Shown here: piece after piece, positions 1-43,090 of the stretch | How positions within the stretch are numbered: position 1 is the stretch's first letter | Layout of the letters: each line of letters opens with the position of its first letter | NCBI GenBank assembly: GCA_002863155.1 | Contig: PKED01000028.1 | Span: 1 to 43,090 of the forward strand | Length of the DNA: 43,090 nucleotides | Reading direction: 5' to 3' | Source of the DNA: Sphingomonadaceae bacterium | Lineage (GTDB): Bacteria; Pseudomonadota; Alphaproteobacteria; Sphingomonadales; Sphingomonadaceae | The notes under the pieces: model-generated | Seen by the model: the letters and a program-made list of their open reading frames with translations, nothing else | What the model was told of the DNA's origin: nothing | Database searches by the model: none | Program-made: the position numbers and the translations under genes

Positions 1-420
1 GAGCGTCGCCGCATCGTCGATCCAGCGCCCCTCCCCGCCCAGAGCCTGCGCGACGGCGGGGAAGTCGCTGCCGGAGAAATCGACCGCCGCATTGGGCCGC
101 TGGCTCGAGCGCTGTTTCATCTCGATCAGCGCCAGGCTCTGGTCGACCAGCACGACGATGACGACCGGCAGACCGAGATCGCGCGCGGTGGCGAGTTCGC
201 CGAGCCCCATCTCCAGACCGGCATCGCCGACGAAGGCGATCACCGGCGCGGACGGCGCAGCGAGCTTGTAGCCCAGCGCCAGCGGCACGGCGCAGCCCAT
301 GGTGCAAAGGCCCGTCGATTGCAGGATCGCGCGCGGGATGTCCGTGCGCCAGATCTGCGAGAGCAGGATGCGATGGGCGCCGGAATCGATCGTGATCACG
401 GTGTCGGCCGGCGTGGCCGC
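1..420 (-). CDS. Thiamine-diphosphate-dependent enzyme (acetolactate-synthase-like), fragment
   Basis: Read on the minus strand from about 420 to base 1, this frame resembles the C-terminal TPP-binding domain of acetolactate-synthase-like enzymes. Visible are a VITIDSGAHR segment, a TMGCAVPLALGYKLA stretch and the diphosphate/Mg-binding motif VGDAGLEMGLGELATA, followed by the hydrophobic strand VVIVVLVDQSLALIEMKQ. The N-terminal domains (about 350 residues in full-length relatives) are missing because the sequence abuts the end of mtaB in another frame. The C-terminus runs off the window. No start codon suits a stand-alone gene. The family is fairly clear; the substrate is not. It is either a deletion remnant or foreign sequence joined by assembly. 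Confidence 0.6.
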
Positions 421-424
421 GCGT

Positions 425-1570
425 ACCGGGGCGTTCGACCAGCACCTGCTGCGTCGATCCGACCAGTGACTTCAGCCAGATCGCGCGCCGCCGCGCCGCG
501 GCATCACGCAAGCTGGCCGCGCGTGCCTTGCGAACCTCGGGCGCCACCTGCGGCATCCGCGCGGCGGGCGTGCCGGCGCGCGGCGAATAGGGAAAGATGT
601 GCGCATGAACGATGTCGCAATCGTCGATCAGCGCGAGCGAGTTTGCGAACATCGCGTCGCTTTCGGTCGGGAAACCGGCGATCAGGTCCGCCCCGATCGC
701 GATGTCAGGACGGTGCGCCCTCAGCCGCTCGACGATCCGAACCGCGTCGGCGCGGGCATGCCGCCGCTTCATCCGCTTGAGCACCATGTCGTCGCCGGCC
801 TGGAGCGACAGGTGGACGTGCGGCATGATCCGCGCCTCGCCCGTGACAAGATCGAACAGCCGGTCGTCGATCTCGATCGAATCGAGCGACGACAGCCGCA
901 GCCGCTCGAGCTGCGGGACATGGCGCAGGATTCGCTCGATCAGCGTGGCGAGCGTCGGCGCGCCCGGCAGGTCGGGGCCATAGCTGGTCAGGTCGACGCC
1001 GGTCAGCACGACTTCGCGGTGACCGGCATCGACCAGCGCCGCGATCCGGTCGATCACCGCGCCGGCGGGCACCGACCGGCTGTTGCCGCGCCCATGAGGG
1101 ATCACGCAGAAGGTGCAGCGATGGTCGCAGCCATTCTGGACCTCGACAAAGGCGCGGACATGGTCGGCAAAACTCGCGGCCAGATGCGGCGCCGTGACGC
1201 GGACCGCCATGATGTCCTGCACCTGCACTCGCGCGGGATCGGCCCAGGCGGCAGGCATCAGTTTTTCGGCGTTGCCGATGACGCGGTCGACTTCGGGCAT
1301 CGCGGCGAAGCCGTGCGGATCGATCTGCGCCGCGCAGCCGGTAACCGCGATCTCGGCGCCGGGGTCCGCGCGGCGGGCGCGGCGGATCGCGGCGCGGGTT
1401 TCGGCCACGGCGGTGCTCGTCACCGCGCAGCTGTTGATGACCACCAGCGACCGATCGGCGTTGATCGCGCGGATCGTCTCGCTTTCGGCGAGGTTCAGGC
1501 GACAGCCCAGGCTGATCACCCGGGGTTGCGGCAATTGGGGAGGGGGGGCGGCAAGCGCTTGAGGCAACAT
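425..1570 (-). CDS. mtaB: MtaB-type tRNA (threonylcarbamoyladenosine) methylthiotransferase, 3' end disrupted
   Basis: Radical-SAM enzyme expected to convert t6A37 to ms2t6A37 in ANN-decoding tRNAs. From ATG 1570 the protein begins with a UPF0004 domain (SLGCRLNLAESE, INSCAV and VTGCAAQ supply the three auxiliary-cluster cysteines). At about residues 147-154 it has the radical-SAM motif CDHRCTFC, then VVLTGVDLTSYG and LSLQAGDD. The family match continues through FPYSPRAGTPAARMPQ and stops near VLVERPGT, where the TRAM-like C-terminal domain should start. Beyond about 425 the frame stays open to base 1 but encodes arginine-rich nonsense, while TPP-enzyme sequence appears in another frame. About 382 authentic residues remain, so the last 30-50 are probably lost. 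A GGDEF-EAL gene lies 38 bp upstream on the same strand. Confidence 0.85.
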
Positions 1571-1608
1571 CGCCGCCGATCTAGGCGCGCGGCCGCGCCA
1601 AGTCCACC

Positions 1609-3243
1609 TCAGGCACTTCGCCGCAGGTCGGCCGGCTCCGGCACCGGATGCGCCATCAGCAACCCGCGTTCGGCAAGCAGCATCCGCGCCTGCGCCGCGT
1701 CGAGCGGCTGGCCGTAATGATAGCCCTGACCGCGCGCGCAGCCGAGCCCCTTCGCGCGCGCCTCGATCGCCTCGTCCACGACGCCTTCTGCCGTGACCGC
1801 GAGGTTGAGCGTGTCGGCAAGCCGCGTGATCGCCGTCACGATCGCCGCGCTTTCGGCATTGTCGTTAATCGACGCGATGAAGCTGTGGTCGATCTTCAAC
1901 TGATCGAAGGGCAGCGCGCGCAGATGCGCGAGCGACGAATAGCCGGTGCCAAAATCGTCGAGCGCCACGCGGATGCCCTGGTTCTTCAGGCTGGCGACGA
2001 TCGACTGCGCGACCGCCAGATTGCCGAAAAGGGCAGCTTCGGTGATCTCGACCTCCAGCCGCCCCGCAGGAAAACCGGTTTCGGCGAGCAGCTTGGTCAG
2101 CTTCTGGCCGAGCCACGCGTCCTTCAACTGGCCCGGTGCGAGGTTGACCGACAGCGTCAGCCCCGGATCCCAGTCGCGCGCCTGGCAGAAGGCGTGGCGC
2201 ATGACGGCAAAGGACAGGTCGTTGATGAGGCCCGATTCCTCGGCGATCGCCAGGAATTCGGCGGGCATGATCAGCCCGCGGGTCGGATGTTCCCAGCGCG
2301 CGAGCACCTCGAAACCGACCAGGCGGCCGGTCGTCAGCTCCACTTGCCGGTCGAAATAGGGGACAAGCTGATGGTTGGCGATCGCCGCGCGCAGCCCGAC
2401 CTCGATCTCGTTGCGTGCCTTGAGTTCGCGCTCCATCGATGCATCGAACCACAATGCCTCGCGGCCGCCGGCCTTCTTGGCGGCGTACATTGCGATGTCG
2501 GCGCTGCGCATCAGCGCGTCGATGCTCGGGCTGTCGACGTCGGTGCGAGCGATGCCGATCGATCCGGTGACGTGAAGTTCCAGGCCGTCGACGACGAACG
2601 GCCGGGCCATGCGCGACATCAACCGTTCGGCGACCCGCTCCACCGTCTGCGGGACGCTGGCGTCGAACAGGAACGCGCAGGCGAATTCATCGCCCCCCAG
2701 CCGTGCGGCGAGCGCGACCGGCGGCATCGCGTCGGTCACCTCGGCGGCGACCTGCTTCAACAGCGTATCGCCGGTGCCGTGGCCGTACATGTCGTTGACG
2801 CGCTTGAAATGATCGATGTCGAGCAGGACGAGCGCCACGACCTTGTGGCGGCGATTGGCCTGCGCGATCATCGCCCCGCCTTCCTCGATCAGCGCGCGCC
2901 GGTTGAGCAGGCCGGTCAGCGGATCGCGCGCGGCAAGCTGCGCGGCGCGCGCTTCAGCGGCAGCATGATTTTGCGCAGCGAGCAGCAGCGCGGCATGGCG
3001 CCGCCAGCCGAACAGGATCAGCGCGACGTTCAGCAGCAGCGCGATCATCAGCACGCGGTCGATCGCGCCGTCGATCGCGCCCGATTGGCCGATCAGCGTC
3101 GACAGCGCGGCGCTGCCGGTCAGGACGAAGATCAGAATTGCCGCGACCGTGATCGCGCCGCCCAGCCGGTCGCCTGGCATCGGCGCCACCGGCGCGGTTG
3201 CGGCGGCGGGCACGGATAGGTCGGCATGGCGTGGATCGGTCAT
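1609..3243 (-). CDS. Membrane GGDEF-EAL protein (cyclic-di-GMP turnover)
   Basis: Bifunctional-architecture c-di-GMP protein, about 544 residues from ATG 3243; a GTG at 3291 would add 16 residues. Two N-terminal membrane helices (about residues 30-52 and 63-80) are followed by GGDEF and EAL domains. The GGDEF signature RLGGDEF (183-187) is intact, but there is no RxxD inhibitory site five residues before it. The EAL domain begins with FEVLARWEHP (EVLAR, about 312-316) and keeps EITEAAL, LDDFGTGYSSL, LKIDHSF, AEGV and QGYHYGQPL, so phosphodiesterase catalysis looks possible. Both activities are plausible; the net direction cannot be read from sequence. No separate sensor domain is seen between the membrane part and GGDEF. 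Confidence 0.92.
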   Translation of the reverse strand: MTDPRHADLSVPAAATAPVAPMPGDRLGGAITVAAILIFVLTGSAALSTLIGQSGAIDGAIDRVLMIALLLNVALILFGWRRHAALLLAAQNHAAAEARAAQLAARDPLTGLLNRRALIEEGGAMIAQANRRHKVVALVLLDIDHFKRVNDMYGHGTGDTLLKQVAAEVTDAMPPVALAARLGGDEFACAFLFDASVPQTVERVAERLMSRMARPFVVDGLELHVTGSIGIARTDVDSPSIDALMRSADIAMYAAKKAGGREALWFDASMERELKARNEIEVGLRAAIANHQLVPYFDRQVELTTGRLVGFEVLARWEHPTRGLIMPAEFLAIAEESGLINDLSFAVMRHAFCQARDWDPGLTLSVNLAPGQLKDAWLGQKLTKLLAETGFPAGRLEVEITEAALFGNLAVAQSIVASLKNQGIRVALDDFGTGYSSLAHLRALPFDQLKIDHSFIASINDNAESAAIVTAITRLADTLNLAVTAEGVVDEAIEARAKGLGCARGQGYHYGQPLDAAQARMLLAERGLLMAHPVPEPADLRRSA

Positions 3244-3318
3244 TGTCGGCAACGGCCCCGTTCGAGTGTCGGCGGGATCATGCCCGACCACCCCTCAAGA
3301 CGATATTAAGCCGCATGG

Positions 3319-3347
3319 TTGCGAAAGGGTGGCGATTGGTCTAGAGG
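3319..3347 (+). promoter_or_regulatory. Possible ffh promoter
   Basis: TTGCGA at 3319-3324 and TAGAGG at 3342-3347 are separated by 17 bp, in the divergent gap between the GGDEF-EAL gene and ffh. The -10 match is poor, so this is only suggestive. Confidence 0.25.
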
Positions 3348-3473
3348 CACCCCAGATCGTTCCTTGCCGGAACGTGCGAACGCATGCCCACGGGCAAAGC
3401 TGGCCGACGAGGTTTCGTCCGCCAGCTTATTTTGCGTTTGCACCGGCAAGTCGCGATCGACGAGGAGTTTTTG

Positions 3474-4961
3474 ATGTTCGACAGTCTCAGCGATCGCCTT
3501 GGCGGCGTGTTCGATCGGCTTCGGGGGCGCGGCGCGCTGACCGAGGCGGACGTGCGCGGCGCGATGCGCGAAGTGCGGATCGCGCTGCTCGAAGCCGATG
3601 TCGCGCTGCCGGTCGCGCGCGATTTCGTCGACAAGGTGACCGAACAGGCGGTCGGCCAGAATGTGCTGCGTTCGGTCACGCCGGGGCAGCAGGTCGTCAA
3701 GATCGTCAACGATGCGCTGACCGACATGCTTGGCGGTGGCGAAGTGGGGCTCGACCTCGGCGTCACTCCGCCCGCCGTCATAATGATGGTCGGCCTGCAG
3801 GGGTCGGGCAAGACGACCACAACCGCCAAGCTCGCCAAGCGGCTGAGCAAGGGACAGGGCGGGCGCGAGGCCAAGAAGGTGCTGATGGCGTCGCTCGACG
3901 TCAATCGCCCGGCCGCGCAGGAACAGCTGGCGACGCTCGGCAAGCAGGTCGAGGTGGCGACGTTGCCGATTGTCGCGGGCCAGCGCCCGGTCGAGATCGC
4001 AAAGCGCGCGATGCAGGCGGCGAAGCTTCAGGGCTATGACGTGCTGATGCTCGACACCGCAGGCCGGCTGCACGTCGACCAGGCGCTGATGGACGAGATG
4101 AAGGCGATCGCCGACATCGCGACGCCACACGAAATCCTGCTCGTCGTCGACTCGCTGACCGGTCAGGACGCCGTCAACGTCGCGCAGAATTTCAGCGAAC
4201 AGGTGCCGCTGACCGGTGTCGTGCTTACGCGGATGGACGGCGACGCGCGCGGTGGTGCCGCGCTGTCGATGCGCGCCGTCACCGGCAAGCCGATCAAGTT
4301 CGCGGGCACCGGTGAAAAGATGGACGCGATCGAGGCGTTCCATCCGGGTCGCGTCGCCGGGCGCATCCTCGGCATGGGCGACGTCGTCAGCCTGGTCGAA
4401 AAGGCCGCCGAGGCGATCCAGGCCGAAGATGCCGAGCGGATGGCGCAGCGGCTGGCCAAGGGCCAGTTCGACATGAACGACCTGCGCGGCCAGCTCGCGC
4501 AGATGCAGCGGATGGGCGGGCTCGGCGCGCTGGCGGGCATGATGCCGGGCATGAAGAAGGCGCAGGCGGCAATGGCCGGCGGCAGCCACGACAAAACGCT
4601 GGTTCACATGGACGCGATGATCGCATCGATGACGCCCAAGGAGCGCGCCAAGCCCGAACTGCTCAACGCCAAGCGCAAGATCCGCATCGCCAAGGGATCC
4701 GGCACCACCGTTCAGGACGTCAACAAGCTGCTGAAGATGCACCAGGAAATGGCCGGTGCGATGAAGAAGCTGAAAAAGATGGGCGGCATCAAGGGCATGA
4801 TGGCGATGCTCGGCAAGGGCGGGGGCATGGGCGGCATCGGCAACGCGCTCGGCGGCCCCGATCTTGGCGAGATGATGGGCAAGGCGGGCGGCGGCCTGCC
4901 GGGTCTGGGAGGGCCCAAATTGCCGCCGGGTTTCGAGAATTTCATCAACAAGAAGAAATAA
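3474..4961 (+). CDS. ffh: Signal recognition particle protein Ffh (SRP54)
   Basis: GTPase subunit of the SRP that binds 4.5S RNA and signal sequences and delivers ribosomes to FtsY at the inner membrane. The 495-residue protein has an N-domain helical bundle, a G domain with P-loop GLQGSGKT (107-114), [13 protein letters not shown] and DTAGR (194-198), and a methionine-rich M domain from about residue 325 ending in [11 protein letters not shown]-type repeats and a lysine tail. An upstream in-frame ATG at 3384 exists, but ATG 3474 has GAGGAG six bases before it and begins exactly where the family does. It is followed 43 bp later by rpsP. Confidence 0.98.
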
Positions 4962-5004
4962 CGGCTTCGGCCACCAATCAAGCGATCAGAAAGAAGGAAG
5001 ACTA

Positions 5005-5502
5005 ATGGCACTCAGCATTCGTTTGTCGCGCGGCGGCTCCAAGAAGCGTCCCTATTACCGGGTTGTCGTCGCCGACGCCCGCAGCCCGCGCGACGGCCGC
5101 TTCATCGAGAAGATCGGCACCTATAACCCGCTGCTCGCCAAGGATTCGCCCGATCGCGTGAAGCTCGATACCGAGCGTGCGGCGCACTGGCTGAAGATGG
5201 GCGCGCAGCCGACCGATCGCGTCGCCCGCTTCCTCGACGCGACCGGCGTCAAGGAGCGTGCGCCGCGCAACAACCCGAACAAGGGCAAGCCCGGCGAAAA
5301 GGCGACCGAACGCGCCGAGGAACGCGCCGAAAAGCTGAAGGCAGCCGAGGAAGCCGCTGCCGAGGCCGCCGCCGCTCCGGTCGTTGAAGAAGCACCGGCT
5401 GAAGAGGCCCCGGCCGAGGAAGCTGCCGCCGAGGAAACGGTCGCAGAGGAAACCGCCGCCGAAGCGCCTGCCGCCGAAGAGACGCCTGCGGCCGACGCGT
5501 AA
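5005..5502 (+). CDS. rpsP: 30S ribosomal protein S16 with long Ala/Glu tail
   Basis: Small-subunit protein that stabilises 16S rRNA. Residues 1 to about 85 are a canonical S16 ([52 protein letters not shown]). The remaining 80 residues are a low-complexity tail, first basic ([19 protein letters not shown]) and then strongly acidic Ala/Glu/Pro repeats, making 165 residues in place of the usual 80-90. AAGGAAG lies just before the ATG. The TAA stop is immediately followed by the rimM ATG, so the two are coupled. Confidence 0.97.
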
Positions 5503-5982
5503 ATGCGCGCAACAGCCCCCGTCACGCTTGCCGTCATCATCGGCGCGCACGGTGTGACGGGGGAAGTGCGCCTGAAGCTCTTCACCGACGACCTGAAACG
5601 CTACAAGCGTTTCAACGACGGCGCCCTGACGCTCACATCGCTGCGCGACGGCAGCAACGGCGCGATCGCGCGTTTCGCGGAAGTGACCGATCGCAACCGG
5701 GCGGAGGCGATGCGCGGCACCGAAATCACGGTACCGCGCGCCGATCTGCCGCCGCTGGGTGAGGGCGAATACTACCATGCCGATCTGCTTGGGCTGGCGG
5801 TCATCTCCACCGACGGCGCGGCGATCGGCACGGTCGCTACGATCGACAATTTCGGCGCGGGCGACGTGATCGAGATCGAACGCGCCGACGGCACCCGCTT
5901 CATGGTGCCGATGCGTGCCGAGGCCGTGCCCGAGTGGGACGACACCCGGCTGGTGGTCGCCGCAGCCTTCGCTAGCGCCTGA
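5503..5982 (+). CDS. rimM: Ribosome maturation factor RimM
   Basis: Assembly factor for the 30S head domain that binds S19. The 159-residue protein has the N-terminal beta-barrel start [19 protein letters not shown], the [10 protein letters not shown] linker, and a PRC-barrel-like C-terminal half beginning [13 protein letters not shown] and ending [15 protein letters not shown]. The ATG directly abuts the rpsP stop with no gap. The 3' end overlaps the convergent flavoprotein gene by 11 bp. trmD, which commonly follows rimM, is displaced 2.4 kb downstream here. Confidence 0.96.
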
Positions 5983-6874
5983 TCGGCCGGCGCGCGTCGA
6001 GCAAGTTCCGGATCGCCGTTGCAGCGACGCCCGCCTGGCCCATCGCATGGCTGATCTGGTCGAGCCCCTTCACGACGTCTCCGGCGGCGAAAAGGCCCGG
6101 CACGCTCGTTTGCTGGTGGTCGTCCACCTCGAGACAGCCGTCCTCGCTTGCCCGTGCCCCGGCCTCCACGGCCAGTTCCGACCGGATCGTCGAACCGAGC
6201 GCGGGGTAGATGCTGTCAAAAGCCATGCGTCCGTCCGCGGTATCGAGCGCGAGCCGGTTGCCCTCGATCGCGTAGCCACCACAAGGCCCGTCGACCCGGG
6301 CGATGCCGGCATCGTCAAGCGCCGCGACGCACGCTTCGTCGAGCGCGTAGCCGGCAGGGGCGATCAGGGTCACGTCGCGCGTGAAGCCGCGCACGAACAA
6401 CGCCTCGCGCATGCCGTGGTCGCCGGTGCCGATCACGCCGACCCGGCGATCGGTCACTTCATAACCGTCACAGACCGGGCAATAGCGGAGCAGGCCCGCT
6501 TGGAGCGCAGCGTCGTGCAGCGCGTCCGCCATGTCGGGCCGGTGATTGACGACGCCCGTCGCCAGCAGCACCGATCGCGCCGCGAACGCGCGACCACCGG
6601 CAAGCACCCGGAACTCCTGACCGGCGCGTTCGATCGCGCTTACCGCGACCGCTTCGCGCATGGCGCCATACTCAGCCGCCTGTCGCTGCATCCGCGCAAG
6701 CAGATCGACACCCGATATGCCGCCCGGAAAGCCGGCGTGATTGTGGGTGCGCGGGATCAGCGCGGCCCGGCTCGATCCACAATCGAACAGCCGGATGCTT
6801 AGCCGGAACCGCGCGAGATAGATTGCGGCGGTCAACCCCGCCGGCCCGGCGCCGATGATGATGCAATCGTCCAT
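5972..6874 (-). CDS. Thioredoxin-reductase-like NAD(P)/FAD oxidoreductase
   Basis: Class II pyridine-nucleotide disulfide oxidoreductase fold, 300 residues from ATG 6874 (a GTG 21 bases upstream is possible). It shows the N-terminal FAD motif GAGPAG (8-13), a redox-type CPVC (132-135) in [10 protein letters not shown], the NADPH motif GTGDHG (149-154) and the C-terminal FAD contact GLFAAGDVV. The CxxC makes a disulfide reductase likely, although the usual thioredoxin reductase sequence is CATC, so the partner may not be thioredoxin. It runs opposite to the ribosomal genes on either side and diverges from the WHLH/TIGR04222 pair, which has a cysteine-rich partner. A functional link is only inferred. 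Confidence 0.88.
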
Positions 6875-6957
6875 GCGCGCATCAAGCCCCGGCACCGGAA
6901 CTCGTTCCGGCGGCGAGCGATCGGATCGGCAGCCGCTGGGCCGAATTCGCTTGCAAT

Positions 6958-6963
6958 TATACT
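6958..6963 (+). promoter_or_regulatory. Possible -10 element for the WHLH/TIGR04222 pair
   Basis: TATACT lies in an AT-rich patch 25 bases before ATG 6988, in the divergent gap behind the minus-strand flavoprotein gene. No convincing -35 element is seen 17 bp upstream. Confidence 0.35.
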
Positions 6964-6987
6964 CCTACCGTGATAGTGGGAATTCAG

Positions 6988-7560
6988 ATGAGCGCTTCGG
7001 CAGCTTCACCTCTGATCCCCGACCACCCGGTGTGGCACCGGCTTTCGCATTATATCATCGGTCCCGAAGACGCCGCCCTGAGCTTTGCGGCTCGACTAGC
7101 GCGCGAGAATGGCTGGAGCGAGGCGCATGCCCTGCGCATCATCGACGAATACCGCAAATTCGCTTTCCTCGCCGTCACGGGCGACACGCAGGTGACGCCG
7201 TCCGACGCGGTCGATCAGGCTTGGCACCTGCACCTGACCTATACCCGGGACTATTGGGATAGGTTTTGTCCTGAAATCCTCGGAAAGGCGCTTCACCACG
7301 GTCCGACCGCGGGCGGCGAGGCCGAGCGGGGACGCTTCTTCCGGCAATATGCCGATACGCTGAAACGCTATGAGGCCGTGTTCGGACCAGCCCCGGCCGA
7401 TCTGTGGCCGAGCGCGCAACAGCGGCTGATCGAGGATCCGCGCGCGCGCCGGGTGCATCCGCGCGACGGGATCGTGATTTCCAGAAAGGCTCTGCGGCGG
7501 GCGATGGTCGCCTTGTTGATGGTTGCCGCGATTGCCCTTCTGCTTTGGTGGAGGACGTGA
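6988..7560 (+). CDS. Tail-anchored WHxH protein (glycine-rich-domain-protein-like, function unknown)
   Basis: A 190-residue protein that resembles the bacterial proteins annotated as glycine-rich domain-containing by the signature D-x-x-WHLH-x3-TRDYW (residues 76-90). H80, H82, C94 and the HH pair at 103-104 could bind a metal; that is inference. A helical N-terminal half (about 26-62) precedes the motif. A single hydrophobic helix at 172-188 followed by a charged WWRT end makes it tail-anchored, with most of the protein in the cytoplasm. ATG 6988 is chosen because GTGGGA precedes it by six bases; GTG codons at 6970 and 6976 are alternatives. Its TGA overlaps the ATG of the next gene by one base, so the pair is translationally coupled. 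The biochemical role is not known. Confidence 0.7.
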   Translation: MSASAASPLIPDHPVWHRLSHYIIGPEDAALSFAARLARENGWSEAHALRIIDEYRKFAFLAVTGDTQVTPSDAVDQAWHLHLTYTRDYWDRFCPEILGKALHHGPTAGGEAERGRFFRQYADTLKRYEAVFGPAPADLWPSAQQRLIEDPRARRVHPRDGIVISRKALRRAMVALLMVAAIALLLWWRT

Positions 7561-8399
7561 TGGGACTGGGTGTTTTCGACCTGACCGGCGGCCCGTTTCT
7601 GGCGCTGTACGGCGCCCTGTTGGTCGCGGCGATCGTGGCGGGCTTCGCGATCCCGCGCTGGCTGAGACCGGAGGGACGCCGCGCGCCGCTGAACGATCCT
7701 GACCAGATCGCCTATCTCGCCGGTGGGCCACTGCGCTATGTCGATGCCGTGATCGCGCGGCTTCTCGCTGCCGGCAAGATCGCGGTCGAGGGGCAAAGCG
7801 CCGCGCGCATCGTTGCCCCGCCGACCCTGGCTGCGGGCGCCGAGCGATCGGTGCTCGCGCTGCCGACGCCGTCGCCCTGGAGCCGGATCGTGCGGGTCGT
7901 GACGCCGCACGCCAGGGCGGTCGAGCAGCAGCTGGTCCGCGCCGAGTTGCTCATCGATCGCGGCACCGCGCTTCAGCTCCGCTTCTGGTCGATATCACCC
8001 TATCTGCTGCTGATCGCCTTTGGCCTGATCAAGTGGGAGATCGGTATGGGCCGCGGACGGCCGGTGGGTTTCCTGACCGTGCTGCTCGCAGTGACCATCG
8101 GGCTGGCGGTGATCCGCTTCTTCAGCATCGATCGGCGCACACGCGGTGCCATCGACACGCTTGCCGATACAAGATCGACAGCCGACCGGCTGCGGCGCGC
8201 GCCGACCCACGACGAAATACCGCTTGCGGTCGCGCTGTTCGGCACCGTCGCGCTCGCCGGATCGGAATGGAGCAACTACCACGCGATGCGCATGGCGAGC
8301 AGTTCGGGCGGGGTCAGCAGCGACGGCGGCAGCAGCAGCAGCTCTGACGGTGGTGGTAGCGGCTGCGGCGGCGGCGGTTGCGGCGGCTGCGGCAGCTGA
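7560..8399 (+). CDS. TIGR04222-type membrane protein with Gly/Ser/Cys-rich tail
   Basis: A 279-residue membrane protein whose N-terminus ([16 protein letters not shown]) and overall plan fit the uncharacterised TIGR04222 membrane family. One helix lies at about 12-32. A soluble segment of about 45-140 contains [29 protein letters not shown], which looks like a small winged-helix-like unit. Two further helices lie at about 143-160 and 168-188, then a short hydrophobic stretch at about 222-235. The last 30 or so residues are almost only Gly and Ser with the protein's only three cysteines (C269, C274, C277). GGAGGA precedes the ATG. Family assignment rests on pattern recognition; the function is unknown. 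Confidence 0.75.
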
Positions 8400-8439
8400 A
8401 CGGGCTTGCCAGCCGACACGCCAGCGACAAGGAACGACT

Positions 8440-9171
8440 ATGGGTTTCGCAGCGACCATCCTCACCCTCTATCCGGAGATGTTTCCCGGGCCGCTCGGGG
8501 CGTCGCTGGCCGGGCGCGCACTGGCGGAGGGGCGGTGGTCGCTGGACGCGCGCAACATCCGCGACTTTGCGACCGACCGCCACCGGACCGTCGACGACAC
8601 CCCGGCGGGGGGCGGCGCAGGGATGGTGCTGCGCGCCGATGTGGTGGCGGCAGCGGTCGACAGCGTGGCCGACGGGCGCCCCCTGCTCGCGATGACTCCG
8701 CGCGGCACGCCACTGACGCAGGAACGCGTTCGGTCGCTGGCGGCGGGTCCCGGCGCGATCATCTTGTGCGGTCGGTTCGAGGGATTTGACGAGCGCCTGT
8801 TCGAGGCGCGGCCGATCGAAGCGGTCTCGATCGGCGACTATGTCCTGTCGGGCGGGGAAATGGGCGCGCTGGTGCTGCTCGACGCTTGCATTCGGCTGCT
8901 TCCCGGCGTAATGGGCGCGCCTTCCAGCGGGGACGAGGAAAGCTTCGAAAGCGGCCTCCTTGAATATCCGCACTATACCCGACCTTATGAATGGGAAGGG
9001 CGCACGATCCCCGAAGTGCTGCGATCGGGGGATCATGCGAGGATCGCGGCGTGGCGAAAGCTGCAGGCCGAGACCGATACACGGCTAAGGAGGCCGGACC
9101 TTTGGGAGCGCCATGAGGGCGCTCGGGCCCGTTCTCCCTCTGGCGCGCGGCGACAGACGAAGGAAGACTGA
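8440..9171 (+). CDS. trmD: tRNA (guanine-N1-)-methyltransferase TrmD
   Basis: Makes m1G37 next to the anticodon of tRNAs reading CNN codons, preventing +1 frameshifts. The 243-residue protein has the SPOUT trefoil-knot motifs: [23 protein letters not shown] and the SAM-binding loop YVLSGGE. The start ATTLYPEMF-like region ([16 protein letters not shown]) fixes ATG 8440, preceded by AAGGAA; an in-frame upstream extension into the TIGR04222 gene is not real. The stop lies one base before the rplS ATG. Confidence 0.97.
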
Positions 9172-9172
9172 G

Positions 9173-9544
9173 ATGAACATCATCCAGCAGATCGAAGCCG
9201 AGAATATCGCCAAGTTCCTCGAGGCGAAGAAAATCCCCGAATTCCGCCCCGGCGACACGCTGAAGGTCGGCGTGAAGGTCGTCGAAGGCGAGCGCACCCG
9301 CGTCCAGAATTACGAAGGCGTGTGCATCGCGCGGTCGAACAAGGGCATGGGCAGCAACTTCACCGTCCGCAAGATCAGCTTCGGCGAAGGCGTCGAGCGC
9401 GTCTTCCCGCTCTATTCGCCGAACATCGATTCGATCGAAGTGGTGCGCAAGGGCGTCGTGCGGCGCGCGAAGCTCTATTATCTGCGCGGCCGCCGCGGCA
9501 AGTCGGCACGCATCGCCGAACGCCGCGAGACCAAGAGCGAGTAA
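9173..9544 (+). CDS. rplS: 50S ribosomal protein L19
   Basis: Large-subunit protein at the 30S-50S interface. The 123-residue protein is typical of the family: [44 protein letters not shown], the [21 protein letters not shown] core and the [14 protein letters not shown] end. ATG 9173 has AAGGAAG about seven bases upstream. It ends the operon; a strong terminator begins 22 bases after the stop. Confidence 0.98.
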
Positions 9545-9566
9545 TCGCGCCGCCACCGTTGATACG

Positions 9567-9600
9567 AACGGCCGTCCCGTACCCCGGGGCGGCCGTTTTC
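9567..9600 (+). terminator. Intrinsic terminator after rplS
   Basis: A 13-bp stem (arms 9567-9579 and 9585-9597, one G-U pair) closes a five-base loop and runs into TTTT at 9596-9599. This is the clearest terminator in the window. Confidence 0.9.
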
Positions 9601-9703
9601 GCTTCCAGCGCGCTCGGCCCTTTACGCATCGCTCGCGCCTCGCAATAAGGCCCCGACCGCCGCCGTTCGTGCGGGCGCGAACAATCGGGACTGGAGATGG
9701 CGT

Positions 9704-11932
9704 GTGATCAAAGCTTTGGGCGTCGCGGCACTGGCGGCGGGCATGCTGATGGCAACGGGGGCGCCGCTGATGGCCGCTGATACGCCGCAGAAGCTGACGC
9801 TCGAACGACTGTTCGCAAGCCCCGACCTGTCGGGGTCGCAGCCGCGCGGGCTGAAGCTGTCGCCCGACGGCAAGCTGCTCACTTCGCTGCGGCCCCGCGC
9901 CGACGAGAAGGAGCGCTTCGACCTGTGGGCGCTCGACACTACGACCGGCCGCGAATGGATGCTCGTCGATTCAAAAGCGATCGGCAGCGGCGCCGAACTG
10001 TCCGAAGCCGAAAAGATGCAGCGCGAGCGCGCGCGGATCGGCGGATCGAAGGGGATCGTCGCTTATGACTGGACGCCCGATGGCAAGGCGATCCTCGTCC
10101 CGCTCGACGGCGATCTGTTCCTCGCGCACCTCGACGGCAAGGTCGATCGGCTGACCCAGAGCCCCGAAGGCGAGCTCAACCCGGTCGTCAGCCCGCGTGG
10201 GCGCTATGTCAGCTTCGTGCGCGACCAGAATCTGTTCGTCCAGCCGATCGGCGGCACCGCCGTGCAGGTCACGCAGGGCGGCCAGGGCACGATCCATTGG
10301 GGCGAAGCCGAATTCGTGGCGCAGGAGGAAATGGACCGCCGCACCGGCTATTGGTGGTCGCCCGACGACGCGCTGATCGCGGTGGAAAAGTTCGACGATG
10401 CCCCGGTCGGCATCGTCACGCGTGCGGCGATCGGCGCAGACGGCACCAAGGTGGTGGATCAGCGCTATCCGGCCGCAGGCACACCCAACTCACTGGTCGA
10501 GCTCTACGTCATGAAGCCCGACGGCAGCGCGTCGGTGAAGGTCGATCTCGGCACCAATCCCGATATCTACCTCGCCCGGGTCGACTGGACGCCCGACGGC
10601 AAGACCCTGCTCGTCCAGCGCGAAAGCCGCGACCAGAAGACGCTCGACATGCTGAGCGTTGATCCTGCAACCGGCAAGGCGACCGTGCTCTTCACCGAGA
10701 AGGCAGGCGCGCGCAGCTGGATCAACCTGAGCGATGCCTATCAGCCGCTGAAGGACGGCTCGCTGATCTGGCGATCTGAGCGTACCGGCTTCGGCCATCT
10801 CTACCAGTTCAAGAGCGGCAAATGGACCGCGCTGACCAGCGGCAACTGGGTCGTCCAGAGCATCGCCGGCATCGACGAAGCCAAGGGCCGGATCTTCTTT
10901 GTCGGCAACAAGGACGGCTTCCTCGAACAGCATCTCTATTCGGTCGACATCGCCAGGCCCGGTGCGATCACCCGGCTTACCGAAGCCGGGTGGTGGAACG
11001 GCGCGACCATGGACGGCGCCGCGAGCCGGATCATCGTCGCGCGGTCGAACCCGACTCAGCCGGCCCAGCTCTACCTCGCCGACGCGACCGGCAAGCGGCT
11101 GCGCTGGATCAACGAGAATGCGGTGAAGGAGGGGCACCCCTATTTCCCGTTCCTGAGCGCGCATCAGGAACGCAAGTTCGGGACGATCAAGGCCGATGAC
11201 GGCACCGAACTCTATTGGGAAATGATCACGCCCAAACTCGAAGCCGGCAAGACCTATCCCGTCTTCTACCAGCATTATGGCGGCCCTGGCACCGGCCAGC
11301 AGGTGACGCGGGCGTGGAACGGCGCACTGCCGCAATATCTCGTCAGCCGCGGCTACATCTATTTCCAGATCGACAATCGCGGCTCGTTCAACCGCGGCAA
11401 GGCGTTCGAGGATCACATTCACCATGCGATGGGATCGGTCGAAGTCGCCGACCAGCTGGTGGGTGCAGCGTATCTGAAGACCTTGCCCTTCGTCGATGCC
11501 AAGCGGATCGCGATCAACGGCTGGTCCTATGGCGGCTATATGACCATCAAGATGCTGGAGGCGGCACCAGGGGTGTTCGCCGCCGGGATTTCGGGCGCGC
11601 CGGTGACGAAGTGGGAACTGTACGACACGCACTATACCGAGCGCTATCTTGGCGACCCGCGCACCGACCCGCAAAGCTATTCGAGCTCGGGCGCGCTCGC
11701 CGATGCGGGCAAGATCACCGACCCCCTCCTGCTGATCCACGGCATGTCCGACGACAATGTCGTCTTCACCAACTCGACCGCATTTGCGGCCAAGATGCAG
11801 CACGAGGCACGCCCGTTCGAAATGATGTTCTACCCCGGCCAGACGCACCGCGTCGGCGGACCGGGCGTCAGCCAGCATCTGTGGACGACGATCCTCGACT
11901 TCCTCGATCGACGGATGCCGGCGGGGAAGTGA
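9704..11932 (+). CDS. Secreted S9B dipeptidyl-peptidase (DPP-IV-like)
   Basis: Serine exopeptidase expected to release N-terminal dipeptides in the periplasm. The 742-residue protein starts with a signal peptide ending near PLMAADT. A beta-propeller half (about 30-480) carries the double glutamate EEMDRRTGYWW (E208, E209) that holds the substrate amino group in DPP-IV. The alpha/beta-hydrolase half has the triad: S608 in GWSYGGY, D683 in GMSDDN, H715 in GQTHRVGG. Translation starts at GTG 9704 with a TGGAG just upstream. It stands alone after the rplS terminator. It fits the secreted peptide scavenging seen in many sphingomonads, together with the M2 peptidase downstream. Confidence 0.95.
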   Translation: MIKALGVAALAAGMLMATGAPLMAADTPQKLTLERLFASPDLSGSQPRGLKLSPDGKLLTSLRPRADEKERFDLWALDTTTGREWMLVDSKAIGSGAELSEAEKMQRERARIGGSKGIVAYDWTPDGKAILVPLDGDLFLAHLDGKVDRLTQSPEGELNPVVSPRGRYVSFVRDQNLFVQPIGGTAVQVTQGGQGTIHWGEAEFVAQEEMDRRTGYWWSPDDALIAVEKFDDAPVGIVTRAAIGADGTKVVDQRYPAAGTPNSLVELYVMKPDGSASVKVDLGTNPDIYLARVDWTPDGKTLLVQRESRDQKTLDMLSVDPATGKATVLFTEKAGARSWINLSDAYQPLKDGSLIWRSERTGFGHLYQFKSGKWTALTSGNWVVQSIAGIDEAKGRIFFVGNKDGFLEQHLYSVDIARPGAITRLTEAGWWNGATMDGAASRIIVARSNPTQPAQLYLADATGKRLRWINENAVKEGHPYFPFLSAHQERKFGTIKADDGTELYWEMITPKLEAGKTYPVFYQHYGGPGTGQQVTRAWNGALPQYLVSRGYIYFQIDNRGSFNRGKAFEDHIHHAMGSVEVADQLVGAAYLKTLPFVDAKRIAINGWSYGGYMTIKMLEAAPGVFAAGISGAPVTKWELYDTHYTERYLGDPRTDPQSYSSSGALADAGKITDPLLLIHGMSDDNVVFTNSTAFAAKMQHEARPFEMMFYPGQTHRVGGPGVSQHLWTTILDFLDRRMPAGK

Positions 11933-11949
11933 AGCGTGCAGCGGTTCGA

Positions 11950-11978
11950 TTGACGGTTGTCGACCGCTGACCTAGCTT
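11950..11978 (+). promoter_or_regulatory. Likely promoter of the DUF418 gene
   Basis: TTGACG (11950-11955) and TAGCTT (11973-11978) are separated by exactly 17 bp, about 30 bases before the start codon. The TTG-N17-TAG form recurs weakly before ffh. Confidence 0.45.
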
Positions 11979-12005
11979 CTGACCCGCATTCTTCCGGGGG
12001 GCGGG

Positions 12006-13331
12006 GTGATGATTGCGACCGAATTGGCGCCTGTTCGCCGCAAGGCGCGGATCGATGTGCTCGACATGATGCGCGGCTTCGCGATCCTGGGCATCTTCTT
12101 CATGAACATCCCGTTCGAGGCAGCGTCGGTCTACACACAGTTCGCCGACATCCGGCTGCTGGGATGGACGGCCGCCGATCAGATGAGCTGGGCGACGATC
12201 CAGATCCTGCTGGAGGGCACGCAGCGGTGCCTGCTGGAATTTCTGTTCGGCGCAGGTATGATGGTGATCGCGACGAGGGCGATGCACCCGGACGGGCCGG
12301 TCGCCGTCGCCGATCTCTATCTGCGCCGGACGATGTGGCTGTTGCTCTTCGGCGCGATCGACATCTTCGTGGTGCTGTGGGTCGGCGACATTCTGTCGAT
12401 CTACGCGGTCGCCGGGCTGTTTCTGTTTCCGTTCCGCACGCTGGGGCCGCGGCTGCTGCTGGGCTTGGGGCTGAGCTTCGCGCTGGTGACGGCGGCAGGG
12501 GGCGCAATCGATTATTCGAGCCGGGCGGCACTGGTCGAACAGGTAGCGACGGCGCGACAGCATCAAGCGGCAAAGACGCCACTGACACCGGCGGATCAGG
12601 CCGCGCTCAAGGCATGGCAGACGAAGCTCGACCGGTTCACCCTGTCCAAGGATGATGCGAAGAAGATCGAAGCCGAGAAGAAAAGCCATCGGGGCAGCAT
12701 TTTTGACTATGCGCAACTGATGTGGGGCCAGTGGATCACCTTCTTCTGGATCGGTGGCGTTTTCTGGCTGACGGTGGTCGAGGCTTTCTGCGCGATGCTG
12801 ATCGGCGTCGCGCTTTGGAAATGGGGCGTCATTCAGGGCGAACGCAGTGCGCGCTTTTACCTCGTGCTGGGTGTGCTGGCATATGGCTTCGGGATCACCG
12901 CGCGCTGGGTCGGCGCGCTGGAAACGATGACCTTCACACCGATGCCCAAAACCATCTGGATCACTGCCGAGGCAGCCCGGCTCGCCGTTGGCCTCGGACA
13001 CCTGGCCTTGTTCAATTTCCTGGCCAAGACGCGGGCGGACACCTTTATCCTGTCGCCGTTTCGCGCTGCCGGCCGGATCGCCTTTTCGCTTTATTTCGTC
13101 GAGCAGATCATTGGCTTGCACATCCTTTTCTCGCCCTATGGTTTCAACCTGTGGGGGCGGTTCGGCTGGGCCGAAATGACGGGGATTGCGGCTCTGATAT
13201 TCGTCGGCCTGCTGATCCTCGCCAATATCTGGATGAAGTTCTTCGCCATGGGGCCGCTCGAATGGCTTTGGCGCAGCCTCGCCTATCTCAAATGGCAGCG
13301 GTTTCGGCATGCCCCGGCCGAGGTGGGATAA
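12006..13331 (+). CDS. DUF418 polytopic membrane protein
   Basis: Inner-membrane protein of 441 residues with about ten hydrophobic segments. The N-terminal RIDVLDMMRGFAILGIFFMNI is the family hallmark, and the C-terminal half has the DUF418 features FRAAGRIAFSLYFVEQIIG and GPLEWLWRSLAYLKW. Between helix groups sits a charged loop at about 185-222 (LKAWQTKLDRFTLSKDD), probably cytoplasmic. The start is GTG 12006 or ATG 12009, behind a G-rich ribosome-binding stretch. It has its own candidate promoter and no partner gene. Relatives are loosely likened to acyltransferase-3-type membrane proteins, but no activity can be assigned. Confidence 0.85.
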   Translation: MMIATELAPVRRKARIDVLDMMRGFAILGIFFMNIPFEAASVYTQFADIRLLGWTAADQMSWATIQILLEGTQRCLLEFLFGAGMMVIATRAMHPDGPVAVADLYLRRTMWLLLFGAIDIFVVLWVGDILSIYAVAGLFLFPFRTLGPRLLLGLGLSFALVTAAGGAIDYSSRAALVEQVATARQHQAAKTPLTPADQAALKAWQTKLDRFTLSKDDAKKIEAEKKSHRGSIFDYAQLMWGQWITFFWIGGVFWLTVVEAFCAMLIGVALWKWGVIQGERSARFYLVLGVLAYGFGITARWVGALETMTFTPMPKTIWITAEAARLAVGLGHLALFNFLAKTRADTFILSPFRAAGRIAFSLYFVEQIIGLHILFSPYGFNLWGRFGWAEMTGIAALIFVGLLILANIWMKFFAMGPLEWLWRSLAYLKWQRFRHAPAEVG

Positions 13332-13439
13332 CGGCGCCCTGCGGCACGGGTCGTTCGATTCCGTCTTCCATTCGAACCGCCGCAGCCTAGATAGCGGCAA
13401 CAAGGTGCCATGTCGGCACCGCCAGTCGGGACTGACTTT

Positions 13440-14468
13440 ATGGGTTATCGAATCGTGGTCGCAGGCGCGACGGGCAATGTCGGGCGCGAAATGCTCAACA
13501 TCCTTGCCGAACGCGAATTTCCGCTGGCGGATATCGCTGCCGTCGCCTCGGCGCGCAGCCAGGGCGACGAGATCGATTTCGGCGAGACGGGCCGGAAGCT
13601 GAAAGTCCAGAATATCGAGCATTTCGATCCCGCCGGCTGGGACATGGCGCTGTTCGCGATCGGCAGCGAAGGATCGAAGCTGCACGCGCCGCGCTTCGCC
13701 GCCGCAGGCTGCACCGTGATCGATAACGCCTCGCTCTACCGAATGGACCCCGACGTACCGCTGATCGTGCCCGAGGTGAACCCGCAGGACATCGACAGCT
13801 ATCGACGTCGCAACATCATCGCCAACCCCAATTGCTCGACCGCGCAGATGGTCGTCGCGCTGAAGCCGCTGCATGATTACGCGACGATCAAGCGCGTCGT
13901 CGTCTCGACCTATCAATCGGTGTCGGGTGCGGGCAAGGCGGGGATGGACGAGCTGTTCGAGCAGAGCCGCAACATCTTCGTCGGCGACAGCGCCGAGGCG
14001 CACAAGTTCACCAAGCAGATCGCGTTCAACGTCATCCCGCATATCGACAGCTTCCTCGACGACGGTTTCACCAAGGAAGAGTGGAAGATGGTGGTCGAAA
14101 CCAAGAAGATCCTCGATCCCAAGATCAAGGTAGTCGCCACCTGCGTGCGCGTGCCGGTGTTCGTCGGCCATTCCGAGGCAATCACGATCGAGTTCGAGCG
14201 CGAGATTTCCGCTGCCAAGGCGCAGAGCCTGCTACGCGAAGCACCCGGCGTGATGCTGGTCGATAAGCGCGAGAATGGCGGCTATGTGACCCCGATTGAA
14301 TGCGTCGGCGATTACGCCACCTTCGTCAGCCGCGTGCGCGAGGACCCGACCGTCGACAATGGCCTGGTGCTGTGGTGCGTCAGCGACAACCTCCGCAAGG
14401 GTGCCGCGCTCAACGCGGTACAGATCGCCGAGTTGCTCGGGCGGCGGCACTTGCAGAAGGCGGCTTGA
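13440..14468 (+). CDS. asd: Aspartate-semialdehyde dehydrogenase
   Basis: NADPH-dependent reduction of beta-aspartyl phosphate, the branch-point step to lysine/diaminopimelate, threonine and methionine. The 342-residue protein opens with the nucleotide-binding VVAGATGNVGREML, has the active-site cysteine in NPNCSTAQM (C132), the SVSGAGKAGMDEL loop and the RVPVFVGHSEAI substrate region. ATG 13440 matches the usual family start MGYRIVV. ATG 13410, with AAGG four bases upstream, would add ten residues and cannot be excluded. The next gene starts two bases after the stop. Confidence 0.96.
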   Translation: MGYRIVVAGATGNVGREMLNILAEREFPLADIAAVASARSQGDEIDFGETGRKLKVQNIEHFDPAGWDMALFAIGSEGSKLHAPRFAAAGCTVIDNASLYRMDPDVPLIVPEVNPQDIDSYRRRNIIANPNCSTAQMVVALKPLHDYATIKRVVVSTYQSVSGAGKAGMDELFEQSRNIFVGDSAEAHKFTKQIAFNVIPHIDSFLDDGFTKEEWKMVVETKKILDPKIKVVATCVRVPVFVGHSEAITIEFEREISAAKAQSLLREAPGVMLVDKRENGGYVTPIECVGDYATFVSRVREDPTVDNGLVLWCVSDNLRKGAALNAVQIAELLGRRHLQKAA

Positions 14469-14470
14469 CC

Positions 14471-14902
14471 GTGATTGCCGGCGGCTGCCGCTGCGGCGCA
14501 TGCCGCTACACGATCGCGGCGGAGAAGATGCCGCCCGTCTATGCGTGCCATTGCCAGCATTGCCAGACCTGGTCGGGCAGTGCCTTCACCGAACAGGCAA
14601 TGATCCGCAGCGACACGATCAGCGCGACCGGCCCGGTCGTCGAATATGCCGCCGAGCGCCCAAGCGGCGGCATTTCCACCCAGCATGTGTGCGGCGTCTG
14701 TCATACGCGGCTTTGGAACACCAATACCGTATGGCCGATGCTTGCGGTGGTGCGTGCGGGGACGCTCGACGATGCCGAAACGCTGAGCCCGCAGATGCAC
14801 ATCTGGACCAAGCGCAAGCAGCCCTGGCTGGTGATCGATCCGGCGGTGCCGTCATTCGAGGAAAACGCGCCGCCCGCCGAATTCATGAAGCTGTTCGCAT
14901 GA
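14471..14902 (+). CDS. GFA-family (CENP-V fold) zinc protein
   Basis: A 143-residue protein of the glutathione-dependent formaldehyde-activating enzyme family. The zinc-ligand pattern is clear: GGCRCGACRY (C6, C8, C11), ACHCQHCQ (C26, C28, C31) and VCGVCHTRLW (C74, C77). The family is named for Gfa, but most members have no shown activity on formaldehyde, so the substrate is open. GTG 14471 is the preferred start; TTG 14465, overlapping the asd stop, is the alternative. Its ATGA stop overlaps the hydrolase start by four bases, so it sits in an asd-GFA-hydrolase operon. Confidence 0.88.
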   Translation: MIAGGCRCGACRYTIAAEKMPPVYACHCQHCQTWSGSAFTEQAMIRSDTISATGPVVEYAAERPSGGISTQHVCGVCHTRLWNTNTVWPMLAVVRAGTLDDAETLSPQMHIWTKRKQPWLVIDPAVPSFEENAPPAEFMKLFA

Positions 14903-15654
14903 CAGAGCCAACCGCCCATCACTTCGCCGGGTTCGACGGCGCCGATCTCGTCTGGCGCGAAATGGGGGGGGGGCGCGCGGTATTGATGCTGCATGGCTTC
15001 TTTTCCGACGCGCAGACCAACTGGATCAAATACGGCCATGCCGACGCATTGGCGGCGCGTGGCTTCCGGGTCATTATGCCCGATTTGCGCGCGCATGGCG
15101 ACAGCGCCAAGCCTCACGACGTTGCCGGCTATCCGCCGGATGTACTGGCGCGCGACGGGCTCGCGCTTGTCGAACGGCTCGGTCTGACCGATTATGATCT
15201 GGTCGGCTATTCACTGGGCGCGCGAACCGCGCTCCGGATGATGATCATGGGCGCGCGCCCGCGCCGGACGGTCATCTCGGGCATGGGCTATCAGGGCGTG
15301 ATCGATGCGACGCGGCGCGGCGATTTCTTCCGGCGCGTGCTGACCCAGATCGGCAGTTTCGAGCGCGGCACGCCCGAATGGTTCGCCGAAGCCTTTCTGA
15401 AGACGAGCGGTGGCGACCCCAAGGCGTTGGTCCATATCCTTGACACCTTTGTGTCGAGCACCGACGCCGAGCTGGCGACGCTCGACCGGCCCGTCCTGGT
15501 GCTGTGCGGCGAAGAGGATCAGGACAACGGCTCGGCGCAGCAGCTGGCCGAAGCTTTGCCCGATGCGCGCTATCAGGCGGTTCCCGGCAACCACATGAGT
15601 GCGGTCGCCAAGGCCGACCTTGGCGAAGCAATCGCGGCCTATCTCGCGGCTTGA
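14899..15654 (+). CDS. Alpha/beta-fold hydrolase
   Basis: Cytoplasmic serine hydrolase of 251 residues. The oxyanion-hole motif is LHGFFSD (31-37), the nucleophile is S105 in GYSLGA, and the C-terminal histidine is in PGNHMSAV. The acid residue is probably in VLCGEEDQDN. No signal peptide is present. The ATG overlaps the previous stop (ATGA). The pairing with a GFA-family protein could suggest hydrolysis of a thioester or formyl adduct, but nothing in the sequence fixes a substrate. Confidence 0.9.
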   Translation: MTEPTAHHFAGFDGADLVWREMGGGRAVLMLHGFFSDAQTNWIKYGHADALAARGFRVIMPDLRAHGDSAKPHDVAGYPPDVLARDGLALVERLGLTDYDLVGYSLGARTALRMMIMGARPRRTVISGMGYQGVIDATRRGDFFRRVLTQIGSFERGTPEWFAEAFLKTSGGDPKALVHILDTFVSSTDAELATLDRPVLVLCGEEDQDNGSAQQLAEALPDARYQAVPGNHMSAVAKADLGEAIAAYLAA

Positions 15655-15708
15655 CCCCGGCGGCGACGCCGATCACTACCGCGCCAACACCATATCGAGG
15701 GGATAGCC

Positions 15709-17517
15709 ATGATCCGCCGTTTATCCGCAGCCGCAGCGCTTGCCGTCGTCCTTGCAAGTCCGGGACTCGCAGCGCCCGCGCCGACGCTGGCCGATGTCGA
15801 CAGCTTTCTGAAGACCGCCGAGACGCAACTCGACGCGATGACGCTGGAGGCAAGCCGCATCCAATGGGTGAACGCCACCTACATCACCGACGACACCGAC
15901 GCACTGGCGGCCAAGAACAGCGCGGCGCTGACTGAATATCAGGTCAAGCTCGCACTGGAGGCGGCAAAGCTGCAGAAAGTCGCCGGCCTCTCGGCTGACC
16001 AGAAGCGCAAGCTCGATCTGCTGCGCGGCGGCATCACCTTGCCCGCCCCGACCACACCGGGGGCCGCCGATACGCTGGCGACGCTGTCGACCAAGATGGC
16101 GTCGGCCTATGGCAAGGGGAAAGGAACGCTCGACGGCAAGCCGATCAACGGCAGCGACATCGAGGCCGCGATGGGCACCGTGCGCGATCCCGCCCGCCTG
16201 AGCGAGATGTGGGTCAGCTGGCACGACAATGTCGGCGCCCCGCTGCGCGACGATTATGCGCGCGCGGCCGGCATCGCCAATCAGGGCGCGCGTGAGCTCG
16301 GCTACAGGGATGTCGGCGCGATGTGGCGCTCGGGCTATGACATGAGCCCCGAAGAATTCGGCGCGCTGACCGACAAGCTTTGGCGCGACGTCGAGCCGCT
16401 CTACAAGGCGCTCCACACCTATACCCGCTGGAAGCTCAACGAGAAATATGGCGACAAGGTCCAGCCAAAGTCGGGGCCGATCCGTGCGGACCTACTCGGC
16501 AACATGTGGGCGCAGGAATGGGGCAACATCTACGATCTCGTCGCGCCGAAGGGTGCGGGCGATCTCGGCTTCGACATTGGTGAGTTGCTGAGCGCCAAGG
16601 GCTATGATCCGGTCAAAATGGTGAGGACCGGCGAGGGCTTCTACTCGTCGCTGGGGTTTGCACCGCTGCCCGACACCTTCTGGACGCGTTCTCAGATCGT
16701 GAAGCCGGCCGACCGCGAAGTCGTCTGCCACGCTTCCGCCTGGGACATCGATTCGGTCGACGATCTCCGGATCAAGATGTGCACCAAGGTGAATAGCGAC
16801 GATTTCGTCACCATCCACCACGAACTCGGCCATAATTACTACCAGCGCGCGTACAAGGCTCAGCCCTTCCTCTACAAGAACGGCGCGAACGACGGATTCC
16901 ATGAAGCGATCGGCGATTTCGTCGCACTGTCGATCACGCCGCAATACCTGGTCGATATCAACCTGCTCGATCCCGCGAAGGTGCCGAGCGAGGACAAGGA
17001 TATCGGCCTGCTGTTACGTCAGGCGATGGACAAGGTCGCGTTCCTGCCGTTCGGCCTGCTTGTCGACAAATGGCGCTGGGGCGTGTTTTCGGGTGCGATC
17101 AAGACAACCGACTATCAGGCGGCATGGGACGCGCTGCGGCTGCAATATCAGGGCATCAAGCCGCCGGTCGAGCGCGACGAGACCAAGTTCGATCCCGGCG
17201 CCAAATATCACATCCCCGCGCAGGTGCCCTATACGCGCTATTTCCTCGCGCGGCTGCTCCAGTTCCAGTTCTACAAGGCGGCGTGCGATCAGGCCGGTTG
17301 GAAGGGACCGCTCCATCGCTGCTCGTTCTTCGGCAACAAGGAAGTCGGCACGAAATTGAACGCGATGCTGGAACTCGGCCAGTCGAAGCCGTGGCCCGAA
17401 GCCCTGGAGGCGTTCACCGGCAGCCGTGAGATTTCGGGCGCGGCGATGGCCGAATATTTCGCGCCGCTAAAGGCATGGCTCGACGAACAGAACAAGGGCA
17501 AGCCGAGCGGCTGGTAG
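15709..17517 (+). CDS. Secreted M2-family metallopeptidase (ACE-like dipeptidyl carboxypeptidase)
   Basis: Zinc peptidase related to angiotensin-converting enzyme that removes C-terminal dipeptides, here presumably in the periplasm. The 602-residue protein begins with a signal peptide (cleavage near LAAPAPT). The zinc site is HELGH (H371, E372, H375) with the third ligand E399 in FHEAIGD, 24 residues after H375 as in ACE. The ACE-type segments YNTTYITD-like (WVNATYITDDTD) and VCHASAWDI are also present. GAGGGGAT precedes the ATG. It is a single gene. Confidence 0.95.
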   Translation: MIRRLSAAAALAVVLASPGLAAPAPTLADVDSFLKTAETQLDAMTLEASRIQWVNATYITDDTDALAAKNSAALTEYQVKLALEAAKLQKVAGLSADQKRKLDLLRGGITLPAPTTPGAADTLATLSTKMASAYGKGKGTLDGKPINGSDIEAAMGTVRDPARLSEMWVSWHDNVGAPLRDDYARAAGIANQGARELGYRDVGAMWRSGYDMSPEEFGALTDKLWRDVEPLYKALHTYTRWKLNEKYGDKVQPKSGPIRADLLGNMWAQEWGNIYDLVAPKGAGDLGFDIGELLSAKGYDPVKMVRTGEGFYSSLGFAPLPDTFWTRSQIVKPADREVVCHASAWDIDSVDDLRIKMCTKVNSDDFVTIHHELGHNYYQRAYKAQPFLYKNGANDGFHEAIGDFVALSITPQYLVDINLLDPAKVPSEDKDIGLLLRQAMDKVAFLPFGLLVDKWRWGVFSGAIKTTDYQAAWDALRLQYQGIKPPVERDETKFDPGAKYHIPAQVPYTRYFLARLLQFQFYKAACDQAGWKGPLHRCSFFGNKEVGTKLNAMLELGQSKPWPEALEAFTGSREISGAAMAEYFAPLKAWLDEQNKGKPSGW

Positions 17518-17641
17518 GGCAGCGATCTCGCCGCCCGGCCTCGAGGCAATTGCTGGCAAGCGCGGGCGCGGCGGTCCAGCCGATCATCGCGCCGGACGTT
17601 GCATCGAGCGCGCGCCCATGCTAGCGGCGCGCGCTTCCACA

Positions 17642-17659
17642 GGCTGGTCGGAACCAGCC
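17642..17659 (+). promoter_or_regulatory. Stem-loop in the rpmE leader
   Basis: GGCTGGT (17642-17648), tetraloop CGGA and ACCAGCC (17653-17659) form a perfect 7-bp hairpin that ends 16 bases before the rpmE ATG and just before its GGAG. It may be a translational control element; no named RNA family is recognised. Confidence 0.4.
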
Positions 17660-17675
17660 ACCTCGGAGACGTCAG

Positions 17676-17909
17676 ATGGCCAAGAAGAACATTCACCCCG
17701 ATTATCATTTCATCACCGTCCAGATGACCGACGGCACGAGCTACAAGACGCGCACGACATGGGGGAAGGAAGGCGATCTGATGACGCTTGAAATCGATCC
17801 CAAGTCGCACCCGGCATGGACCGGCGGTCGCGGTACCATGCTCGACGCAGGCGGCCAGGTCGCGCGCTTCAACAAGCGCTTCGGCGGGCTGTCGCTCAAG
17901 ACCAAGTAA
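17676..17909 (+). CDS. rpmE: 50S ribosomal protein L31
   Basis: Large-subunit protein forming an intersubunit bridge. The 77-residue protein has [28 protein letters not shown] and [11 protein letters not shown]. It has no cysteine at all, so it is the zinc-free (C-minus) form and would not serve as a zinc reservoir. GGAG lies eight bases before the ATG. The 158-bp gap after the M2 peptidase gene contains the leader hairpin. A modest terminator-like hairpin follows the stop. Confidence 0.97.
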
Positions 17910-17930
17910 TCGATCGGCACCCGCCTGCGG

Positions 17931-17953
17931 AGCGTCGTCATTAACGACGCTTT
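17931..17953 (+). terminator. Weak terminator-like hairpin after rpmE
   Basis: AGCGTCGT (17931-17938) pairs with ACGACGCT (17944-17951) around a five-base loop and is followed by only two further T residues. It is plausible but weak. Confidence 0.45.
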
Positions 17954-17978
17954 AGGGATGCGCGGCTACGCTTTGCTC

Positions 17979-18332
17979 ATGAACGAGAAAAGCGTGATGT
18001 TTGCCGCCGAGTTCGAACCGGCCCTGGTCAACGGCCGGCGCCGCAGCCCGCGTGCGCCGGTTTCCCTCGACGCGCGTGTCGGGCGGGGCGGGCTCGACCG
18101 CGCGCTGTGCCGCGTCGTCGATCTCTCGATGCACGGCGCGCGGCTGCAGACTTACTCGCCGATGAAGTCCGGGTCGATGATCTGGCTCACCCTGCCCGTG
18201 ATCGGCCCGGTGGCGGCGACAATCGTCTGGAGCGACGACTTCGTGGCCGGCTGCCAGTTCCAGACGCCGCTCGACCGTGAAGCCTATGATGCGCTTCTCG
18301 AGCTCGATCAGACGCCGCGTTCGCTGAGCTAA
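17979..18332 (+). CDS. PilZ-domain protein
   Basis: A stand-alone PilZ domain of 117 residues, expected to bind cyclic-di-GMP. The RxxxR switch is present as RRRSPRAPV near residues 20-28, followed about 30 residues later by DLSMHGARL, matching (D/N)xSxxG. No output domain is attached, so it probably acts by protein contact. ATG 17979 is used; ATG 17958 would add seven residues but has AGGG directly touching it. With the GGDEF-EAL protein this is the second c-di-GMP gene in the window, but they are 15 kb apart. Confidence 0.85.
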   Translation: MNEKSVMFAAEFEPALVNGRRRSPRAPVSLDARVGRGGLDRALCRVVDLSMHGARLQTYSPMKSGSMIWLTLPVIGPVAATIVWSDDFVAGCQFQTPLDREAYDALLELDQTPRSLS

Positions 18333-18355
18333 CCCGATTGGCAAGGCCGTGCAGT

Positions 18356-18445
18356 TGGCGGACAGGGTGGGATTCGAACCCACGGTGAGCTTGCACCCAC
18401 GGCGGTTTTCAAGACCGCTGCCTTAAACCACTCGGCCACCTGTCC
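18356..18445 (-). tRNA. tRNA-Ser(UGA)
   Basis: A 90-nt class II tRNA on the minus strand. Acceptor arms GGACAGG (18445-18439) and CCTGTCC (18366-18360) pair fully, discriminator G follows, and CCA is encoded (18358-18356). The anticodon arm is GCGGT-CTTGAAA-ACCGC, giving anticodon TGA. It has a long variable arm and a GGTTCGAATCC T-loop. Confidence 0.97.
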
Positions 18446-18454
18446 GTCGCACCG

Positions 18455-18484
18455 CGCTTACGGTGCATCCGATCTTTTGTGCAA
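18455..18484 (-). promoter_or_regulatory. Possible tRNA-Ser promoter
   Basis: On the minus strand TTGCAC (18484-18479) and TAAGCG (18460-18455) are 18 bp apart and end nine bases before the tRNA. A 6-bp inverted repeat GCACCG/CGGTGC (18449-18466) overlaps the -10. Confidence 0.35.
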
Positions 18485-18537
18485 GAGGGACCCGCAGGGG
18501 GTTCAGCCGCGCGCGCCCTTGTGGCAAAGCTTGGATC

Positions 18538-19602
18538 ATGACGGCGATGCTTCGGGAAAAATGGCGTGGCGGCGCCGGGGCGGCGGTAATGGGGGTGGCC
18601 GCATTGGCGTTCGCTTGCCTGCTTGGCGTGCAGGCAGCGCGAGCGCAGGATGAAGCAGGGTTCCAGAGCTATCTCAACGAATTGCGCCAGCAGGCCGAAG
18701 CGCAGGGGCGCAGTCGCGCGGCGATCGACGCGGTGTTTGCCGGGCTTACGCTCAATCCAAGAGTTATCGAGCTCGACCGGGGGCAACCGGGATCGAACCC
18801 GAATGCGCCCATCCCCGATTTCGAGCCCTATCGTCGCTCTCATGTCGACACGCAGCGGATCGCGCGCGGGCGGCAGGTCTATCAGGCGCAGCGCGGTCGG
18901 CTTGCGGCGATCGAGCGAGAGACCGGCGTGCCCGAATCGATCATGGTCGCGATCTGGGGCCACGAAACCAACTATGGCGCGGTGACCGGCAATTTCGATC
19001 TGCCGCGCGCGCTGGCGACGCTTGCCTATGAAGGGCGCAGACGCAGTCTCTTCAGTGGCGAGTTTCTGGCAACCGTCGAGATGGTCGATCGCGGAGTACC
19101 GCGCGAACGCCTGAAGGGAAGCTGGGCAGGGGCGACCGGCAATCCGCAATTCCTGCCCTCGGTTTATCTCCGGCTGGCGCGCGACGGCGATGGCGACGGC
19201 CGCGCCGATATCTGGACGAGCGACGCCGATACGCTTGCGTCGATCGGCAATTATCTGGCGAATGCCGGCTGGCGGCCCGGCCAGCCCTGGGGATTTGCGG
19301 TCAGCGTGCCTGCCACCTTCGATCGCAGCGATTTGAAGACCCGTACCCTGTCGCCGCGTTGCGCGCGTGTGTTCGACCGGCACAGCCGCTGGCGCACGAT
19401 GGCCGAATGGCGCGCGATGGGTATTGCGCCGCAAAGCGCTGCCTGGCCGGATGATCGGATGCTGGCGACGCTGATCGAGCCCGACGGGCCGGGCAAGACC
19501 GGCTATCTGCTCACCGGCAATTACCGCGTCATCCTCGATTATAACTGCTCCAATTTCTATGCTCTCTCCGTCGGCCTGCTTGCCGACGCGGTGATCAAAT
19601 GA
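18538..19602 (+). CDS. Lytic murein transglycosylase, MltB/GH103 type
   Basis: Cleaves the MurNAc-GlcNAc bond with formation of anhydro-MurNAc. The 354-residue protein has a hydrophobic export segment ending near ARAQDE and no lipobox cysteine at the right place, so it is likely periplasmic and soluble. The catalytic glutamate is E143 in AIWGHETNYG. Typical MltB blocks follow: LATLAYEGRR, GSWAGATGNPQFLPS and DADTLASIGNYL. ATG 18538 is favoured over an upstream in-frame ATG at 18463 because the export signal starts there. Its ATGA stop overlaps the RlpA-like gene. Confidence 0.93.
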   Translation: MTAMLREKWRGGAGAAVMGVAALAFACLLGVQAARAQDEAGFQSYLNELRQQAEAQGRSRAAIDAVFAGLTLNPRVIELDRGQPGSNPNAPIPDFEPYRRSHVDTQRIARGRQVYQAQRGRLAAIERETGVPESIMVAIWGHETNYGAVTGNFDLPRALATLAYEGRRRSLFSGEFLATVEMVDRGVPRERLKGSWAGATGNPQFLPSVYLRLARDGDGDGRADIWTSDADTLASIGNYLANAGWRPGQPWGFAVSVPATFDRSDLKTRTLSPRCARVFDRHSRWRTMAEWRAMGIAPQSAAWPDDRMLATLIEPDGPGKTGYLLTGNYRVILDYNCSNFYALSVGLLADAVIK

Positions 19603-20453
19603 GCGTTCTGCTCACCCTGCTCGCATTGTTCGGCCAGGAGGCAGCGCCTGCCGATTTGCCGGCCGGGGTGGGGCCCCGCGCGACCAGTCAGTCCTTCGGC
19701 GCTGCCCGTTACGATGCGGTCGGCTATGCCAGCTGGTATGGCGAGGAAGTGAAGGGCAAGACCGCCTCGGGCCAGATCTTCGATCCCAAAGCGATCACTG
19801 CGGCCCACAAGACGCTTCCCATGGGCTCGTTCGTCGAAGTGACTGCGCTCGATACCGGCCGCACCATCCTGGTCGTGATTACCGATCGCGGGCCGCATGT
19901 GCCGGGGCGGATCATCGATTTGTCGCGCGGCGCCGCTGAGTTGCTGGGCATCACCAAGCAGGCCGTGGCGGCGGTACGGGTACGGCTGGCCGAGCCCCCG
20001 GCGGCCGACCAGATCGCCCTGCGCAACGGCCGCGCCGCATCGCCGCGGCTCGACGCGACACCCCAGCTCGTCGCCGCGCTGCGCAAACAGCTGCCGGTGC
20101 CGAAGGAGGCCCCGCCGCCAGCACCTCCACCGCCATCCACGCCAGCGCCGGTAGCTCCGGCGCAATCGGCATCGACCGTGACGCCGCATCGCGAACCGAG
20201 AAAACCGCAACCGGCCAAGCCCGCGCCCACGTCGACCTCAACGCCAGTACGCGCATTGTTCGTGCAGGTCGGGACCTTTTCGAGCATGCCGCGCGCCAAG
20301 GCCCTTGCCACCAGTCTTCGCGGATCGGTACGGCCGAGCGGGGCACTTTTCCGGGTTCGACTTGGGCCTTTTGCCAACCGTGCCGCTGCCGGCTCCGCGC
20401 GCGACGATGTGGCTCGACGCGGTTATGGCGACGCCCGAATCGTTCAAGAATGA
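19599..20453 (+). CDS. RlpA-like septal protein with SPOR domain
   Basis: Double-psi beta-barrel protein of 284 residues. The RlpA domain (about 40-130) has ASWYGEEVKGKTASGQIFDP, AAHKTLPMG and TDRGPHVPGRIIDLS, the last holding the catalytic aspartate of RlpA lytic transglycosylases. A Pro-rich linker (about 168-215) leads to a C-terminal SPOR domain (about 217-284), which binds denuded septal glycan. A short hydrophobic N-terminus serves as signal; no lipobox is evident. It is translationally coupled to the MltB-type gene, so two lytic enzymes are co-produced, and a D,D-carboxypeptidase follows 28 bp later. Confidence 0.92.
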   Translation: MSVLLTLLALFGQEAAPADLPAGVGPRATSQSFGAARYDAVGYASWYGEEVKGKTASGQIFDPKAITAAHKTLPMGSFVEVTALDTGRTILVVITDRGPHVPGRIIDLSRGAAELLGITKQAVAAVRVRLAEPPAADQIALRNGRAASPRLDATPQLVAALRKQLPVPKEAPPPAPPPPSTPAPVAPAQSASTVTPHREPRKPQPAKPAPTSTSTPVRALFVQVGTFSSMPRAKALATSLRGSVRPSGALFRVRLGPFANRAAAGSARDDVARRGYGDARIVQE

Positions 20454-20481
20454 CGCCTGACAGATTGGAACCGCTCGACTC

Positions 20482-21648
20482 ATGAAAAAATCCGTTCTCG
20501 CCCTTTTGCTTGCAAGCCTCGCCGTGCCGACCAGTGCTGCGGCGCCACCGTTCGACACGCCGGCGCCGGTCGCGTTCATGCAGGATCTGTCGACGGGCGC
20601 GATCCTGTTCGCGCGCGACGCCGACCGGCGCATGCCGCCCGCATCGATGGCGAAAATGATGACGGTCTATGTCGCGTTCGAGATGATCAAGCACGGCGAC
20701 CTCAAGCTGGACCAGAAGATCACTGTCCGCCCCGAGACCTGGAAGAAGTGGCATGGCCCTGCCGCCGGGTCCACGATGTTCCTGTCGCCGAATGAACAGG
20801 TGAGCGTGGCCGACCTGCTCTATGGCATCATCACCTTGTCGGGTAACGATGCGTGTGTCGTGTTGGCGGAAGGCGCATCCGGCACCGAAGAGGCTTTTGT
20901 CGCCCAGATGAACGCGACGGCGCGGCGCTTGTCGCTCACGAACAGTCATTTCGGCAATACCAATGGATGGCCCGACGGCGGGGTCACCTATGTTACCGCA
21001 CGAGACCTCGCCAAGCTCGCGGCGGCGACCATCAAGGACTATCCTGTCTTCTACAAGCGCTTTTACTCGCGCCCCGACTTCACCTGGGGAAAAACGCTCG
21101 GCGATGGCCAGGCGATCACGCAGGCGAACCGCGACCCGCTGCTTGGCCGTGTCGCCGGGGCCGACGGCTTGAAGACCGGGCATACCGACGAAGCGGGCTA
21201 TGGTTTTACCGGGTCTGCCGAGCAGGGGGGCCGTCGATTGGTCATGGTCGTGGCCGGTTTGACGAGCTTCAACCAGCGGATCGAAGAATCGGTCCGCTTC
21301 ATGGAATGGGGCTTCCGCGCTTGGAAGTCGAAGAAGCTCGCCGCCAAGGGCCGCAAGATCGAAACCGCGGAGGTTCAGCTCGGTGCCACCAACAAGGTGG
21401 GGCTAGTCGCGCCGAGCGATCTTGCGGTGGCTCTGCCCGGCGGCCCCACGCCCCCGCTGGACATCAAGGTCGTGTATAACGGCCCGATCAAGGCGCCGAT
21501 CAAGGCCGGGCAGCATATTGCCGATCTGGTGGTGACGTCACCGGGCCTGCCGGTGCAGACGCTGCCCCTGGTCGCCGAAACCGATGTTGCCCCCGCCGGC
21601 TTCTTCGGGCGCGCTTGGGCGGGCTTTTGGTCGCTGTTCGGCATGTGA
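20482..21648 (+). CDS. D-alanyl-D-alanine carboxypeptidase (S11, PBP5/6 type)
   Basis: Trims the terminal D-Ala from peptidoglycan pentapeptides. The 388-residue protein starts with a signal peptide (MKKSVLALLLASLAVPTSAAA). The penicillin-binding motifs are complete: SMAK (S55-K58), SGN (120-122) and KTG (K231). A C-terminal beta domain and a final amphipathic helix (GFFGRAWAGFWSLFGM) provide the usual membrane anchor. SGN and KTG spacing fit class C PBPs. The holB start codon overlaps its stop. Confidence 0.95.
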   Translation: MKKSVLALLLASLAVPTSAAAPPFDTPAPVAFMQDLSTGAILFARDADRRMPPASMAKMMTVYVAFEMIKHGDLKLDQKITVRPETWKKWHGPAAGSTMFLSPNEQVSVADLLYGIITLSGNDACVVLAEGASGTEEAFVAQMNATARRLSLTNSHFGNTNGWPDGGVTYVTARDLAKLAAATIKDYPVFYKRFYSRPDFTWGKTLGDGQAITQANRDPLLGRVAGADGLKTGHTDEAGYGFTGSAEQGGRRLVMVVAGLTSFNQRIEESVRFMEWGFRAWKSKKLAAKGRKIETAEVQLGATNKVGLVAPSDLAVALPGGPTPPLDIKVVYNGPIKAPIKAGQHIADLVVTSPGLPVQTLPLVAETDVAPAGFFGRAWAGFWSLFGM

Positions 21649-22652
21649 TCGAGCCCACCACCGCGCTGCCGGTCGGGCATGAAGGCCCGATCCGGGCGTT
21701 TCGTGCGGCGATGGATGGCAGCGCCCTTCATCACGCCTGGCTGTTCACCGGGCCGCAAGGGATCGGCAAGGCGCAGTTTGCGCGGATCGCGGCGCTTCGC
21801 CTGCTGGCGGAATCGGCGCGACCCGGTCTGCTGCCGCCAGGCTTCGACGTTCCCGACGACGATCCTGCCCGGCGGTTGATCGATGCTGGATCGCATCCCG
21901 ATTACCGCGCGATCGTTCGTCTGCCAAAGGATGCGGACAAGCCCGAGGGCGATATCGCGCGCAGCATCAGCATCGCTCAGGTGCGCGGCCTCCAGCCGAT
22001 GTTCGCGACGAAGCCGAGCATGTCGGCGCGGCGCGTCGTCCTGATCGACTCGGTCGACGATCTTGAGCGACCCGGCGCATCGAATGCACTGCTCAAGAAT
22101 CTGGAAGAGCCACCGGCGGGGACGATCTTCATCCTCGTCAGCCATGCGCCGGGACGGCTTCTGCCCACCATCCGGTCACGCTGCCGCCTCCTCCGGTTCG
22201 ATCCGTTGAGCGATGAGAATGTGGCCGCGGTGCTTCGAACCAATCTGCCCGAAGCGAGCACGAGCGAAATTGAAGCACTCGTCCGTGCTGCCAGCGGTTC
22301 GCCGGGGCGCGCGCTCGGCTATGCAGGGCTCGACATGGCCAAGCTCGACGCTGCGATGTCGACAATCGCGGAGAGCGGCGACCCGAGCAATGGCGAACGA
22401 TCGAAAATAGCGCGCGCCTTGTCGCTAAAGGCGGCGCAGCCCCGCTACGAAGCCTTTCTCGATCGGGTGCCCGGTTTCATTGCCGAGCAGGCCGCCGATC
22501 GCGCAGGTGAACGGCTGCGCATTGCGCTTGACGCCTATGAGGCGGCGCGGGCGCTGTCGATCAGCGCGCGGGCGCTTTCGCTCGACGCCCAGGCGACGGT
22601 GTTCGAAATGGCGGGTCTGGTCGCGCGACTGGCGCCGCCAAGGCTTCAATAA
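21645..22652 (+). CDS. holB: DNA polymerase III subunit delta' (HolB)
   Basis: Clamp-loader subunit of 335 residues. The N-terminal GHEGPIRAF and HHAWLFTGPQGIGKAQFAR (P-loop-like, 36-42) are followed by VRGLQPMF, RVVLIDSVDDL and ASNALLKNLEEPP. The arginine-finger motif is in TIRSRCRLLRF. The zinc-binding cysteines seen in E. coli delta' are absent. GTG 21645 overlaps the previous TGA, giving tight coupling. In many proteobacteria tmk lies directly before holB; here it is not present in the cluster. Confidence 0.94.
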   Translation: MIEPTTALPVGHEGPIRAFRAAMDGSALHHAWLFTGPQGIGKAQFARIAALRLLAESARPGLLPPGFDVPDDDPARRLIDAGSHPDYRAIVRLPKDADKPEGDIARSISIAQVRGLQPMFATKPSMSARRVVLIDSVDDLERPGASNALLKNLEEPPAGTIFILVSHAPGRLLPTIRSRCRLLRFDPLSDENVAAVLRTNLPEASTSEIEALVRAASGSPGRALGYAGLDMAKLDAAMSTIAESGDPSNGERSKIARALSLKAAQPRYEAFLDRVPGFIAEQAADRAGERLRIALDAYEAARALSISARALSLDAQATVFEMAGLVARLAPPRLQ

Positions 22653-22679
22653 GCGGGCGCAATCGATTAGGGCGCGGGT

Positions 22680-24239
22680 ATGGCCGAGCCTTTCTACATC
22701 ACCACCGCGATCAATTATCCCAATGGGCGCCCGCATATCGGCCACGCCTACGAAGCGATCGCCGCCGATACGATCGCCCGCTTCCAGCGCCAGGCAGGTC
22801 GTGATGTCCGCTTCCAGACCGGCACCGACGAGCACGGCCTCAAAATGGTGCAGGCGGCGCGCGAGCGCGGGGTTGAGACGCGTGATCTGGCAACAGAGAT
22901 GTCCGGCTATTTCAGGCAAATGGCCGATCATCTTAATATCAGCTATAATCGTTTCATCCGGACCGCCGATCCCGATCACTACGCCGCGAGCCAGGCCATC
23001 TGGGAGCGGATGGCGGCGGCGGGGGACCTCTATCTCGATCGCTACGAAGGCTGGTACTCGGTCCGCGACGAAGCCTTTTACGACGAGAAGGAACTGGTGG
23101 AGGGGGAAGGGGGCGCCAAACTCTCCCCCCAGGGCACGCCTGTCGAATGGACCGCTGAGGAGACCTGGTTCTTTCGCCTGTCAAAATACCAGCAGCCGTT
23201 GCTCGACCATTATACGGCGAACCCGGACTTCATTCGACCGGAGAGCCGTCGCAACGAGATCATGCGGTTCGTCGAAGGCGGTTTGGCCGACCTGTCGGTC
23301 TCGCGGACCAGCTTTGACTGGGGCGTGCCGGTGCCGGGGTCGCCGGGGCATGTGATGTATGTGTGGGTCGACGCGCTGACCAATTATCTGACCGGTGTGG
23401 GCTATCCCGATCTGGATGGCCCGCTCGGTCGTCACTGGCCCGCCGACCTGCACTTGATCGGCAAGGATATCGTGCGCTTTCACACCGTCTACTGGCCGGC
23501 CTTCCTGATGTCAGCGAAGATCGCGCTGCCGAAGTCGGTGTTCGGGCACGGCTTTGTGCTGGCGCGCGACGGTGCGAAGATGGGCAAGTCGGCAGGAAAC
23601 GCCGCCGATCCGATTGCGCTTGCCGAAACTTACGGCGTCGATGCGCTGCGCTATTTCCTGCTGCGCGACATCAGCTTCGGGCAGGACGGCAGCTATTCGG
23701 CCGAGGCGATCGTCACCCGCGCGAACGCCGATCTGGCCAACAGCTTCGGCAATCTCGCGCAGCGTACCCTTAGCCAGATTTACAAGAACTGCGATCGCGC
23801 GCTGCCGGCAATCCATGGTCATGATCCGGCCGATGCGGCGCTGTTCGAGGCGATCGACGGGGTGGTTCGGGGCACGATGCCGCGCGCTTATGGCGAGCTT
23901 GCCCTGTCGCAGGCGACCGAGGCCTGGATCCAGGCAGTGTTTGCGTGCAACGCCTATATCGACGAGCAGGCTCCTTGGGCGCTCAGGAAAACCGATCCGC
24001 AGCGGATGGAGACCGTGCTCGCGACGCTCTATATCTGCATTGCCCAACTGGCAGTGGCGATCGCACCTGTCATTCCGGGCAGCGCCGACCGTTTGCTCGA
24101 CGCCATGGGGATTGCCCGCGATCTGCGCAGCTATCAGGCAATCGGTTCGCACTGGTATTCGCCCCTCGCCGAGAGCGGATTTCGGCTTGAACAGCCGGTG
24201 GCGCTATTCCCCCGGCTCGAACCGCCCGCAGTCGATTGA
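22680..24239 (+). CDS. metG: Methionyl-tRNA synthetase
   Basis: Class I synthetase of 519 residues charging tRNA-Met. The signature HIGH is at 19-22 (NYPNGRPHIGHAYE) and the KMSKS loop reads KMGKS at about 300-304. The connective peptide (YSVRDEAFYDEKELV) has no cysteines, so it lacks the zinc knuckle, and there is no C-terminal EMAP-like tRNA-binding domain. This short type is common in Alphaproteobacteria. The stop TGA overlaps the ATG of the TatD gene by one base. Confidence 0.97.
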   Translation: MAEPFYITTAINYPNGRPHIGHAYEAIAADTIARFQRQAGRDVRFQTGTDEHGLKMVQAARERGVETRDLATEMSGYFRQMADHLNISYNRFIRTADPDHYAASQAIWERMAAAGDLYLDRYEGWYSVRDEAFYDEKELVEGEGGAKLSPQGTPVEWTAEETWFFRLSKYQQPLLDHYTANPDFIRPESRRNEIMRFVEGGLADLSVSRTSFDWGVPVPGSPGHVMYVWVDALTNYLTGVGYPDLDGPLGRHWPADLHLIGKDIVRFHTVYWPAFLMSAKIALPKSVFGHGFVLARDGAKMGKSAGNAADPIALAETYGVDALRYFLLRDISFGQDGSYSAEAIVTRANADLANSFGNLAQRTLSQIYKNCDRALPAIHGHDPADAALFEAIDGVVRGTMPRAYGELALSQATEAWIQAVFACNAYIDEQAPWALRKTDPQRMETVLATLYICIAQLAVAIAPVIPGSADRLLDAMGIARDLRSYQAIGSHWYSPLAESGFRLEQPVALFPRLEPPAVD

Positions 24240-25027
24240 TGTTCGTCGATTCGCATTGCCACCTGAACTACAAGGGCTTGGTCGAGCAGCAGGCCGAGGT
24301 GATCGAGCGTGCGCGTGCGGCGGGCGTCTCGACCATGCTCACCATCTCGACCCGCGAGCGTGAATGGGATGAGATCGTCGCGATTGCCGATACGCATGAC
24401 GACATTTGGGCGAGCATCGGCATTCACCCGCACGAAGCCGACCAGCATGCCCATGTCACCGCCGAGTTGTTGATCGACCGCGCCGCGCATCCGCGCGTGA
24501 TCGGCATCGGCGAAACCGGGCTCGATTATTATTACGATCATAGCGATCGCGCGAGGCAAGCCGCCAATTTCCGTGCGCATATCGCGGCCTCGCGAGCGAC
24601 AGGTTTGCCGCTGATCGTCCATACCCGCGACGCAGAAGACGATACCGCCGCGATCATCGCCGACGAAATGGGGAAGGGGGCCTTCCCCTGCCTCATCCAC
24701 TGCTTCACCGCGAGTGGGCGCTTTGCCGACCGGGTGCTCGCACTCGGCTGCTACATCTCCATTTCCGGCATCGTGACGTTCAAGAATGCACGGGAATTGC
24801 AGGAAACGGCGGCGCGGATCCCCGGTGACCGACTGCTGATCGAAACCGACGCGCCATTCCTTGCCCCGGTGCCGCATCGCGGCAAGACCGGCGAGCCAGC
24901 GTTCGTTGTCGATACCGCCCGTTTTCTCGCCAATCTGCGCGGCGTCGATGTCGAGGCGCTGGCCGACGTTACCGCCGCAAACTTCTTTGCGCTGTTCGGC
25001 AAGGCGCGGGAATCGACCGGCCGATGA
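24239..25027 (+). CDS. TatD-family metal-dependent hydrolase
   Basis: TIM-barrel amidohydrolase of 262 residues, the family of 3'-5' DNA exonucleases such as YcfH/TatD. Metal ligands are visible: H6 and H8 in DSHCHL, the glutamate of GETGLDYYY, LIVHTRDAEDD, IHCFTASG and the aspartate in LLIETDAPFL. It starts at the ATG overlapping the metG stop and ends with an ATGA overlap into the metallo-hydrolase gene. The metG-tatD-PhnP-like order is widely conserved. Confidence 0.94.
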   Translation: MFVDSHCHLNYKGLVEQQAEVIERARAAGVSTMLTISTREREWDEIVAIADTHDDIWASIGIHPHEADQHAHVTAELLIDRAAHPRVIGIGETGLDYYYDHSDRARQAANFRAHIAASRATGLPLIVHTRDAEDDTAAIIADEMGKGAFPCLIHCFTASGRFADRVLALGCYISISGIVTFKNARELQETAARIPGDRLLIETDAPFLAPVPHRGKTGEPAFVVDTARFLANLRGVDVEALADVTAANFFALFGKARESTGR

Positions 25028-25788
25028 AGGTACGGATACTGGGGTCGGGCACGTCGTCGGGTGTGCCGCGGATCGGCGGCGATTGGGGAGAATGCGATCC
25101 GCTCGAGCCGCGCAATCGGCGCACACGGGCGTCAATCATCGTCGAGACTGCGACCACCCGTATTCTGGTCGATACCAGTCCGGACTTGCGCGAACAGCTG
25201 CTGGCCGCCCGCGTGAACGACATCGATGCGGTGATCTGGACGCATGATCATGCCGATCACTGCCACGGTATCGACGATCTCCGGCAGCTCTACCATGCTC
25301 GCGGCCGGCCGATTCGCGGCCTGGCGAGGCCGTCGACAGTCGAGGCGCTCACCACGCGATTTTCTTATGTGTTCGAAGGGCGCGGCGCCTATCCTCCGAT
25401 CGCGTCGATCGAGCCTTTGCCCGATCAGATCACGATCGGGGACATCGTCGTCGCGGCGACCGACCAGCCCCATGGCGACATTCTGAGCGCCGGGCTTCGA
25501 TTCACCGCTGGAGCCCGCAGCATCGGCTACGCAACCGATTTTCACGCGCTGACGCCAGCCATGCGCGCTCTGTACGCCGGGCTCGACCTTTGGATCGTCG
25601 ATGCGCTGCGACGGCGGCCGCACCCGTCGCATCCGACCTTGGAGCAGGCGCTCGGCTGGATCGGCGAATTGGCGCCGGGTCGCGCGGCGCTCATTCACAT
25701 GGACCAGTCGATGGATTACGCGAGCTTGTGTCTTGAACTGCCTCAGGGTGTCGAACCGGGTTATGACGGGCTGGAGTTTGCGCTTTGA
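25024..25788 (+). CDS. PhnP/YcbX-like metallo-beta-lactamase-fold hydrolase
   Basis: A 254-residue protein of the PhnP-type phosphodiesterase branch. The N-terminus ILGSGTSSGVPRIGG and GECDPLEPRNRRTRAS are typical. The metal site THDHADH is complete (H74, H76, D78, H79); later ligands are in QPHGD and the C-terminal LIHMDQSMDY. The activity on cyclic nucleotides or phosphonate intermediates is not settled for this branch. It is coupled to the TatD-type gene by ATGA. Confidence 0.9.
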   Translation: MKVRILGSGTSSGVPRIGGDWGECDPLEPRNRRTRASIIVETATTRILVDTSPDLREQLLAARVNDIDAVIWTHDHADHCHGIDDLRQLYHARGRPIRGLARPSTVEALTTRFSYVFEGRGAYPPIASIEPLPDQITIGDIVVAATDQPHGDILSAGLRFTAGARSIGYATDFHALTPAMRALYAGLDLWIVDALRRRPHPSHPTLEQALGWIGELAPGRAALIHMDQSMDYASLCLELPQGVEPGYDGLEFAL

Positions 25789-25802
25789 CCGGGGATAATC
25801 AG

Positions 25803-26384
25803 ATGAGCGCGCTCTGGTATCTGCTGGTGCTGATCCTGCCGCTCTCAGCGCTGTTTGCGCGCCGCATTCCGATTGGCCAGGTCGCCCGCATGGCCCTGAT
25901 GTGGGTCGGCATCTTTGCCGCCGGATTGATCCTAGCGACGCTGTGGACCCGCAACCGCGCCTATGTTGACGGCTTCCTTGCCGATGCGGGTCTGACCGCC
26001 AATGTCGTGACCGGCACGACCGTTTCGATCCCGCGCGGCCCCGACGGCCATTTCCGTGCCGATGTCAGCATCAACGGCGTGACCAGGCGCATGTTGATCG
26101 ACACTGGCGCGACCCAAACGAGCATCACGCGAGAAACCGCCCGGGAAGCTGGCATCGTCGTTTCGCAAGGCATTGGGGTTGCTGTCGAGACAGCCAACGG
26201 CGTCGTCATCGACCAGCGGGCGACGATCGCGAAGCTAGACCTCGCAACGATCCACGCGCGCGACTTGCCGGTGCTAGTCGGTGACAATCTCGGCGATGAT
26301 CTGCTTGGAATCGACTTCCTTAACCACCTGAAGGGCTGGCGCGCGGAGGGGAACAGGCTGGTTCTCGAACCCCATACCCGCTGA
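25803..26384 (+). CDS. Membrane-anchored retropepsin-like aspartic protease
   Basis: A 193-residue protein of the TIGR02281/clan AA type. Two hydrophobic helices (about 2-19 and 30-48) precede a single retropepsin lobe whose active site is LIDTGATQTSIT (D100), with a flap region and DLLGIDFLNHLKGW near the C-terminus. Like retroviral proteases it would need to dimerise; the lobe is probably periplasmic. ATG 25803 has GGGG nine bases upstream; a TTG at 25785 is less likely. Substrates are unknown. Confidence 0.9.
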   Translation: MSALWYLLVLILPLSALFARRIPIGQVARMALMWVGIFAAGLILATLWTRNRAYVDGFLADAGLTANVVTGTTVSIPRGPDGHFRADVSINGVTRRMLIDTGATQTSITRETAREAGIVVSQGIGVAVETANGVVIDQRATIAKLDLATIHARDLPVLVGDNLGDDLLGIDFLNHLKGWRAEGNRLVLEPHTR

Positions 26385-26385
26385 A

Positions 26386-26411
26386 GTATATTTTACATAA
26401 TGTATATTATC
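26386..26411. promoter_or_regulatory. AT-rich repeat between protease and mazG
   Basis: A sharp AT-rich patch in a GC-rich operon. GTATATT occurs at 26386-26392 and 26402-26408 (period 16), and between them lies the palindrome TACAT-A-ATGTA. It may be an internal promoter or operator for mazG. Confidence 0.4.
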
Positions 26412-26439
26412 GGACTTGAACATCGGCGAGAGGGAAGAG

Positions 26440-27183
26440 ATGGTTGATCGGCTGGTAACCATTATGTCTCGCCTCCGCGACCCCGCCACCGGTTGCGAGT
26501 GGGACACGCAGCAGAGCTTTCAGACGATCGCGCCCTATACGATCGAGGAAGCCTATGAAGTAGCCGACGCGATCGATCGCAACGACATGGCCGATCTCAA
26601 GGATGAGCTCGGCGACTTGCTGCTCCAGGTCGTCTTTCACGCAAGGATGGCCGAGGAAGCCGGCCATTTCGACCTTACCGACGTCGTCACCGCGATCTGC
26701 GACAAGATGGAGCGTCGCCACCCGCACATTTTTGGCGACGGCAGTGACGGCCCTCACCTCTGGGAACAAATCAAGGCCAAGGAGCGCGATGCGAAGGGCG
26801 CGGCAAGCGCGCTCGACGGTGTCGCGCTCGGTCTCCCTGCCCTGATGCGGGCCGAAAAGCTGCAGAAGCGCGCCGGCCGGGTCGGGTTCGATTGGCCCGA
26901 CGCGTATGGTCCGCGCGCGAAGATCGACGAGGAGATTGCCGAGGTCGAAGCGGCGATGACCCACGACGAGCGCGAGGAGGAAATCGGTGACCTGCTGTTT
27001 GCGGTCGTCAACTGGGCCAGGAAGCTAGACGTCGATCCCGAGGCCGCGGTACGTGTCGCGAACGCAAAGTTCGAGCGACGTTTTCGAAGCATGGAAGATG
27101 CCTCGGGTGCCAAACTTTCTTCGATGAGCCTCGACGATCAGGAGGCACTTTGGCAGGCGGTCAAGCACAACGAGCGCAAATGA
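26440..27183 (+). CDS. mazG: Nucleoside triphosphate pyrophosphohydrolase MazG
   Basis: House-cleaning enzyme that hydrolyses (d)NTPs to monophosphates and diphosphate. The 247-residue protein has two MazG domains: the first with CEWDTQQSFQTIAPYTIEEAYEV-type residues, DELGDLLLQVVFHA; the second with KIDEEIAEVEAAM and EEEIGDLLFAVVNWA (EExxE and ExxD metal-binding helices). ATG 26440 is chosen because AGGGAAG lies directly upstream; a TTG at 26416 is less likely. The stop overlaps the next gene (ATGA). Confidence 0.95.
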   Translation: MVDRLVTIMSRLRDPATGCEWDTQQSFQTIAPYTIEEAYEVADAIDRNDMADLKDELGDLLLQVVFHARMAEEAGHFDLTDVVTAICDKMERRHPHIFGDGSDGPHLWEQIKAKERDAKGAASALDGVALGLPALMRAEKLQKRAGRVGFDWPDAYGPRAKIDEEIAEVEAAMTHDEREEEIGDLLFAVVNWARKLDVDPEAAVRVANAKFERRFRSMEDASGAKLSSMSLDDQEALWQAVKHNERK

Positions 27184-27512
27184 CCTACAAGGAAGTTGTC
27201 GATCACGCGTTAAAGACGCTCTCTGAAAGGATTTGCGCCAGAACCGACGACGTCCGCGTCATTCGAATTGATATCTCCTATGCGACTGCGATCGGCTCCA
27301 CCGGCCTCGAGACCTTTCTGCCCGTTGCGCTATTGCCGTCGTACCAACTCGCACAGCCGGGCGCTGTCCAGGAAGACGCATTGTCAGCCATGCTCACCCA
27401 GACAATCGATGCATGGATCGATAATAACGCGCCGGACGCCGGTGGATTCCGGTTTGAGTTCCAATGGTGGGATGCCGACAACCGGCTCAGCGGCGTATTG
27501 ATTTATCCCTGA
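27180..27512 (+). CDS. Small protein of unknown function
   Basis: A 110-residue acidic protein that I do not recognise. It has no signal peptide, membrane helix or cysteine pair. It contains several short hydrophobic strands (VIRIDISYATAIG, LPVALLPSYQL) and ends with an aromatic strand FRFEFQWWDADNRLSGVLIYP-like, giving a mixed alpha/beta look. The ATG overlaps the mazG stop, so it is translated with mazG. It converges on hflX with only 15 bp between stop codons and no terminator visible. Confidence 0.7.
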   Translation: MTYKEVVDHALKTLSERICARTDDVRVIRIDISYATAIGSTGLETFLPVALLPSYQLAQPGAVQEDALSAMLTQTIDAWIDNNAPDAGGFRFEFQWWDADNRLSGVLIYP

Positions 27513-27527
27513 GCCTGTGCCGTGAAC

Positions 27528-28820
27528 TCAAGAAGCGCGAACGCCAAAACGCTCCCAGTCGCGCTCGCTCAACCGCACTTCGTAGACTGCAGCCTCGCCA
27601 TCGACCCAGTGATCCATCACCTCGCCATGCTGATGAAGCCAGGCCGCACCCGCACCGTCTCCGGCATCGAGCTTTACCCGGTAGCGACGATGCCCGTCGG
27701 TTAGCCGCGACGCAATGACCGGTAGCATCCTTTCCACCCCCTCCCCGGTCAGCGCGGAAATGGTGATTACGTCGTCGCGCTTGGCAGCCTCAAACGCGAT
27801 ATCCTCGCGCCTGTCGCTGTCGAGCAAATCGAGTTTGTTCCAGGCCTCGAAACGCGGCGTCGTCTCGGCGACGCCGATTTCGGCCAGAACGGCTTCGACA
27901 TCGGCCCGCTGCGCCTCGGTATCCGGATGGGCGATATCGCGGACATGGACGAGCAGATCGGCCGACACAACCTCCTCCAGCGTCGCCTTGAACGCGGCAA
28001 CAAGCTGCGTCGGCAAGTCTGAGACGAAGCCCACCGTGTCCGACAGGATCGCCTTGTCGATGCCCGGCAACGAGATTTGCCGCAGAGTCGGGTCAAGCGT
28101 CGCGAACAGCAGATCCTCGGCCATCACCTGCGCGCCGGTAAGCCGATTAAATAGCGTCGATTTGCCGGCATTGGTATAGCCGACGAGCGCGATCACCGGC
28201 CATGGCGCCCGTTGGCGGCGGTCACGATGCAGGCCGCGTGTCCGGCTCACCTGATCGAGTTCGCGGCGCAGGCGTGCCATCCGGTCGCGGATCAATCGAC
28301 GATCGGCCTCGATCTGCGTTTCACCCGGACCGCCCAGAAACCCGAAGCCGCCACGCTGGCGCTCGAGATGGGTCCAGCTCCGCACCAGCCGCCCGGCCTG
28401 ATAATCGAGATGGGCAAGTTCGACTTGCAGCCGCCCCTCGGCCGTCGCGGCGCGTTCGCCGAAGATCTCGAGAATCAATCCGGTGCGGTCGATGACCTTG
28501 GTGTCCAGCGCGGTCTCTAAATTGCGCTGCTGCACGGGCGTGAGCGCTGCGTCGAAGATGACGAGGCTCGCATCCTCCATCCGCGCCATCGCGGCAATCT
28601 GTTCGATCTGGCCCTGCCCGATCAGCGTCGCCGGCTTTGGCGTGCGGAGCCGCACCGCGAGCCGATCGGCAACGAACAGGCCGATCGCCTCGGCAAGACC
28701 CGCCGTCTCGGCAAGGCGCGCATCGGCATCACGGCTGGCGCCACCCTGGTCGGGCAAAACCACCAGCGCGCGACCGCCGCGGGCGAATTCACCTTTGTCG
28801 CGCTCGAACCCCGTGCTCAA
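27528..28820 (-). CDS. hflX: GTPase HflX
   Basis: Ribosome-binding GTPase that splits stalled 70S ribosomes after stress. The 430-residue protein has the N-terminal HflX domain ([30 protein letters not shown]), the linker helix [16 protein letters not shown] and a G domain with GYTNAGKST (G1), FATLDPT (G2), DTVGF (G3) and NKLD (G4). The C-terminal subdomain is short. Its ATG overlaps the hfq stop (ATGA), so it is the last gene of the dusB-ntr-hfq operon. Confidence 0.96.
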
Positions 28821-29305
28821 TCGCCTGCCTCGGTCGATTCCTCGGCAAGGTTCAGCGGATGGGCCGGTTGCACCGTGGAGACGGCGTGCTTGTAGACCAG
28901 CTGGGCCATGCCATCGCGCTGGAGCAACATGCAGAACAGGTCAAAGGCGGTGATATAGCCCTGCAGCATCACGCCATTGACCAGAAACATGGTCACCGGC
29001 TCACCCGATTTGCGAACCGCATTGAGAAAGATTTCCTGCAGCAGCGGCGCCTTTTTCTGCGCTTCCCCGATCGTATCGAGAATGGTCTCGATATCGACCG
29101 CGCCGGCCGGCATGATGGTCGAGATCGCATGCTTGTAGATCAGCTGCGACTGGCCGTCGCGGCGCAGCAGCACCGAAAAATTGTCGAACCAGGTGACGAT
29201 GCCCTGCAGCTTGACGCCCTTGACCAGGAACATCGTCACCGGCGTTTTGGAGCGCCGCAGCGCATTCAGGAACAGATCTTGGAGGGAAGCGTGCTTGTCG
29301 GCCAT
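28817..29305 (-). CDS. hfq: Tandem-domain RNA chaperone Hfq
   Basis: RNA chaperone pairing small RNAs with mRNAs. This 162-residue chain holds two complete Sm-like domains, about residues 8-67 and 88-147, each with the Hfq Sm2 motif YKHA (57-60 and 138-141). The first keeps the rim arginines NALRR as in E. coli; the second has NAVRK. Three chains would form the usual six-subunit ring. ATG 29305 is seven bases after AGGGA; ATG 29308 is possible. Known sphingomonads also carry double Hfq. It is followed by hflX as in most proteobacteria and lies 119-122 bp after ntrX. Confidence 0.96.
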
Positions 29306-29324
29306 CATGTCGTCCCTGTTTTTG

Positions 29325-29359
29325 GCGGGACTTGCCCCGCAATGCGCCGCTTGGCGGCG
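29325..29359 (-). promoter_or_regulatory. Two hairpins in the hfq leader
   Basis: GCGGG/CCCGC (29325-29329 with 29336-29340) and CGCCGC/GCGGCG (29345-29350 with 29354-29359) are perfect inverted repeats just upstream of hfq. Neither has a U tract in the hfq direction, so they are leader structures, not terminators. Confidence 0.35.
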
Positions 29360-29427
29360 TCGGATAGGGGCAATGTAGGAAGCGCAATGGCTTGCGTCCA
29401 TATCCCGGTGCCGTCGAACGCGCGCCC

Positions 29428-30810
29428 TCAGTCGTCGCTGCGCGTTTCGGTAATGCCGAGCAGCTTGAGCTTGCGGTGCAACGCCGAGCGTTCCATGCCG
29501 ATAAAGGTCGCGGTGCGCGAGATGTTGCCCGAAAAGCGTCGAATCTGGACACGCAGATATTCGCGCTCGAAATATTCGCGGGCCTCGCGAAGCGGCGCCC
29601 CCATGATCGCGTTGGTAGCCGACCCGATCCCCAGATCGCGCTGATCGCCCAGCACTTCTGCCGGCAGCAGATCGATATCGATCCGCCCGATCCTGTCGCC
29701 CGGCGCCAGGATCACGGTCCGCTCGACCACATTGCGAAGCTGACGGACGTTGCCCGGCCACTCATGGCTTTGCAGTGCCACCATGGCTTCGGGTGCGACT
29801 TCGGGCGTCGGCACGCGACGCTGTGCGGCGTAATGGGCGACGAAATGCTCGACGAGCGCGGGAATGTCCTCACGCCGCTCCGCAAGGCCGGGAATCGCGA
29901 CCGGCACGACGTTGAGCCGGTAATAAAGGTCTTCGCGGAACCGCCCGGCGGCTATTTCCTCGGTCAGGTCGCGCGCCGTCGCCGAAACGACGCGCAGGTC
30001 GACGCGCACCACGCGCTGCCCGCCGACCCGTGTGAAGCTCTGGTCGGTGAGCACGCGCAGGATCCGCGCCTGAGTCTGAACGGGCATGTCGGCGATCTCG
30101 TCCAGAAACAAGGTGCCGCCATGCGCCTGCTCCAGAAGGCCCGGGCGCACGACAATGCCCCCCTCCTCCGCGCCAAAAAGCTCCTCTTCGACCCGCTCGG
30201 GCGTCATCCGCGCCGCGCTGACGACGACAAAGGGCGCAACCCCGCGCTGGCTCCAGCCGTGGAGCAGCCTTGCGGCGACTTCCTTGCCGACGCCGGGACC
30301 GCCGGTGATCAGCACGCGGCTACCGGTCGCGGCGACCCGCTTGAGGGTTGCGCGCACACCGTTGATCGCCACCGAATTGCCGGTCAGATCGTCCTCGCGC
30401 CCCGCCGTCTCGCGAAGGCTCGCCACTTCGCGACGCAGCCTTTCGGTCTCGGTCGCTCGCTCGACGAGCAACAGCAGACGTTCGGCCTCAAATGGCTTTT
30501 CGATGAAATCAGCGGCGCCGCGCCGGATCGCGGCGACCGCGGTATCCAGATTGCCATGGCCCGAGATGACGATGACTGGAATTCCCGGATCACGCCGCTT
30601 CAACTCGTCGAGCAGGTCGAGCCCGTCGAGACGCGACCCGTGCAGCCAGACGTCGAGCAGAACGAGCGACGGGCGCCGTGCCGCGATTGCCTCCAGCGCC
30701 GAGTCACTATCGGCGGCGAGACGCGTTTCATAACCTTCGTCCTGAAGGACGCCGGCAACGAGCTCGCGAATGTCGCGTTCATCGTCGACCACGAGGATGT
30801 CGAGGGCCAT
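29428..30810 (-). CDS. ntrX: Response regulator NtrX (AAA+ type, GAFTGA lost)
   Basis: Partner of the NtrY kinase. The 460-residue protein has a receiver domain (VVDDERD, phospho-acceptor D53, K105), an AAA+ domain with Walker A GGPGVGKE (170-177) and Walker [13 protein letters not shown] (231-242), and a Fis-type helix-turn-helix at the end ([20 protein letters not shown]). Where sigma-54 activators have GAFTGA, it reads [19 protein letters not shown], so the sigma-54 contact loop is gone. It therefore probably acts with sigma-70 or as a repressor. It lies six bases after ntrY. Confidence 0.95.
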
Positions 30811-30816
30811 AATCTG

Positions 30817-33054
30817 TTACTTCCGAAGACGGGTCAGAACGGGCGCGGGCGCATCGTCCTCGATGGAAACGGAGTCTGCGCCGCCGATCTGGGCTAAAAT
30901 GGTGGGATCGAAACACATCGTTACTACGGTGCCCCCGCCGGGACGGTCGGCAAAGGCGATCGTGCCGAAATGCTCGTCGACGATCTTCTTGACGATCGCG
31001 AGGCCAAGCCCGGTCCCGCGCTCCCGCGTGGTCATATAGGGTTCGACGAGCCGGTCGCGCTCGACCGGGAGCCCGACGCCGTCATCGGCGACGGTAATCG
31101 TTACGGGCGCCCCCTCACCGCCGGTGAGCGTCAAGACCACCGTGCCCTGCGATCCTTCCTGCCGCCCCTCAATCGCCTCGACGGCGTTCTTGACGATGTT
31201 CGTCAATGCCTGCCCAAGCTGTCGCCGGTCACAGACCAAGGTTGGCGGCGGATCGTCATGCACCAGCTCGAAATTGACCCCTCCATGCGCAACTTCGTGC
31301 AGGAACATCACCTGTCGGGCGATATCGAGCACCGATTCTTCTCGAAAAATCGGCTTCGGCATGCGCGCAAAGGACGAGAATTCATCGACCATGCGGCGCA
31401 GATCACCCACCTGACGGACGATCGTTTCGGTCAACCGCGCGAAAGTGCCATCGTCCTCGAACAGCTTCTTGCCATAGCGCCGCTGCAGTCGCTCTGCGGC
31501 CAACTGAATTGGCGTGAGCGGATTCTTGATCTCGTGCGCGATCCGGCGCGCCACGTCGGACCAAGCGGCTCGGCGCTGGTCGAGCAGTTGCTGCGTGATG
31601 TCGTCGAATGTCAGGATCGGCCCCGCATCGGCCTCGGCGATCTTGACGGCAAGCGTCCTTGCCTCGCCCTGAGCCGTTACCTGGATGACCGCTTCGGGAT
31701 TCCCCTGGTCCAGCAACGCGTCGAGCTCCGGCGCAAGGTCGATGAGCCGCGTCCCGACGGGTGCTGCTTCCCCTGCCCGCAACAGCGCCAGCGCCGACCG
31801 GTTGATCAGGCGGATGCGCCGTTCGCGGTCAACCGAGATGACGCCTGCCGAGACGCCGGAAACCACTGCCTCTATCAACGCACGGCGGCTGTCGAGTTGG
31901 TCATTGGCGGCAACCAGAGCGTCCGTCTGGACCTGAAGCTGCTCGGTCATGCTGTTGAATGCATTGCCAAGCGTGCCGATCTCGTCCTCGACCTTCGGTG
32001 TGGGCACGCGGGCGCTGAGTTCGCCGCCGGCGATGCGGCGGGCGGCGCCGACCAGCGCGTCGATGGGCCTTACCAAGCGGTCGGCGACTTGCAACGCGAT
32101 CGCGACAGTCACCGCGACGATCAGCAGGGCGACGGCGAACAGGATGATGTTGAACGTCAGCTGGAGCGAGCGCGTGCGCTTCTGCAGCGCCTCATAATCC
32201 TTGACCAGCGAGGTGGCGGCAACGTGCTGACGGCTCAGAAATGCAGCAGTCACGCTCGTCCCCGCATAGACGAACACGTCCTTCTTGTTGGGGACCGGCG
32301 CGATCAGCCAGACCGTGTCGGTTGTCCGGTTGATGTAGGGCGTGCCGTCGCGCCGGATGACGTTCAGCATCGCCGGCGTCACCCGCTCGGCGAACTGCGC
32401 CTCGGTTGGCGGATTGAAGACGTAGAGAACCTGAAGCCCCTTGCCCTGCTCATAGCGGAACAGGATCGATTGCTCTAGATTGCGAAAATAGGTCTCGCGA
32501 TTGAAAAAAAGCTGAAAGTCTTTGTTATCGGACGGGATTCTGTCGTAATTGCTGTCGATATCCTTGACCATCTGATTGGTTTCGGCGAGCCATCGTTTGA
32601 TGATCTCCTTCTGACCTTCGTCGACCATGTCCATCGTCGCGTTGAAGGCGTTGCGCGCGCGATCGGAGACCCAGTAATCGACCCCCGCCTCGAACATGAT
32701 CGAAGCGGCGATCACCGTCAGAAAAATCGGTACGCTGGCAAGGATCGAGAATGTCGCAACGAGCCGGACATGCAGGCGTCCGCGCCCACCCATCGGCGAT
32801 CGCGCGGCGCGGCGCGTCGCAATCCGCCGACCACCAAGGACCAGCAGCGCGATCCAGGGGAGCAGATTGGCAATCAACATCGCGGCGATCAGCGGCGGCG
32901 ACAACAGCGTGGGGGTCGCGTTGCCACGGACGATGAGGGCATAGGTGGCAAGCGCAACGCCGACCGCAACCGCCAGGACACCGATCTCGACAAGCGGCGC
33001 TAGAGGCCCCTTGCCTCTGTTGTTCGGCGTCACCTCGGCGACCAGCTCACTCAT
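30817..33054 (-). CDS. ntrY: Sensor histidine kinase NtrY
   Basis: Membrane kinase of 745 residues phosphorylating NtrX. Helices lie at about 22-43, 53-74, 97-121 and 301-325, with a periplasmic sensor region between the last two. A HAMP domain (about 322-375), a PAS domain (about 385-490), HisKA with H507 in [15 protein letters not shown], and an ATPase domain with NIVKNAVEA, DDGVGLP and GTGLGLAI follow. No Shine-Dalgarno sequence is seen before ATG 33054. The 112-bp gap after ntrC is the largest break in the operon apart from the one before hfq and may hold its own promoter. Confidence 0.95.
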   Translation of the reverse strand: MSELVAEVTPNNRGKGPLAPLVEIGVLAVAVGVALATYALIVRGNATPTLLSPPLIAAMLIANLLPWIALLVLGGRRIATRRAARSPMGGRGRLHVRLVATFSILASVPIFLTVIAASIMFEAGVDYWVSDRARNAFNATMDMVDEGQKEIIKRWLAETNQMVKDIDSNYDRIPSDNKDFQLFFNRETYFRNLEQSILFRYEQGKGLQVLYVFNPPTEAQFAERVTPAMLNVIRRDGTPYINRTTDTVWLIAPVPNKKDVFVYAGTSVTAAFLSRQHVAATSLVKDYEALQKRTRSLQLTFNIILFAVALLIVAVTVAIALQVADRLVRPIDALVGAARRIAGGELSARVPTPKVEDEIGTLGNAFNSMTEQLQVQTDALVAANDQLDSRRALIEAVVSGVSAGVISVDRERRIRLINRSALALLRAGEAAPVGTRLIDLAPELDALLDQGNPEAVIQVTAQGEARTLAVKIAEADAGPILTFDDITQQLLDQRRAAWSDVARRIAHEIKNPLTPIQLAAERLQRRYGKKLFEDDGTFARLTETIVRQVGDLRRMVDEFSSFARMPKPIFREESVLDIARQVMFLHEVAHGGVNFELVHDDPPPTLVCDRRQLGQALTNIVKNAVEAIEGRQEGSQGTVVLTLTGGEGAPVTITVADDGVGLPVERDRLVEPYMTTRERGTGLGLAIVKKIVDEHFGTIAFADRPGGGTVVTMCFDPTILAQIGGADSVSIEDDAPAPVLTRLRK

Positions 33055-33067
33055 CGTGGCATTCTTA

Positions 33068-33081
33068 CAACATTCATGTTG
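33068..33081. promoter_or_regulatory. Palindrome upstream of ntrY
   Basis: CAACAT-TC-ATGTTG is a perfect 6-bp inverted repeat. On the minus strand it sits between a TTGACG (33088-33083) and a TAAGAA (33067-33062), a poor promoter match lying very close to the ntrY start. Confidence 0.3.
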
Positions 33082-33166
33082 CCGTCAAAACACAATTTTG
33101 GCGAAAGCGACGTCGTTCGCCGCATCCAGCCAGCTTGTGATCGCAACCGATGGCACAAAAAAGGCG

Positions 33167-34581
<1,415 letters not shown>

Positions 34582-34585
<4 letters not shown>

Positions 34586-35667
34586 GACAGCGCCCTTGGT
34601 AGAAGAATGCGGAATACCGTCACTTCGGGGGCACCCTCGCGCGCATATTGAGCGATGCCGCCCATATCGCGGACCAGCTTGTCGACCAGCGCGAGGCCCA
34701 GCCCCTGGCCGTCGGGTTTGCTCGATACGAACGGATCGAAAAGATGATCGGCGATGTCAGCCGGCGCGCCGGGGCCGTTGTCGATGACGGCGAGCTCGAT
34801 CGGAAGCGGGCGCCGCGGCTGCCCGCCTGCAGCGCTCACCGCCATGCCATGGCGATACGCCGTGGTAAGGGTGATGCGCCGATCAGCCTGCTTGGCGGTC
34901 GCCTCTGCCGCATTCTTGATAAGGTTGAGCAGCACCTGCAGCAAGGCATCGCGATTGGCATGGACGTGCGGCAGCGAGGGGTCGAACCGTTCCTCGATCG
35001 TGATGCCGCGCGCAAATCCGGCGAGCGCGACGCGGCGGGCATGGTCGAGCAGCGGATAGATGTTGAGCGGCTCCAGCTCGCGCGGGCGGGTGTCGGTGAA
35101 ATCCTGCATCCCGTCGATCAGGGCGGCGATGCGATCGACCTCGGCGATGATGAGATCGGGCAGATCAGCCTCATCGCCCGTCACCGCGCTCCCGAGCAGT
35201 TGCGCCGCGCCGCGAATGCCCGACAGCGGGTTCTTGATCTCGTGCGCGAGCATTGCCGCCGCACCGACTGCGGCCCGCGCTGCGCCCCGGTCTGGCTGAC
35301 CCATGCGGCGCGACGCTGCCGCCTCATGCAGTGAGACGACACGCCATCCAGGATGCTCGGGCAGCGGCACTTCGCTGAAATCGACACGAACCCGTCCGCC
35401 TCGCCGCGTGTCGACACGGGTATCGAAAGCGGCAAATCCCAGGCCTTCGCGACGCGCAAGGTAATCGTCGGGAAGCTTCATGATCGCCCCGAGCCGGTGG
35501 CCGAGCATCGATCGTTCGGATGTATTCAGCAGCCGCTCCGCCTCACTGTTGGCATAGGCGATTTGATCGTCCGGGGCGATCAAGATCACGGCCATGGGCA
35601 GTGCGGCGATCAGTTCGGCGAAGGGCGGCGGCGGACCGACGCTCACGCCGCCTGTCGCGAGCGCCAT
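34582..35667 (-). CDS. ntrB: Nitrogen-sensing histidine kinase NtrB
   Basis: Cytoplasmic kinase/phosphatase for NtrC, normally governed by PII. The 361-residue protein has a PAS domain (about 12-115), the phospho-acceptor H142 in [13 protein letters not shown], the N box NLIKNAAEA and the G boxes [15 protein letters not shown] and GQGLGLALV. No membrane helix is present. Its first 25 bases overlap the 3' end of dusB, the conserved nifR3-ntrB coupling of Alphaproteobacteria. Confidence 0.96.
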
Positions 35668-36641
35668 GGCGCGTAGAATTCGGCGAGCATCGCCAGCACG
35701 ACCTTCGGGTCCGCCTGCTGATTGACGCGATTGCGGAACTCCGCCGAGCCGTGGAGCCCGCGCGTGTACCAGCCGATATGCTTCCGGGCGAGGTTGACGC
35801 CGGTTTCCGTGCCATAAAGTGCGAGCATGGCATGATAATGCTCGACGATCAGATGATATTGCTCCTCAATGCTCGGATCGGGGGCCCGGCGGCCGCTGCG
35901 GAACCACTCAATCACCTGACCGAGCAGCCAGGGCTTTCCATAGGCGCCGCGCCCGATCATCACGCCATCGGCGCCCGATTCAGCCAGCGCGGTCTCCGCA
36001 TCCTCGATCGAGCAGATATCGCCGTTTGCAATCACCGGGATCGAGACGGCGTCCTTCACCCGGCGGATGTACGCCCAATCCGCCGAACCCTTGTACATCT
36101 GGTTGCGCGTCCGCCCGTGCACGGTAATCATCTTGGCACCGAGATCTTCGGCGATCCGCGCAAGTTCGGGCGCGTTCAGGCTCGCATGATCCCAGCCCAT
36201 CCGCATCTTGACCGTCACCGGCACGTCGACCGCCTTGACCGTCGCGGCGATGATCGCGGTGGCGTTGGGCAGGTCGCGCATCAACGCGGAACCCGCATCG
36301 CCATTGACGATCTTCTTCACCGGGCAGCCCATGTTGATGTCAATGATCGCGGCGCCACGATCGGCGTTGAGCTTGGCAGCTTCGGCCATTTCACGGGGCG
36401 AACAGCCGGCAAGCTGCATCGACACCGGTTCCTCGCTCGCGTCCCAGGCCGCTTTCTGAAGCGACTGGCGGGTTTCGCGGATCGCGGCCTGGCTCGCGAT
36501 CATCTCGGTGACATTGAGCCCGGAGCCGAACCGCCGCACGATCGTGCGGAACGGCATATCGGTGACGCCGGTCATCGGCGCCAGAATGACGGGGTCGTCG
36601 ATCCGCACCGGACCGACCTGGATGGGTGCGAGCTTTGTCAT
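35643..36641 (-). CDS. dusB: tRNA-dihydrouridine synthase DusB (NifR3)
   Basis: Flavoenzyme reducing uridine in the tRNA D-loop. The 332-residue protein has the FMN-binding [12 protein letters not shown], the catalytic cysteine C106 in [26 protein letters not shown] and NGDI. ATG 36641 is preferred because family proteins begin near LAPIQVG; ATG 36668 would add nine residues. It is the first gene of the ntr operon, as nifR3 is in Rhodobacter and rhizobia. A hairpin covers its ribosome-binding site. Confidence 0.95.
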
Positions 36642-36644
36642 GAT

Positions 36645-36663
36645 CTGCCTGAAATTTAGGCAG
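36645..36663 (-). promoter_or_regulatory. Hairpin over the dusB ribosome-binding site
   Basis: On the minus strand CTGCCT, a seven-base loop and AGGCAG form a 6-bp stem ending three bases before ATG 36641. The AGG of the probable Shine-Dalgarno lies in the 3' arm. Confidence 0.4.
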
Positions 36664-36742
36664 CGCATACGCGATTTGCGTCCGTCCGGCAAGCACCCGG
36701 CCGGGACTGGCGGGCTTGTCCACCGTGCGCTAGGCGGGCGCA

Positions 36743-37906
36743 ATGGAACCAAGACGGATCGTGGGATTGATCGTCGCCGCCGGCAGCGGCACGCGGATCG
36801 GCGGCAGCATCCCCAAGCAATTTGCGCTCCTCGCCGGCAAACCGATGATTTGTCACAGCGTTGAGGCGTTTCGCTCGCACCCAGCGATAACCGATATCGT
36901 CGTCGTGACCGGCGCCGGGCAAGAGGCGATGCTGGCCGAGGCCGTCGGCCCGGTTCGCGCAGTTACCGGCGGTGCGACCCGCCGCGAGTCGGTACGTGCA
37001 GGCCTGGAGGCGATCGATGCGACGGGCGGCGCCGATCTGGTGCTGATCCACGACGCTGCGCGCCCGTTCCTGACACACCATGTGATCGATAGGCTCATCA
37101 ACGCGCTCGACACCGATCCAGGGGCAATCCCGACCCTGCCGGTTGCGGATACGCTGGCGCGCGGCGCTGAAATGCTGGGCGAAACCGTGTCGCGCGAGGG
37201 CCTGTGGCGTGTTCAGACGCCGCAGGCATTCCATTTCGATGCGGTTCTGGATGCGCATCGCAGCTGGCCGGCGGAAGAAGAGGCTACCGACGACGCCCAG
37301 ATGCTCCGCCGTTTCGGACTCGGCGTCGCCATGGTAGAAGGCGACATCATGCTCGACAAAGTCACCTACCCTGCCGACATCGCCGCTGCAGAGGCGCGCC
37401 ATGCATCGACGCTCGTCAGCCGCAGCGCAACGGGCTTCGATGTCCACCGGCTGGAGGCCGGCGAGGAATTGTGGCTCGGCGGTGTGCTGATCCCGCATGA
37501 CAAGGGCCTGTCGGGGCACAGCGATGCCGATGTCGCACTGCATGCGATCACCGATGCGCTGCTGGGCTGCACCGGCGAAGGCGATATCGGCACTCATTTC
37601 CCGCCGAGCGATCCGCAGTGGAAAGGCGCCGCTTCGTACAAATTCCTCCAGCACGCAGCATCCATCATCGGGAACAGGGGTGGAGTAATTGATTTCGTCG
37701 ACCTGACGCTGATCTGCGAGGCGCCGAAAATCGGCCCCCACCGCGCCGCCATCCGCCACCGGGTCGCCGAGCTGCTCGCGATCGGCGAGGATCAGGTGAG
37801 CATCAAAGCGACCACGACCGAGCGATTGGGCTTCACCGGGCGCGGCGAAGGCATCGCCGCACAGGCCTGTGCCACCGTTCGCTTGCCGGTCGGAGTGCGG
37901 GCATGA
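36743..37906 (+). CDS. ispDF: Bifunctional IspD-IspF isoprenoid enzyme
   Basis: Catalyses two non-consecutive MEP-pathway steps: CTP-dependent formation of CDP-ME and cyclisation to MEcPP. The 387-residue fusion has an IspD part (1 to about 215: [40 protein letters not shown]) and an IspF part (about 228-387: [56 protein letters not shown]). Such fusions are typical of Alphaproteobacteria. It diverges from dusB across 101 bp and overlaps the next gene by ATGA. Confidence 0.97.
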
Positions 37907-38445
37907 GCTGGCGCGGCCCGTTCGCCGCCTGCGCGCTCGCTTTGGGGGCCACGGCGAGCAGCGCACAGAATTTCTCCGCGCAGCTCCAGCTGCCATGCGT
38001 CACGGCGCCCGAGGCGGAAGCACTTGTAACGGCCATCCTGCCCGAAACGATCGAGCAGCTGGCGGCGACCTGCGCGCCGCAATTGCCGTCGGGCGCCCTG
38101 CTGCGCGACGCGTCGCCACGCTTCTTTGCCCGTTATCGCAGCGAAGCCGATGCGACCTGGCCGAGCGCACAACGCGCGGTTTCGCGCGTCATCGGCGCCG
38201 ACGCGAGCGGGCTGCTGGGCAGCAATGCCGCCCGCCCGGTCATCGCGTCACTGCTCGCACCCGTGATCGTCAAGCAGGTCCAACCTGCCGAATGCCCCTC
38301 GTACGACCGGATCGTCGCGCTCGCTCAGCCGCTGCCGCCGCGTAATCTGGCGGGCCTACTGGTGTCGGTCTGGCAATTGGCGGATGCGCGGCGCAAGCCG
38401 GGAGAGAAGCGCCCTGCCCTCAATGTCTGCGCCCGGGCGTCATGA
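37903..38445 (+). CDS. Periplasmic protein of unknown function
   Basis: A 180-residue protein with a signal peptide ([22 protein letters not shown]). The mature part has four cysteines (in LPCVTAP, ATCAPQL, AECPSYD and NVCARAS), enough for two disulfides, and several amphipathic helices. I recognise no domain. The ATGA overlaps on both sides tie it to ispDF and pncC, so the three genes are one unit. The position may reflect only co-expression. Confidence 0.8.
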
Positions 38446-38981
38446 CCGAGGCTGCGTCCATCGAGAGCATCCTGCCATCCGAGCTGGTCGACGCGGCGCG
38501 CCGGGTGGTCGAGGCAAATCGCGCGCTCGGTCGCCGGATCGCAACCGCAGAGAGCTGCACGGGCGGTCTGGTGGCGGCGGCGATCACCGAGATCGCCGGA
38601 TCGTCGGACGTGCTGCAATCGGGCTTTGTCACTTATTCGAACGACGCCAAGATCGGCACGCTGAAGGTCAGCGCCGACATCATTGAAACATTCGGGGCCG
38701 TATCGGTCGCGGTCGCCTGGGCGATGGCGCAAGGCGCGCTTGCCGCGAGCGGCGCCGATGTCGCTGTCGCCATCACCGGGATTGCCGGGCCCAGCGGAGG
38801 ATCGGCGAAGAAGCCGGTCGGCACCGTCGTGTTCGCGCTGGCGGAGCATGGCGCCGATCCCGCGCATGTCGTTGCCGACCTGCGCCATTTCGGTGATCTG
38901 GGTCGCGGCGGCGTGCGGCTTCAGGCCGCGCTGTGCGCGCTCGAGCTGCTGCTGCCGGGCGCATCGCTCGACCCCGCATAG
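38442..38981 (+). CDS. pncC: CinA-family nicotinamide-nucleotide amidase (PncC)
   Basis: Deamidates NMN to nicotinate mononucleotide in pyridine-nucleotide recycling. The 179-residue protein is the C-terminal CinA domain only, with [30 protein letters not shown] and [21 protein letters not shown]. The N-terminal molybdopterin-like domain of full CinA is absent, as in E. coli PncC. Its 3' end overlaps the convergent START-domain gene by 61 bp. Confidence 0.94.
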
Positions 38982-39403
38982 AGCTTGGCCGCACGCGTTT
39001 CGAACGCGCCGATCATCTTGCGCAGCGCCCGGTCGAACACCTGCCCCGCGATCATTTCGAAAACCCGGTTCTTGAAAGCGAAGTCGACCGCGAAATCGAC
39101 ATGGCAACCGCCGGCGCCGTCGCTGCGAAAACCCCACTCGTTGCGCAGATATTTGAGCGGTCCGTCGAGATAATCGACATGGATCCGGCTCGGTCTATCC
39201 TTGGTGACCCGCGATGTGAACGTCTCGCGCAAGGCGCCGAAGCCGACGATCATGTCGGCGACGACCGCTGTTTCGCTTTCCGACCGGATGCGCATCGCGG
39301 AGACCCAGGGTAGAAAGTCGGGATAGCGCGCCACATCGGCGACGAGCGCATACATTTGCTCCGGCGTGTAGGGCAGATGACGCGTCTCGCTATGTCGCGG
39401 CAT
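38921..39403 (-). CDS. COQ10/RatA-type START-domain protein
   Basis: A 160-residue polyketide-cyclase/START-fold protein. The opening [33 protein letters not shown]-like block (given here in part) and [15 protein letters not shown] are typical of the COQ10/RatA family. In Alphaproteobacteria the likely role is lipid or ubiquinone binding for respiration; the E. coli RatA name refers to a proposed ribosome-association toxin. ATG 39403 follows the lipA stop by one base, so it is coupled to lipA. The last 20 residues are a Ser/Ala-rich tail encoded inside the overlap with pncC. Confidence 0.92.
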
Positions 39404-39404
39404 T

Positions 39405-40325
39405 TCAGGCGCGGCCCAGCTTCGCCTCGCGCGCCCGGCGAAGCGCGGCGAAATCGTCGCCCGCATGATAGCTCGAGCGCGTGAGCGGCGAGGCAGCGAC
39501 CAGCAGAAACCCCTTCGCCCGGGCGATGGCTGCATAGGCGTTGAATGCCGCTGGCGTCACGAAATCGACCACCTTTGCATGGCGCGGCGTCGGCTGAAGA
39601 TACTGGCCCATCGTCAGAAAATCGATGTCGGCCGAACGCATATCGTCCATCACCTGATGCACTTCCATCCGTTCCTCGCCGAGGCCCATCATCACGCCCG
39701 ATTTGGTGAAGATCGAGGGATCGTGCCGCTTGACGCTTTCGAGCAGGCGCAGCGATGCGTAATAGCGCGCGCCCGGCCGGATGGTGGGATAGAGCCGCGG
39801 CACGGTTTCGAGATTGTGGTTGTAGACATCGGGCCGCGCCTCGACGATCGACTCGACCGCCGCCTGTGCCTTGTTGCGGAAATCAGGCGTCAGGATCTCG
39901 ATCGTCGTCGTCGGCGTATTCCGGCGCAGCGCCTCGATCACCTTGACGAACTGGCTCGCGCCGCCATCGGGTAAGTCATCACGATCTACCGATGTGATAA
40001 CGATATGTTCAAGACCAAGTTCGGCGGCGGCGGTTGCGACATGCTCCGGCTCGAGCGGGTCGACCGCGCGCGGCATGCCGGTCTTCACGTTGCAAAAGGC
40101 GCAGGCGCGGGTGCAGGTGTCGCCCAGGATCATCACCGTCGCGTGCTTCTTCGTCCAGCACTCGCCGATATTGGGGCAGGCAGCTTCCTCGCACACCGTC
40201 GCGAGATTGAGGCGACGCATCAGCGCCCGCGTCTCGCCAAAGCCGGTGGAGGTCGGCGCCTTGACCCTGATCCAGTCGGGCTTGCGCGTGCGGGCGGGCC
40301 GGGCAAGCGGAGAGATATCGTTCAT
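39405..40325 (-). CDS. lipA: Lipoyl synthase
   Basis: Radical-SAM enzyme inserting two sulfurs into octanoyl-lipoyl domains. The 306-residue protein has the auxiliary-cluster cysteines C45, C50 and C56 ([13 protein letters not shown]), the radical-SAM cluster C71, C75 and C78 (CTRACAFC), and the C-terminal RSSYHAG with the serine ligand. ATG 40325 matches the family length. It diverges from the carbonic anhydrase gene across 138 bp and is followed by the START-domain gene. Confidence 0.97.
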
Positions 40326-40428
40326 GGATCGCAAATAGCGACTGGCGGCCCCCCTTGCCACCCCTTGCGAACCACTGCCCACCGCGCCAAGGGCAACCTT
40401 GAAGCCGACGCTGAATTGAACCAGCATC

Positions 40429-40448
40429 TTGCATCGATCGCAATGCAA
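40429..40448. promoter_or_regulatory. Inverted repeat upstream of carbonic anhydrase
   Basis: TTGCAT (40429-40434) and ATGCAA (40443-40448) form 6-bp arms with an 8-bp spacer, 15 bases before the ATG, in the gap shared with lipA. It could bind a regulator; no known motif is matched. Confidence 0.25.
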
Positions 40449-40463
40449 TGCGAAAGTTGGGAA

Positions 40464-41099
40464 ATGACATACTTCACCGATCTTGTACGCGGATATCAGC
40501 GCTTTCGCACCGAAAACTGGTCACGCGAGCGTGCTCGCTGGGCCGATCTGCGGCAATCGCAGTCACCACGGGTGATGGTGATCGCCTGCTCCGACAGCCG
40601 CGTCGACCCGTCGATGGTGTTCGACACCTCGCCGGGCGAGATTTTCGTTCTGCGCAACATCGCCAATCTGGTTCCGCCTTTCGAAAACGACGGGTCGCGA
40701 CATGGCGTGTCCGCCGCGCTCGAATTTGCGGTGACGCAGCTCAAGGTCGCCGAGATCGTGGTGATGGGGCATGGCGCATGCGGCGGCGTGAAGGCGGCGC
40801 TGATGCAGGGTTTCGAGGGCAAGGCACCGGGCGAAGGCGGTTTCATCGACCACTGGATCGATCTGCTCGACGAAGCCCGCGAACGCGTTGTGCATCAACA
40901 CGGCACCGGCGACGCCGCGGTGCACGCCCTTGAGCTTGAAGGAATCCGTACCAGCCTTGCCAATCTGCGGACCTTTCCGTTTGTAGTCGAAGCGGAAAAT
41001 GCCGGGTTACTGACGCTCCACGGCGCCTATTTCGCGATCGCCGACGGTGTGCTGCACTTGATGGACGATGACGGCACTTTCGCGCCGGCGCAGGTCTGA
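40464..41099 (+). CDS. Beta-class carbonic anhydrase
   Basis: Interconverts CO2 and bicarbonate. The 211-residue protein has the zinc and catalytic residues C42, D44 and R46 in [10 protein letters not shown], and H103 and C106 in MGHGACGG, plus [14 protein letters not shown]. No signal peptide is present, so it is cytoplasmic and may supply bicarbonate to carboxylases and to carbamoyl phosphate for the nearby pyrB. A long in-frame upstream extension into the lipA region is not real; ATG 40464 fits the family. Confidence 0.94.
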
Positions 41100-41108
41100 T
41101 CCGTTCGG

Positions 41109-41126
41109 CAAATCCTTCAGGATTTG
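41109..41126. terminator. Possible bidirectional hairpin between convergent genes
   Basis: CAAATCC-TTCA-GGATTTG is a perfect 7-bp stem between the carbonic anhydrase and TonB-like stops, overlapping the latter stop codon. There is no U tract, so termination is uncertain. Confidence 0.3.
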
Positions 41127-41896
41127 GCCTTGGTCACCGTCAACTGATAATAGATTCGGACCCACGCCCCGATGATCGGCTTTCCGCCGATCCGGGGTGG
41201 GTAGACGCGGAATTGCCACGCCGCCTCGCGAAAGCCGCGCGACAAGCCGGAACCTAGCGGTGATTCTCCCATCGTCCGGCAATTGTCCACGCGGTTGCCG
41301 GGAACCGTCTTGCACGCGATCAGCGCCCAGCCGCTTTCCTTGATCGGTGGCAGATAAAAAGCGAGTTCTGCCTTGGTCGGCTCGCGCACCCATTCGGCAT
41401 TGTAGAGCGGCTCGCCTCCCGGCCCCGCCCCGGGACCATAGGCGGCGGCGCTGTCCTTGCCGGCATTGGGGCCGCCGGCGCCTTGGGTACGGCTGGGAGC
41501 GATCCTGCCGATATCCGCCGATGCCAGCGTATCCTTGTCGACCCGCACGAGATCGGGAAACGGATCGGCCTTTGGCGGCGGTGCCGGTTCAGGCGGCGGG
41601 ACGACCGGCGGCAACGGAGCGGGAGCCTCCACCACAGACTTGGGTTGCGGCTTGCCCCGGGCGGCACGCGAAGGTTCCGGCGCCGGATTGCCGCCGCCTT
41701 TTTGAGGCGCCGGGATCAGCTGAAACGACAGCGGATCTCGATCCAGCTTCTCGGGCGCGTCCTGGCGCGCATTGAGCGTCAGCAGAACGACAACCAGCAA
41801 TCCTTCGACCAGAATTGCGAGCAGCAGCGCGAAGAATCGGCGACGAAACGAAGACTGTTCGCGGCCCGCGCGGGATCGGAAGGACGCTGACAACAT
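41117..41896 (-). CDS. TonB-like membrane-anchored protein
   Basis: A 259-residue protein with a short cytoplasmic basic start, one membrane helix (about 22-42), a Pro-rich periplasmic stretch (about 85-115, PPVVPPPEPAPPPK) and a C-terminal domain of about 90 residues with KESGWALIACKTVPG, FREAAWQFRVYPPRIGG and WVRIYYQLT. The layout is that of TonB, but the C-terminal sequence is divergent and no ExbB/ExbD lie nearby. It may be an energy-transducer relative or an envelope-spanning protein. ATG 41896 is taken so that the membrane helix sits near the N-terminus. Confidence 0.75.
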   Translation of the reverse strand: MLSASFRSRAGREQSSFRRRFFALLLAILVEGLLVVVLLTLNARQDAPEKLDRDPLSFQLIPAPQKGGGNPAPEPSRAARGKPQPKSVVEAPAPLPPVVPPPEPAPPPKADPFPDLVRVDKDTLASADIGRIAPSRTQGAGGPNAGKDSAAAYGPGAGPGGEPLYNAEWVREPTKAELAFYLPPIKESGWALIACKTVPGNRVDNCRTMGESPLGSGLSRGFREAAWQFRVYPPRIGGKPIIGAWVRIYYQLTVTKAKS

Positions 41897-42007
41897 CGCC
41901 GTTCGCGCGTAGCGGCGAGGCCGCCGGCCGGCAACGACTCCTTTGGGCCGCCCGCCCCCTGAAGCGTGCTTGCGCACCCGGGCCTGGGGCGTTACGCCGC
42001 CGCTTTA

Positions 42008-42994
42008 ATGCACGCATCAGATCATAGCCCCGCGGCGCTCCTTCCGGGCCGCGCCGTGTTCCCGCACCACGACCTGACCGGAATCGACGGGCTGCAACCG
42101 CACGAGATCAGCTTCCTGCTCGATGAAGCCGAACACTGGGTCGACATTAACCGCCGCCGGGCGAAAAGCGATGATCGGTTGGCCGGCCTGACGGTCATCA
42201 ACGCTTTTTTCGAGAATTCGACCCGCACGCTGCTGTCGTTCGAAATCGCCGGCAAGCGGCTCGGTGCGGACGTCGTCAACATGCACGCCGCACAGTCGAG
42301 CGTAAAGAAGGGCGAAACGCTGATCGATACCGCCATGACGCTGAACGCGATGCGCGCCGACGCGATCGTGATCCGTCATCAAAGTTCGGGTGCCGTGCAG
42401 CTGATCGCAGGAAAGGTGGATTGCCCGGTGCTCAATGCCGGTGACGGTCGTCATGAACACCCGACCCAAGCGTTGCTCGACGCGTTGACGATCCGGCGAC
42501 GGCGCGGATCGATCGCGGGGCAGCGCGTCGTGATTTGCGGCGACCTGATGCACAGCCGGGTCGCCCGGTCGAACATCCTCGCGCTGACCGCACTCGCCGC
42601 TGAGGTTCGCGTCGTCGCCCCGACGACGCTGATGCCGGCCGCGATCGACCGCATGGGGGTGACGCCGTTCACCGATTTCGACGCAGCGCTGGAAGGGGCG
42701 GATGTCGTGATGATGCTGCGCCTTCAGAACGAGCGGATGGACGGTGCCTTCATTCCGTCGACACGCGAATTTCATGCGCGTTACGGCCTGAACTCCGCAC
42801 GGCTCGCGCGCGCGAAACCGGACGCGCTGATCATGCATCCCGGGCCGATGAACCGGGGGGTCGAGATTTCGTCGCGCGTGGCCGATCATGAACGGTCGGC
42901 AATCACCGAGCAGGTGGAAATGGGCGTTGCGGTCCGCATGGCCTGCCTCGACGTGCTTACCCGGTCCGCACGCGGCGTCGAGGGCTGGGCATGA
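42008..42994 (+). CDS. pyrB: Aspartate carbamoyltransferase catalytic subunit
   Basis: Second step of pyrimidine synthesis: carbamoyl phosphate plus aspartate. The 328-residue protein has the carbamoyl-phosphate loop FFENSTRT (STRT 71-74), SSVKKGET, the HPTQ motif at 151-154, [11 protein letters not shown] and [11 protein letters not shown]. No regulatory chain pyrI is nearby; its ATGA stop overlaps a dihydroorotase-like gene, as in the pyrB-pyrC' arrangement where an often inactive homologue holds the catalytic subunit. ATG 42008 is preferred over an upstream in-frame start. Confidence 0.97.
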
Positions 42995-43090
42995 GCGCGC
43001 GCCCGCTTGCTTTCGTCAATGCCCGGCTGGTGACTCCGGAGGGCGAGCATTTCCGCCAGGAGCCGTTCCGGAGCCGTCCCGGAGCCTCCT
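42991..43090 (+). CDS. Dihydroorotase-like protein, N-terminal fragment
   Basis: Only about 33 codons are present. [19 protein letters not shown] has the NARL(V/I)xP opening of dihydroorotases, and the ATG overlaps the pyrB stop. The last 35 bases contain imperfect copies of CGGAGCC and no longer look like the family, so the end may be sequence error. Whether the full protein is active or a pyrB scaffold cannot be told. Confidence 0.65.

What the first reader, a model, noticed from the sequence alone, without database searches (positions are those of the whole stretch)
6988..8399. Candidate undescribed module: WHLH tail-anchored protein plus TIGR04222 membrane protein with Cys tail
Two coupled genes (TGATG overlap) encode a cytoplasmic tail-anchored protein with a possible His/Cys metal site (WHLH, C94, HH) and a membrane protein whose only cysteines lie in a Gly/Ser tail. 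Gly-rich tails with regularly placed cysteines are seen in metal-binding or processed peptides. A CxxC flavoprotein is divergently encoded next door. Together they could form a membrane-bound metal, redox or peptide-modification system. Families are known by name only, so the function is open.
Basis: inference. Interest (0 to 1): 0.55.

Follow-up and report, generated by a model that had tools for sequence, protein, structure and literature searches.

The report
New partner for cysteine-tailed membrane protein
Two linked bacterial genes make a membrane protein with a glycine-cysteine tail and a helper domain that seems to stand where known tail-modifying enzymes stand in other microbes, and a similar helper-plus-tail pairing is reported in plants, so it may be an unrecognised way of maturing protein tails or loading them with metal.

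Summary
Gene 1 (6988-7560) is a tail-anchored all-helical protein. Gene 2 (7560-8399) is a TIGR04222 membrane protein whose only cysteines (C269, C274, C277) lie in a Gly/Ser tail. The pair is conserved: 61 of the 80 closest loci from a genome scan carry it in the same order, in Sphingomonadales mostly between rimM and trmD. In other phyla the two are fused, or the WHxH domain carries its own Gly-Cys tail; four archaeal loci have a TPM-type neighbour, with a Cys tail in the three read. The divergent flavoprotein is not a fixed part.

Of 43 TIGR04222 loci from samples of four phyla, 19 have WHxH, 10 an MNIO enzyme, 3 a radical-SAM enzyme, 11 none found; none was found with two. All 32 with a partner have the Cys tail; 4 of 11 without do. 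W79, Y89, C94 and H104 never vary in 143 aligned WHxH domains.

Best reading: WHxH is an alternative maturation (modifying or metal-loading) partner for Gly-Cys tails. Functional coupling is well supported; enzymatic chemistry is inference (about 0.42). MNIO-TIGR04222 systems and plant GRDPs are published; my searches found no report linking WHxH and TIGR04222.

The parts
6988..7560 (+). gene 1: WHxH-domain (GRDP-like superfamily) tail-anchored protein, 190 aa
   Evidence: open frame; directly before gene 2 in 61 of 80 loci; AlphaFold2 mean pLDDT 93.2, all helical
7213..7299 (+). WHxH site of gene 1: D76, W79-H80-L81-H82, Y89, C94, H103-H104
   Evidence: W79, Y89, C94, H104 in 143 of 143 rows; D76 142 and H80 139 of 143; H103 139 of 142 (144 rows, 141 distinct sequences)
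7483..7554 (+). C-terminal transmembrane helix of gene 1 (residues 166-189)
   Evidence: helix H166-189; hydropathy 2.17 at 168-186, K+R 5 before and 1 after
7560..8399 (+). gene 2: TIGR04222 membrane protein with Cys tail, 279 aa
   Evidence: TIGR04222, 134.8 bits, cut-off 43; AlphaFold2 mean pLDDT 89.6 with a low-confidence tail
8310..8396 (+). Gly/Ser/Cys tail of gene 2 (residues 251-279), Cys codons at 8364-8366, 8379-8381, 8388-8390
   Evidence: C269 35/43, C274 40/43, C277 39/43; low pLDDT in this region
5972..6895 (-). divergent FAD/NAD(P) oxidoreductase (thioredoxin-reductase-like); neighbour, judged not part of the module
   Evidence: Pyr_redox_2 106.7 bits; TIGR01292 160 bits, below its cut-off of 343; >50% identity in 10 of 54 slot loci

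Best explanation
The two genes are one functional unit in which the WHxH protein matures the Gly-Cys tail of the TIGR04222 membrane protein. Shown by sequence: tight linkage or fusion, a nearly invariant Asp/His/Cys/His set, a conserved Cys tail, and WHxH standing where other TIGR04222 loci carry an MNIO or a radical-SAM enzyme. Inferred: the WHxH domain, held on the cytoplasmic face by its tail anchor, acts on the tail cysteines, as a small (probably metal-dependent) modifying enzyme or as a factor that loads metal onto them. The finished tail is then a membrane-bound thiolate or modified-thiolate site, plausibly for copper or zinc handling by analogy with MNIO-made bufferins. My estimates: functional coupling of WHxH and tail about 0.9; the tail is the target of WHxH about 0.7; covalent or catalytic maturation, the statement scored here, 0.42.
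For: (1) 61 of 80 scan loci have gene 1 directly before gene 2; 7 more are WHxH-TIGR04222 fusions by my profile. Five other fusions (L045-L047, L079, L080) all pass the TIGR04222 cut-off. (2) Exclusivity: 43 TIGR04222 loci over the cut-off from samples of four phyla: WHxH 19, MNIO 10, radical SAM 3, none found 11, two at once 0; MNIO confirmed by Pfam in all 10. Chance of no overlap between WHxH and the 13 enzyme loci is 7e-5, or 3e-4 without the four centre genomes. In the 11 cyanobacterial genomes with any hit, 6 have WHxH and no MNIO match, 4 have MNIO beside TIGR04222 and no WHxH match to A4, 1 has neither. (3) Cys tail (2 or more Cys in the last 60 aa) in 32 of 32 loci with a partner and 4 of 11 without; Fisher 1e-5 (from the table with L256 moved to radical SAM). 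(4) MNIO profile: 0 of 127 WHxH loci, window included; rSAM profile: 0 hits in the same loci. (5) Partner switching on the TIGR04222 tree: MNIO-linked L261 sits with WHxH-linked L251 and L257 (97/84). L195, a second copy in a WHxH genome, pairs with the WHxH copy L177 (99/68) and lacks both the WHxH domain and the tail. (6) Site and tail vary together: the four rows without H80 have fewer than 2 tail Cys. (7) The best-scoring NCBIfam models for the radical-SAM proteins of L272 and L273 are SbtM and the ACGX system, maturases of Cys peptides, all below cut-off.
Against: No fold match or catalytic precedent found for the WHxH domain. The 19 WHxH loci are mostly one clade (3 label changes; 2 when only WHxH versus enzyme is counted), so the exclusivity counts are not independent. 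Partners were sought only within the fetched stretches (3.6-15 kb); outside the cyanobacteria, absence from the whole genome was not tested for these loci. 11 of 46 WHxH frames in the Pseudomonadota sample have neither 2 tail Cys nor a TIGR04222 neighbour; one is a fragment of a broken gene and four have exactly 1 Cys. 4 of 11 TIGR04222 loci without a found partner have a Cys tail (two on short contigs). MNIO genes occur somewhere in 22 of 50 WHxH genomes tested, so a remote enzyme cannot be excluded there, though the window's own genome has no match. For the radical-SAM protein of L256, heme-biosynthesis models (NirJ, AhbD) score slightly above ACGX and SbtM. The side of the membrane of the tail is uncertain.
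Confidence: 0.42

Rival explanations
1. WHxH and tail form a two-part metal-binding device without covalent chemistry: the WHxH site (H80, C94, H104) and the tail thiolates share or pass a soft metal such as Cu or Zn, as a membrane-bound buffer or chaperone.
For: Invariant His/Cys residues in WHxH; conserved tail thiols; in cis pairing in members without a predicted membrane helix, L070 and L073; bufferins made by MNIO are copper chelators (PMC12452194 abstract).
Against: The slot is otherwise filled by enzymes, MNIO or radical SAM, which points to chemistry. Linkage to metal-resistance genes was not searched for.
Confidence: 0.3
2. WHxH is a recognition, leader or scaffold domain of the precursor; an unlinked enzyme modifies the tail, or the tail is unmodified.
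For: Many WHxH proteins outside TIGR04222 loci carry the tail in the same chain (27 of 46 frames), as precursors with large leader domains do (recalled: nitrile-hydratase-like leader peptides); MNIO is present somewhere in 22 of 50 genomes.
Against: In the window the domain is on a separate tail-less protein; the own genome has no MNIO match; 0 of 127 WHxH loci have MNIO and none a hit to the rSAM profile; polar residues that look like an active site are invariant.
Confidence: 0.15
3. WHxH is a processing or sorting factor (for example a Cys/His/Asp hydrolase) that cuts or anchors the Gly-Cys tail.
For: An Asp/His/Cys/His set is compatible with a Cys hydrolase (inference from residues); many tails end close to the C-terminus in a CGGCGG-like pattern.
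Against: The tail Cys are kept up to the last residues, which a removed tail would not need (inference); MNIO and radical-SAM enzymes are not known to me as sorting enzymes (recalled).
Confidence: 0.08
4. Hitchhiking: two unrelated genes kept together only because they sit inside the rimM-trmD operon slot.
For: 48 of 48 loci with both flanking genes have gene 1 between rimM and trmD.
Against: Fusions and pairs in other phyla and other genomic contexts.
Confidence: 0.02

Closest known systems
MNIO (PF05114, MbnB/TglH/ChrH)-linked TIGR04222 proteins, PMC12452194 (Antoine et al. 2025)
   Same: Same TIGR04222 membrane domain and C-terminal Ser/Gly region with Cys; similar CGGCGG-like ending in WHxH- and MNIO-linked members.
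   Different: No MNIO match in the window's genome; the slot is filled by WHxH. The paper predicts a periplasmic tail, I favour a cytoplasmic one; its main text has no word beginning with WHLH or GRDP.
GRDP-like proteins (PF07173/DUF1399), plant GRDP1 and GRDP2
   Same: Domain of the same superfamily plus a C-terminal Gly-Cys region, consensus [CG]GGGCGG[GC] (PMC4299439 passages; PMC8585784 passages).
   Different: Gene 1 does not reach PF07173 itself; the tail is on a second protein; plant proteins also have an RNP-like motif.
Radical SAM/SPASM maturases of Cys peptides (TIGR04082 SbtM, TIGR04340 ACGX)
   Same: Radical-SAM proteins that match these models sit beside TIGR04222 in L272 and L273 and one gene away in L256; SPASM passes Pfam's cut-off in L273 and L256.
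   Different: All three score below the curated NCBIfam cut-offs, and L256 scores as high with heme-biosynthesis models; no hit to the rSAM profile in the window.
TPM-domain membrane proteins (PF04536)
   Same: In archaeal L150, L156 and L158 a TPM-type protein (Pfam tested in L156 and L158) with a Gly-Cys tail directly precedes the WHxH gene; L157 has a relative in the same cluster, tail not read.
   Different: Another membrane domain carries the tail in place of TIGR04222.

Membership tests
TIGR04222 domain-containing membrane protein | score above the NCBIfam cut-off of 43 bits | tested here: met
   134.8 bits over 1-229/229
TIGR04222 domain-containing membrane protein | C-terminal Gly/Ser region with Cys (feature of a subset, PMC12452194) | tested here: met
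   C269, C274, C277; conserved in relatives
MNIO-modified RiPP system | MNIO gene (PF05114) in the cluster or genome | tested here: not met
   0 matches in the genome, 99.94% complete, 228 contigs; 0 of 127 WHxH loci by my profile
MNIO-modified RiPP system | modified Cys in the product | not testable with these tools
   needs mass spectrometry
GRDP-like (PF07173) | score above the Pfam cut-off of 22.7 bits | tested here: not met
   gene 1 has no PF07173 hit at E up to 10; 8 of 57 rows of A4 match at E up to 1, best 0.0014; distant members L071 (33.1 bits) and L073 (28.0) pass, L072 (21.1) just fails
GRDP-like (PF07173) | superfamily relation through a profile chain | tested here: met
   profile A1 finds L071 (E 1.3e-12) and L073 (2.8e-11) over the same motif, and both pass PF07173
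GRDP-like (PF07173) | Gly-Cys region in the same chain (plant GRDP1/2) | tested here: not met
   gene 1 ends in a transmembrane helix; the tail is on gene 2
Radical SAM/SPASM Cys-peptide system | SPASM-type radical SAM gene beside the precursor | tested here: not met
   rSAM profile (two seeds): no hit in the window or in the other WHxH loci

The most novel reading that the evidence does not exclude
[quoted passage not shown] It acts on Gly-Cys tails in trans or in cis, does in TIGR04222 systems what MNIO and radical-SAM enzymes do elsewhere, and would extend RiPP-like tail maturation to archaea and to plant GRDP proteins, whose stress and auxin phenotypes would then rest on a modified or metal-loaded Gly-Cys tail.
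Probability: 0.33. Interest if true: 0.92.

Novelty: new variant of a known kind. Interest (0 to 1): 0.72.

Why it matters
PMC12452194 reports that about a third of the fully assembled genomes with TIGR04222 genes lack MNIO (490 of 1372; passage), leaving the fate of their tails open. Here two further partner types are found; in 43 sampled loci WHxH, MNIO and radical SAM were never seen together. This makes a direct prediction for a domain of unknown function that is shared with plants: it should change, or load metal onto, a Gly-Cys tail. The test is small: two genes and one mass spectrum.

Tried and rejected
Flavoprotein as third component: rejected. MNIO elsewhere in the own genome: no match. 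Known fold for gene 1: no Foldseek match with E up to 0.001; best VIA Z 2.9 (71 residues, rmsd 3.1), transcription-factor helices of the TFIIB type. Gene 2: no Foldseek match with E up to 0.001; best VIA Z 8.6 (82 residues, rmsd 2.2) to a designed protein, read as a common helical arrangement. PDB relatives of the WHxH profile by sequence: none. Plasmid relatives of gene 2 by tblastn: none, though the same collection holds a WHxH-TIGR04222 fusion found with gene 1, so that search was not sensitive. Bacteroidota gave a single TIGR04222 hit over the cut-off, the centre genome itself, so that phylum adds no test. Actinomycetota, where most TIGR04222 proteins are found (PMC12452194), could not be sampled; three small WHxH proteins from there have no TIGR04222, MNIO or rSAM profile hit within about 4 kb.

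Topology: I first took the parity of membrane helices as proof that the tail is cytoplasmic. It holds where no helix (L043, L054, L055, L058, L061, L070, L073) or two helices (L044, L048, L049, L051, L052, L143, L153) separate WHxH from tail. In gene 2 a borderline hydrophobic helix (residues 218-234, mean hydropathy 1.28) before the tail leaves it open, so I keep it as an inference. The background for tail Cys (199 of 1185 frames with 2 or more Cys in the last 40; 58 also with 8 or more Gly) comes from naive frame calls and is only a rough yardstick. The first MNIO profile used longest frames; it was rebuilt from exact coordinates and rerun, and all planctomycete MNIO genes were then checked with Pfam. 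The tree still carries L256 as 'none'; its radical-SAM gene was found later. It leaves out 2 of the 43 loci, L263 (split frame) and L265 (fragment). The 46 frames come from 39 of the 40 genomes: G052 and second matches in G292 and G569 were not fetched. In L263 the tail was counted although a TGA lies between it and the WHxH part.

Full report
What is there. Gene 1 (6988-7560, 190 aa) and gene 2 (7560-8399, 279 aa) share one base at TGATG. They lie between rimM and trmD of the ffh-rpsP-rimM-trmD-rplS group (gene names by reading, not tested with models). Gene 2 passes TIGR04222 (134.8 bits, cut-off 43). Its three Cys are in the last 11 residues. Gene 1 has no Pfam or NCBIfam family over its cut-off.

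Anatomy. AlphaFold2 gives gene 1 a mean pLDDT of 93.2, eight helices, the last (166-189) hydrophobic with basic residues before it; this fits a cytoplasmic domain with a C-terminal anchor. Gene 2 (pLDDT 89.6) has an N-terminal membrane helix, a soluble part, two further membrane helices, a borderline hydrophobic helix and a low-confidence tail. In the fusions the WHxH domain, one membrane helix and the TIGR04222 part follow in the same order, so the window's pair looks like the fused protein split in the short loop after the gene 1 helix (inference).

How widely it is kept. Of these 80: 61 have gene 1 directly followed by gene 2 (nearest start at -20 to +24), 7 are fusions by my profile, 7 carry their own Cys tail (two imperfect: L155 ends with the contig, L143 runs on past the tail), 4 are archaeal with a TPM-type neighbour (tail read in three), 1 is a truncated gene without gene 2. 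Where both rimM and trmD are in the locus, gene 1 lies between them in 48 of 48. The 80 are the closest relatives by design. Two of them repeat loci fetched earlier (L116 = L039, L120 = L042).

The wider family. A three-row profile found relatives in 40 of 397 Pseudomonadota genomes. Of 46 WHxH frames in the stretches taken from 39 of these genomes (window included), 27 have 2 or more Cys in their own tail, 5 have TIGR04222 next door, 3 are fused to it, 11 have neither. The 27 and the 11 each include one fragment of a single broken gene (L053); the 11 also include four frames with a single Cys in the last 40 residues, and degenerate paralogues. Across 144 aligned rows (141 distinct; 143 filled at these columns) W79, Y89, C94 and H104 never vary; D76 varies once and H80 four times. 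Rows were found with profiles of the same motif, which favours its conservation. The four without H80 (in L052, L053, L060, L069) are all among the 11; hypergeometric 0.002, but three of them look like orthologues, so this is about two events. The link to GRDP-like PF07173 runs through distant members L071 and L073, which pass that model and are found by the WHxH profile; gene 1 itself does not reach it. In plants the PF07173/DUF1399 domain is joined to a C-terminal Gly region with interspersed Cys (PMC4299439 and PMC8585784, passages read). I had no plant sequence to align.

The slot argument. I searched TIGR04222 without regard to WHxH: 194 cyanobacterial, 343 planctomycete, 398 Pseudomonadota and 335 Bacteroidota genomes. 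This gave 43 gene loci over the cut-off (one gene split over two contigs counted once, by its match coordinates). Partners found in the fetched stretches (3.6-15 kb): WHxH 19, MNIO 10, radical SAM 3, none 11; no locus was found with two. All ten MNIO genes pass the Pfam model PF05114 (four cyanobacterial; six planctomycete, 207-291 bits). The three radical-SAM proteins pass PF04055, and SPASM passes in L273 and L256. Those of L272 and L273 abut the TIGR04222 gene; in L256 a nucleotidyltransferase-like gene (by reading) lies between. Their best NCBIfam matches are SbtM and ACGX for L272 and L273 and NirJ, AhbD, ACGX and SbtM, nearly tied, for L256; all are below cut-off. Chance of no overlap between WHxH and the enzymes is 7e-5 for 43 loci and 3e-4 for the 37 left when the centre genomes are dropped. 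These figures assume independent loci, which they are not. On the tree of 41 TIGR04222 domains the WHxH loci are mostly one cross-phylum group (21 rows with 18 WHxH, support 83/81) needing 3 changes; WHxH against enzyme needs 2. The exceptions are the telling part: L261, with MNIO, is sister to WHxH-linked L251 and L257 (97/84); L256, now known to have a radical-SAM gene, sits with MNIO-linked L258 (93/66, weaker); and L195, a second copy in a WHxH cyanobacterium, pairs with the WHxH copy L177 (99/68) and has neither the domain nor the tail.

Tail and partner go together. All 32 loci with a partner have 2 or more Cys in the last 60 residues, against 4 of 11 without (Fisher 1e-5). Of those four, L255 and L278 are on short contigs; L193 and L276 remain unexplained. 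L274, counted as tail-less, is cut at the contig end inside its Gly region; its near relative L273 has the radical-SAM gene.

Mechanism. WHxH occupies the place of two unrelated enzyme classes with members that modify Cys-containing peptides. The simplest reading is that it does the same work, on the same kind of tail, in trans (window), by fusion, or in cis. The D76, H80, C94, H104 set fits a metal or catalytic site. What the product does is open; copper buffering is a guess from bufferins (PMC12452194 abstract). Against an enzyme: no fold or catalytic precedent found, and a plain metal-binding pair would show much of the same conservation. I put covalent or catalytic maturation at 0.42, metal sharing at 0.30 and a leader or scaffold role at 0.15.

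Where the tail lies. With WHxH taken as cytoplasmic, members with zero or two helices between domain and tail place the tail in the cytoplasm too. For gene 2 the count is 1+3 helices, even, if residues 218-234 do not cross, and odd if they do. PMC12452194 places TIGR04222 tails in the periplasm (passages). A cytoplasmic tail would be simpler for a cytosolic enzyme. Its example ADB18956 of 516 residues is close to my planctomycete fusions (497-505 aa) and may contain a WHxH domain; I did not have its sequence.

Literature. Searches for TIGR04222, DUF692/MNIO, GRDP/DUF1399, PF07173, IPR009836 and PTHR34365, and the family names gave no paper that links the WHxH or GRDP-like domain with TIGR04222, judged from the listings and the passages read. 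Only open-licence PMC texts are held; [quoted passage not shown] PMC5183585 (one passage) mentions a TIGR04222 peptide beside a sulfur transferase in Pseudonocardia. All other listed papers were seen as listings only.

Noticed in passing
L072:4872-5978 and 6420-7238: Two neighbouring WHxH genes whose C-termini are repeats of a Cys-Ala-Gly-Pro-His unit, like a multi-copy precursor.
   Followed up: partly
L070:5023-5517 and L071:4985-5476: Small WHxH (L071: PF07173) proteins ending in a Cys/His-rich tail; L071's tail weakly resembles a FibroRumin radical-SAM RiPP (E 0.005, below cut-off).
   Followed up: partly
L052:4411-4998, L053:5782-6369, L060:4958-5632: WHxH paralogues with H80 replaced by R or K and no Cys tail, beside an intact tailed copy (L052), beside one broken by a stop (L053), or alone in the fetched stretch (L060).
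   Followed up: partly
L150, L156, L157, L158: Archaeal contigs with a TPM-type membrane protein before the WHxH gene; Gly-Cys tail read in three; also a MoxR-like ATPase by reading in L156.
   Followed up: partly
L256:6318-9269 and L265:5570-6762: Planctomycete loci with a nucleotidyltransferase-like gene (by reading) overlapping the TIGR04222 gene; L256 also has a radical-SAM gene.
   Followed up: no
L275:2944-7229: PqqC-like and PqqD/E-like genes (by reading) on the other strand from a TIGR04222 gene that lacks the Cys tail.
   Followed up: no
window 5972-6895 (minus): Thioredoxin-reductase-like flavoprotein, upstream or downstream of the pair in different Sphingomonadales loci: a passenger of the slot rather than a fixed part.
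   Followed up: yes
L144:7851-8303: Sphingomonas oleivorans holds a truncated gene 1 and no gene 2 in the fetched stretch, as if the pair decays together.
   Followed up: partly
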